Origin: Macrotrachela quadricornifera
Lineage: Eukaryota > Rotifera > Eurotatoria > Philodinida > Philodinidae
Reading direction: 5' to 3'
Length of the DNA: 64,000 bases
Assembly: GCA_022393335.1 (NCBI GenBank)
Contig: JAJEKB010021002.1
Coordinates: 1,070,739-1,134,738 of the forward strand
Each line of letters opens with the position of its first letter. The stretch's first letter is position 1. Below the pieces are notes generated by a model. That model saw only the letters and a program-made list of their open reading frames with translations, was not told where the DNA came from and did not search any database. Positions 1-64,000 of the stretch are shown in pieces. The position numbers and the translations under genes are program-made.

Positions 1-700
1 TGTTTTAGATTAATCTGACGTTTAGATGAAAGATAAGCTAAACTGAATTTTTTTTCTTTATTTTTAGATGAACTCGAAAATTTGATTCAACATAAGATGA
101 AATCGAAAATACGAACTAATCTGACATTATTCTTTTTCTTTTAGTTTAGATTGATTTCAAAATTGGATCCAAGGTAGGATAAATTGAACAAATAAACGAA
201 AATACTTGTTCTATTTTAGGTTGAATCAATGGATATCTTACTACCTTTTTTTAGAAAACGTATTCTATTACTCGAGTGTTTTAAAGCGTCGTTTTTACTT
301 CAGACAACCCCGCTTGTTTGATTATTGACGATATTAGATAACAAATGATTAGCAGTGACTCGGTGAACGACTATGTCATTGATATTTTTTTCGTTCTTTA
401 TTGAGTCCGTAGACGTTAATAAAGATTTCGTTGAAAGATAAATCTACGGAACTTAATTGCAGTGTTCCTTCCATCAAAAATCTGAGAAAACACCTTTTTT
501 TTAAGCGCATCATAAATATTTTTGATTTTTAGTGTTCATAGCTCAGAATGTACTCTTTAAAGAGACTCACAAATGAAATACCGCTATGAAGATATGACGA
601 AATACATATCAAGGATTTCGTGAAGCCACCTGTCTAAAGAAATTCAAGAGACAAAACGTGTTCGATTATCAATTTCTTACAGTGCTATTACTGACAATCT
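1..700. other. No gene recognised (3' side of OPT gene)
   Basis: This is AT-rich sequence. I looked on the minus strand for the remaining C-terminal exons of the OPT transporter, which should lie here or beyond the window, and found no OPT-like reading frame. There is nothing else I can name. Confidence 0.5.
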
Positions 701-733
701 TTTAGTTTGTATTAAAAGTTTTTCTATTCTTAC

Positions 734-3700
734 CCATATAGCCATAGTTTGACAGCAACGCACTCTTGCATTGCCAATTCGCAGGATCGTTACACATCTT
801 CGGATTTTCCCGTGTGATATACCATGTGATAGAATGACGGATAAAACTCGAAACAACGGTTGAAACAAGTTGTATAATGAACATGGTGCGAGGGGATATC
901 TTCATATAATGTGCGAACTTGAGGCTGTTCAATAAGGTCAGTGCTCTGGTAAGAATGGCCCATGTGTAAACATAAAACGTGAGACCTGGAAGGAAAAGTT
1001 TGTCACCTTGGAAAAGAAAAGCTGCAATGTGAATGAAAAATTGTTCCATGATGAAGACTATAGAGGTGAGTGCACGCAGTATGCCAACAGGAAGAAGAAA
1101 AAAAGTGGCGAGAGAAATGGCCAAGAACATATAGTACCACGGCATAAGATTACTAATATGACAAACAAGGCATGCGGCCACGAATGCAACGACAAAAAAT
1201 AAGCCATACAGCCATTCAGATAGTTCACTGTAAGAAGCCATTATTCGACAGTGAACATCGTTTTGACGTCGTTTCAAACTCATTCGCGAATAAATGATCA
1301 GATCTCGTCCGTGAAAAAATAATGTATGGACGATAAGTGCTGCTACTGCAGAAAAATAAACAACAAGTGTCACTATGAAGCCGACCGTAAAACGAAACCC
1401 TCCATTTTGGTAATCATTTAAGTTTCCATTCACATCGAATGGCGCACATGAGAACATTCGTAACTGTTTAAAGTCTCCTGCATTACTGTAATATACAATG
1501 GGTACAATTAACCATGCTACTAGGACAAATCCAACAGCAATATTTGCTAGAGCCCAACGAGGAGCAACAATAGAACTAGCAAGTCCACCAGGGGAAGATG
1601 AAATAAGACGCCAATTTAGTTTCAAAGCTAGTATAGCTAGAGCAGCAGATCCGCCTATTTGAGACAATAACACGTTATCCTTATTGATCATACATAGCCA
1701 ATTAAATGAGCTTAGTACGGGCATGATAAAATCAGGAAACCATTGATAAATGCCCATACCAATTATGATTGTAAAAATAAATCGACGGCGAGTAAAATGT
1801 AACCATTTTGGAGCAAAAGTCGACTCGTTCTCATGTAAGGTGCGTAAAAAAGCAAGATTTGGCAAGTTTTCAGGCCAGATCATTTCAGTCGGCCATACGA
1901 GAAAGCGTCGACAAATACCTTAAGGAGAACAACAAACGGTTAATATGAATTATGTGACTCGTATATAGTTAGACGTCTGATTGAGTGGTTTATATATCAA
2001 CCTTAACTATCATCTCTTATGGAGAAAACTCTGTCTTCTATCACTTCCATTAAGCAACTCGACTATTATTTTGTCGCTGGTACACTTAGGTACAATTAAA
2101 ACACGTGTAAATGATGATATACTGTTCCTTTTCACTTATCGAATTGGATAATTATGAAACTTGAACATTTAAGACAGAGCTCTACATGGGTATATTCTTT
2201 TAATTTGCTCCACGACACTAATAACAGAAATTCTTTTCATATGGTTTTATGTCATATCAGATATTGGCTTTTACGATGATAGTTTAAGTCGAAAAAAAGG
2301 TATTAAATGTATTTATACTGTGCATATTGTCTTTGAACATTCTTAGATACATGAAGTCAGTAATGAACAAATATCTAATACTTGTATCATCGATATAACC
2401 CGTCCCTGATATAAATCTTATTTAAAAAAATGGAGTATAATTGTTGAGGATGCATGTTAAGACGGATGAAACTTATCGAATATTTTCGCTTGTTTTTAAG
2501 TTAAACATATGATCAAAGAGTACATTGTTTGCAGCTTTATAATTCTCTCTTTTACTATTTGAAACGAATAGAAGAGATATCGAAGGAAACCAATTGTTTT
2601 TCTTTTTGAACTTACAATGAGAAAGTTCAGGCATAGATGTAGTGTCGCAAAAATGGATGTCAGTGAAGTTCAAAATGGTTTTTAAACGAAAGATTCACGA
2701 CGAAATATATTTAGGTGTTCAAGCCTTTTTGACTCCATCTTTTGGCTATAACTAAACTCTGATGATGTATGAAAAAGCTGAAAAGGATTCATTTCGATAG
2801 GCCATTGTTTCCGACTTATGGCCGTTTTAATGGATTTTCGATCTGAAATTTTGTCCATAGATAGGTATCATCGTCACTAGAATCTCCTAAAAATTTCATC
2901 CTAAACAAATGTTTCCGTCTCGCAATAATCGTGTACTTTATCAATCATTCGTAAAAAACACTAATTTACCTTGAACATGCATTATCTCCTGAAAGAACCA
3001 TTCATTTGGGTTGAGATTTTTAGAAGATTCTAGTGATAATAAGACCTATCTATGGACAAAACTTCAGGTCGAAAATGTCATTCAAAGTTTTGCGAAATAC
3101 TTTGGAGCATAACGAAAATTCAGTAAAACGGTCATAAGTTGAAAACAACGACCTATGGAAATGATTTCTTTCAGCTTTTTCATACCTCACCAAGATCTAA
3201 TTTTAGATAAAAGATGGAGTTAAAATGGCTTCAACACCTAAAAAGGTTCTTTCGTCAGTTTTAAATGTTTCTTCCAAACAAAAATGTTTAGCTTTTCCTT
3301 GTATGAGTATCAGGAAAAACGTTACTCTTGTGTTTTCAAGATGAATATTTTTTCACCTGCTAGACTATAACCAAGTAGTTCAGCTGATAGAACACATACT
3401 ATGCCGGCGCCATAACTGAGCGGTATTTCGGCTAATACTGTTGCACTTGTAACTAATTCACATGAAGGATAAACATCAGATGCAATAAATGCCATAGTAT
3501 ATATTAGTGCATGTTCTTTTTGAGAAAATCGACCTGGATTGAATGTAAATGAGAAATTTTGTAGCCATGGTATGTTAAAGCGCCGACGAGGTAAACAATA
3601 TTCTAGAATTTTGCCAAATGGATAGGCAAGAAGAAGTATGATTATTGCAGAAAAAAAATAAAACTTCGTTCGATAAAAAAAATATTGTTCGACAGACGCG

Positions 3701-3864
3701 CATATGCCAATACTGATCAAACCGAGAAACCAGCTGCGAAATGTACTACATGGCAAAGAAGGATCATCGTTGTTTGAGACGATCCCTTGTGTTTCTTCGA
3801 AGGAAGATTGCTCACCATCTATGTAATCGTGTGCTAACTGCTGCATCGTTATCTTCTTTTCCAT
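734..3864 (-). CDS. OPT-family oligopeptide transporter, partial (two exons)
   Basis: Multi-pass membrane transporter of the OPT (small oligopeptide, ISP4-like) family, proton-coupled importers of small peptides. Exon 1 (3864-3357) carries the family start DDPSLPCSTFRSWFLGL and the NPG..S.KEH motif. Exon 2 (1918-734) continues with RRFLVWPTEMIWPENL, the OPT hallmark region, and later HYMKISPRTMFIIQL. Both junctions are phase 1: donor G|GTGAAA, acceptor TTAAG|GT. Exon 2 ends at a good donor (GG|GTAAGA), so further exons are expected; the usual last ~200-250 residues are missing from the window, so the gene is either cut by the window edge or truncated. OPT genes are known mainly from fungi, plants and prokaryotes and are unusual in animals, so horizontal origin is likely (inference). 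The 1.4-kb intron holds a foldback MITE. Confidence 0.85.
2697..3255. mobile_element. Foldback MITE in the OPT intron
   Basis: Imperfect inverted repeat with arms near 2709-2911 and 3000-3246. Both arms read TTAGGTGTT, then ACTCCATCTTTT, GTATGAAAAAGCTGAAA, TTTTGTCCATAGATAGGT and CACTAGAATCT in the same order on opposite strands. The outer flank GACGAA is also mirrored. No coding capacity was seen. It accounts for most of the unusual length of this intron. Confidence 0.75.
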
Positions 3865-3869
3865 TCTTC

Positions 3870-4320
3870 TTAAACAAAACAGTGATTGTCCTTGATTGAT
3901 ATAAAATTGTTTTCAAATCGTGCATATACGACTGTGCCTTCATTAAAAGGAAAAAGGGATATAGCCTAGAAAATTAAACCTTCATACGCATAGTAATAAT
4001 CATAATATACTGATATACACATAAGCAATAAAATCACGAAGCCACGTGAAATATCCACTTGTATGCTTATCACAAGGAATCATTGAAGCATGAAGCCGTA
4101 TAAACACGATTAAATCGATACAGTGCTGTAGGCGAAATATTTGTCTCTTCCGTTCTTCATTATTTCGATGAATAATATTTCGTGAAGGATATAAAAATGA
4201 AGAGAGCAATGTTGTACATACGTTTTATTTGGTATAGATATATAAGGTTTGCATATATATCGTTGGATAATTAGTATATTTTACGTGATCGTTTAGTTAC
4301 ATATTTCTTTCGACCGCGTA
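3870..4320. other. Intergenic spacer between divergent genes
   Basis: AT-rich spacer between the OPT start (minus, 3864) and the start of the membrane-protein gene (plus, 4322). It probably holds both promoters. A minus-strand 69-codon ORF at 4000-4209 has no recognisable features. Confidence 0.4.
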
Positions 4321-4321
4321 A

Positions 4322-7300
4322 ATGTATGCGCATAAAAAATCCATCGCCTCGAATCCGTCCATCTTTTCAGCTATCTTTGCGTATGTCTGTTTCATAGTTC
4401 CCATTGTTCTTGTCTGTCTACGTATGATATTCTTTTTCTAGCAATAGTATTTTCGCAATTGTAATTGGACAAGGTGGAATTATTGTGGTGATAGTGGTTT
4501 TGGCACTCATTCCTCTCTACGTAAAATCTCCTGAATTTCCAGGAGACTTTCAAACAGGTAGAATTAACAAAATATTGATATCTTTTTCGTGTAGTCCTTA
4601 CATGTAGAAATTTTTCAAGGTAAAAACGTTCAAAATCATTGAAAAGACTATGTTTTTTGTCAAATAGTTTACTATTGTTTCATAAAGTGAATCAGTCTAT
4701 CCACGTTTTTCATCGAAAGTTGATTAAATATAATTTTTCTCACAGTCTTGTGTGACCCGTGAAACTTTTCTTTCATCAGAGTATTATTAAACCTGTTATT
4801 CTAACAACAATACATGGTGAGTTTTTCCATAAAAAAACAAGGTTAGTTAGGAAGCTTCTCCAAGTGGTGGAAAGCTTTTAAAGTGATATTTTTCCCGTAT
4901 AAGGGACCTAATAAGACTAGAAAAGCCCAAAAGAATATAGGCTCATATAACTTCTTCCTCGAGCTATAGCCATTTTACTCGATGCAGATCTATAGAACGA
5001 TTATTCACAAAAATATGTAATAAATAGGTTTTGACTTTAAATTTGCCCATTTGTGGCTCTCATCATCCTCAGTATACGCTAAAAGCTTCAACATAATTGA
5101 ACGTATCTTTCTAGAAATACCGAATATAGACGGGAACCGTTTTTTCTGAGCACCATGTGAAATGCGGGTATTCGTTACAAATCCGTTATCTCGAGAAAAA
5201 CACATTTGTTTTTATTGAAATTTTTAGCGTATGCTAAGGATAATTTCAAGTCAAAAATCTTCTCATTACGTAAATCTAGTAGAACGACTATAACTTCTGA
5301 TGGAAGGCATATATACGCTTATCCTTTTGTGCTTTTTCTAGTCTTACTAGGTCACGCATACGGGAAAAATATCACTTCAAAAGCTTTTCACTACTTGTAG
5401 AGTTCTCTTTAAGTTTAAACGAGAAGAAGCTTTCAGAAATATTGATTTTCAAAAATCAAAAGCATTTTAATATCTTTTCGCCTGGTGAAAAAGGTTTGAA
5501 ATGATGGAAAATATGAAAGACACAAAGAATGGGTGAGCTTTTTTCTGAATGCTTGGAAGTAAGAGACTAATCAATATTCACAATAATTAAACTTGTAGAA
5601 GGGCGAAATCTATTGATGCTTTTTTGCGGTCATACGCCGGGCGATGGACAAATTCGGTCCCCCGTTCGTTCAAAGCAAATTCTAGTCCATCTGCCCGTGC
5701 TCCATGTCTTGAACTTCGGTACTTACTCGTCTTGGACCGCCCACATGTCAATTAAAACCCATGGCCCGTCGTCTCATCCGCCTGTATTCATTGGACCTTG
5801 CGAGCACTACAGGGCGTTATTCCTGCAAATAGAATAATATGATTTAAATAGTAATGAAGGATAGTATATCAGGGTTTATCAAATAAACCCGAAAAAGGAC
5901 AGCATTCCGTACGCATATTATACCTAACAGTACAATTCTATTTCCATTTTTAACGAAATATTTTTTTGTTGTAAAAAAATTCAAAAAGAATGTATCTAAT
6001 TCATCACAAATTAAGATGCTCTCAATGAATTTTAGAATTATATTCACAATTATGGACAATAAAATAATTAAGACAAAGTGAATGAAGTTGACCGATTACG
6101 AACTATTAATTTAAAAACTTTGAAAAAAAGTATTTAGACCTGTGACAATTTCGTATTTGTTTGATCAAGTCTTTTAGCAAGCACTAAGTCAAGAATTGAG
6201 TCTCATGAAGAATTCTTTTCTAAATGAAATTGATGACCAGTTCTTCAAAACTAGTTAGAACTAAACATCATTTTTAAGTGATTTCATAGAACTGATTACT
6301 GGTTTCATTTCTTTTTAAAAGAAGGACTAATGAATCAGAGATGTGCGGGACCCACCTTGTGAGGTTTGCTGACCCCATCCCGCCCGTCTCCGTAGATAAT
6401 TTCGTTTATCTCCTCTCCGCATCGCCCCGTCTGTATTGAGCCAGAATATTTCGGCTAATAATCGACTTTTTCTTTAGTAGTTTATTCTACATAAATAATT
6501 TATCATAACAATGTGTTTATCACAAGTAAAAATGTAAGACAATGTTCTAGTTCACGTTTTTAAATTAGCAGCAGCAGATCAAACCAGTATCATATCGTTC
6601 ACCAATGATGGATTAAGGTTACTCCTCCTTTCAGATGTCATAACACCAGCTAAACTGAATTCACGCTCGACTGCACATAAAGAAGTAGGAATACAAAATA
6701 CCTTTTTTGCCAATTTGAATAAATTTGGCAATAAACTTGCCTATTCTTCCCAAAAAATAAGGGGATTATCATTTTCATCACTGAAGTATGCCCATTTTGT
6801 TAACTTCATTTGTAAATATGTTTCTAATTCACGACAAGCATGAGTCGAACTCGTTATATTTTTATTCGATTCTGAACAGTTAAAAATAATACAATAGCTT
6901 CAAATCGAATTTCTAAAATTCAAAAAAAAAAAATCATTTTTTCTTGATTAATTACATTCATCAACAGTCGAGTTTCACAAAGAAAAAATAAGTAATGAAA
7001 AAGACAAAGAATGAACCAGTTTCATTGTGATAGGTCCAGAACGGGCAATCAATCGATGTATTTGAAATCACACGCATAAAATAACAATATCTGCCAATTA
7101 TTTTCAACGATCCTCTATTGTGTCTCGAAAAAATTCTTTACCCATCCGAACCCATGAGAAATTATACCTGCTCGTTCGAGGATACGATTCTTTTAGCCCG
7201 AATTGCATCCATCCCAACCCGTCCACTCGCCGCCACGTGGTCTCGCGAGCCCCACGGGTCAAAAACCGCGATCCGCACATCGCTGTAATGAACCATTTCA

Positions 7301-9965
7301 GATGCTGCAGAAGAACTGAAGACCAATTCTTTTAGAAAAGTATTATTCATGAGACTTAGTTCTTGACCTAGTTATTCGTAAAAGACCTGACCAAATAAAT
7401 ACGACAGTGCCACAGGTCTAGATGCGTTTTCGTTTTCTTTTAAAAAGATCTTAAACTAAAAGTTCCGAATAGATCAATCACACTCACTCTATCTTAATTA
7501 TTTAATTGTCCATAATTATGAATATGATTGTTAAGTTGATTTAGAGCACCTTAATATGTGACCAATAAGAACCTACCGTTTACTTTGAAAGATAATCAAA
7601 TTAAAGAATTTAATTTTTTAGTTTGAATGTATTCTCTGAATCAAGTTATAAAGATGTTCCAAAAGATAAAAGTACTCAGTTCTACTCCTTCTTTGAAACA
7701 CGTATGAATCGAAATTCTAGACAACATTACTTTAAAGAATATTTATCAAACATTTCTTTTGCGTCAATAGAAAGTTTACCACTTGATCATGATAAAAAAC
7801 TCTTTGTTATACAGAAGACAATTTGAGTACAAATAAAAAAGTTCCAATCAGTTAATATGATTTTTGTCATGTTTGGTCAACAAAACATTTTTCAGTATCT
7901 TATGGTCTTATTTGTTATTTTGAAATTTCTAATCTAAGATATATTATTTCAAAATCAATTCATATGCGATAGAAAAGAAAGAAAGAAAGCACTTGCTGAG
8001 ATTAATGCTTTCCAATATTTCTAGACAATCGTTCATACTACAAAAGAAAATGCACCCTCGAACGCTGCGCAAATTCTTCCCGCTGCGTCACAGCATGCTA
8101 GAAATTCTCTCATTTCATCTTAAAATAAAGAACTATTGACTGTTTCGATCTCAATTAGTTAAACTTCAAATGGGAAGAAATAGAAGAGACTGCATCATCG
8201 TCTAAGAGTCAGACTATCTGTAGAAATGTAATATGAAGCAAAGCTATAGGTACTTCGCATCTGGAAGATCATGATTAATCAGTCTATTTTCTTTCTATAG
8301 TTTACGAAATCACCAATTTAACATTCACATTCGATGATAATGGAACATTAGTACCTGTGACAGCTTCGTCACAGTTGACTCCTACACAAGCTATGATCGA
8401 CTCAGTGGAAGCAGAGGCATGTTGACAAACATTTGATCTTTTTTCCATATTGACAATATTAAGTATCCTCTTTCTAGCTCAATCGGCGTTCAAACCCGTC
8501 TAATATTTTTATAAAGCTCATTCAATTAGCATTGGATATTTCAAATTCTTTAACACGTAAACGAGCTGTTAGCGCAGTTCAAAACCGTAGAGCTGGACCT
8601 ATCATACAGGCAAATTTGCAAAGTGGCGTAGGTCTGAAAAGGGTTGCAACTCGTCGTCGTCGACAAACAGAGCAAAACACGATATGTGGCTCTGCGTGTA
8701 TTCCTTCTATTCGTCAACTACTTGATGAAACAATTAGTTCTGGCTTCACTTTCAATTTTTTTCTGCAATACCGTCAAGGCTGCAGTATTTCTGTCTATGG
8801 TCAAACAACGGTACCTGCACGTTTGATCAGCTACAATACTTTCATCAAAATTACTTTTCGTAAGTAGTTTTTTTTTCATATTACTCTTCCGTTCTATGTT
8901 GCATGAGATAATCGAGAAATGTTGATCACTTGAAATCAATGAGCTTTCTGTACTGAACAGTCAACTTACGTCCTATTTTGCAGTGCTGCGTTATACATTA
9001 TTTTAACACTACTCTAAGTTAGATTAAATTTCAAGCATAATAATTACGGATGAATGAAACATTCAAAATATTTTGCAGTTATGTCAAACAAAATTTGTGA
9101 TAAAAATATACGTATAATGATAATACTTTGAGCCTAGTTAAATCTCCGTGTAAAAGCACTTTTTTTTTAGATAACTATTTAAAAAAGCACATGTAGATCG
9201 TTAAATACAGTCTAAATGAAGCATCTAAATAGTATTTACTATAAATCTGAGCTGACTATGATGAAAAGAGAATTCCCTTCCACACAAGAATTATATGAAA
9301 TAAGATTCGAATAAACTCAATACAGAGAAAACTATAAGTCAGTTAGATTAAGTTTATTATAAAAAGATACTTCAAGATAAGAGTATAACTGTATAATAAA
9401 AGAATAAGAACTGCAAGCACTCATGTAAACTGCTGAAAATAAAACAATGAGAATTGACAGATGTTGTCGTTTGTTCGTTATTTGATACACTGAAAAGAAC
9501 TGTTCTAGTTTGAAAGGAATGATGATCATATTTTTGTACAAATATAAATGTTTATTTTTTTAGAAAATTTTGCGAATATAAAAACGGTTACGGATCCATG
9601 TGGAACTGGTAAGTGAACACACATTCAATAAATTTCTGACTTTTACTTGAGTTTTTTTTTTAATTATATAGACGTCATAGGAACGGTTACATCAACTACC
9701 ACAACATTTATACTAACCAATCTAACAGATACATCAACTACTACGACATCTACATCGACAAGCACATTATCTACATNNNNNNNNNNCATCAACTACTACG
9801 ACATCTACATCGACAAGCACATTATCTACATCAGCTACTACGACATCTACATCGACAAGCACATTATCTACATCAACTACCACAACATTGATATCAACCA
9901 ATCTAACAAATACAACATCTACATCGACAAGCGCAACATCTACAGGGACAAGCCTTTTAGGGTGA
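4322..9965 (+). CDS. Single-pass membrane protein with Thr/Ser-rich (mucin-like) C-terminus, six exons
   Basis: Proposed exons: 4322-4380, 4442-4557, 8301-8420, 8530-8859, 9564-9608, 9672-9965; all junction phases agree (2,1,1,1,1). The first two exons encode a short N-terminal cytoplasmic part and one hydrophobic segment (IIVVIVVLALIPLYV), suggesting a type II membrane protein. The third and fourth encode a globular ectodomain with basic RRRR and two close cysteines (CGSAC). The fifth has TDPCGT. The last exon is almost all Thr/Ser (STTTTSTSTSTLST repeats), likely heavily O-glycosylated. I do not recognise the family. A 10-N gap at 9777-9786 lies inside the repeats, so length and frame after it are uncertain; the T/S frame ends at a TGA at 9963. 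The donor of exon 3 (CAT|GTTGAC) is weak. The 3.7-kb intron 2 is filled with transposons. The assignment of exons 1-2 to the rest is inference. Confidence 0.55.
4850..5430. mobile_element. Foldback MITE in intron 2
   Basis: Inverted repeat with arms about 4851-5095 and 5208-5430. Shared segments in order include GGAAGCTTCT, GTGATATTTTTCCCGTAT, AAGACTAGAAAA and GCATACGCTAAAA (TATACGCTAAAAGCTTCAA on the left arm). No transposase was seen. ORFs at 5005-5205 and 5206-5400 are products of this repeat. Confidence 0.75.
5600..5840. repeat. C-rich repeat-derived segment
   Basis: A locally GC-rich stretch, rich in CCCGT/CCGCC words on the plus strand, in otherwise AT-rich DNA. Similar C-rich patches occur at 6340-6440 and 7130-7290 around the hAT remnant. 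It probably represents the end of a decayed DNA transposon. Not identified further. Confidence 0.35.
5990..7568. mobile_element. Long-TIR foldback element with nested hAT remnant
   Basis: Large inverted repeat: left arm about 5990-6310, right arm about 7310-7568. Matching pieces include AATTATGGACAAT with AATAATTAAGA, AGACCTGTG, and AGTCTCATGAA in the same order on opposite strands. The centre (about 6330-7290) holds a hAT transposase fragment and C-rich patches, suggesting a hAT-derived sequence nested in, or mobilised by, the foldback unit. Confidence 0.7.
6560..6962 (-). pseudogene. hAT transposase C-terminal dimerisation domain, remnant
   Basis: The minus strand encodes a typical hAT C-terminal region: ACRELETYLQM, NPLIFWEE, then LFKLAKKVFCIPTSLCAVE and REFSLAGVMTSERRSNLNP, ending NDMILV and a stop. 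One in-frame TAG follows NPLIFWEE, and the catalytic N-terminal part is absent, so it is dead. The stretch may begin at a splice acceptor near 6940. In hAT transposases this domain mediates dimerisation. Confidence 0.85.
7620..7826 (+). other. Unrecognised short reading frame in intron 2
   Basis: An open frame preceded by an acceptor-like AATTTTTTAG and ending in TGA at 7824 encodes about 67 residues (contains YFKEYLSNISFASIESLPLDHD). It could be a relic exon of a mobile element or an alternative exon of the host gene. It does not fit the phases of the main gene model well. No family recognised. Confidence 0.25.
9777..9786. other. Short assembly gap (10 N)
   Basis: Ten Ns within the Thr/Ser-coding tandem repeats. 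The sequences on either side are near-identical repeats, so the gap is probably a repeat-collapse placeholder and its length is not reliable. Confidence 0.95.
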
Positions 9966-10880
9966 AATTAGACTGTTAGACTATCACACTGACTACTATC
10001 AATAACTTTTATATACAATGACAAGTGAACACTATACATTTCAGCGTATTTGTCGATGAGAAAGACATTTTCTCAATTTTTTTATGTCACAAATTCTAGT
10101 TAATTTTTCTTATGTCATAGATAGATTTTCAGTTTTTAAAGTAGTTTTTAGAAACATTTTTTCTCACAAAACAATAGATATTGTATTGAGCTTATTGATT
10201 ATTACTATAGTTCCAGGAATTTTCTCATAGTCTTCAAACTTTGGAGCAGTTTATCAGTGATGAAAGAATTGCATACGATAATGATGCTCACTATTCGACA
10301 TGAGTTTACTATTAAAAGATTTATTGCAAATCATTATCAAGACTATTATGGTCACAAATAAAGAATTGTCTCACAAGTGACGTTGAGCGAATGTAATGCT
10401 AAAACCAGTAATATCCGTCATTTTTTATGACTTTTCAGATCATTATTATGTTGTGAAAAGGTACTATTGGTCCTGATTCTGCTGTAATAAATATTTAAAA
10501 TCATACATCAAAAGTTGTCAATTAAAAATATCTTATTGGTAACATCGAATTCTATCTGTTCTCATAACGTTTGGATGAATAGAATGTGCGAAGTAAAAGA
10601 AATCAGGTTGATGCTTGTCAAATGGTCTTACCCTTAACATATTCGACCCGATTCATTTTTCTTAGAAAATTTTTTCGAGATATTCTTTTTCATGAACAGT
10701 TAATTTCTAATAAATGCACATGATGATGTTTTCAATATCTTCTACTGATTATCTATCGTTCTCTTCTTTATATCACAACATAATAAGTCATTTTTTTCGG
10801 ACCAACTGAATAATCGCTCAACATTATTTTTTCGTTCTTTTTCATATTATACGAAGCATATGCAAAAAACAAAATGAAGG
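9966..10880. other. No gene recognised
   Basis: AT-rich intergenic sequence downstream of the membrane-protein gene. I saw no convincing reading frame, repeat structure or RNA gene. Confidence 0.4.
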
Positions 10881-11331
10881 AAGTTTAAAACGTTTTTCTC
10901 TCTATTGTCTTCCACATAAATACGACCGAAATTTTGGAACAGTTCACAAGTCGTTTGAAGAAACCGATAGAGAAGATAGTGCTAGCTCACTTAGTGAAGT
11001 GAGTTCTCTCGATGAGAATTTTGATAGAATGCACCTTGAATCTGACAGTTCTGACGAAGATGTTACTTATAACAAGAAAAGTTACATAGAAAGCAAAGGA
11101 AACATTCTACACTTTCGTGAAAGCCTTGTCCATTCTTCACTGCTTGGCATGCCAATCGAAAAACTGAAACCTGGTTTAATACAGCAATTAACAAGTCATT
11201 CGAAGAGAAGGACCCAACAGTCAAGAACAGCGACCAACGCGGCAGCAAAGAAAATAAAAACCTTTTGTTCTGACAGTGATCAATTTTTTTGTCTTGAATG
11301 TTTTAATATTAAGTATTATGCTATAGAATAA
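10880..11331 (+). pseudogene. Unrecognised acidic/zinc-tail fragment, probably transposon-derived
   Basis: A plus-strand open frame runs from about 10880 to the TAA at 11329. It has an acidic serine-rich stretch (EDSASSLSEVSSLDE, SDSSDED), then a basic part (SKRRTQQSRTATNAAAKKIKT) and a tail FCSDSDQFFCLECF that resembles a degraded CxxC...CxxC zinc-binding end, as found at the C-terminus of piggyBac-like transposases. The assignment is weak. It lies just before the MULE remnant and may be a relic of another element. Confidence 0.3.
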
Positions 11332-11439
11332 AACACTCAAATGAAGTGCTGAAGTTGGAATATAAGACATCTTATGTTTAACCTTTTGCCAAAGAAACAA
11401 CTAAAGGAAAATGCTTTTATATACAATTTTTCGTTAAAC

Positions 11440-13150
11440 TATGGCGTTGCCTATCGGTGGGCGACATCGAATCCAATGTATTAAGAACTAGGCTTGTAAA
11501 GTATAAAGATCAATTTAGTGTCCGTAATGTTAATTGAAAACATACGCTAAAATGCTACAATTTATTTGCTAAGTAAAATTATTAAAACGTTAAGTTGCCT
11601 TTTGCCAAGTAAAATTTGTATCTGTTCAGTAAATAAATTGAGTACTACGTGAAAATATTGAATGCTCAATTAACTTATATTTTCTCAGTAATAAAAATAT
11701 TTGCTAAGTTTGATATTTAATATCTAAGTAAAAATTTTTTTTGTCAGGTTAATAAATTGAAATCATAGTTATAAAACAGAATCGCTAAGTAAAAATGATT
11801 ACTACTAGGTAATTTCTGATAAAGACTAAGTACGATTACCTAAGATAGAACGAATTTTTTTTATGATGGTATAGCGTATGCATTTTCACTCCTTCTTTCC
11901 GTTAATATTATAATTATATAGATAACATTACGATATATGTATATCTTTTTTTTTTTATTCTGTTTCTCTTTCAGAGATTTTGCTACCGTTCGTTCTCTTT
12001 TCAACGATCTTAGGAATTTTCCTAACTGTCTTTGGATTTCTCTAAACTATCTCTGGATTTATCCTAACTACCAATCCATTTTCTCCAGCGCGTTGATATA
12101 TACATAGTAAATGTTTTCAAAATAAAAAAACCCAGTCATTTTCACTCGCTAATATATACATATATATCAACAAGATTTACTTTAAATTTACAAACAATGG
12201 CAAATTTTGCACCAACGCAGCAATATGAGAGCTCATTAGAATCAGAGAACAAAATGAAGATCGACCACCACCAAGCTATTCAAGAAAAGAAAATAATTAG
12301 AGGTAAACTTCATTGAATAAAAGACAGATGTTTTTCAGATGATACACAAGCTCAGATAGTACTTAAACAAGAAAAACAGTGGAGTCGATACTATTCCAAC
12401 AAAATTTATGATAAAATTAAAATTCACTATGGTCTAAGCCTCGCAATAAGACTCAAATAGATGCGATTTTATTTTCAACAGAACCAACACCTTCACTTAA
12501 AAAACGGATTGATGCATATCATTTTGCAAAATCTTCCAAATCTCTATTACAGGTATTATCTAAACAAAAGGTTTTACTAGTTAAAATGAAATACAAAAAT
12601 ATAAAAGGAAAAAATGGACATCCTTCGACCAATTTAAAGATCTCCAATTTAGGATATAAAAAGTAATTTTATCTGACAATGCATCCAAATGGAAAAACAG
12701 ACCTTACAATTGTCCAACCTTTTTCAAAGAATTTATTTGCAAACACATTATTCGTATGACGAGTAGCTTGAAGTTATGCAAACCACCTTCATCAGCAAAA
12801 GATATATCATTAAGTGAAAAACGAAAAAGAGGCCGATCATAAGAAGCAACAAAAACTTTAATGATACAATAACTGTATATTTAAATTTTTTACTTAGATA
12901 TTTTTTACGTCTCTTTACTGAGCAAAAATTGTTTATTTACCTATCGATTTCAAATATTTTGCTTAGAATTATCAAACTTATTTACGTAGAGTTTAAATAA
13001 AAAACTTCGCAAAAATAATTTTTTTACTTAGAATTGTTTCCAATAGATTACTTAGCAAAAATAAAATTTTTTACCTAGCTTTTATTTAAAATTACTTAGC
13101 ATTTAAATGGAAGCCATGCTAAAAAGTGAAATAAGAGTATGCACTCTTGC
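11440..13150 (+). mobile_element. Decayed MULE-like element with subterminal motif arrays
   Basis: About 350 bp on the left (11540-11870) repeats the word CTAAGTAAAA many times; about 230 bp on the right (12880-13110) repeats its complement TTTTACTTAG. The two arrays face each other and enclose a SWIM zinc-finger remnant at 12660-12842. Inverted subterminal arrays of one word are expected for transposase-binding sites. The outer ends are not exactly defined. Confidence 0.6.
12196..12842 (+). pseudogene. MULE transposase remnant with SWIM zinc finger
   Basis: The start MANFAPTQQYESS at 12197 and several broken frames lead to a last segment encoding ASKWKNRPYNCPTFFKEF, then ICKHIIRM and SEKRKRGRS before the TAA. 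The C-x-C/CxH pattern (CPTFFKEFICKHI) followed by a KRKRGRP-like tail is the SWIM domain end of MULE-type transposases. The DDE core is missing and stops occur, so it is not functional. Inverted CTAAGTAAAA arrays flank it. Confidence 0.6.
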
Positions 13151-13444
13151 ATAGAAAAGTACAATAGCTACGTCGAGCATTTAATATAGAGAAATAAAAG
13201 AAATAAATGGTATTCCCTGGAAGTTTTGATCTCTTCTTTCAATAATTTATTTTAAAAAGGGATCAGAACTTATGAATCAAATTTAAGCTTTTGTCATGAA
13301 CAATTATAACGGAGTATATTAACTTCTTGATAGTTCTAAGTGAACTACACCATCGCGAACTATCATGTGGCGCAATAAAACTGCATGATAGTGGCTCGAG
13401 GACGTTGCTCAACAATAACATCTATTATGTTTCAAGGTATTTTT

Positions 13445-14336
13445 GTTTATAAAGGATGGCCGCGAAGTTCTTTCTCGATTTGAATAATTCCTTTTTCTTT
13501 AACGAAGCACACATGATTTAAAATTTGTCTTTTTCATGAAAAGATGCAGTAAAAGACGCTCTACAAAATAGTCTATGGCAAATCCTTCCATAATTTATAT
13601 AGTAAGAAAGTTATAAGCTTAGAAATGTACTCCACAAAAAAGAAAAATTAACAATGAATTCGATCAAAATATTTTTACTTAAACTTCTACTTTTAAGTTT
13701 CCAAAATTAAATTCCATTTTTTAATAGAAACGCCATGAAATTCTCTAGAAAATTCTACAGAAACTTTACTTTGCGATCTTTAATCAAGACAACTAACCAA
13801 ATACTATAAGACGCGGAAAATATGTCAATATTGTAAATTCGGTATTTTTTCAGCACGAACTTTTTTGTTTGCCTATTGTTTTCATGGAAAACCTTAGCAA
13901 AAGTGAGAACTTCATTTGTTCTCAGTACATTCGAGTACGCTCTTTCTCATGGTCTGTAAAAATTTTCTTTTAGAGTACATTGTACACTTGAGAATAAAAT
14001 TTCTAAAATCGAAGACATCCATTTATGATAATCCACCTAAACAAGAAAGAATAAATCTGATTGAAAAATCTTTTGTTTTGATGGAGTTACAAGCCTATTA
14101 CTGAATGCATTATCACACGAAAAAAGTTCATGGTTAATTTTTCTTCTATGTGAAGCACATTTCTAAGCTTATAACTTTCATTTTATATGAGCTACCGAAG
14201 TCAATCAAACAGTCGTTTTGTAGAGCGTCTTTTACTGGATCTTTGTACGAAAAAAACAAATTTTGAATCATATGTTTTGTTAAAGAAAAATGTATTATTC
14301 AAATTGGGACAAAACTTCGCGGCCATCCTTTATCCT
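13445..14336. mobile_element. Foldback MITE, about 0.9 kb
   Basis: Inverted arms about 13445-13660 and 14128-14336. The ends read AAAGGATGGCCGCGAAGTT and its complement; further matches are CTTTAACGAA(C)AC, AGACGCTCTACAAAA and TTATAAGCTTAGAAATGT. A 62-codon ORF at 13916-14104 lies in the spacer and has no known domain. Confidence 0.75.
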
Positions 14337-14439
14337 TTGCTAAATTATTGAAGAATTTCCAAAATCTAGCGTCTGTAGAGTTGGCGTTTCCATTGAATCT
14401 ATCATTTGAAAAAAATATTCTTTAGTCTAATAACTCTGT

Positions 14440-14860
14440 TTCAGTACTCATACGAGAACCTCTACAAGTGATACACTCTGTTTGAGCTCATATTTTCCCT
14501 ATAGGTAGCACTCATTGACGTGGTTCCTGGTCAGGGACATCAGAAAAACTTATTTTCGAATGTTGACTTGGAACTTTGTATAGAGAGTGATCTCAACGAG
14601 AGTCGTTTATTGTGAAAGTTTCACTCCTCCTCTCTTATTTGATCACTTTTGGATCTCGAAGATGGTAGGGCCGATCGGGCTGATATTTTTTACCAGAGAT
14701 AGAGGATTTAAATTCATGAGACGCGTGTTTGAGGAAAAAATTTTCAAAATGGGTCTTGGGTTTTTTTGGAGAACCAATGGTTTTCCACGGAATCTCGTCT
14801 TGACACTGGTTTACCCCATCAAACTTTGTCTAGTTGAGCTGAATTTTTTTTAGGGGAATA
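14440..14860. repeat. Solo arm related to the 38.6-39.8 kb foldback family
   Basis: Segment 14490-14625 matches the arms of the foldback element at 38647-39803: CAGAAAAACT, TTGACTTGGAACTTT, TATAGAGAG and TTATTGTGAAAGTTTCA occur in the same order. No second arm is apparent, so it is a partial copy. The 88-codon ORF here is a by-product. Confidence 0.55.
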
Positions 14861-15670
14861 CGTACGGATGTATCTCAGAGGTAATTTTCAGCTTTCTGAA
14901 AAATCTCACTTTCTTTTTTTTAATAGCGAAAACATCTAAAGATTTTCTAGAAAACTAGTGTTGTGACCTTTGTGAACGCAATAACTTCGAATGAAAAAGA
15001 CAGAAATGAAAACGACCAATTTCATCTTTGAAGGATAGTCTCAAGCATCTGTGATAAAAATTTCAGTTCGATCGGATAAAGTTAGACAGGGAGTTCATGG
15101 TGCCAAGACCAAACACTTTGGACGAAAAACCAATTTTTGAGACAAACTCAAAATAATTTTCAGAAGTCGAAAGTTTGTTTATTAGCGATTCTATGCACTA
15201 TCTGTTATGAGGACTAAATTTAACCTCTTATTATTGAAAAAAATTTTAGTACTTTTGTGTGTACTAGTCTCTCGTAAAAATCAAATAAAAAATTGACGGT
15301 AGATCGGATCGTGCTCACTCAAACATAGATCGAAATGAACAACATCCAGTCTATCTTTACAGAATATAAACAAAAAAAAAACTTTTTTTTTTCATTTTTA
15401 TCAAAAAAGAGTGGAGACCCTTAGGACATGATGAATAGCCGAAAAAGATATGTCACTATTTAGCTCGTTCAAATTAATTCTATGTATGTTGAAAATCGTG
15501 TGCTCGAAGGACGGTGAGTGTTCGAATGCTGAAGATTGAGAATGAGAAGTCCAAACTATAAATGATTGAATATTGGACTTTTTGAAGAATGCGAATTTCA
15601 ACAGAACGGAGAAAATTTAATCGAAACTATTTTCGAGTTCTCGCCGATCCTATCGAAGGCTTTTTAAAGT
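14860..15670. other. No gene recognised
   Basis: AT-rich, probably old repeat sequence. The 66-codon minus ORF at 15401-15601 has no recognisable feature. Confidence 0.35.
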
Positions 15671-15671
15671 T

Positions 15672-15876
15672 TACTTGAGGGGACGCATGTTCACATTCCA
15701 AATCGATACAGACGAGATTAATGAGAACCTATGGTAAGTATTTTGTTTTCTTTTGCTATCTGTGAAAAAGTAAAATTTTCTTCTTAAAATCTATAGTGGT
15801 ATTTAACAAAAGGTTCTCACTAACCTTGTTCGTATCGATTTGAAGTGTAAACATGCCTCAATCCTAGGTAAAGAGA
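15672..15876. mobile_element. Small palindromic MITE
   Basis: Arms of about 58 bp (15675-15732 and 15812-15872) share TGAG.......CATGTT.ACA, CAAATCGATAC and GAGAACCT on opposite strands, with a loop of about 80 bp. No coding capacity. Confidence 0.6.
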
Positions 15877-16347
15877 ATAAGCTCATTTACTTGAGGCGTA
15901 GTGAAGATATTTAGATTTTTCTTTGGCTAAGAACTTACTGGACACCGTATAGTTACTAATCACGGATAAGTACGAATAAAAAAATCAAATATAGTTAAGT
16001 GATGATGTCAACTGTTCATGTTGTTAACGTACTAACAACTATTACTAGAACAGTTCTTTCTCGTAACACTAATCATTTTAACCAACAATATAGTGAAATA
16101 AAAATAAGTTTTCGTTTTACCAAGGAACTACTGTTTACTTTCTTTTACTATTGTTAATTCATCAAAATTTTTGATCGCTCTGCAAGAAAATAGTAGCAGA
16201 TGAAAGTTATTTTTTTTCGCCTTGCAAAAAGCCATGAAATTGAGGATTTTCACTGTAAATAATCAATATGGAAGTAAAATTTAATTTATTTCTAAAAGCG
16301 AAAATTTACATATGAAAATATAGGAAATATCGGTTAAAAATGTAAGT

Positions 16348-18913
16348 TCAAAAGCGTAGGACAAGATTTTGATCCATTCCAGTAGTATGGATATTATCGA
16401 ATGGTATTCCTGTTTGCACCACTGTTTCCCATTTAACCATATTATTTTTGAGCATGTTCATGAAAGGATGTGTTTCTGGTAGGGTACACCTAGCAGCTTG
16501 TGTAAAATATAATTTAGCCTGATCATAATCACCACGATGGGCATAAATTATAGCTATATTGTGTGCAGTTCGTGCCACATCTGGATGACCGGCAGGTAGG
16601 ATCATCTCTTTCATAGTTAGAGACTGTGTAAAATCGTCCAAAGCCAAGTCATAGTGATTTTCTCGATAATGTAGAATACCACGATTATTCAACGTATATG
16701 CAATATTTGGGTGATTTGGTGGTAGACTACTTTGAAAGATTTTAAGTGCTCGTGTAAAACAAGAAAGAGCTTCATCATATTGTTCTTTTTGGCTATAAAG
16801 ATCGCCCAAATTAACAAGAGTTCCACCAATATCTGGATGATTTTGATGGACGGTCTTGGCATAGAGTTGGAGAGCTTCTTTGAACGATTTTTCAGCCCAA
16901 TCAACAAAGCCTTGCTCGATATAAACAATCCCAATTGAATTGATTGTTTTGGCTGCACTTATTAAACGAGGTGGTCGAGCTTCGGAGTGTGATTTATGAG
17001 CGTAATGAAAATTGTCAAGTGCACGTTGATATTCACCTTTGAGACGATAAGCTCGTCCAATATTATGATAGATGCAAGCAATTTCCTCGTCATTCGGATT
17101 TGATGATTGTAAAATTGTGTGAAAATAGCTTTCAGCTTTCAAATATTCTCCTGTTTCAATCAATAAATGACCAAACATGAGAATAATAGTCGATTCGGCC
17201 ACTTTTGCCCTCTGATATTTAATATATTCCGAAGCAACCTCGGCACCTTTATCAGTGGCATTTGCCTTGATAACCCATAAATTTTCTTCAGTACTATATA
17301 TACATGATTCTATTTGAAACGCAGCTCCTAATCAATAAAAGAAGATAGTGTTATTTTATTATTTATGTAGCAATCATACCCAAATCAAAGAGCACTTCTT
17401 CTTCTTCTGGAAATTTGCTGTATTTAACGATGTCGGCAAGTATAATTGTCTTGATCGATGTGAAGTCTACAGTATACTCGAAAATAACTCTTACAACATT
17501 CTCCCGTTTCGTTGGCATTGTAGCAAAATGATACGCTATTTTACGATTACGGCTCGTTGACAAGTATCCATTAACTGAAATTAAATTGCCAACACTCTTT
17601 TTAAAGTTTTCAATTTCGTCTAATGATACTTGAAAGCCACGATAAAGATGAAGAATATTTTCTGTATTTTGATGTTTTAGTTCCTTGCAACACCTCTCTA
17701 ATTCTTTGCATAGATCGATGATATAGAAACGAAAATGATACAATGCATCGATATCTTCTGTACGTAATGCTTTATTAATAAGACGATAAACAAATGTGTC
17801 AGCAGTGTACCACGGAATAGCATCACTTGATTTGTAATTACGTTCAAAATTATCAATATTTTCTGTTTCTTTAGCATTACCTCGATAATAATCACGACAT
17901 TTTGAAATCATTAATTGTTTGGCTTGTGTACTTTCTGTCATACTAAAAAGAACATCTTTGAATAATTGGAAGAAAAGAAAAGAGCCTGATTCTCGAGTAA
18001 GATCGCGTGTTGACTTTTGGGTTTGATCATAAATGGCAAAAGCAGCCTTCTGTTTTTGAATTTGTATTTGTGCTTCTTTTATTCCATTAATCAAAGATAT
18101 TTCATTGGAAAAGTATGCTGTTACCCATGTGGGAACAACATTAGGCGGTTCTGATGTAAAGAGAAACACTGAATCAATTTGTTTTGACGTTGTTAATCGA
18201 TTAAATAAAGTGTCATCAATATAATCGATAATGAGAAATATGTTTGCTTCACTAGCCGATTCGAGTAAATCCAATGCTTCTTTTTCATTATAACAGACCT
18301 ACAAAACAATATATAGAACATAAAAATATTCTTGGACAAAAATGATTATTTAAAATTAATTTTATTTCTATCTGTTCCAGATCATAGTGGGTTATTCGAT
18401 ACAATAGGATACATGTTTAGTTATATTTGATTTTTATAAAGCACACACACTCAAACAATATGGATTGAGTTTTAGAGAGTTGAAGTATTGTTATATTAAT
18501 TATTAACTTCTTGTTTAAAAATAAACTGGATCTTCCACAATTTGTTTTTTTTTCTTATTCCAACGCAATTTCAAGATATGGCATTTCTATAGGAGACAAT
18601 TTTTCTTTTGAAGCCTTTGAACAGATTGATGATTATGCGTCAATATAGAATTTGATTTAGTAAAAAACCCAAATTTTCAATCTGAACTTACCTGAATAAA
18701 ATCGTTGACAGAACGAAGCAATTGAATTAATGTATTTTGTTCGGTAATTTCTCTATGACGTGTTAACCAGATGATTGTAATATCTTCTTCATTCCGTACT
18801 GATGAAACAGTTAAGGGGACTAGATTGAAGTGATTTTCGCGAGTGTCATCATCTCTTCGTAAATCAGCTGGACGTATAATTCGCCTGATTAAAGATCGTA
18901 TATTGCTTAACAT
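16348..18913 (-). CDS. NAD:arginine ADP-ribosyltransferase with C-terminal TPR repeats
   Basis: Three exons, 18913-18692, 18298-17380 and 17327-16348, joined at phases 0 and 1 give 706 residues without stops. After an N-terminal region of unknown role, the ART fold shows the R-S-ExE triad of arginine-specific enzymes: LYRGFQ (Arg), VNGYLSTSRN (Ser-Thr-Ser) and FPEEEEVLFDLG (ExE). It would transfer ADP-ribose from NAD to protein arginines. The last ~280 residues are at least five kinesin-light-chain-like TPR units (for example YHNIGRAYRLKGEYQRALDN, TINSIGIVYIEQGF, NLGDLYSQKEQYDEALSCF), probably for partner binding. No signal peptide, so probably cytoplasmic. ART-TPR fusions are strongly expanded in bdelloid rotifers. 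Intron 1 is about 390 bp, intron 2 only 52 bp. Confidence 0.9.
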
Positions 18914-19340
18914 TTGTCACTAAAAATCAGTAAAATATTTTTCTAAAAAATATCTTATCAAATAAAGAAAAAATATAGATCGTATATTTTGAATAATGAC
19001 GACACTTTCGTACCTACTCTGCGTTGCTTATATCGATAAATATGCACGTTTTTTTCTGAATGTATTTTTACCCACGCATAGTCAATTTTTCTTTATTACC
19101 TATCGACAATTATGTGATACGAAATCCATGTATATTATACAATGAGAGGCGTCAAGGTAAATGATTGATCAATAGCAAAATAATAAGAATTAGAAGGCCA
19201 TCATATTACTTTCTATATGTGAGACACGTGACTTGCGAAAATAACAGAATAATTTAGTCGAATAAAACGTGTACGGTTAATTCTTTTATTTCTTTCCGCT
19301 TAAATCGAATATTGTGTTGGTTAAAAGTACTTATTTAACA
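18914..19340. other. Upstream region of the ART-TPR gene
   Basis: AT-rich spacer that should hold the promoter of the minus-strand ART gene. No motif stands out. Confidence 0.35.
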
Positions 19341-21120
19341 ATACAATTGATAAATCGATGTTTTTTTACATGAAACTGTTGATCAGAACACTTCAAGGGA
19401 ATTGCACTTGTGCATTAAACGAATCGAAAGAGCTCGTCGGTATACAAGACATTTCTTGTCAAGAAGTAATCGACAATCATTCTTTTTCGCTTGTTACTCA
19501 ATTATTAACTGACAAACCAAATACAGTTGTACACCGTGATTGATGATCCATACTTGTATATACAAGTACGTAATGTATTAACTATTTTATGACATACATC
19601 TGAGCAGTTCAGTATAAGAAATCATATTCATGTGTATTGTTATGTTTCAAATTTTGCAATGTTCAACGAGAGTAAAATATTGATTTTTGTAATTGTTAAT
19701 GAATAAGTTTGTTGCATTTTTAGAAGAGTCGGAATATTGAATTACAACGACGAACATACAATATTCACAAGCACTGATCTCTTGTTAAACCACTATTGAT
19801 TACTACTACCACAGGTATGATCCTTATCTATCAAACAATTCAAATAATGATGCAGCTATACAGGAAGATATTCTAATTAAAAACAAAGATGATATTTTAA
19901 ATTGAATTGTTGAACATGATCTAGCTGCCGTTGATTGGAGTTTTAGAGATATTACCGAGATGTAGCGAGCAATAGGTGTTGATATATGTATGCATGCCGG
20001 ATTTTTTAAATGGTCGATATCGACTCGATGTACTTGAGATAAATCGATCACGCTTTAATGTTAAGATTCATTGGATTGTTAAATCAACAAATGGTCGTGT
20101 GAAGCATTTCAAATGGCAAAACCAGACCATTCAAAATACAAAAATCCCGAAAATACGTGATTATCTTCAAATTGCCTGTGATTTAATTAATACCTATCGT
20201 ACTGCAGCAATTTCTTCATTGTCTAATGATGATCAAATTACTACTAAAATGTTGGCGCATCTTCATGAATCAAACTTCCTTCAGACACCTCTTACAATGA
20301 AGTTCGTCGATGGTCGAAAAATGATGCTTTAGATCTTGGTGGTTTTCCTATTCTTACAATTGATCGATTTCGTTTAATCATTGTTGGCATGTAGCAGAAA
20401 TACCTATGCTCTAGATATCACACAACTAGTTTGCTTCTACTATTGATCTCAAAACGTAAAAACCCTCTTTATAAAATATTATAATCTTTGTCTTAAAAAC
20501 GACAAGAAACAGAATAAATATCTTTAAAATAGTTGGGCAAAAAAAATACCGTTTTGATTCTGGAAGAGTAACTGTTTTTTAACTTTACTTACAAGCCAAA
20601 CTATAGATTTATACTTTCACAAAATCCTTTAACAAAAAAATGTACTTGGAAATAACTTCAACTTAAGAGTCAGTTATTTCTATGAAAGTTGTTTTCGGTA
20701 ATATTGAGCTATCTTTATATCTGTAGATAAATCTTTTCGCTAATATTTTCTTATCATTTTTTAAGACATATTTCAATTGAAGCAAGCACGAACTTATTCA
20801 GAAGAACATTGTTCAACCACAAATTTGAATAATCAAGCAGATTTTTCTCTATCAAGCTGCAGCATCCATGGTCAATTTATACGAATTCGCTTCCAATCTC
20901 GCCGTAGCAATGCAAAATCATATTATATTGATATGCAGCTTTCCACATAAGCAATTTTGAACAACTCCTACGATTGTCCAATTGGTGATAGGCAAGTTGG
21001 TGTATGTTCACATCGTGCAGCTGCAATATGGTTTTTAGCATTGATTTTGTTGAATCACCCGATGAAGATGATCTTTTATATTCGCTTTCATGAACAACAA
21101 TAACTATGCGACTGAAAACT
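19340..21120 (+). pseudogene. DDE_4-type transposase remnant
   Basis: Scattered plus-strand frames match a DDE superfamily endonuclease (DDE_Tnp_4-like). Around 19836-19990 stop-broken sequence includes NNDAAIQEDI, a degenerate VDWSFRDITEM (catalytic D region) and CMPDFLNGRYRLDVLE; 20030-20240 encodes IHWIVKSTNGRVKHFK followed by IPKIRDYLQIACDLINTYR, where transposases have V(E)S.NGR.K. Near 20780-21050 a degraded tail has RIRFQSRRSNAKSYYIDMQ and VCSHRAAAIWFLAL, like the zinc-binding C-terminal domain of such proteins. The normal catalytic Glu is replaced by Lys (IVKSTNGR), and there are many stops, so it is inactive. The 61-codon ORF at 19358-19543 may be its N-terminal piece; this is a guess. 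Confidence 0.6.
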
Positions 21121-21357
21121 CCTAATGTCTTTCATAAACACGATCATTGTCAAACACAGCCATAGAGGGGTATAGTACATAGATATAAAAGGGAGTACAT
21201 GTAAAGATATCCACTATCAACAATGAAAAATAGCTTCGTTATCGTAAAATCCAATCAAAATACAGGTGAATATTTCGACAAAAGACCATGTTATATCGCC
21301 TTAAAGCAAAATTCAAATCTAATGCACTGTATTTACAAAATAATGGATATCAAAGAT

Positions 21358-21690
21358 ATTCCCAGGACATTCAATCCGACCTGTAGATCCGATCGTTTTC
21401 GATCTGATCCGCGTCGGATTCCATCGGAATCCGACATCTTTCATGAAAAACCGACCGGATCCAAAATGGTTTTGTCGGATTCCCATCAGCCGGATTCCGG
21501 CCCGGATTTCGTCGGAATGTAACGGAAACATAATGAAATCCGGTAGGATCTGGTCGGATTTCATCTTGTTTCCGGCGCATCCCGACGAAATCCGGGTCGG
21601 AATCCGGCTGATGGGAATCCGACAAAAACCATATGGGTTCCGACAGAAATTATATAGATCCGACAGGATCCGATTTCCTGTGTTCGCCTT
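21358..21690. mobile_element. Palindromic GGATCCGAC-type MITE, copy 1
   Basis: GC-rich palindromic element packed with the words TCCGAC/GTCGGA and GGATCC/GGATTC. CCCATCAGCCGGATTCCGG and GACGAAATCC recur on opposite strands, so the whole unit can fold. Related copies are at 39941-40174 (inverted) and 48950 onwards. Overlapping ORFs on both strands (21223-21811) come only from this repeat. Confidence 0.75.
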
Positions 21691-21699
21691 GGGTTGGAT

Positions 21700-22700
21700 G
21701 CCAGTTGCCACATGCTTTAATCATAAGATGGACAACATGCTATTGGAAAAGATTACAAGACAACTTTTTTCCAGTACCTGTTTGGACATTATTCAAGCTC
21801 TTAGTAAATAGTATTCATGTTAAAAGCATGGCTTTGATTCTGAACCATATAGTGAAGATCGAAGGTATACAAGATCACTAATATAGATCATATTGAGAGC
21901 TTATCTGACGATCACCCAAAGTAAGGCAAAAGCTTAATTGACTACTGACAGATATGGCTGATGAGGATCAAGAAAATTTTCTTTATGATAACGAAAATCT
22001 GGTTATACTTGAAGTAGGGATTGGAACATTTGAAACATATTTCACGACGAACCGCTGCTAACTTTACCTACGTTTTCCTCCAGTCATTTTTAAAAAATCC
22101 AACCGATTTCCGAATACCCATATATTCTAAAAGAGCAGTCTTTAACCCACCTTCCTATAATAAAAATAAATCTAGATTTGTTTGAGAAAAATTGAGTTTT
22201 CTAAAGCACATGAATGAGAGACCTCCTCAATATATTTATTCAGCTAAAGAACAATTTTCAATTTATTAAAAGCAATGTGTACTTTGTGCACTCTGTTTTG
22301 TGGAGTAAGTGTAAAACAGGGTGTATTTTGGAGGCAGTAGGTGTTCTGTACATTTTGCTTCCGCTTGGTACACTTGCTATTAGAAATACTGAAGTTAAGG
22401 GCAAGCTATATTTTAACCCCGTTAGATCTGTTTTGATCTCAAATTCTGAACATCTCTGATTTTATTATAATATTAAATATTGAACACATATCTTCTCAGA
22501 CAATAAGCTATATAAATTCACAATAAATATAAGCCAAGATTAAAAGAATATTGAACATAAAAAGCAAAGAAATAATTGTTATTAATAAATAAAATACAGT
22601 AGTGTATTCTTTATTCGATAAAATTCTCAATAAATAATCAACTAGACTATTTTCTATTTGTTCTAAATGAAGAAAAAATAAAATAAAAATAATAATATTT
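21700..22700. other. No gene recognised
   Basis: AT-rich sequence between the MITE and the 3' end of the receptor gene. A possible poly(A) signal for the minus-strand receptor lies near 22560-22700, where AATAAA-like words are frequent. Two short ORFs (22214-22459 and upstream) show no domain. Confidence 0.35.
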
Positions 22701-24645
22701 TCATAAAAATAAAATTACTAACTGATTTCGTTGACCTTGTAATCGTGTTCTTAACGTTGTTCTATATCTCTTAACAGTAGTACGAAGTTCTGTCCTATAT
22801 AATTTTGATGGTAAAACAAATATAACAAGACAAAGCATTGATGGGAGAAATGAAACAAAATATCCAATAAGATATAACCATGGTTTTCGAGTTGATTCAA
22901 TACAACCTGAAACAAAAGATATAATTAAACGTGGTAAAGCAAGAATAGTTAAAAGTATTGGAGCGATTAATAAATGACGATGACGTTGAAGTTGTTGTAA
23001 TAATAATGAACGATGACGGGATTCTGTATTTTCCACACGTGTTTTTTGTCTAGCTGTCATTACAATAATAATAATAGCTGACATAATATTAGTAATAAAT
23101 GGAATAAAAAAATGAAATATATGAATAAATTTATCATAAAATTGAATATTAGATGGATAAGTAAGAATACACCAAATACGTTTTTCATCATCATTATCAT
23201 TACTATTTAAAAGACGTCGATAAATTGGATCATGAATTGTTGTTGAAATCATAAAAATAATTAATATAATAATCATATATTTAGCCATTTTAATACTCTT
23301 TTTTTTACTAAATTTTGGTCCTTTAATTGCATTAAATGCTCTTTCTGTAGCAACACATGCATTTAACCATTTATCCATATATAAACAAATTCTTAATATA
23401 AAATCAATTGAATGACATTGAATATTAAGAAATGAATGATTTGTAATATATGATATTTGTGTTATAAGTAATATTAAATATTTTAATAATAATATAATTG
23501 AAATAATTATAGTTGTTATTGATGTTCCTAATAAATACAAACCACATCCAACTTTTTGTGTTTCTTTATTCATAAATGTAATTAATGATAATATTCCATT
23601 TATAAAACCTATAATAAACATAATTATTGTTAATGATAAACTAAATTTAATAATAAATGTTTGATAATTAATATTAATATTTGGTTGAATATGATAACCT
23701 AAGATTCCATCAAGTGATAAATCAAATATATTTGAAATAAATTCACATCTTATTCCATAAGTACATTTTGGACAAATACATATTGATGTTTGTGGACAAA
23801 TTAAATTATCTTGTAAACATTGTGCACCATGTTCACAATTACTTAAACCAAAGCAATCATGTTTTATTAATGAATTAAATTCAAAACAATTAGATAAACG
23901 ATTTATACCAAATTCATAACAAAAACAAAAATAATTTTCATCATAAAAACAAGATAATAATGGTTTATGATTTCTTTGACATGGTAAATGATAATATTTA
24001 ATTCGACGAATAATATGATAATTAATTATAGTTTCATTAAATATTTCATTTATATGTTTACAATGATCTGATGAATCAATTCTTTTTGATATATTTATTT
24101 TTTGATTCGATGTTTTTTCAACAGTAATTAAATAATAATTATTATTAAAAAGTTCAATAAAAGCAATATGAAATGGATGTGACCAACGAATACTAATTGA
24201 ATTTTGATTAAGAGGAATATTTTTAAAAGTAGAACCATTTTCTGATGGACCATTATCAATAGCTCGAATAAAATGAATTAACATAACATTTGGTAAAATA
24301 ATATTTTTATCAAATGATAATATTATTTCATTATCAATTATTTCACATCGTTTTCCACTAAAACCTTTTGGACAAATACATATAAATTTTTCATTAGATA
24401 TTATATATTCATCAATAGGTATACATTGACCACCATTTAAACATGTCGAAGTTTCATTAGATTGACAAATTGTATGTTTCAATAAACAACGAGAACTCCA
24501 TTTGTTCAAAGGACAAATACAAATTGATCGATTATTTGATAAAATTCCAATACATAATGAATCAGCTGAACACATACATTTATAAGATATATTACAAGAT
24601 TTTCCAGACCAACCAGAATTACATTGACAAAAACTAAGATTTTTT
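22701..24645 (-). CDS. C-terminal part of split EGF/7TM receptor (EGF repeats and GPCR domain)
   Basis: This is the 3' part of a receptor gene cut by the transposon at 24646-35468. The open frame starts at the insertion point in the middle of an EGF domain (FCQCNSGWSGKSCN), followed by further Cys-rich EGF-like units (NGGQCIP...CICPKGFSGKRCE; CEHGAQC...CICPKCTYGIRCE). Then come seven hydrophobic segments of a rhodopsin-like GPCR: TM1 IIKFSLSLTIIMFIIGF, TM3 followed by ERAFNAIKG in the place of the DRY motif, and TM7 ending FVLPSKLYR. The tail is basic. In the undisturbed gene the protein would be a cell-surface receptor with ligand-binding LDLa/EGF ectodomain. No intron is seen in this part. 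As it stands it lacks a start codon in a sensible place. Confidence 0.85.
24638..24645. repeat. Left 8-bp target-site duplication (GATTTTTT)
   Basis: GATTTTTT directly precedes the left terminus of the 10.8-kb element and recurs directly after its right terminus at 35469-35476. The T-run on the right is two bases longer, so 8 bp is the shared length. Confidence 0.85.
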
Positions 24646-25395
24646 ACGTAGGATATCTTATCACCCGATTCGAGTATTTCTTCTCCCGATTCGATTCCAA
24701 ATGGATTCCAATCTCGTTATCTTGGTTTCCAAGTGTAACTTGACGAGCTCTATCGATTCCAAGCACCTATTCCCCTCATACACCCCCCCTAACCCCCCGA
24801 AACCCAAAAAATCACTAAAAACTACCTAAAAAAAACCTAAAAAACACGCCAATTTCAGAAATGTCATTCCCGATTCGTTCCTAAGCCGATTCCAATGAAA
24901 CCAAGTAGGTTTCCAAGTGTAACTCGATGAGCTCTATCGATTCCAGGGATTTTTTTTCTCACACGACCTTTCTTTACCCTCAAAATATCCCAAAAACCTG
25001 CAAAAAATGCTAAATTTCCTCGAAATACCCTTCCCGATTCGCTTCCAAGTCGATTCCAATGAAATCAAATAGGTTTCCAAGTGTAACTCGATGAGCTCTA
25101 TCGATTCCAGGGGTCTGTTTTCTCACAAGACCTTTCTTTACCCTGAAAATACCCCAAAAACCTGTCAAAACGGCCAAATATCCTAGAAATACCCTTCCCG
25201 ATTCGCTTCCAAGTCGATTCCAATGAAACCAAGTAGGTTTCCAAGTGTAACTCGATGAGCTCTATCGATTCCAGGGATTTGTTTTCTCACAAGACCTTTC
25301 TTTACCCTGAAAATACCCCAAAAACCTGTAAAAACGTTCAAATTTCCTCGAAATACCCTTCCCGATTCGCTTCGAAGCCGATTCCAATAGAATTG
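24646..25395. repeat. Left inverted-repeat array (about 4 units)
   Basis: The unit contains GTTTCCAAGTGTAACTCGAT followed by GAGCTCTATCGATTCCA; it starts near 24729, 24909, 25073 and 25236, a period of about 164 bp (180 for the first). The outermost unit differs, with a C-run (CACCCCCCCTAACCCCCC). The array is the reverse complement of the right array. Confidence 0.9.
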
Positions 25396-26314
25396 ATGAT
25401 GATTCTAGATAGATTTCAACTTGGTCTTTTGATTACACACCCCATTCATGAATTTGGTTTGTGTTTGTGCCTAAAAAGTTGCGAATTACTTTATTGCTGG
25501 TAGCCAATGATATTCACAAACGAAAGTTATTGTAATTTGCAGATTTGTATTTTATTTTCAGAAAAATAAAGAATGATTACAATACAGAGCACACTTTTTA
25601 ATGGAATTTATCTCAAAAGAAATAAAACTATTAACTATATTAATAAGCGAAATTTGTATTACAGAAGAAAATATTTTTTTCACTTTCTCAAATCTTGAGC
25701 GGAAAAATGAATATTATAAAAATTAAAGAGATGATCAATTTTCTAAAGAAAGAATTTATGATTATAATTTCCATGTCAAAATATATTCGATATGTTGCTA
25801 ATTGAATTACATTACATTTTGAATAATAAATTGTATATATAAGATTAGTTCTCTTTCGATAGGTCAGATATTCATCTAAACGGATCCTGTGGCAATGGGT
25901 TTTATCTTTGAAATGAAAAATTGTTAAAACAAAATCTGATATCATAAAGAAAAAATAAGATGTGGAAGAAAAGACGTTGCTTTTTCGATACGATCGTCTA
26001 CAAGATTGTATTATGCTTTGCTTTTCATCATCTAAGTGGTGTACCTGATTAGATAGATGAAAAGATATTATATGAAAAAATTATTTTTCTCGTCGGATGT
26101 CGTCAAATGAATTTTTTCTATATGGCGGTATTGTAATATCCATTGGTCGGCTTGAAATATTTGTTTAATAGTGAAGAAAAAAACGTCATTCATTTATTCT
26201 CAGTTAATCACATAGATCGACAACAGCTATTTATTTAATCACAAATTCTAATACTGCTCTTGGCTGAATCAGGAAATTGGTTTTATTACAATTTAATTAT
26301 ATTGATATAGTCAA
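25396..26314. other. Internal 5' spacer of the transposon
   Basis: AT-rich, between the left repeat array and the transposase start. It probably holds the transposase promoter; no other feature is recognised. A minus ORF at 25688-25945 has no support. Confidence 0.4.
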
Positions 26315-29300
26315 ATGATGTCTGATCCGAATTCACATAAAGTAGGTAAGGATATTTGGACACTTACTAGTCTAGAAGAAATAGTTGCTGCTATTGCTTC
26401 ACTTGGTGATCGTTATAAAGAACTAAATGAGGAGACATGGCGATTAAATGCTAAAACAAAATTATCGACTTCACTTTGGGAGCAACTTATTAAAAAATTA
26501 GAACTTGATAATACTGAAAAAAGGCGCCACTCTTTGTACAATATATGGAGATCAACAGTTCATTGCGTTCCTGAACGTGTCAAAAAAGAATTAGAAAGAA
26601 GAAAGAAAAATATAATTGATGAAGATAATGATAATATCAATGCAGAAGAAGAAGTATCTGTTCAAAAGAATAATAATGTACAATTAATGCCTGACCCATC
26701 ATTACCGTTACCTGAACCGCCGAATACACGTACTCGTAAGGCAAAAACTCTAAATGATAATATTATTGAACAGTCAACTGTCAGTGAAGTATCATTTATT
26801 TTGACTGCAGCTGAATGGAAAGCTGTAGTTAGTTGCACAAAAAAAGAATTACATAAGGGTTGGACAAAAATATTTTCCGACAAACTAACTTCATGTGGAA
26901 TAACATGTGCATTACAATTTTTTAAAACACACATTAAAAAAGGAAAAAGAAAACGACATTGTAAATATTTTTGGTGTCGTTCTAAGTGCACTGGTGAGTA
27001 TTGCACTAGATCATATTTTATTAAACTTGTAGGTAGTGTGGATTTCAACGGATCACCAACATTTCGTACACAAATCTCAGGTACAGAAAGACATGATGCT
27101 GAAATTGCAACAATGAAACGTCAACTATGTGGAGAGGAACGGTATTGTGTCGGTGAGGAGTTGTCTTATTTATTACACTTAGAAACTACATTGTGATGAT
27201 CTATTTATTTTAGGAAAGCGAGCAAATGAAATTGGTCCTTTAGCAGTATTTCGTGAACAAGTAGAAGCTGCTGATGAGAATTTGCTCGCAGCAGGGAATT
27301 ACACTGAATGTAATACAATTGAAGTAATAAAAAAAGCAGCGGTCGATTATCGTAAAAAACATCAAATAGACGAAAATATTTACACAGCATGTCGCATTAT
27401 TGCTTCTGCTTATGATAAAGCAGATGTCACGTCCACTAGTGTGAAAGGTGAGTGATTAATATATTAGAAGAAAATATTTTGTCTTTTTTTCTCAGGATAC
27501 GTTCAAGTTTCTGGTGAAATGCCATTTCGTGCACATCTTTTTTCTGAACCACAAATTGAGTTATATGCCAATTATTGTAAAAAGGAAAAATATTCATATG
27601 TTCATGTCGATGCTACGGGTGGTGTCTTAAAACGCATTTCCGGACAAGATCAAACATTACTTTATACAATGGTTTTCAAAGATGGAACTGATTCTATTAA
27701 TACTATTCCGCTTGCACACGCATTTCTTTCAAATCATACGGTTCCTAGCATTACTTATTTCTTAGGAAACGTAGCACAAGAAATTACCGACTTAAAAAAA
27801 AAATTAATTCGTCCTTCTTTTTTTGTAATTGATTTTTCTGCTGCTCTTATGAATTCTATTCTTCAAGCATTCAATCAAGAAAGTATCAATACTCATTTAA
27901 ATCGATGTTGGAATGTTTTAAATCGAAGTTATAACACTGTACAACTGCGAGAATTATCATTTATACATTTATGTTGTGCTCATGTAATTAAAGCCATAGC
28001 AAGAAGCTTAAATGCTGCATGTATAGATAAAAAAATTCGACGAGGTATATTACATATATTTATGCTTATTTTATGTGGCAATAATCTCAATCAATTATAT
28101 GATATTCTTGGCTTAGTGATTGATATATTCGGTGACCCAGACGAACAGAACGCAAGAGAAAAATTCGAAAAATTACTCTCTCTTGAATTAGATATAGATG
28201 AAGAAAGTGTTACTTTATTATCTGATCACAAGAAAACATTAGAAGAAGCGAAAAAGGAAAATGATAAATTAAAAGTTGTAGATGAATATTTTCGTTCAAG
28301 TACTGCTATTATCCATCAATCACCTTTTAATATAGAAGCTATTCGACGTTATCCTCATCTTAAAACTCTCATTAATAACAAATCCAAGTATGATACAAAT
28401 GTTAATCCATTATTTTCTCCACTTCTTATCCGTATTTTCTATCGATGGTGGGCGTATTTACCATTATGGACAGGCGTACTATGGAATTTTGAAGAACGAT
28501 ATTCAAATAATCTGGAAATTAATGCATCTGTTATATATAATCCAATACGTCATTCAAATGCAGTTATTGAGAGTTATTTTCGTACATTTAAAAATAGCAT
28601 TTTAAAACAGAAAGTTGGCACTCAACCACAAAAAATAATCGAAGAACTATATCGAAGCATCCAAGTACAACTTAAAGCTCTTCAATACGAAGTAACACAA
28701 AGTTCAAAAGGAAGAAAACGAAAAATGAACCGAGATGGAGGTTGGGCTAAAAAAGGTATTGGTAAAAAATGCCGAAATCTATATGGAAAAGCAATTGATG
28801 CATTTGCATCAAAATATAATCTTTCAAAAATGAAAAATGCTCAACCGAATAAAGTTACAAAAGACAACAGGTATAATCTTTAAATTTAAAATACTGTAAC
28901 ATTATTTCTCTCTTTAGTGAAGAGGATACCGCCTCGAGCGTTTCATCATCAGATCAATCTCCAACTCCTCTTGATGAATTAAATGATAAGATCTGTTCGA
29001 GGTAAGACAAAAATTTTTTTTTTCATACAGACGGATACTTAATTTTTTTTCCAGAGAACCTTCTGTGTCAAGTAACAACAGTTCTCGATCATCCTCACCT
29101 AAATCTGTTATAGTGGTAAGTAACGAATATTCTATTAATGATCGATTGAATTCAGATAAATCGACATCCGACGATCAACAAAGTAAACTTCCAGTTAAAA
29201 TTGACTTTGATAACGATGACCTCAACAACAACATGTTTTCCATTCTGGACACAGTGTATTCTAGTGACAATCGTATGTATTAATATCGAAGTTTTGGATT

Positions 29301-30547
29301 AGGAAGATAAATTTTTCTTAATCTAGAATACATGTTACCAACTACTCAACCTTCGTATCACCCAGAGGCACTGATTGATGGTCATTTAATGCAATGGCCA
29401 CGATTTGGAATAAAAGAAGTCATTTTCAGGGGTAATTAAAGAATAAAAAATTAATGTTTTGTTCGCTGTAGGTAATTTCATATAATCTTTTTTTTTAAGG
29501 TCGATCTTATACTCTCACTAATACTTGTCCTACAGATTCGGCATTATTTGCATTATATTTTATATATAAAACTGATATTAATATTGCTGGGACATTAAAT
29601 CATGCACCTAAAACATCAGCATATTCAACACTTGTTAAAACTTTTCGTACAGTTGAAAAAGAAGGTTGGGATGCTGCTCGTCTTAGCTGGTTGCATGAGC
29701 ATGGTATCTTACAACATGCCGCTGAGAAAAAAAGTCTTTTTGGCTCAGCAGACAAACAAGTATTTCATTTTCTTATGCGTGAACAACAGCATTCTTCTCA
29801 GATTGAATGTTCAAGAGTTCAATGCAAAAAAAGAAGACGTAACCGAACAAACACAGAATTGTGTCTTTTGTGAGTATCGTTTATTCGAATTGCTTTTTTA
29901 AACAATAAAATTTTGTTGTTAGCACGTTTGAAGATTACATTCGAGATTTTAATAACGAAACTACTGATGCTTGTGATATAATGATGGTACGATCTGATGA
30001 AATAACTACAGAAGAAGCACGTGAATATAAATATCGAAGTGTTACAATGCTAACAACTGATGGACAGCCAGACGAGTATGATTATGTCACGTTATTTTAT
30101 TTTTTCTAATAATATTGAATTTTTTCTTCTTCTTTATAGGCATGCATGGGTATGCAATGCCACTGCTCATGTGTCTGTGGCTAATTTTACACATAGTCAT
30201 CCGCCGATTATCATAGTTAACATCAGACATTTACCAAAAAATAAAAAAGGATCTGATGATCGTTCTCCTCAATTACTTGATTTAATACGCGAGATAAAAA
30301 TCAATTCTATAAAGTAAATTATTTAAACGTTTATTTTTTTTTCTAACTTTTTGTAATTTTTATTGTCAGATACAGACTGGGAGCGGTAATACATCATAGA
30401 TATCAACCTGTTGAACATTTTACCGCTACTCTCCTCGGTAGTGACGGTCAACTATATTTATACGACGATTTAAAAGGTGTAAAAAAATTGTCAACTTCAA
30501 CAGACAAAATAGTCTATGCAGTTTATACTCAAATCTATACAATTTGA
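26315..30547 (+). CDS. MULE/FB-NOF-like DDE transposase fused to a C19 (USP)-like cysteine protease domain
   Basis: Ten exons: 26315-27152, 27214-27447, 27496-28870, 28918-29001, 29055-29272, 29327-29431, 29500-29869, 29923-30075, 30140-30313, 30370-30547. Every junction is GT-AG and in phase; the sum is 3729 nt, 1242 residues with no stop. N-terminal: a zinc-ligand-like patch (HCKYFWCRSKCTGEYC). Core: RNase H-like transposase with candidate acidic residues in YVHVDATGG, FFVIDFSAALMN and AVIESYFRTFKN, and a CAH motif (IHLCCAHVIKAI) after the second one, as in MULE/NOF proteins. A Ser/Asp-rich linker is followed by NTCPTDSALFALYF (candidate catalytic Cys box) and VEHFTATLLGSDGQLYLYDD (candidate His/Asp box), the layout of ubiquitin-specific proteases. 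Family names are from recognition, not search. Confidence 0.8.
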
Positions 30548-31509
30548 CAGCTATTGTATTATTCAATTGTTCCTTTCTTATTTGTTTTACAACTGATATT
30601 TCTGTTAGAAAATTTTGTTGAAGAAAATGAAATAAAACATGATTGTCAAAAAAAAACATATATACGATAATTGATCACATATCCAAATATGATTATCTAT
30701 TTATTCCAATCAATTCATCGTTCATCAATATAAAAATAAAAGAATGAAAAGAAAATTTTTTATTTGTGATATATAAACTTGAAAGATTTTTAGTCAACAT
30801 TAACATAAAATGATTGATGAATAAGAGTAGTTATAAATTTTGATGCATTGATTCTATTAGATTTATAAAAATAATTTGATAGCAAAAGAGTAATATGTAT
30901 ATATTTAAAAGGCTCATATTATTATTCTTCCTCACCTTCAGATATATTTGAATCAATAAATAAAATTATTCATTGAAGAAAATAACATAGTGCCATAAGG
31001 GATAAATAAGATGACCGATTGAATAGACGTCAGCTCATAATAGGCACAAATTAGACGGATATATGTCTATGTCATTTTGATTGACTTGTAAACAATAACA
31101 CTTATTTATCAGTATGTACAAAGTTGAAGCTCATCATCGAAGAAAAAAAGGATAAATGAACAGAGGACTAAATAGAAAATCATGTAAAAGACAACTCATT
31201 CATATATGACAAATACTCGTATTATTTTTGATAAATATATATTCAAATAATAGTATGTATTCATATACATCAATGTTCTTTTTCTTTTTCATTGCAATAT
31301 CATTGTTTTGCTCATAAATACATCAAAGAAGAAACATAAAAGAAAGAATAAAATCGTCTAACTTGTTGAGGTTCACTCTTTGAAAGTACCCATTATCAAC
31401 AAGGTTACATTGATGAACAAATATGTAATTTAATTATCTATTGGATCCACAAATCTTTATATATACAGCCAAAAAAGCAGGATAATTTTCATTCAATAAA
31501 ATAACTATC
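30548..31509. other. Spacer between transposase and membrane-protein genes
   Basis: AT-rich with no recognised gene. It should hold the transposase terminator and the promoter of the next gene. TATATATA-like words occur near 31240 and 31455. Confidence 0.4.
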
Positions 31510-32109
31510 ATGCATTCAATTATCTTCTTCTCTACTCTTTTCACATTCGCCATATCTGCTCATGTAAGTTAATCTCATTGATGTATATCGATTCTTATAA
31601 TTCATTTCAATATTATAGATTTATAGTAATTACGAGCAGTACGTTGAATATGAAATTTCAAACAAAAACACCACTACCATTATTCCTCATAACACCACCA
31701 TACCTCTTGTCATTACCACCACAAATATTATTGATAAAGCTAAAAGCGCCTCAAAAACAATTAAAGATTATACTGAATCTTTTGCTATTCTTTTTCCTTC
31801 TGTCTTCGGTGCTATCACAGTAATTTATGCAATATTAATGTATGTAATTAAATTTTATAAAAATAATTTTAAATTTAAAGTAAGAAATTATTTAAATTTT
31901 TTTTTTATTAATGGTAACTTCTTTTAGTGGTCTTGGGTAACAATTAAATCGCCGGCAGAATATGAACGTCGTCGTCGAAGAACAAATGGTGAATAAATAA
32001 CGATCAGTTTCTATTTATGATTTTTTTTTTCCTTTTAGATGAAGTTACTTCAAATGAAAATTCGCCACGTATTGAAGAAGTATATAATTCAATAGATGCC
32101 ATTGTATAA
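31510..32109 (+). CDS. Small type I membrane protein carried by the transposon (four exons)
   Basis: Exons 31510-31563, 31619-31879, 31928-31988 and 32039-32109 join in phase (0,0,1) to about 148 residues. It begins with a signal peptide (MHSIIFFSTLFTFAISAH), has an N-glycosylation-rich ectodomain (NKNTTT, HNTT), one membrane segment (VFGAITVIYAILMYVI), then a basic juxtamembrane patch (YERRRRR) and a short acidic tail. I do not recognise the family. Its place directly before the envelope-like gene suggests the two could act together at a membrane, but that is speculation. Too fragmented by introns to show as one ORF. Confidence 0.7.
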
Positions 32110-32560
32110 ATTTTCTTTTTTTTTCTTATGTTTATATCTTATTTGTTTGTCTTATTTATTTAATAAATTACAAAATATTTCTTTTAATAGATGAAATATA
32201 TTGACTTGTTTATTTGATGTTCTTATATCAAATCGATGTATCTTTATCAACTTGATGATAAAGAAAATATCAAAAAGATATATATCTTGTTTGTGATGAT
32301 CAAATGAATTTTTAATCGTGTGTCGAAGAGAACACATTCGCGAGATATCTTTTTATATATTATAACAAACTTTCACTCTTTTTTTCTTCCAACCATTTCT
32401 CATCGTTTTTTTTTGATAATTTTTTCTTGTATACAGACACATATATATATATAATAGGCAATTTGAAGAAAACATTCTTTTGCCCGATCTGTTATTCACA
32501 TAATATTTCGTAACACAAGTTTCAATCATCGATATAAATATTCATTTCCATTGAGTTAAG
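32110..32560. other. Spacer with TATA-like run before the envelope-like gene
   Basis: AT-rich; contains ATATATATATATAATAGG near 32440, a plausible core promoter about 110 bp upstream of the next start codon. No other gene seen. Confidence 0.35.
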
Positions 32561-34066
32561 ATGCTTGATGTTTCTAAATCAGTGTTAGTGTATTCCATGA
32601 TTAACTGCATTACAGTTGTTACACTTGTCTCCATAAGAGAATTGTCAACTGATGATATCATTGTTAATATCAATAAAGGTTATGCTCTTCAACGTATTGG
32701 TACTTATTCAACGAATATGGTAGAAGAAGTTGTGCATACATTTTTATCACTCGATAATTTTTGTGCCGTACAAACAACGAACGCTGTGTGTAAATATACT
32801 TCATCATCGCCAGCGACAAACATTATTGAACTTGCCACTATAATAACATCTGATCATATAAGACACACATCATTTAGTTATGACAGAGATAATGCGTCAC
32901 AATTGATTGCAAAAGATTTAAACCGTGTTCTTGTACAACATAAGTCAAATGAATTTCTTCGAGATACTCAATCAAATATTCATTTTATTAATGACAAATT
33001 TTATTATAGCAATAATGCCGCCAAATTATCACCAGCAACAACTTCTATTAATACCGTTGATAATAATAATAATATACTACAGTTTCGTCCAACATCAGTA
33101 GATATGATTATGAAACAAATTAACAACAACAAAATAAGTTTTGAATATTTGTCTCTTGCTGATTTAAAATTGTTTTTAACAATTGTATTTTCCAATCTTG
33201 ATAATTCGTACAAGATTAATGATGTTGAAGATTCTTTAAATGCTTTTTCTCAAATAGTCATTGGACAATCTATCTATGCTCTACGTTATTGTGGATTAAA
33301 TAGACAACATTCATTGTCTTCAAAACCATGTCTAGTAATTTCAACATTATTTATACGAACTCCATCAAACAGTCCATCAGTTTATTCAATTTATCGTTTG
33401 TTTCCGTTACCAGTAGTTACTAATGGTAATAAATATATTTATTCTGATCTTCCAAAAATCATAGGAATTAATTCTGTTGAACAAACACTAATTATGTGGA
33501 ACAATCTATTTAATAACAATAAATGCACATTCTCACCTATCGTGTTATGTCATATCACACCTATTTCAATATCATTATTGTCATCGTCATGTCTATCTCA
33601 ATTATTTGACGATTACCAATCTGTTTCAAATATGTGTCAAGTAAGTCGAACACAAAATATTGAAAAAGCCGTATTACGCATTGATGATGGACTATGGCTA
33701 TTTTATAATACGAATCGTACATTTTACTGTCAAGTTTATTCGCATCTATTTCAATTGACTGAAACTATGTCAATTGATGCACCAGCCATTGTACGTATAC
33801 CGTGTCATAAGACAATGATATGTCCGGATTTTCAATTACCTATCACGACGTGTAAAACAAATCGAATTATCGTCACACCTGGTTTTGAGTTCAATATTCT
33901 AAATTTACCTCAATTTGTCGTACCAATTAAAAACATGACACAAACGCTTATGTCACTTCATCATATACAGCTAGAAAAATCAATCAAAGAAATGATATCG
34001 ACTTTCTCATTAAAACAATCAAATTTTCAAGATACACTCCGTGAATTTGCATTATATATTTTATGA
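32561..34066 (+). CDS. Envelope-like glycoprotein carried by the transposon, broken by a stop before the membrane anchor
   Basis: Single-exon frame of 501 codons. It starts with a hydrophobic leader, has many Cys residues in the second half, and includes patterns common in retroelement/viral envelope proteins: a YRLFPLPV segment, paired LC...SC cysteines, and an I..GLWLFY-type segment before a proline/cysteine-rich block. No known fusion peptide or furin site was identified. The frame ends in TGA at 34064-34066; the same frame stays open for about 40 further codons and there encodes a hydrophobic stretch followed by a Lys-rich tail, so the present stop appears to remove the membrane anchor. 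It may be a real inactivating change, a recoded stop, or a secreted form. The envelope assignment is tentative (pattern recognition only). Confidence 0.5.
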   Translation: MLDVSKSVLVYSMINCITVVTLVSIRELSTDDIIVNINKGYALQRIGTYSTNMVEEVVHTFLSLDNFCAVQTTNAVCKYTSSSPATNIIELATIITSDHIRHTSFSYDRDNASQLIAKDLNRVLVQHKSNEFLRDTQSNIHFINDKFYYSNNAAKLSPATTSINTVDNNNNILQFRPTSVDMIMKQINNNKISFEYLSLADLKLFLTIVFSNLDNSYKINDVEDSLNAFSQIVIGQSIYALRYCGLNRQHSLSSKPCLVISTLFIRTPSNSPSVYSIYRLFPLPVVTNGNKYIYSDLPKIIGINSVEQTLIMWNNLFNNNKCTFSPIVLCHITPISISLLSSSCLSQLFDDYQSVSNMCQVSRTQNIEKAVLRIDDGLWLFYNTNRTFYCQVYSHLFQLTETMSIDAPAIVRIPCHKTMICPDFQLPITTCKTNRIIVTPGFEFNILNLPQFVVPIKNMTQTLMSLHHIQLEKSIKEMISTFSLKQSNFQDTLREFALYIL

Positions 34067-34344
34067 GGTGTGTGTTGCATCTTCGTTATGATCGTCTCGT
34101 ATATGTTTAAATTCATCAAATATAAAGTATTGAAACCAATAAACAGTCTTGATTCTCAAATTCAAGACATTATTAACTTTTGATTTTCATGATTCTTTCT
34201 AACTATTGCTATTCATACTAATACAAATTGTTTGTTATATATAATAAAATTCCTCTAATCTTCTAATCAAATTAAATAAAAAGAAAATTGTAAAACAAAC
34301 TATTGTGAGGATAAAAGTACGAAGCCATCAAACAAAGAAAGTGT

Positions 34345-35468
34345 CTTCTTAGGTCGATAGAGCTCATCGAGTTACACTTGAAAACTTACTTGGTTTCATT
34401 GGAATCGACTTGGAAGCGAATCGGGAAGGGTATTTCTAGGAAATTTAGCATTTTTTGAAGGTTTTTGGGGTATTTTGAGGGTAAAGAAAGGTCTTGTGAT
34501 AAAACAAATCCCTGGAATCGATAGAGCTCATCGAGTTACACTTGGAAACCTACTTGGTTTCATTGGAATCGACTTGGAAGCGAATCGGGAAGGGTATTTC
34601 GAGGAAATTTAGCACTTTTTGCAGGTTTTTGGGATATTTTGAGGGTAAAGAAAGGTCTTGTGATAAAACAAATCCCTGGAATCGATAGAGCTCATCGAGT
34701 TACACTTGGAAACCTACTTGGTTTCACTGGAATCGTCTTGGAAGCGAATCGGGAAGGGTATTTCTAGCAAATTTAGCCTTTTTTGCAGGTTTTTGAGGTA
34801 TTGTGAGGGTAAGGAAGGGTCTTGTGATGAAACAGACCCCTGGAATCGATAGAGCTCATCGAGTTACACTCGGAAACCTACTTGATTTCATTGGAATCGA
34901 CTTGGAAGCGAATCGGGAAGGGTATTTCTAGCAAATTTAGCCTTTTTTGCAGGTTTTTGGGGTATCTTGAGGGTAAAGAAAGGTCTTGTGAGAAAACAAA
35001 TCCCTGGAATCGATAGAGCTCATCGAGTTACACTTGGAAACCTATTTGATTTCATTGGAATCGACTTGGAAGCGGATCGGGAAGGGTATTTCTAGGATAT
35101 TTGGCTGTTTTTACAGGTTTTTGGGGTATTTTGAGGGTAAAAAAAGGTCTGGTGAGAATAAAAATCCCTGGAATCGATAGAGCTCATCGAGTTACACTTG
35201 GAAACCTACTTGGTTTCATTGGAATCGGCTTAGGAACGAATTGGGAATGACATTTCTGAAATTGGCGTGTTTTTTAGGTTTTTTTTAGGTAGTTTTTAGT
35301 GATTTTTTGGGTTTCGGGGGGTTAGGGGGGGTGTATGAGGGGAATAGGTGCTTGGAATCGATAGAGCTCGTCAAGTTACACTTGGAAACCAAGATAACGA
35401 GATTGGAATCCATTTGGAATCGAATCGGGAGAAGAAATACTCGAATCGGGTGATAAGATATCCTACGT
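34345..35468. repeat. Right inverted-repeat array (about 7 units)
   Basis: Units beginning TGGAATCGATAGAGCTCATC recur near 34351 (partial), 34511, 34675, 34839, 35003, 35167 and 35351, a period of 164 bp. They are the reverse complement of the left array; the outermost unit has the matching G-run (GGGGGGTTAGGGGGGG). Seven units here against four on the left shows expansion or contraction of the array. Confidence 0.9.
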
Positions 35469-35476
35469 GATTTTTT
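35469..35476. repeat. Right 8-bp target-site duplication (GATTTTTT)
   Basis: Direct copy of 24638-24645, immediately outside the right terminus (…CCTACGT). It lies within the EGF-coding exon of the receptor. Confidence 0.85.
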
Positions 35477-38283
35477 TTATTATTAAAATATTTAATACAA
35501 TGACCATGATGACAAATTTTATCTGAACATATTTCATTTGTATTCATAATAGGTGGAATATTAAGCTGAAGAGAAATACGTTCGACAGGTAAAAATGGAT
35601 AATTAAGTGGAAGAAATAAACTTCCACGATATTTAAATAAAATTTTTTCATATATATCAATGTGAATAAAATAATTTTTTGTTAAATTTTTTGGTCGAGT
35701 CGAATAAAGTAAATAAATATTATATTTAACTTTACAATGTTCAACATAAATATAAGTTAATTGTTGATATGAATGAATTATTCTTTCATTTGTATCATCC
35801 ATAAGTGAAATTATTATTGAAAATAATGTTTTTCGTGAATCAGAATATGTTTGAAATTTTAATGTTAAACTAACACGATCATTTTGATATTGACATTGTA
35901 AACCATAATAACTAGGTGGACAAAGACAAACTATTCGACTATTATTATTATTTAACCAATTTTGAAAAGGTAAACCACGATGACAATATTGATCAGATTT
36001 ATCAATTATTTCAACTGACTTAATATGTTTCATTTCATCTTTCGGAATTGATTCTTTTAATTTATTGACAGAAAAATGTACAATTGTCATTTTCTCCAAA
36101 TCAACAGGACGTCGACAAAGAAATTCTTGAACATCAGTGCGACTTGATTTATAATCTGAATCACAAACAAAATTCAAAGGACTATTTGGCTTTAGACTTC
36201 GATTACATATTGGTTCATAATCTTCATACATACATTGCTGACGGCCATGACATCGACCAAAAGACGATATGCACGGTTCAAATGTATTGTTCTTACAATA
36301 AAAATTGAATATATATGGTTGATGAATATTTGATCGACATAATTTTGGTTCATCAGTAGCACCAACACAATCAATATAACCATCATTTGCTTTTGAAATA
36401 GGTAAACACATTAGTTTATATGTATTAGGTGAAATACAAATATGATGATAAGATGGACATCTTAATAATGGATATAAATCACAATCAACTTCATCAGCTC
36501 CATTAAAACAATTCCAAAATCCATCACATCGTGTATATGTATTATTACATTGCCAATATTCACATTCACTTTCATCAGTTTCATTTCGACCATCAATATT
36601 AATTGAAAATAATTCTATAAAACCATCACAAATTGTTGTAAATGATATATGTTTTTTCTTATAATGTTCAATTGTATATTCATCATCACATACACCAGGT
36701 TCTTCTGAAAAACAATCACATTTACCATCGCCGACCATTTTTAAAGGTAAACATTGACTTCCTTCTGTACATCTGAAAAACATTTTTGATCCAATTGTAG
36801 GACAACTACCATTGATTGGTGAACAATGTTCATCATCTTTATAATCACAATCTTTTTTACCATCACATAGACGAGATTTTGAAATACATTTTGAAGAATT
36901 TATGCATTGATACATTGTTGTATAATTACAAATATTTGAATTATTATATTTAATTATATTACAATGAGAAAAATAACGATCGAATAATAAAATATACCTA
37001 GTTAATCTATTATATCTTGATTCGACTGAAAATTCAAATGGAAAATCCTGTAAACGACGACACGTTATATTATTAAATTTAAGTAAATTTCTATTAGGAT
37101 AGAATCCATCACAAAGATTTTCATTGTAACAAGCATAATCAGGAGCATACGAATTCATCGAAGGTAGAAGAGTCATTTTCTTATAAGCTATATACATATG
37201 ACCAAAGGCAAGTGGAGCATCGGGTATGACAAGTAGATCTGGACATGTTTCATTTATTATTTGTTTGCATATATTTCTATCAAAGCATAAATTCACACAT
37301 GCTGAATCAATATAATTTGTAATAGAATAAATGCATCGAAATGCTAACCAACAAATATTTGATAATGATTTTGGTGTATCAGAATCAATTGATTTCATGA
37401 GTAAAATATTACGTGTTAATCGACATGAACTAGTTATTATTGCACCAATGGATCCAAAACGTGAAGGACATAAAATATCTTCACTACCGATTGTCGGTTC
37501 ACTAGCCCAATTTTCTTCCACTGATTTTTGATAAAGATCAATTTCATCTGATTGATCGAGACATTCGAAAGTATTTTTATCTCCATCACGAAAGAATATT
37601 TTCGATATACATTGTCCACTATCACATTGACGTTCATTTTCATCACATTCTTGAGTTTCAATTTGCCAACAATTAACTTCATCTATTGCATTATTTAAAC
37701 AATCAATATGTCCATCACATACTTCACTCCAATCAAGACATATGGATGGAGAACCACGATTACATTCAAAATGAATATAACATGTCAAATTAGTAGGTTC
37801 ATAATATTGTTGATAAAAATCATAAATAATATCATTTAATGATAAATAATCATCATTTTTATCAATATCTAATTCATATTGACATAATGATCCAAATTTT
37901 GGTAATGTACAATTGTAAAATAATTCTGTTTCCATTGAAGATAATTTTTGATTTAAATAGAATTGATATCGTTCAATAACATCCATTGGTGCTGACCAAG
38001 AATATAATTGTTCACTTGTTAGATTTTCTTTTGAAAGTTGAGAAAAAGTAAATATTTGATTGTGATTTGGTTCGACAATTTTCCATATTGTTGGCCATTC
38101 AGTTAAACAATAAGAAATAATCTCATGGAAATTATTTTCTTTTTTAATATCAGCAAATATATAAAGACAATTATATTGAAAATCAATATTGGTTATTTCA
38201 TCTGTTAGATGAAGATTTATTTGAATTGAATTTGTTGTCGAATATAATAAAAATAAGTAGAAGAAAATCTTCATGAAATGCAT
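35469..38283 (-). CDS. N-terminal part of split LDLa/EGF/7TM receptor
   Basis: Minus-strand frame from ATG at 38283 with a signal peptide (MHFMKIFFYLFLLYSTTNS). Multiple LDL-receptor class A modules follow: CLDWSEVCDGHIDCLNNAID near residue 180, then CDSGQC, CISKSRLCDGKKDCDYKDD near 465, CDGFWNCFNGADEVDC near 590 and others less regular. An EGF domain (CLCPPSYYGLQC) follows near residue 810, and the first half of a second one (CSDKICHHGHCIKYFNN) runs into the transposon boundary. LDLa modules bind calcium and ligands. In the unbroken gene this ectodomain is joined to the 7TM part at 22701-24645. As it stands, transcription would read into the transposon repeat and stop after about 40 foreign codons, giving a secreted ectodomain without anchor. 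Confidence 0.85.
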
Positions 38284-38299
38284 TTTTCAATTTTTTACT

Positions 38300-38646
38300 G
38301 ATTTGTGAATAATTGCAAAATGTTGTGTTTCACAAATAAGATTTTTTTAAAAACAGAGATCATGATTTTAATATTAATGAAAACAATTTGTTCCTGTATC
38401 CTGTGTTAAAAACTTCAACATGTCCAATATATTCTTGAAAGATGATGCTGCAAAAATTTTGCCTTGCCATTGTTTTAAACGGAACTAACTCTTAACATAG
38501 GAAACAAAAGTTTTTTTTTTCTTTTACGTCAAAATAATTTCAACATTTTTATTTCTCAGACAAATACTTTAATAAATATTTCATATGAAATCGATAATCT
38601 ACGTCTATGAAATTACACAATTGAAATTGAAATTATAATTAACTAG
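38300..38646. other. Upstream region of the receptor gene
   Basis: AT-rich 5' flank of the minus-strand receptor, which should contain its promoter. No specific motif recognised. Confidence 0.35.
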
Positions 38647-39803
38647 CGAAGGAATCTTCCCAAGTGACACCCTCCATTTATACTCGTGTTTTTTCTATAG
38701 GTAAGACTCATAGCGTAGATAAGAGCCCTAAAAGAGTTTATGCTCAAAGTCTGTTGTCGCTGAGATGTTGCGTTTTTAAGGTGTTGGGATAAGTCACTAC
38801 CGTGGTTGTCTCAGGATCATCAGAAAAACTCATTTTGGAATTGCGACTTGAAACTTTCTATAGAGAAAGCTCTCATTGAGAGTGGGTTATTGTGAAAGTT
38901 TCAGACCTGTTCCTTGTTCCTATCCTGAGATACGGGTAAGATAACCTATTCTCACATGTAGAGGCAAGCTTTGCTGTTCTTATTTGTCATTAGAAGTATT
39001 CAGAAAAGCTGGAACTCTTACAATAAACCACTCTCATTGATACCTCTCTCTATACAAAGTTTCAAGTCGAAATTCTAAAATGAGTTTTTCTGATGTCCCT
39101 GAGAAGTAGGGTCCGGCGGGGCTATCCCGATCTCGAGTAGAGGTGTAAGTCGACACTTCAATTGGCGGCGGCTTAAAAACTAAATTTTTTTTTTGGATTT
39201 TCAGCGAAGAAGGCTCGAAGTTTTTAGGAGCTTTTTACAAAAATTCCCGCAGCTTTGAGAAATTTTTTAACACAAAAGGGAAAATGATACTATAGAACGT
39301 TCTTATTAGGAATTAGATGAGAAGAATCATAAAAACTTATCCCGAATACCGAAAATATTCAAAAATTCAGCATTTTGTTTATACGATAGCGGCGGCGGCG
39401 CGATTTTTTCCCTAAAAATCGGCGGCGACGGTAGCTCAGTCGATCGGCTTACATCTTTAATCCCGAGGAAATACTTTGATGGGTTTTAAGTATGGATGAG
39501 TCGTATGCACAGAAAATGGTAACGGCATCGAAAGTCCCGAAAAAATATTTTGCCGGGACCGAGATGGAGACGGGTTTCTGTCAAGTGAGAGGCGGCCGGG
39601 ATCGGGACGGGGAAACTCGTTCTCGCCGGACCCTACTGAGGACACCACGGTAGTGAGTTATTCTTTTACCTTAAAAACGCAACATCTCAACTACAATATG
39701 CTTTGGGCACGAACTCTTTTAGGGGTCTTATCTATGCTATGAGTCTTACCTATAGGCAAAATATGAGCCCAAACGGAGAGTGTCACTTTAGGAAGTTTCT
39801 TCG
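38647..39803. mobile_element. Foldback MITE carrying a nested hAT MITE
   Basis: The left arm 38647-38906 matches, inverted, 38985-39107 plus 39633-39803. Shared blocks: CTATAGGTAAGACTCATAGC, TGAGATGTTGCGTTTTTAAGG, TCACTACCGTGGT and CAGAAAAACTCATTTT. The right arm is interrupted by the 525-bp insertion at 39108-39632. A partial relative is at 14490-14625. Confidence 0.8.
39108..39632. mobile_element. Nonautonomous hAT-like MITE
   Basis: Perfect 13-bp terminal inverted repeats TAGGGTCCGGCG(G/A)... and its complement CGCCGGACCCTA, with the YARNG start of hAT elements. The flanks CTGAGAAG and CTGAGGAC are an 8-bp target duplication with two mismatches. The interior is GC-rich (GGCGGCGGCGCG) with no coding capacity. 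Confidence 0.7.
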
Positions 39804-39940
39804 TAAGAATTAACGAGATAAATGTTTGATAGATTAGTATGAATTAGGCGGTGCAGCTCATCCACATGAGCGTGCTCTATACACCCTTGGATCCTCAAGT
39901 ACTATACTATGGGGGTACCTTTGGATCCCCACTGACTATC

Positions 39941-40174
39941 CTAGGAGATTCATGGGTGATCGGATCCTGTCGGATCTATATAATTTCTATAGGATCCGAC
40001 ATGGTTTAGTCGGATTCTCATCAGCTGAATTCCGGTCCAGATTTCGCGGGGATGTGTCAGAAACAGGATGAAATTCGACCGGATTTTATTATGTTTCCGT
40101 TACATTCCGACGAAATCCGACGCGGATCTGACCAAAAATAATCGGATCTACAGGTCAGATTGAATCTCCTGAGA
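39941..40174. mobile_element. Palindromic GGATCCGAC-type MITE, copy 2 (inverted)
   Basis: Begins CTAGGAGATTCA and ends TGAATCTCCTGAG, with CGGATCCTGTCGGATCTATA and ATTCCGACGAAATCCGACG inside, the same words as the copy at 21358-21690 but in reverse orientation and shorter. Confidence 0.7.
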
Positions 40175-42350
40175 TACTAATGGGGTACCCTTGAGTCCTG
40201 AACTGCTATACCATAGGGATACCCTTGAATCTTCACCTACTACGCAAGGCTGAGATTAGAGTCCTATATATTATTGGCGTAAATAGTACATCAACACTCT
40301 CACTACTTACCAACTATCATAACATCGAATAATACAATATTTATTATAAAGTATTCAGCGAATAAGTAGCTAAAAAGTTGACAATGCTTTATGTTGCAAA
40401 TATTTTTTAAGCAAGTGATCATTTCATTATGATTTATCGGAACAATAGATGAAGCTGAGCATACGAAGATCAACAAAGAACTGATTTCTGTGACCTTTTA
40501 CCAGCAAAAATAATGACACAGACGGCAGAAGAAATCCAAAAGCACAGCAAACTAATCAGTTGATCCTGCACTGAGCCTAAAAAAATTCAAAAGATTCGCT
40601 TTCACCAAGTTTTTTGTTTTACCTACGAAAGATCTAATTTCCTTAGCTAAACGAACCTTCCAACCAACCCTATAAAAATATGTTTCTTATAGTGAAAAAG
40701 AGAGAATATAAATTGTATTTGATTGATCATTACAAAGGAGGTTCTTCCATATCCAAATCATACAATCAAACCAACTAATAGAAAGATCTGTTTGAGTAGA
40801 TCGCACCCGATCTGCCCAACTATCACAACAGTTATGCTAATGACATTTGATTCTTAAGAATACTGTAAAAAGAAGACATCATAGCGAACTATTAAGGTTT
40901 ATCAAATAGTATGGAGAAGCGGTTCTTTATGATACCTTTTTTTTATTTTTAAGAGATCAGGTTCGTTTCAGAAACTAATCATAAAATAAGAGAAAAACAC
41001 GAGAAACCAAATTTGTCGCATTCCTCTAATAAGAGAAGTACATGTGGAAAAATCAACTCGATTTTGTAGTTTCTAACTTTCTCTTCGAATTATTCATCTT
41101 CCAACTGGAAACTTTGCGAACCCTTCAACCTATTTAGTCAATTATTAGTAATTCTACTCAGATGTTTTCCACCGATATTACAACTACCTTTCCGCTGGCC
41201 ACATCTGCTTCACTATCATCATCTCGACTTTTATTCCATTTCTTCAACCTTACACTTTCACTTTAAAGCTAATTTACCAACTTAAAAAACATATATCCGC
41301 GACCCGTTCGCTATTACCTTCTCCACTGATTCCTACCATTCATACTCAAATCTCTCACTTTCACCGTCAGATCTTCATCTCTATTTATTTATCTTAACAC
41401 CTATGATGATTATGTTGGCCTCTCCAGCAACCATTCTCTTCTAACCTAAATCTATCGGCTATTATGTTTTCCTTCATATCTACCGATTCAACTTTGATTC
41501 TTCACTATCACTCTCATAGTGTTCAATCCTTTGTTTGCCTCACAGGCACTATACTGATCTCAACATTAGCTTTTTCCAGTTGTGTGCTTTCATCTAGAAT
41601 TTAATAATCATCATCACCCATTTTCTCCATACGGCTCTCTCTGTCAAACGCTTGAATATTATCCTACAGATCAAATATAAGTACCATTATAGTATAGATC
41701 CTAGAGACCCACTGGTACTACCATAGGATACCTTTTAAGGAGCTATAGGTATCCCATCGGTATAAAAGTTAAGGACCCAAAGCCACCTCCAAAGTATAAC
41801 GGTTGAGTACCTAAGAGTAGTGCATGGAAAGAGTTATAAAAGATGGCTCTAGATTGGGCTCGAAGTATTATAGAGACTACCAAGAGATAGCTCTTGAAAA
41901 GCTGTGGAGAAGAGAGTTAGCTAAGTTTTGAATAGTTATAGTGACTACTCTAAATGAACTTTGAAGACTTATAGAGATTGTCCCTATATAGACTAAGGTA
42001 CGTACCGCTCACGCTCATAAGCGCTCATGAACGTGAGTGTGAGCTGTACATTCCTAGTATGAATAATAAAAAAGATTTATTCATTTTAAAAGAAACTGTT
42101 GCTGTCAATTAACATTTATTCTGTTAAATATCTTAAGGCCACCCCTCCCCTCAAAAATCGATCTCAGCACAGATACGTTCAAATGAGCTGAAATCTGGAG
42201 CTTATGTTGGAGCTGAAGTGAGGAGGCTGTGATAAAATTTTCAGCTCAATCTACTGACGTTTGACAGAGATATGAACCCAACAAACGTCAAAAATTGTTC
42301 ATTTTGTCCGCAAGATTTCTCTGTGGGTCTTCATTCAATATATAGATATT
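40175..42350. other. Gene-free repeat-derived DNA
   Basis: No gene recognised. Around 39880-40240 and 41690-41780 variants of GGGTACCCTTGGATCC recur, an old repeat into which the MITE copy 2 inserted. Near 42000-42050 a short palindrome (GTACGTACCGCTCACG ... CGTGAGTGTGAGCTGTAC) is present. Confidence 0.4.
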
Positions 42351-42356
42351 TTTTTG

Positions 42357-42570
42357 TTTGAAAGAGCATCTCAAGATGCAGGGCCTGTGAGGCTCCTTTT
42401 TTGTAAACTCTTATCTTTCAAGTGGAGAAAGGGATTCACAAGTTCACTCACTGAAAAAACTCTCAAAAAATGGCGCTCTAATTATAAAAATGCTTTTCAA
42501 TATAATAATAATAACGCTTCATTCAAAAAGCCGAGCCTCACAGGCCTGCAGTTTGTGATGCTCTTTCAGA
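42357..42570. mobile_element. Small palindromic MITE
   Basis: Arms of about 45 bp: TGAAAGAGCATCTCAAGATG then CAGGGCCTGTGAGGCTC on the left, complemented at 42525-42570. An ORF at 42354-42662 is produced by it. Confidence 0.65.
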
Positions 42571-45040
42571 CGAAAATAAATGCGGAAACTTCGAATTTTA
42601 TCCGAAAGTTATGTGTACTACAAAAAGTGTACCAGACAGATGAGTCATCCCAGAATGTCTAGACACCAAAACTATCACGCGAAATCTTTTTATGAGCACA
42701 ATTTCTGTTGACTGTTGTTCATCTAAAAGGATTTGAGATCGAATACAGCTTATATTTGAACTCTACGCTTTCATTTACCCTAACGACAATCACTTTTCTC
42801 ATAACTCGATTTTTATTGGTTACTGCTCAATCAATGGGGTTTCGGGACAAATGGAGTAAAGATTCGAGTTCTTCGACCCAGAGAACTTCGAAGTAACATA
42901 TCTGTGATCGGAAAATAGGCCCCTAATTCTTAGTCAATGAGACGGTTGACAACATTGGAACCACTTCCCGCATAATTATATTTGCCGTATAGATAACTTA
43001 TGCTTCTTATTTATTTATGTATTATATACTATTTTATAGCTCGTAAAATTCTTTATCGAAGGGTATATAACAAACGGGAATTTTATGCGACTCTGGTAGA
43101 AAAATTTCTTACGACAACGGCGATATGTCGATCTTCCCGTGGAATAACAACTAACTATCTTGAGTGTGTCCTAGGCATTTTAACCTTGTCTCGTGAACGG
43201 TTTATTCCTTTGAGCTGAAGAAAGTCTCAATTGGATAGAAAAAAGTTTAATCTATAAATTCACTACACCCAAGTAGGTAAGTTATGAGATAAAAAAGTGA
43301 TATAAGCCAAAAACTGTGTAAATTCAACGAAATACGTAGCATACTCCGAGAGGCAGTATTTTAAACTTTTTTCACGTGGTGCACTAGGACTTGTATTTAC
43401 TTTTTTATAATAAGACAGATCTCATCAGCATACATCCCTTGTCAGTAAATTGTAGGGAGAAAATACAGGCGTGCTAAGTTAGCATGCACCACACTATATG
43501 CGACCCTATTCGGTGACCGCTGACTCTACTCTTAGAATGATATAATATCTTTAGAAATCACAAAAATGAAGTTCAGATTCGTGTTTAGCTTAGAAAACTG
43601 GGTAAGAAGAGCTATTTTTGAATGGATTTGCATTTATACCTAGCGGGATTACGATCTAGAGCAACCTCATGAACCTATAAGAGATATATGATAGATACAG
43701 GCCTCAGTATTTTCATAATAAATCACCAATATCAATAGTTATTGAGTTCAGATTTTTACATTTCGATAGTCCTTTTGACTAGCTACAAAACCAGGCATTT
43801 AAGGAACCCAAAGCTACTGATTATCTAAGGCATGTCCAGGCATTTTGGCTTCCAGATGCAGTTTTTGTGCATTTTGAGGCCTTTTTCAGGCGATGTTTTG
43901 TTAGAAAGCTACGATTTGGTTCAAAACTAATATCAGATTCGAAATCAGCGTTAAAAACTGAGTTGATTTATATATGTTGTAAATAATCCTGAGAAAAATT
44001 TTTTTTTGAAAAAATCCCTGTACCACCCTCAGGGATGGTCTAGTGAATAATGACAATTTTTTTCGATAACTCAGTCATTGCTTAACGGATCCTTCTCATC
44101 TTCGAATTCGACCGAGACATTGATGGGACTAAACTGTATAGAAAATTTCATCGTGATCTGACTCTCCTTTCGACAGTTATCGTGTATACGGACCGCCGGC
44201 TGGTCGGCCGGACACACTGACCGATTCTAGAATGTACTCACTTTTTGAGTACACAAAAAAGCATACATCTCTATGTGACATATGACGTTCATATTTATAC
44301 CAATGAGCCATCATCAGTAGACTCACTTATTCAGGAAAGTAAGACTTCTGAGAAATGTTAAGTTTAGTCGATTGGGCCTATTCGATAATGCTGATCATAA
44401 ATATGAAATCAGATTTCATGTCTGGGAAAAATTGGAGAAACGATAGGTTATCAAAAACTATGAAATACTTGAAAAAATGACACTTGACTACTTTACTCGG
44501 TAATCTTGTGCCATCTCAAATGTTATGTGTTAGTACTTTAAGTTCGATTATTTTATAGTGATGTTGTAGCGCTTGCTTCACTCTATCTAAATCCATAATT
44601 TGTTTTTTGTTCCCATGCACTATTAGCCCACGAGGCTGTCGAGAATGGAAAAATTTCACCTTAAAATGATGAAAAAAAATTGTAAATTTTTATAATTTCG
44701 TGAGCCTCACATCTCTAAACTGAATGCTTTTGAAATTCTAAATATACAGTTTTGTAGCGCGTATTTCACTCTATAATCTGATGTATAAACCATATCTCTT
44801 GAGTGGATTATTTTTCGAAAAAAATTGCTAATACTTTGCAGATAATGAAAAAATGATATTCGTCAAAAGTTCATTAACGTGTGATAAATGTAATCTTCAC
44901 AACTTCTGAAGGAACTGACGCATTAAGCTGAAACTTGGTAGTTTTTAGTTTCAAGCCATGGCCTATCGTTTTCGATAATAAAAAACATAGGTCAAAATTT
45001 TCGAGAGTATGGCGATGTTCGATGGTCTCATGGCCGTCTC
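42571..45040. other. Gene-free repeat-derived DNA
   Basis: No gene or RNA recognised. A GC-rich hairpin (GACCGCCGGCTGGTCGGCCG) at 44199-44218 stands out from the AT-rich background. The overlapping minus-strand ORFs here are unsupported. Confidence 0.35.
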
Positions 45041-45061
45041 TTAATTGGAATGTATACAATC

Positions 45062-45671
45062 TTCGAGTTAAGTTTTAATAGAAAAAGCCGAACAATCCAT
45101 TTTTTATACTCAACAATACATGGTGACAAACGTTTTTTATCGAATTCTGTTCGAATATTCATTAAAGAAAATAATATTGGTATATATTCCGAACAACAGC
45201 AACCATCATTAACTTCTTCAAATTCTATGCCAAACATTTCAACACCAGTTATCAATGAATCTCAATCTCATGTTCAAGTTACTTAACAATATGATCCTTT
45301 AGATGGACATGGTCTTTTAATTGCTAATCAAAGAATAGAAGAAAGTGATTCAATGGATGTTGTGGATTCAAGTTCAAGAACATTCAATAATACAAATGAG
45401 TAAATCACATTTTTCTAATCAATTGAATCCTTAATTGACAGTTTTCTTCAATATAGAAACAATAATCGTGTCGAACTTGCATCGTCATCAGATATCATTT
45501 TCCAACAACAAACAACAAAACAAAGAAATCGAAATATTGGTATTGATAAAAATCCATGTTCAACTGATGTTGAACAAAGTCAACATCAAATTAAAAATCA
45601 GGAATATAATCCACTTACGGGTCTCACAAATTCATCTAACCGTCGAATCAAACGTAAACGACGGATTTAAT
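45062..45671 (+). pseudogene. Unrecognised gene fragment, two exons with an in-frame stop
   Basis: A plus-strand frame begins after an acceptor-like TTTTAATAG at 45079, runs to an in-frame TAA at 45284, stays open in the same frame to a donor near 45399 (AATGA|GTAAAT), and after a 60-bp intron resumes in phase to the TAA at 45669. It encodes polar Ser/Asn/Gln-rich sequence (EQQQPSLTSSNSMPN, IANQRIEESDSMDVV) with a strongly basic end (SSNRRIKRKRRI). Neat splice phasing suggests a once-real gene, possibly a nuclear protein. Family unknown; upstream exons not found. Confidence 0.4.
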
Positions 45672-45699
45672 CTTGACATATTTTATTTCTAATACTTCA

Positions 45700-46290
45700 T
45701 GGACAACGTTATAGATAATAACTTGTATTCCCGAAGAAATTCTTTTTCTAAAAAAGATGACCAACCTTTTTTTTTCTATTTCTTCATTTTTGTTATGTAC
45801 GTTCTATTTAATATTTTTTCAAAAAGATGATCAATATGTTATTACTTTATTTATTTATATCTATTGCGTACTTTTCATCTACATGTCATCAAAAAGGTGA
45901 TTGACTTTTTTTTTCATTTAATTTTATTTTCATCTTTATTATCTATCTCATTTAAATATAATATAAGAAATATACAAATATCAAGATTAACTAAATCTAA
46001 TATTATTTTCATTCATCATGATTCGAAATTACGATATTGATTCGATATATTAAATTAGGAATTCCAACGAAATATTTCTGTCCATTGTTTTTTCTTTTTC
46101 CTCTTAGTTATTTTCATTAATCATACAAATTTCTTGATATGATCTTTTGAACAGTAAAGTATAATATTTTTTTAATTTATTTCGTCTAGTCTATTAGTTA
46201 TCGAATATAATCGCTCTCAGTCCTTGATCATTACTATTTATCGTATCTTTAACTCAGCTGTTTTTGTCGTTCGATATTTATACTAAGTCA
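45700..46290. other. No gene recognised
   Basis: Very AT-rich; AAAAAGATGA-CCAA words recur at 45758, 45825 and 45887 (AAAAAGRTGA), a weak short repeat. Nothing else seen. Confidence 0.35.
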
Positions 46291-46294
46291 ACAA

Positions 46295-46766
46295 TCTTCT
46301 ATATTATAATGTTGAGTGTGTGTGTGTGTCTGTCACCGGGTCAAAAAAACATCATGTTTCTTTGACCCATAGGTTAAAAAAACATGTGGTCAGATTCATC
46401 CGAGAGGTCAAAAAAACATGGTTTCAGATTGGTCTGAGGGGTCAGAAAAACATGGTTATAGCTTGAAATCTAGAGCAAAAAATAGGCTTGGCTATCTTCT
46501 TCTATATAATAATGTTATGCGCCTCTGTGTGTTACCAGATTATAGTAAGAGGAGTGATGGTAGAGATGGAATCAAAGTAGCCTATGATTTTTTTCAAAGA
46601 AATTTTTTTTATTTGTTACCTTTAAATAAATTGAATATCATGCAATAATCTATGTTTCAGAACAGAGATACAACTCTAAAAGTGTCTTTAAGATTTCTCT
46701 CGCCATCAGAAAAGATTTTCTCTACATAGTGAAAGCGGCCGTGCAGTATGCACGGGTTTCCGCTAG
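46295..46766 (+). mobile_element. Nonautonomous Helitron
   Basis: Starts TCTTCTATATTATAATG just after an A and ends with a hairpin (CCGTGCA-gta-TGCACGG) followed 8 bases later by CTAG and a host T, the A^T insertion and 3' hairpin-CTRR structure of Helitrons. A second start-like sequence (TCTTCTTCTATATAATAATG) at about 46495 suggests a nested or rearranged copy. Inside, GGTCAAAAAAACATG recurs several times. Confidence 0.65.
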
Positions 46767-46769
46767 TTT

Positions 46770-47700
46770 TCATATATTTAACCCTAGTACGACCGAGCTT
46801 ATTTAGGCTTTTTTTGCAAATATTCCTCTAATTCAGGTTATGAGATTTAAGATCTGATTTCATAGAGATCATTTCAAAACAATAATATTTTTTTATTTCT
46901 ATGAAGAATTAAAACTACATTTCGCACTTCGTCAATTTTAAAAATTCTCAGACTACTAGTGTGGGTCAAAAATGACCCAGGTTGGGAGTACGAGGGTTAA
47001 CGGACACATTATTCATCGAGCATGACTAACCTCATACTTCTTCAATACCAATCGTTGTTCAATAACAAACCATTCAAATTTCCATCTGATGGCTGGTACT
47101 CATCTCATACAGAATCATCTCATGCAAGTCGTACTTGCTTATAAAACATACCTAGTGACATAAAGGTGAAGTAAGCCTGCCTAAACATTTTACTTAATCA
47201 CATTATTCTCTCACAGCGTTCTTATCTTCTAACTGATATCCTGTTGTCGCCCTTTCAACCACACTTGACACAATATTCAATCACGAAACGATGCGGGATG
47301 ACGACCCTTTAGCAAGCTCGCAATCTGAATATTGGCTAGCTCCACTCATTCCACATTAAAGGACATCTATCGCTTCGAAAACAACTTTTTATATGACTGT
47401 TTCTCGATGATAAATAGATTCTAACACTCTATCTATGATTTTCGCAACCATTTGGATGACTATTGCAGAGTTATAAGCCAACTGACGAGTCCCTTGAGCA
47501 AGGACGAAATCTGGATCTTGACATGTTGTACTCACCTTCACTCTCACACCCTTGTAGAGCTTTTCATGCTGCATCTTTTGATATATTTTGTTTATTTAGT
47601 CGAAAGCAATAAATGAGAAAAATAGAGGATGCAAAAAGCGGCCATTCATTATACCCCGCCTGATACACATGTTCAGTTTATCGTTTGTGCTGATCAATTA
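46770..47700. other. No gene recognised
   Basis: Mixed repeat-derived sequence downstream of the MYND gene. The 61-codon minus ORF at 47389-47574 is unsupported. Confidence 0.35.
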
Positions 47701-47710
47701 CTTGGATAAA

Positions 47711-48547
47711 TTAAAAAGCGAAAGAAAAAGGTTGAGCAGGCTTTTTCGACGTAACAGTTGTTGTCGTAAAATCAAGTTCGTGTAACATTTGTAAATATTT
47801 CATTGATGAACAAAGTTTTTTGTGACTATCTTTCCAATGTTGAGTTTGACAAAGTTCATTGCAATATAATGCTATTCGACATTTCGAACATTTCTTCAAT
47901 GAGAGAGTCACCGGTATTGATTTTGAAGATGGATCAGACGAAACACGATGTTCATTTTCTTTCGAAGATAAATTTTGAACTGAATCTGATGGTTTTGCTC
48001 CACATTGAAAGCAAGCTTGAGGGCCCATCATCGATCCAAAAGTTTTGATGAGTGTTTGCATAGGACATTTGAAAATAACGACCAAATCACCATCTTCTTG
48101 TCGAATTCCAGTAGTTCCTTCGAGAAAATCATGTTTTTCAGGATACATTATCAAAATTGTATGACCTTTCACTGCATCATTGAATGAGAAAGTAAGCGGA
48201 GTGTTACTTTCTTCGAGATAAAAATGAACTTTAACTTTTTCGTCAAATCGAGTACGTATCACTAGAACGGGACGAGTCATGCAATAAACTTCTTCGATCT
48301 CTCCCATTAAACACCAACGACGAATTTGCTTGATACTACCTTTAATAAGACGCCAGTAAGGTTCACATGGTTCGTCTTCATGACAGATAGCATCAAAAGA
48401 TGGACAGTCAACATGATTGTCCAACTTGTTTATATTAGGACAGTAATCAGGTGCAGGTTGTTGATCATCAGATTTGATGCTGACACTTTCATCACCAAAG
48501 CCACATGAACATGGTTTAATTGAAGCATTACTTGTCCACCCAAACAT
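47711..48547 (-). CDS. MYND-type zinc-finger protein
   Basis: 278 codons from the ATG at 48547 (MFGWTSNASIKPCSCGFGDE). An upstream in-frame ATG at 48592 is possible, but an acceptor-like TTAAG directly before 48547 suggests the coding part starts there, after a 5'UTR intron. The middle part has no recognised domain. The C-terminal part has a MYND-like zinc finger: CFQCGAKPSD, then KCSKCRIALYCNELCQTQHW and HKKLC, with the Cys/His order of MYND domains. The first CxxC pair is separated from the rest by a 30-residue Ser-rich insert, longer than usual. MYND fingers mediate protein-protein contact. Probably cytosolic or nuclear. Confidence 0.8.
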   Translation of the reverse strand: MFGWTSNASIKPCSCGFGDESVSIKSDDQQPAPDYCPNINKLDNHVDCPSFDAICHEDEPCEPYWRLIKGSIKQIRRWCLMGEIEEVYCMTRPVLVIRTRFDEKVKVHFYLEESNTPLTFSFNDAVKGHTILIMYPEKHDFLEGTTGIRQEDGDLVVIFKCPMQTLIKTFGSMMGPQACFQCGAKPSDSVQNLSSKENEHRVSSDPSSKSIPVTLSLKKCSKCRIALYCNELCQTQHWKDSHKKLCSSMKYLQMLHELDFTTTTVTSKKPAQPFSFAF

Positions 48548-48949
48548 CTTAATTTGAGTTAAAATTAACTGAAGGAAATGAATATTTATCAAGTTATTTC
48601 AACTAAAAGACAAAGTAGTTATACATACCGTTGTGAATCTTTTCAAAGCGTTTGAAAGAGTGGTAATGAAAAAAGATTTGAAAATATCTTATTATATACA
48701 TGTATGTTTGTGTGGCACTGGGTTTTTTCCCACACCTTTTGTTGACATAATAATTGTCATGGCTGTTCTGTAAGACTTCTCGTAACAAAAAAACACCTTA
48801 GATAAAAATCTAAAACATATACGTATGGATGTGAGAATATCAGTATTTGTTTTATTATTTATCCTGACTCATTAACATTTGACATCCAGATGATAGAAGA
48901 AAGATATTATTGTCAGCATCTAAAGATGTCGCTGTTAGACGCTAACTAA
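48548..48949. other. 5' flank of MYND gene
   Basis: AT-rich; likely 5'UTR and promoter of the minus-strand MYND gene. No other feature recognised. Confidence 0.35.
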
Positions 48950-49106
48950 CCCAGGACATTCAATCCGACCTGTAGATCTGATCGTTTTCGATCGGATCCG
49001 CGTCGGATTCCATCGGAATCCGATATCTTTCATGAAAAACCGACCGGATCCAACATGGTTTTTGTCGGATTCCCATCAGCCGGATTCCGGCCCGGATTTC
49101 GTCGGA
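48950..49106. mobile_element. Palindromic GGATCCGAC-type MITE, copy 3 (runs into gap)
   Basis: Begins CCCAGGACATTCAATCCGAC, as does copy 1 at 21361, and is nearly identical to it up to the gap (CGGATTTCGTCGGA). The assembly probably failed here because of the palindrome. Confidence 0.8.
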
Positions 49107-49506
49107 NNNNNNNNNNNNNNNNNNNNNNNNNNNNNNNNNNNNNNNNNNNNNNNNNNNNNNNNNNNNNNNNNNNNNNNNNNNNNNNNNNNNNNNNNNNNNN
49201 NNNNNNNNNNNNNNNNNNNNNNNNNNNNNNNNNNNNNNNNNNNNNNNNNNNNNNNNNNNNNNNNNNNNNNNNNNNNNNNNNNNNNNNNNNNNNNNNNNNN
49301 NNNNNNNNNNNNNNNNNNNNNNNNNNNNNNNNNNNNNNNNNNNNNNNNNNNNNNNNNNNNNNNNNNNNNNNNNNNNNNNNNNNNNNNNNNNNNNNNNNNN
49401 NNNNNNNNNNNNNNNNNNNNNNNNNNNNNNNNNNNNNNNNNNNNNNNNNNNNNNNNNNNNNNNNNNNNNNNNNNNNNNNNNNNNNNNNNNNNNNNNNNNN
49501 NNNNNN
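49107..49506. other. Assembly gap (400 N)
   Basis: A run of 400 Ns. It starts in the centre of the palindromic MITE, so the missing sequence includes its second half and an unknown amount of flanking DNA. Confidence 0.98.
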
Positions 49507-50471
49507 TTTTTCTTTCATATAAAAAATATGACTTTTTTAACGTTTTTTAAGATTTTTCAAATAGTTTTTTGAATTTTTTATCACGAAAAAATGATTCAGA
49601 AAATTTTGTCATATATACAGTTTTGTAGAGCTCGACGAGCTCTATCGAACCATGTAAAAATATCCAAGAAAAACACTTGACTTCAGTTTTGAATTACTGG
49701 CACCTTACTTTTCCACTGCAGAAAAAGCATAAAATTTCTTCAAGTTTCTAAAGTTCAATATTAAAAAGTTTTCATAACCCTTACTATTTAGTATCAATAA
49801 ACCCCATTTTTTACGGGCTTTCATTTGGTATAGAATTCATTATTTACTTTATGTGAAATTATAGTGGTACCCCCTATAAAAGTATTTTTTCCAACCCTGT
49901 AGAATCACTTGTATGAATAATTTACTAGATAATATTCATAGAATGAATAGAATAGATTCAATTGTAACAAGTGTTAATTGCTTTTGCTGGTTAGATTTTA
50001 TTTGACTAAATTGAATAATCAAACATTATATGGTGCGACATAGATTTTATCAAAAGTTGTGTTACTACCATTAAATAAAAATCTAAACATTTCGAGATAT
50101 TTTATATTTTATTCTATCAAATATTGATGATAGTTTGCCATGATTATTTATATTAAATTGAATCTTTGAACAACATAAGTTTATCAAGACAGATGTGAAG
50201 CTAAACCTTGTTTTGTATATTCATTAAAGTTGTAGACAAAAACGAAGTTATAGTTCGCAAATATTATATTGAAAATTCTCTAAATCCTTTTATTAATGAA
50301 ATATGGAAACAAACATAGACATCACGTGAAAAATATACATAATTGTTTCAAGACGATTGTTAACTTCATACTCATCTAATATTATTAATTATTTTATAGA
50401 AGAAAAAATCAATATAATGTCACAGGAATCATTTTTGACATACTTTAGATTTGATTAAATATAATATTGAT
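49507..50471. other. No gene recognised
   Basis: AT-rich sequence downstream of the oxidoreductase pseudogene. It contains a short palindrome GAGCTCGACGAGCTC near 49627. Otherwise nothing recognised. Confidence 0.35.
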
Positions 50472-52188
50472 TTAATCATTATTTAATATTTTTGGACAAT
50501 TGAGATCTTGTGACCAATCATCACTCCCTACACAATTCTTACAAATGAATAATTCATTTGGATCTACTAAATTTTTTATCGATTCAAGTCGATTTTAAAT
50601 CGTTTGTGTACCAAAGTATTTCTGTTGCCAATTGGGTTCATTTGGATCAGCTTCATTCATATAACAACCCGATTGATTCCCACCTGCAATTATTTGCAAA
50701 ATATTAACTTGATTTGTGACATATTTAGCAATATCTTGTTCATTTTCTGAAGTCATATAAATCCATCCAATAGCATAGATCATATGGACAAGAGATGTAC
50801 GCCATAATGGATTAGCACTATTATTATTATTCATATCAGATACATGTCCACCATCTACAAGATGTCCAAGTAATGATGCTTGATTTTTCCTTTGTTTTCT
50901 GATATGAATAAATGCATGTACAACTTTATTAGGTTCATAACGAACAATTTTTTCAGGTATAAGACGCGAACCGAGTAAAGAATTTGTGCCTGTTGAATTC
51001 GATGGTGCCAATAGATAATTAAACAAAATATTAAATAATGGAAATGGATAAATCAGCTTGAATGTGAAATTGAAATCTGTATAATTCTGATGAAATTCAT
51101 TAAATGTTGAATTGGCTGCTTTCGCATCTCCATTTGGTAGGATAAGTACAATGCCTATGTTTGAATCAAGAAAAGAAAACTAATCAGACCAATTTCTATC
51201 TGCAAGTGTTGGCAAAAAATGAACAAAGTCATTAATAAAATTATCATAACGTATTGCATTTGGTGGAATCATATCCATGATAACAGTTATAATCGGTGGT
51301 GATGGATAAATACGAATAATAGCATTGAGTACAATAGCAAAAGTTCCACCACCTCCACCTCGTAATGCCCAGAATAAGTCACGATTTTGACAAGCCTTCA
51401 CAGTCTGACGTTCTCCATCGGCTGTTACAATATCAGATTCAATAAGATTATCAACAGCCAATCCTTTCCATCGTGACAATGGACTATGACCTCCTCCTCC
51501 TTGCAAATAACCGCCTACAGCATCCACCTATTGCTGTTAAATTAAATTGTTCTAACCATGGATATACTTCGCTCCATTGAACACCTGCACTCAGATGAAT
51601 TACATTTGATAGAATATTCCCACATGTTGTATATTGTTTGATTAATGTCATATTTTTCATATAATATAGCCATAGAAGAAATGAACTCTTTGCGGTTGAT
51701 CGACCCACATAATCATGACCAGTTGTTTTTAATAACTAAACGAAGATTATATTTACTTGCTATTTTAACAGTTGCCTGAACATGTTCAGGTAATGTTGCA
51801 TTAACAGCTAATATAGATACAGATTCTTGATTACAGGATGAATTTTGTGAGTTTGCATAGCACCTACTTGATTACTACGCCAGAATGAATTCGACTAATT
51901 TTTAGTAGCTATATTACATGCATTGACATTTAATGGATTAGAACGACAAATAGAAGCTGATGGAAAAAGTAAAATAAGACGTCCATTAATAGATAGATTG
52001 AATTTTTTCCAAACAGTACTATTTGGCCAACAGGTTGAATTATTTGAAAGACAACGACAATGTCGTTCTTTAAAAAAAAACGTAAGATTATATTAATTCC
52101 CATTTAGTTTTATTCTACCTGCGATGGTTGAATGTCCGTTAAGAACAACAATCACCAAGAAAACATTATAAATTATTTGAATTAACAT
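50472..52188 (-). pseudogene. BBE/FAD-linked (PCMH-type) oxidoreductase pseudogene
   Basis: Minus-strand relic of a secreted FAD-linked oxidase. ATG at 52188 opens a signal peptide (MLIQIIYNVFLVIVVLNG), then an intron to an exon with ERHCRCLSNN and VWKKFNLSINGRLI, typical of fungal/bacterial BBE oxidases. Later parts include HDYVGRST (FAD-binding region), GGYLQGGGGHSPLS, NRDLFWALRGGGGGTF, and the BBE C-terminus NEADPNEPNWQQKYFG, with NLVDPNELF after a stop. Damage: in-frame stops TAG at about 51897, TAG at 51180-51182 and TAA at 50595-50597, and frame changes near 51850, 51730 and 51535. Such enzymes are rare in animals, so horizontal acquisition followed by decay is likely (inference). Confidence 0.85.
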
Positions 52189-53203
52189 GTTCGTAGTTGT
52201 TTTTTTTTCTAATTAATTCGTTGCATATATATATCAAATGAAAAAATATTCATGCGTAATAATTTCTCCATGTACATACATCATTATTTCACTATGTAAT
52301 TTTTTTAGCAAAGATTAATGCATATATTCAATGATTATGAATCAATAATAAAGTAAGGACGATAAGGACAAATATTTCATATGTTAATATTATTATAGGT
52401 GAGAGGTGAAGAACAACGTTTTATTAACCATTCTATAGTTACACACACCACGTGTATAATGACGATTGATCAGCACAATCTTGAGGGTGAGGGTGAGGGT
52501 GAGGGTAGCCTCACCCTCACCCATCCTCAGGTTTCGTTCGCTCTATCAAATGGTATATACTAAGTTGAGGAAAAAGTTCGTGGTCCTTTTCTTAGTGAAG
52601 ACAATTAAAAAAGTGAACGGGAACTTTTTGGTCAACCTAATAATACTATTAGTAGCATGTGTGAAAATTCCGCCTTTTCTCTTACCGTATCCCTTTTCTT
52701 TTTCTTCTATTCTTTTCATTTTTCTGTTTTTTACTTAATCAGTTTATTTACTTCCTTATTACTTTACAAGCATGACCCAATGTTTTTCATAATTAATTAT
52801 AACTGCGGCAAGTTAAGTAACGCATTGCATTAATAATGTAGTTTTTAGCTTAAATATCTCAATTCCTCTGTCTGTTATCGTGTAAGCATTTCCGAGTCTG
52901 ACATTGACTATCATAATAAAAATAAAGCTCGTAAACTTTAGGTTATGACTTTTATTTCAATAGAGACATAAACTGAACGTTCAATAAAGAAAGAGATCCA
53001 GTTTAAAAATGAAATGAGTGTCCCTGGTCGCAGATCATTGAATTGTCTGTATACATTATTCGTTGTAATCGTGCTTCGAATAAGGCCGATTATTCTGTAA
53101 TTGTGTTTGTCTATTTTGTCTCGAATTGATCACTCGATATGTATCAGCAAACTTTCATGAAGTAGCTGCCAGTCTATCAATTGTTATTGGTGTACGAACT
53201 TAC
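52189..53203. other. Intergenic region with G-rich hairpin
   Basis: No gene recognised. It holds the G-rich/C-rich inverted repeat at 52484-52521 and AT-rich flanks. The 90-codon ORF at 52466-52738 overlaps it and has no domain. Confidence 0.4.
52484..52521 (+). repeat. GGGTGA repeat with inverted CCCTCA half (G4-capable hairpin)
   Basis: Four GAGGGT units in a row (a G-quadruplex pattern of four GGG runs) are followed after a short spacer by CCTCACCCTCACCC on the same strand. It can form either a hairpin or a quadruplex. A similar GGGTGAGGGTGAGGG run lies inside the Helitron near 58000. Confidence 0.6.
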
Positions 53204-53944
53204 AAAAACAGTTCGAGTAATTTCTCACGATAGTCAGTAACGGCGTTGTATTGATGATAGACATTTTCGTGGCCACAATTACAATCGTCTCGATCGATTG
53301 AGCCGGAAAAAAGAACACCTTAACTGGAAAAATGGTGCGATCTTTTTGAAGTATGAATCTTCCATTAATTCTTTTTTCAGTTAGTCCCGTTGTGCTTCGT
53401 CTATCGACTCACAATGCGTTACTATCAAACAGGAATTGTTTGATGCTTCAGGACCAAAATAATCGATCAATAATTGAAGTGATGCAATATCTTCTTGATT
53501 AATACCAGCTACTAGCGAAACGCAAAAACATATTGCGTGAAACTTTGTAATATCCATATTAATACAAAATCCAATAGTTTTTAAGATCGCTTCATTATCA
53601 CGAATATCAAGTTCATTATTATTATGTTCAAACAGTCCGGGCGTGTCAATAATGTTGAGTACAATATCATCATTTTCCATATGAAATGCCTGAAAATGAG
53701 GATCTCTTGTGCCTGATTTAAGCGTCATCTCATCAGGTATACTCGTAGGATTAACTAGCAATGATTTAATGGTGGATTTTCCTGCACAAGTTCGTCCAAT
53801 GAGCAAAATATTCTTGTGTTCAACTTTTTTCATTGGATACTTGCCATATTTTTTAAAGTCTCTTTCGAGTTCCTTCTTAATTTTATCACCCATTTGTGGA
53901 TCTTTGATATCAGCATATCTGCTACGAATTGAATCCTGATAATA
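53204..53944 (-). pseudogene. AIG1-like GTPase, pseudogene exon
   Basis: Exon begins at an acceptor (TTTCTAG, 53946-53945) and encodes YYQDSIRSRYADIKDPQMGD, then a GTPase domain: P-loop GRTCAGKST, DTPGLF (G3), and THCES in the place of the G4 motif. It resembles AIG1/GIMAP-type GTPases. A TAA at 53381-53383 follows AQRD, but the same frame goes on with LKKELMEDSYFKKIAPFF, then needs one frame change (near 53325) to continue as SGSIDRDDCNCGHENVYHQY and reach a donor (TT|GTAAGT) at 53203. The upstream and downstream exons were not found. One stop plus one frameshift imply loss of function. Confidence 0.75.
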
Positions 53945-56900
53945 CTAGAAATAATATAAATTATGCAAACGTATGGTAATTGACAGTAACCGCGCGAGCG
54001 GGAGAGTCCAGAGGAGTGTACATCCCCGAAATAATTAGAAATTTTTCGTTTTTATTCAACGACGAGAGCGAATTGAGGGTGAAATTATAAAATGTTTATA
54101 TGTAGCTGTAACTAATGAAAACACTTTTAAGAGAGATATTACCGCAAAATTAAGTCGAGAAGTTTTGGGGACGTTCTGTATTTAAAATGTGATCCATTAC
54201 AGTGCATCATTATAACATGTACCTCAATCGTTTCTATTCTCTTTTCTTTCTTTGCTCTTGATTAAACCTCGCTTCTCTTTCCACTATTGCCCTGATTTTC
54301 ATGTGTGTATATACACACGTGTGTCTTATAAAAAAAAAAAGAAAGAAGAAAATAGGTAATCCATAATAGTTAACGTTTATTGCTCTCTACTAGCGGGAAT
54401 CGATAACAGGATGTAATACAATATTCAATCAGAAAAAGTTTTTTTTTCTATCATTATGATCAGTATGCTAGTAAATGTTCATAATCTTCATCTATTGAAA
54501 ACTGATTATTTTATGGTTAATTGAATACTTTCAATATGAAGAATAACCAGTTTATTATTCGAAATAGACTCACAATAATTATTGATGGTGGTAGATCAGT
54601 CATCCCAAATGCTTGTTTTCTTTGTTGAATCTATATAGGTTTTCTTTCTAAATACAATTGATCAGTATGAATTGTGACAAATAGTATGCGACCTGAAAAA
54701 ACAATTAAGATAGAGAAAAGAGGTTGTTTCACGTCTTACTTTTAAATCTTGCTGATTGACACTTGGTGAAACGAATGAATGATTGTGAATATGGACACTC
54801 ATATTTATACTGCTTATACTGTGGAAAAAATGTTCTGCTTTCACCATAAGATTGTTTATTCCTTTTAAATTTTGGTAATTCCTACTGACTCAAGGTGGGA
54901 GAAAAGTGACATCAGATGTTTCTTACCAACGATTCAATAACACAGAAAAGAAAATTGGTAATTTCTTTTCAGTAACAAGATTAACTCGGCTTCATTTCAT
55001 AGAATAATTTTAATTTCGAATCCGTAGAACTTTCATTTTAAATCAGAAGAAAAGAAAAAGTCGATTCACTCATTCTTCCAACTTGATTCAGGGGTGATAC
55101 TTGATCTTTACTATACTCTGAAAAAGTAAAGTAAAGTAATATAACCAAATTCATTTTAATATTGATTTATCAGCCCATTATCATGCATTGATAGAGTTAC
55201 AACTAGAAATGGCACTTTAATTTTACTTAACCAGGAGATAAATGAGTTAAAATTTACTTTTGTAAAATAAATAGCCAAATCTATTTTGAATTTGATGCCA
55301 TCATATAATTATTGATTCTGCTGACTGAATATAGAAAATAAACTAGTATAGATTGCACATACTCTTGGGTCCTTTATTACTGTATACCGGAGGTATCATA
55401 AATCGTCAAATATTATATATTGTGGTACTCTTGGAGCCCCAAATAATTTTTATTGATCAAAATGATCATTCAAGAAAAAAAAATTCCTTATTAGCGTCCA
55501 CAGATGTCACTTAGTGACGCTAGCTATGTTGTCTCTTTAATTCTTTGATGTTTCTTTTCTTCCTTTGAACTCTGGTTATTCATTGATTATTTTTTTTTCT
55601 TGGACATATAGTCCCTCTTGTTCGTTTCATATTCTCTCTTTTGTTTTTCTTGATTCTGATCTTTCTTTGTTATTGATTTTTTTCTTTTGTTTATTTTATT
55701 TTTTTACCAAAATAAAACAGTTCATCTCATCATCTGAACATCATTCTAGTCATTATTTATATATCACAAAATATATCTTAGGTAGGACCTATCATTTCTT
55801 TATGTGAACTACTAGTACAGGCATCATTTGTATATTTTTTCCCGTTATGGCCTACGTGTCTTTCATGTAGGATATAGTCTATCACATTTCATCGGCATTG
55901 AGTGCCTCACAGTATGATGCATGAAAATGATCGAAAAATTTGCTCAGCATTGTGTATCAAAACAACAATTCTTTATCGTTTGAATGAACGATCAACGTAA
56001 GAAATGACAAAGTGCTTCATCCAGTTGAGTCAACTGATATTTCGTTTGTTTTCAGAATATGAGGAGGAACAATAATAATTATTTGACAGACATTGTTCAT
56101 CAACTTTCACAGACCCGTTAGAAAAGTGAGAGAGAATTGACTCCTTTCAGTCTTTATCACGTTGAGATCTATAACGCTAGTTTACTCTAACAATGAATTG
56201 CACCGATCAAAACGTTTCGTCCAATGACATTTACGAGAAATTACATTCGTATTTTTGTCAATGTCTCGACGATATTAAATAGTCCGGGCAAGTGAGGCAT
56301 ATCAGAGTTTGATCGGAGTTTTAAGATTTCTCACATTTTTCAGTGGTCGAATATCATTGAATCCGGATAATTTCAATGGAATCTCGTCAGACAGATACCG
56401 AAAACACAGTATCAGGATTCCAATGGTCGGATTCGATCGAAATTTAGAATCATTTCGACATGTTCCAGTAAACAGATATGTCTGATCGAATTCTAAAACT
56501 GAGAATTCGTCAGACTCTATGAGATCCTGCGAAATAAATCGGCTTTTTCGGTAGGATTCGGCAGTCAGATTATTTGACCAAGATATCCATGTCTCTGAAT
56601 GGCTTTTGCTTGGTTGGAATAGGCCAGTTTCTTCATGGCGCGGTGAGTTTTTTGCCGTGGAAGTTCAGCAACCATTCTGGGGATAGACTCTACTATGTTT
56701 TCGATGTATTCCGACTGGAATTCGGTTGCTAAGGCATAAAAGAGCCTGCTGAAACGATATCCAAATACAACAGAATCAAGCAACTTTTTGGCAGTTTCAG
56801 CACTAGGAGTGTTCGATCCAGATTTCTAGAAACATTAGCTTTCCGACAGTTTTCGCTGTAATTCTCTAAGAAACGGGTTGGAGAGTCTGAGAAAACCACC

Positions 56901-57060
56901 CTATTCGATCAGTTTCGGTCGTTCTTGGATCTTAGCATCATCGTCCTGGATAGTTTTTACTGGATAGTTTTTGCTAAACAAAATACTTCAAGAATACAAC
57001 TATGCATAAGACAATCAGTAAGAATATTTTTTTCTATTTATGAAAAAACATGAAAAATTA
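53945..57060. other. Gene-poor region with old repeats
   Basis: No gene recognised in about 3 kb. 54300-54345 has a TG/TA microsatellite. 56330-56570 is rich in GGATTCGATCG/GTCGGA words and looks like a diverged relative of the GGATCCGAC palindromic MITE. The minus ORF at 56565-56783 lies in that repeat. Confidence 0.4.
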
Positions 57061-57066
57061 GTCAGT

Positions 57067-57663
57067 TTATTTAGGTAAAACAGTTGTTGGTTTTGGTATA
57101 CAATAATGTATACTATGATGAGATTTAGTCAGATTTAATATATAATTTTCACGAATACCGTATCCCCCATGTTTAACATATGTATAATTATTTTCAATTC
57201 TACCAGATAAAATACCGCAATTTATTAAAGATCTAATAGCAGTTATTACTGATCTTGACAGTGGAGTAGTAGTATAATCACCAATAACACCGATTCCTTA
57301 AAAATAAATAGTTAAAATATTCCTTTCTGTGAATTTTCAAAACATATATACCAATTGCTTTGTCATTATAACCATAGCAATGTCTACCGGTATAGTTCCA
57401 TCCTCTACCTTCATATATGCGACCATCACCACCTACTAAAAAATTATAGCCAATATCATCCCATCCATTTGTAATCATATGAAATCTTTGCCAGTGTTGT
57501 ATTATTGATATACAAGAATTTCGATTTTCACACTCGTTACCGGCTGTATGAAGCATAGCAACGTATGAAACAGGTGTTGACAAAATAGTATAATTGCTTT
57601 TTGGCCCATCAGCATTCCAAACAGATCGATTTAAAATTTTTGGACACCTACTTTCAAACCAAT
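57067..57663 (-). CDS. Peptidoglycan recognition protein (PGRP), 5' end missing
   Basis: Two exons, 57663-57352 and 57296-57067, phase 1 junction. The PGRP/amidase-2 domain: SRCPKILNRSVWNADGP, VAMLHTAGNECENRNSC (first Zn-ligand His), WDDIGYNFLVGGDGRIYEGR (Tyr and the family GDGRIYEGRGW block), GYNDKAIGIG, then LINCGILSG and YVKHGGYG. PGRPs bind bacterial peptidoglycan; catalytic ones are Zn amidases. The second His may be in YVKHGG, but the usual TECPG segment with the Zn Cys is replaced (RENYILN), so it is probably a non-catalytic recognition protein. The first exon in the window starts at an acceptor, so a signal-peptide exon should lie upstream, where a Helitron (57839-58890) now sits. C-terminus ends KPTTVLPK-stop. 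Confidence 0.85.
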
Positions 57664-57838
57664 CTGAAAAAAACAATATTTTCCCAATCTGGCATATTCT
57701 CCTAGCTACTATATGTTAAATATTTCATTTTTTCAATTATTCCTCTGATTGATATCACAAATACAAGACTAATTATGTAATTTATGCTGAGAGTTTCAGT
57801 TCTACAGAATGAAAACTTATTGCCAAGAAAACTACAAA

Positions 57839-58890
57839 TCTATATATATAAAGAAGAAAGTTTGTTTGTTTGTTTGTTTGTTCGCTTATAACTCAATCCC
57901 GGTAAAAGCTAGCGTCACCAAATTTTCCATGGTACCTCCCCAGGCCCAGAGGAAGGTCATGGCGGGGTCACCCACCGAGGGTGTGGGTGATGGGTGGGTG
58001 GGTGAGGGTGAGGGTGGAATCTCACCCAGATATTACTGTAATAGCTAACATTACCAAACTTTTCATAGTGCTTTCCCAGACTTAGAGGTAGGTCATGGCG
58101 GGGTGACCCATCGAGGGTGTGGGTGAAATCTTACCCAGATAATGCTGTATTAGCTAACATCACCAAATTTTCCATGGTGCTCTTCTGAGTTCAGAGGCAT
58201 TTGTAAAGAGTGCTGTTACCATTAATAGGAGTAGGAAGGAGGCGTCTGGGTGAAATTTCACTGAAGTTCTATCGCAATGAACTTTGCGTTATTTTTCCAG
58301 AAATTTCGCGAATCTGTTATGATTTTAAGAGTAATCGTTTTTTTATCGAGGATTCTTTGGTTTAAATTTGAAAATTGGATGTTTCTAATTTATATATATA
58401 AAGGAGAAAGTTTGTCTGCCTGTCTGTTTTTTATACATTTGGACATCGCACGAGTTGAGGGTGTTAAACTTTTCGTGGCATACTCTTAGGTCTCGAGGAA
58501 GGTCAAAATGGATCAGAATGACTGGCGAGAGGATTGGGCTGAAATTTCACAACAGGTTATGGTACATTACAATTTTCTCCAGTTTTTCAAAAGCTTCAGA
58601 ACATATGCTGCCATTGTTAGAATATCTGCCTGTTAGTGCCAGTTTTTTTGCACTGGGTATTGGTATAAAGTATGGAAATACGCATGAGTGAAGAGAAAGA
58701 CTGTTATACCCACACACTATTTGCTGAATTATCCGATTTAAAAATGAATATAAGTGTATGCACGGCGGGATATGTAGTAATAATAGATGAAAAGGTCTTA
58801 ATCAAGCCTTCTATACATCTTCTGTCGTTTTCTGACATGATAAGTTTCCAGTATGGAGATTTCCCGAGCAACGCCGGGTACTACCGCTAG
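57839..58890 (+). mobile_element. Nonautonomous Helitron, about 1.05 kb
   Basis: Starts TCTATATATATAAAGAAGAA with AAGTTTGTTTGTTTG after a host A, and ends CCCGAGCAACGCCGGGTACT-ACCGCTAG before a host T. The 3' hairpin plus CTAG, and 5' TC, fit Helitron ends; GCAACGCCGGGTA is a common Helitron tail. A second start-like sequence (TTATATATATAAAGGAGAAAG) at about 58391 suggests a composite. ORFs inside are not supported. Confidence 0.85.
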
Positions 58891-59370
58891 TGTCTTATAT
58901 ATTTATGTGTTACTGAAGCGAAATTATTTTGTCCTGTATATTTCTCTATTATTTTATATTTTATTTAAGGCCTTTAGCAGTTTTTAGTTGTCTCTTAAAA
59001 CATAGCTTTCTGATGAAAATATCATTATAGGGATATCTTCAACTGAGAACCATGTTTTGAGACGTAACCATCGACTGTTAAAGATCTAGAATGAAATATC
59101 GGATAGCAGATAAATATACAAAACAACGAATTTTCGTTTCAGTAACATATGAATATTGTTAGTAGTGTTAATGTGATCGTACTTCTGGAACGTTTCCTAT
59201 TGTATTACTTTCTCGTTATTGTTTATATATTATTATTTGATATAGTTAATAAAAGTAGAGGTTAAGTTCGAGGACATTTTCGAGCTAACTAATATTTAAG
59301 ACATGTTTGCAATCTTCTTGTCAAAAAGTCTTCGTTCTAAAGAACTGAAACTTTCAGCATGAATTGAGTA
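58891..59370. other. No gene recognised
   Basis: AT-rich DNA downstream of the Helitron. No convincing feature. Confidence 0.3.
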
Positions 59371-59371
59371 T

Positions 59372-59611
59372 TCAATTATCTAGTTTATTTTCATTGAGGG
59401 ATATAAAAATGTGATATGTAATACCATTTAGTGTTGTTTCTTCTTCAGTTTGTGTTTTATTAATTATAATGTAACGTATAACCATAATCAAACTTGAAAT
59501 AATAAATAGTACAATACCAATACATATACATTGTGAGATGGTAGTCTTTCTTCTTTTCTTTGCATGGAATCGGAGATCTACCAGTACTTTTCCTAAAGAA
59601 TTCATATACAT
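59372..59611 (-). CDS. Small single-pass membrane protein (hypothetical)
   Basis: 79 codons with a basic N-terminal part (FHAKKRRKTT), a hydrophobic segment (CICIGIVLFIISSLIMVIRY) and a polar tail with possible N-glycosylation (NKTQ). The upstream sequence TCTCTAG looks like a splice acceptor, so it might be the last exon of a longer gene, but its phase does not fit the donor at the end of the ankyrin-ART gene 1 kb upstream. No family recognised. Confidence 0.35.
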   Translation of the reverse strand: MYMNSLGKVLVDLRFHAKKRRKTTISQCICIGIVLFIISSLIMVIRYIIINKTQTEEETTLNGITYHIFISLNENKLDN

Positions 59612-60419
59612 ACTAGAGATTTCTTCAGAAAATGTTATCTTTTCTCTATTAACAAAAAAGAAACACTAGAAAATAATGAATGCGGTGTGCTAGCATCATA
59701 CACATGCACTTCTCGACATCATTTTATTATTATTACGCTTACTAGGCTACATTTATCGGCATTGAAATGATGTACTTCGTAACGCGAGACTCCAGAGATT
59801 AGAGAAGCGCTAGACAAATGTTAGAGCGTTGTTAGAAATTCCTCTGTTTCGAGACATTATAAATGTTTTCGAATTTCTGGATACATATCTTGTGTTCGTC
59901 ACGAATGAGCTTTCCAATAGGATGAATGTTACTGGCGGATTGTAATTTCTACCTGATAATTAAAGATTAGACGCCGGTCACAATATATCAGCTAATACAA
60001 AACAGAACGAGTGCTTCTAACTAATTTTAAATATCATCTTTCATCACACTTTCCATTGCGAGGCGAGGTCTGTGTCCATAGGTGTGGAATCTGCTAGGCT
60101 TTCTTGGTACCACGTAGGCAGATTTGAAAAATTTTCTGATATGTTAAATATGCCTGTGTTATGATACTTTGGGATTTTTCTTGGCAGTCGACTATGACTT
60201 TCAGTTGAATTTTTGACTAGATAATAAGAGGTTTGCAGATTTATAGAGAAAGACTTCCTCTATAAATCCACATACATCTTTTTATCCGGTCAAAAGAACA
60301 TAGTCGCTTTTTGCATTCCTGTCTGTATGTTAGAAATGTCAAACACAAATAAAATCAATAATAGAATTGTAAAAGGCACAGTATCATTTATAGTGAAGAG
60401 CTGTATGAAAATGAGATTG
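59612..60419. other. No gene recognised
   Basis: AT-rich spacer between the small membrane ORF and the MITE at 60420. Nothing convincing seen. Confidence 0.3.
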
Positions 60420-60668
60420 TAGTGATGTAACTAGAACAGTGGTGACTCACTGGCGGTGCCACTCATCGTTTGATTTTAACTTTTTAACTAAATACCGTGA
60501 AGGTCTGAACTTTTTATTATAAATTTCGCATCAAAGGGTGGTAGATCTAGTGAAAGTTCTAAGTCTTCATAACATTTAGTTGAAAAGTTAAATGCAAATA
60601 AAGAATGACGTCACCTTCTACTGCTTGAGCACCGCCAGCAAGTCACCACTGTTCTAGTTACGCCACTA
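60420..60668. mobile_element. Short TIR MITE
   Basis: Ends TAGTGATGTAACTAGAACAG and (inverted) CTGTTCTAGTTACGCCACTA, with GTGGTGACT and GGCGGTGC following inward on both sides; 249 bp in all. It abuts the 3' end of the ankyrin-ART gene (stop 28 bp away). Confidence 0.75.
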
Positions 60669-60695
60669 TGAGATTAATTTATTTTTTTAAGAGTA

Positions 60696-61883
60696 CTACT
60701 TACTTTTCTCTTTATTATTATTTATTTGTTGATCATCTTCACATTCTTCTAAATCAATTTCAACTAATACTGGTGGATGAAGTATTGGATTATTTTCAAT
60801 TCTATCTTTAATTTGAAATACTGAAAATGGTAATATTAATACTTCTTTTTCATCTTGTACTGTTGATAGATGTTCAATATCAATAGCAGTTTGATTTTGT
60901 TTAATTGTATATTTTAATAAAACAGATATTTGTTCGAAATCCTGATGATCTAATGTTTGTTGTAAAATATTTTCTTGATTATTTCCAGCAAATATTTGAG
61001 CAACTGAACGATTTTTAGATGTTGATGCAAATGAACGATTTAATATATGATTACCAATAGTATAATGTTTTAAATCATTTCTTGTCAATAATAATCCTCG
61101 ATAAGTAATACCTTTATATTTATATTTCTGTATATCTGGATGATTAATTAATAAAGTAACAATATGTACTAAACAATTAATTAAATGATATTTAGTTGGT
61201 GAAGATGAATAAGATGATGTATCAAAATAATCTAATATATATAAAGCTAAATGTTTATTAAGAACACGATGAAAATTATTAGTTAATGTATAAGCTTTAA
61301 TAAAATATTTTAAATAATTTTGTTCTTGAATAGCTTGTTTAAAAAAGCTTTCTAATTTATTTGTTTCATTTTTGGAAAATTGTTCTTGTTTAATTAAATA
61401 ATCATTCAAATAATATTCAATTATTTCAATTAATAATTTTGTTATTAAATGATGTTGATTATCATAAGTTTTATATAAATCAATTTCTTCACGAAATTGT
61501 TTACGTTTTTCTATCAAATTCTTTGCAGTTAATGAACATTCAATATAATCATAATCTTGTATTTCTTCATGAGAATGAAATAAATTGGAATTTTTCAGAA
61601 ATAATTTTTTTATTTCATTCATTTTAAATTCATTATTAGATGTTAATTCATATGAAATATTTTCAAATGATTTTAATGTACGATTTGTTAATAATAATTG
61701 AATTGATTCACTGTATCCATAAATACTAGCACAATGTAATGCTGTCATACCATATGGACCCATTCGAGTAATCGTTTTAATATTATCGTACAATTTAAAA
61801 TACTTTTCGATTTTATTATTTTCATTAATGTCAGATAAAATCGTGTTTAATGGAATTGTCTCTTCACTAACAGTTTCTGTCAT
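60696..61883 (-). CDS. ADP-ribosyltransferase with N-terminal ankyrin repeat
   Basis: 395 codons. N-terminal: one clear ankyrin unit (MGPYGMTALHCASIYGYSES-IQLLL), then a helical, polar region. C-terminal ART domain with R-S-ExE: GITYRGLL (Arg), NRSFASTSKN (Ser-Thr-Ser) and VQDEKEVLILP (ExE). It should mono-ADP-ribosylate protein arginines using NAD; the ankyrin unit may bind a partner. No signal peptide. The last codons are followed by a donor-like sequence (AAA|GTAAGTAG), so an additional 3' exon is possible; if not, the protein ends KEKSK. A MITE sits immediately downstream. It is the second ART in this window, in a different domain architecture from the ART-TPR gene. Confidence 0.85.
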   Translation of the reverse strand: MTETVSEETIPLNTILSDINENNKIEKYFKLYDNIKTITRMGPYGMTALHCASIYGYSESIQLLLTNRTLKSFENISYELTSNNEFKMNEIKKLFLKNSNLFHSHEEIQDYDYIECSLTAKNLIEKRKQFREEIDLYKTYDNQHHLITKLLIEIIEYYLNDYLIKQEQFSKNETNKLESFFKQAIQEQNYLKYFIKAYTLTNNFHRVLNKHLALYILDYFDTSSYSSSPTKYHLINCLVHIVTLLINHPDIQKYKYKGITYRGLLLTRNDLKHYTIGNHILNRSFASTSKNRSVAQIFAGNNQENILQQTLDHQDFEQISVLLKYTIKQNQTAIDIEHLSTVQDEKEVLILPFSVFQIKDRIENNPILHPPVLVEIDLEECEDDQQINNNKEKSK

Positions 61884-62170
61884 CTAAAAGTAAAATAAAT
61901 GTAATGAGAATCGTATGATTGGCTGTTCGCTTAGAAATCAGACTAATGTCCATTTAAGAGTTAAACGACTGCCCAGGTGAAAGAATATGTCATCGTAAAT
62001 GGCCTTGAACAGTAAAAAACGGTCACCCTGAGGCCATCGTGTACAGTAAATCGTAAAACGGCTTGAAAACGACGAAAAACTACAGTCGTTTCCTTTAGTC
62101 GTTTCCGTCTCACCTGAAACGACAGCCGTAAGGGCTACCGTTTTTCACCGCTATCAAACCGTATTCCGTC
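61884..62170. repeat. AAACGGC/GTCGTTT motif-rich repeat, left
   Basis: Sequence crowded with AAAACGGC, AAACGAC and their complements (for example CTAAAGGAAACGAC region 62083-62117), standing out from the AT-rich background. 61925-61970 includes AAATGGACATTAGT as its inverted partner at 63372-63386. Confidence 0.5.
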
Positions 62171-62579
62171 GATAGATTAGAATCTATTGCCTTTTGTCAA
62201 AAAAAATTATATATATACATATGAACGGTAACTTATTTTGAATGTAATGATTATTTTAAATATAACAATTAGTTTTAAAAAAATAATTATTTTTTTTGTT
62301 TAGGCTGGTCAAATACCAATATAAATGGTAAGTTATTTTAAATAAAATGATTATATGTTTACTTAGAATTGCAATGTTATCCTCAAAATTAACAATTAGT
62401 CGCCGATATTTGCCCGATTTTGATGGTATGGATACCACAGTAGAGAATTTTAAATACGATAGTATACTGTGATTGTACATCGTTGGATTTCGTCGTATAC
62501 GATCATATATGAGCATCGTAATGCTCGTCCTGAATAGTTATGATAGAGTCGACGAAATGAAAGCTGCTACTACCTGGTG

Positions 62580-62850
62580 TAAAACGTCAAAAAAAGACGG
62601 CGCATTTTAGGCATGAAACGGCTGGAAAACGGCATCAATACGATTCATGGTTATTCATCGGAAACGGCGCCGTTTCCATTCCGGTAAAACTACATATACA
62701 AATCTGGATTAACGGATTACGGTGTTAAAGGGCGAAAAACGGCATCCGTTCATGTCCATTTCCTGCACGAATTTAGCCGTTTTTTTAGTCGTTCCATGCC
62801 TTGCATGGCGCCGAAAACGGCACTCAGAATCATCGATCTGGGTGTGACCA
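62580..62850. repeat. AAACGGC motif-rich repeat, right
   Basis: Many copies of AAACGGC/GCCGTTT, such as GGAAACGGCGCCGTTTCC at about 62660, in inverted arrangement relative to the left motif cluster. Both may be termini of one nonautonomous transposon (61925-63395). Confidence 0.5.
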
Positions 62851-64000
62851 TTTTTAAATAACATTTGATCTGTCAGGACTATCGAGCTGGTGGTTGAAAA
62901 AAATAGATTCGAAAGCGTCCTTCTGTACCATTCGCTTGAGCTCATAGTCACTTTTTCATGACTCTTTACAGGTCGATGTTATTTTTTTCAAAAAATTTTT
63001 TATGATATTCTAAGTCCTATTGTACCATATTATGGCTGAAGTTCCGCTGTATATATGAAACAAATTTTCACGATTTCATACAGTCTTTCTAATCTCTTTT
63101 CTTTAGTAAGATCACATTGATGTATGGTAATAATATCGTATATGCAGTGGAATTTCGGCCACAGCAGGAGTTAGAATGTCGAAAAAGCTCGTTAAAAAAA
63201 AGACACAAACAATATATCGACGTATAAACAATCATAAATAAAAGTGACTGGGAACTCAAATGAATCCTAGAAAACTACGTCTCAAAATCCACTCGTTCGA
63301 ATTACGCAATCGGAAACTTGATAGCTTTAGTCAATCAAAAGTTATTCAAAAACTGGCCATGACCATTGAACTCTCAAATGGACATTAGTTCTGCATGCAA
63401 GCTTGACTAAATAGAAAAAAAAAAGTTCAATACTATAGTCGCTGACATTTGCTCCTTTAGTTTTTTTTCTTATATGATCGCTGTTGATAATTAACTCATA
63501 AATTCAATAAAAAAGTTCTCACTAGAATTGAATCACTCAATAAATGATAATACATAACAGTTGACTGAATCGACAGAGTAAAATAGAAAAACTATTATGA
63601 TTTTCGTGTTTACATACAGAGAATTCAAACTTTAACATGATCTTTTGATTTAAAACTACACAGATAATGTGAAAAAGTCAATCATAATCTCATTCTCTTT
63701 ATTTAACTTGGTATGCTAGATAGAATTTCTTCATCTAATTCTGCCTATTCGAAAACAAAAGGTTATTGTCATTAATGTCAATGAGAAAAAGACACTTCCA
63801 CTTTCTCACTTTTTGAAAGTTAAACAGACAATGGATATAACTTCAATGAGTTTTTTTTGTCTATGTGCATGTATTAAATCAGAAATATTCTTCGTCTCGG
63901 TTGTCTCAATTTAAAAAAGAAGAACGTGTATCAGAGATCTGTTAGAATAGAAACCTTTCTTCGAATATATTTGATAAAGCTTTTCACTTAACGCGCTGCC
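62850..64000. other. No gene recognised
   Basis: AT-rich end of the window. Apart from the inverted copy of ACTCTCAAATGGACATTAGT near 63370 no feature was found. ORFs here are short and unsupported. Confidence 0.35.

What the first reader, a model, noticed from the sequence alone, without database searches (positions are those of the whole stretch)
24638..35476. 10.8-kb foldback DNA transposon caught inside a receptor gene with its target duplication intact
The two ends read inward the same sequence (ACGTAGGATATCTTATCACC...), are flanked by GATTTTTT on both sides, and removal of the element with one duplication joins two halves of an EGF domain in frame (the C-x-C and C-x8-C pattern is completed). 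This shows the insertion directly and defines the element to the base. It is large, encodes an intact 10-exon transposase gene, and appears young. The combination of tandem-unit foldback ends and a NOF-like transposase resembles Drosophila FB-NOF, which I have not seen described with this cargo.
Basis: partly seen in the sequence, partly recalled or inferred. Interest (0 to 1): 0.9.

Follow-up and report, generated by a model that had tools for sequence, protein, structure and literature searches.

The report
Jumping gene carrying a viral-type fusion protein
In a microscopic bdelloid rotifer, a 10.8-kb cut-and-paste transposon has split a receptor gene, and besides its transposase its family carries two membrane-protein genes, one shaped like the proteins that viruses use to fuse with cells, which hints that such DNA transposons might be able to leave the cell.

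The parts
24638..24645 (.). left target-site duplication GATTTTTT
24646..25437 (+). left foldback arm, four tandem units counting the divergent outermost one
26318..30547 (+). transposase gene, 10 exons (26318-27152, 27214-27447, 27496-28870, 28918-29001, 29055-29272, 29327-29431, 29500-29869, 29923-30075, 30140-30313, 30370-30547), 1241 aa, no stop; end of exon 8 ambiguous
   Evidence: 16 relatives
31510..32109 (+). gene 2: small membrane protein, model of four exons (31510-31563, 31619-31879, 31928-31988, 32039-32109), 148 aa, N-terminal hydrophobic segment, TM and basic tail; one of several splice models that one search printed
   Evidence: end of last exon computed from the lengths
32561..34066 (+). 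gene 3: class I viral-type fusion glycoprotein, single exon, 501 codons in this copy; stops before the C-terminal hydrophobic segment that relatives have
34354..35468 (-). right foldback arm, six tandem units counting the outermost one
35469..35476 (.). right target-site duplication GATTTTTT
35477..38277 (-). host receptor, upstream part (LDLa repeats, first half of the split EGF)
22701..24645 (-). host receptor, downstream part (second half of the split EGF, another EGF, 7TM)

Best explanation
A young, multi-copy foldback DNA transposon of a MULE-like kind in a bdelloid rotifer. Shown: precise insertion with an 8-bp duplication; foldback arms; an uninterrupted transposase gene; two further genes in fixed order behind it in several copies, with linkage seen in other species. 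Strongly supported: the last gene belongs to the class I viral fusion glycoprotein fold. Inferred: the transposase binds the repeated units of the arms and moves the element by cut-and-paste. Inferred and untested: in copies with an anchored glycoprotein, the glycoprotein with the small membrane protein sits on cell or vesicle membranes and lets element DNA, or cells carrying it, pass between cells or individuals by membrane fusion, as proposed for fusogen-bearing Mavericks and env-bearing retroelements. This copy can at most move within the genome by its own genes, since its glycoprotein lacks the anchor.
Confidence: 0.72

Rival explanations
1. Passenger capture: a transposon took up an env-type module from a bdelloid retroelement or RNA virus once, and it persists by hitch-hiking without a role for the element.
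For: Bdelloid LTR retrotransposons carry captured env genes (PMC5408684, abstract and passages); anchor lost in this copy and the frame end shared with another copy; shorter copies keep glycoprotein fragments.
Against: Linked genes and ~540-aa relatives in several species; 12 cysteines kept down to 28% identity to the first row; dN/dS below 0.5 in 7 of 10 pairs.
Confidence: 0.15
2. Interference: the env-type proteins block related viruses or elements, which benefits the host and so the transposon (recalled for some endogenous retroviral env genes).
For: A form without anchor would be secreted and could block receptors (inference).
Against: No related viral contig was found; the usual form in relatives is anchored.
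Confidence: 0.1
3. Nested insertion: the glycoprotein is a remnant of an endogenous virus or LTR element that happened to land inside this transposon.
For: Class I env genes usually travel with retroelements or viruses (recalled).
Against: The same three genes lie together in five copies and are linked in other species; outside the three genes the longest frame in the element is 152 aa, antisense to the transposase.
Confidence: 0.03

Closest known systems
FB-NOF of Drosophila (recalled; seen here only in a reference list)
   Same: long foldback arms of tandem units around a large coding middle
Tm1 Mutator/Foldback family of root-knot nematodes (PMC3169594: abstract, outline and one results section)
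   Same: composite foldback TIRs, MULE-type transposase gene with introns
   Different: 2.6 kb, 496-aa transposase, 9-bp duplications, no envelope-type gene mentioned in what I saw
Rehavkus (PMC6446971, passages)
   Same: MULE relative with minisatellite before the 3' TIR
   Different: 9-bp duplications, PHD finger, one ORF
Env-bearing LTR retrotransposons of bdelloids, TelKA clade (PMC5408684, abstract and passages)
   Same: bdelloid mobile elements with a paramyxovirus-type class I fusion glycoprotein
   Different: retroelements with gag and pol; that env is a clear pfam00523 relative with RxxR and fusion peptide, while no Pfam fusion family was shown for this one
Fusogen-bearing Maverick/Polintons of nematodes (Widen work, seen only as told in passages of the meeting report PMC10680173)
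   Same: DNA transposon with a viral-type fusogen, linked to horizontal transfer
   Different: Mavericks encode polymerase, integrase and capsid proteins; here no long frame is left for those

Membership tests
Foldback (FB) type elements | long inverted ends made of tandem units, target duplication | tested here: met
FB-NOF | transposase homologous to NOF | not testable with these tools
   no NOF sequence at hand; the 16 relatives found are Adineta or Rotaria (only the 8000 best candidates were scored)
MULE superfamily | 8-11 bp target duplications, long TIRs | tested here: met
   8 or 9 bp in 7 of 11 two-ended copies, none in the other 4
MULE superfamily | MULE transposase domain PF10551 | tested here: inconclusive
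   3 of 16 relatives, best E 0.0091; none for the three window exons scanned
MULE superfamily | D, D, E catalytic residues (motif assigned from recall) | tested here: inconclusive
   candidate first D in 12 of 13, second D in 14 of 14, E in 15 of 15 relatives with a residue there, of 16; structure model too poor, pLDDT 35.6
Rehavkus | PHD finger in transposase | tested here: inconclusive
   not among the 11 Pfam families matched
Class I viral fusion glycoproteins (F/Env type) | F-type fold | tested here: met
Class I viral fusion glycoproteins (F/Env type) | N-terminal signal and C-terminal membrane anchor | tested here: met
   hydrophobic segments: N-terminal in 29 of 36, C-terminal in 35 of 36 relatives; anchor absent in the window copy
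Class I viral fusion glycoproteins (F/Env type) | protease cleavage site with fusion peptide | tested here: inconclusive
   no conserved RxxR position, no strongly hydrophobic internal segment
Class I viral fusion glycoproteins (F/Env type) | membrane fusion activity | not testable with these tools
   none
Maverick/Polinton | family B polymerase, integrase, capsid genes | tested here: not met
   outside the three genes the longest frame is 152 aa
LTR retrotransposon/retrovirus | LTRs, gag, pol | tested here: not met
   inverted, not direct, ends; no further long frames

The most novel reading that the evidence does not exclude
An 'infectious' cut-and-paste transposon: a MULE-like foldback family without capsid or polymerase that uses its own class I fusogen and a partner membrane protein to pass between cells and between bdelloid lineages, as retroviruses and Mavericks do.
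Probability: 0.3. Interest if true: 0.95.

Novelty: new variant of a known kind. Interest (0 to 1): 0.82.

Why it matters
Viral fusogens are known in retroelements and in Mavericks, which are virus-like in other genes too. A simple cut-and-paste transposon that keeps one did not turn up in the listings of my ten paper searches (open-licence PMC text only, and several lists were cut at 10-20 of up to 296 papers). It would offer a route by which DNA transposons enter asexual, desiccation-prone bdelloids, and it makes that question testable: do copies with anchored glycoprotein spread across species more than copies without?

Tried and rejected
Pfam and PHROGs scans of the window's element frames gave nothing above noise; Pfam on the relatives gave weak MULE hits only; PADLOC on two relatives gave nothing. 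PDB sequence searches with the glycoprotein and with profiles of both families found nothing credible. Scans of viral and prokaryote contigs found no relatives. The transposase fold model is unusable, pLDDT 35.6, so reading its C-terminal Cys/His/Asp-Asp region as a cysteine peptidase stays a guess (columns). Nested-retrovirus and Maverick readings were rejected for lack of further long frames (a gene of many short exons is not excluded). Ungapped arm counts for several other copies are low, which I put down to indels, and were not used. Read mapping could not be done.

Full report
Observation. The two ends of the element read inward the same sequence; the first 211 bp are identical and 279 of the first 280. 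The arms are tandem units of about 164 bp, four on the left and six on the right counting the outermost; the outer units pair best (L0 with R0 100%, L1 with R1 99%), while the inner units are 90-98% alike among themselves. GATTTTTT stands on both sides, exactly 8 bp. Joining the flanks with one copy of it gives one frame of 1584 codons on the minus strand whose two halves hold LDLa, EGF and rhodopsin-type 7TM matches. Aligned with 88 homologs over 1400 aa, 67 of 89 rows have the same 56 residues across the junction and 22 have 52-63. Four of four same-genome paralogs that I fetched cross it at 96.5-97.1% identity without gaps. The insertion is therefore real and defined to the base.

Host. Relatives of the transposase and glycoprotein that carry an organism name are Adineta or Rotaria, and so are the named ones among the 120 receptor relatives listed of 649. 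The closest receptor relative in the protein database is 69% identical (R. sordida), so the source is a bdelloid not among those named, or the locus is a fast-evolving paralog. The assembly has 450 Mb in 5695 contigs.

Copies. A search with the left end gave 55 matches, some overlapping (40 of 90 candidates scored, a lower bound by the tool's note). I fetched stretches for 15 further elements: ten have both ends, four were read from one end only (two of these mostly N), and one is a contig that ends inside the element at both ends. Of the 11 two-ended copies, the window copy included, 7 have perfect duplications: 8 bp in the window copy and three others, 9 bp in three. The other four have none, which recombination between copies could explain (inference). 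Two-ended copies run from 1.5 to 13.2 kb. Transposase, gene 2 and glycoprotein are all present in 5 of 16 elements (window copy and the contig without ends included). One more has gene 2 and a glycoprotein gene with four stops but no transposase match; four hold only glycoprotein fragments (one of them also a second, distant glycoprotein-like stretch); one has a short transposase piece and broken glycoprotein pieces; one has only a short transposase piece; four have no match. Transposase exon 3 of four copies is 99.3-99.9% identical to that of the window. The family is young.

Transposase. Ten exons, GT-AG introns of 47-68 bp, 1241 aa, no stop. Sixteen relatives, all Adineta or Rotaria (only the 8000 best candidates were scored). 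Pfam MULE appears in 3 of 16 (best E 0.0091) and in none of the three window exons scanned, where the nearest transposase-like match is rve_3 at E 0.2. Candidate catalytic D, D and E columns are conserved where residues exist (12 of 13, 14 of 14, 15 of 15), the motif assignment being from recall. The fold model failed. I call it MULE-like with moderate confidence and do not file it under NOF.

Cargo. Gene 2 encodes a 148-aa model (one of several splice models printed) with N-terminal hydrophobic segment, TM and a basic tail with the motif P-A/S-E-Y-x-R-R-R. Its relatives were found fused in gene predictions: to the glycoprotein in R. magnacalcarata (P0032, database name 'Envelope protein') and to the transposase in R. 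sordida (P0063, P0064), phmmer E 1e-10 and 1e-7 against the 71 proteins then held. Transposase P0069 and glycoprotein P0051, both Rotaria sp. Silwood1, list the same longest-contig length of 10279 bases, which I read as one contig. Linkage is thus shared between species. Gene 3 has 55 relatives. In the 36 aligned, 11 cysteines are in all rows and a twelfth in 35; 29 rows have an N-terminal hydrophobic segment and 35 a C-terminal one. The window copy has all 12 cysteines but ends at 501 codons, before the anchor, where full-length relatives have about 540. Of the four other three-gene copies, two have frames of 540 codons, one ends at 501 like the window copy, and one runs into an assembly gap.

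Mechanism. Shown: insertion, family, genes, gene order. Inferred: cut-and-paste by the element's own transposase acting on the repeated ends. Hypothesis: fusogen-aided passage between cells or animals. For the hypothesis: conserved frames and linkage, dN/dS 0.27-0.44 in 7 of 10 copy pairs, and precedents in bdelloid LTR elements (PMC5408684, abstract and passages) and nematode Mavericks (as told in PMC10680173, passages). Against it: no capsid or packaging gene, this copy lacks the anchor yet sits in a young insertion, 2 of 10 pairs have dN/dS 1.4 and one is undefined, and no functional data exist. A copy without anchor can still move inside a genome, so the truncation does not contradict a role in occasional transfer.

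Novelty. Foldback MULE-like elements are known (Tm1, PMC3169594, abstract, outline and one section; Rehavkus in PMC6446971, passages). Arthropod MULEs are reported at 1.4-10.0 kb (PMC13359780, passages). The listings of my ten paper searches showed no report of an envelope-type gene in a cut-and-paste transposon; they cover open-licence PMC papers only, and the longer lists were cut. I rate it a new variant of a known kind.

Noticed in passing
window 22701-38277 (receptor): The interrupted receptor belongs to a family recently amplified in this genome: 16 places match nearly the whole 600-base probe at 89% identity or more, itself included (40 of 167 candidates scored), and 649 database homologs at E<=1e-20. 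It may itself be duplicated by some mobile mechanism.
   Followed up: partly
L017 2778-4110: A foldback copy contains, besides fragments of the glycoprotein gene at 87-94% identity, a second glycoprotein-like stretch at only 28-31% identity on the other strand: a different lineage nested in or recombined with this one.
   Followed up: no
window 32561-34066 vs P0009: 91% identity over 314 aa to a Rotaria sp. Silwood2 protein, while the best Silwood2 receptor relative is 56%: possible horizontal transfer, but the receptor is a paralog-rich family and a fair host-gene yardstick is missing.
   Followed up: partly
window 16348-18298: Adjacent frames with TPR repeats and an NAD:arginine ADP-ribosyltransferase-type domain; an ankyrin-like plus ADP-ribosyltransferase-type frame lies at 60696-61883.
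   Followed up: no
window 52482-52506 and 57979-58017: Short (TGAGGG)n and GGGTGAGGG-type arrays, resembling telomere-like repeats, inside the contig.
   Followed up: no
transposase C-terminus, 29327-30547: Conserved T-C-P-x-D, H-F-T-A and Y-D-D stretches in most relatives that have the region resemble a cysteine peptidase triad (recall); Pfam gives no match.
   Followed up: partly
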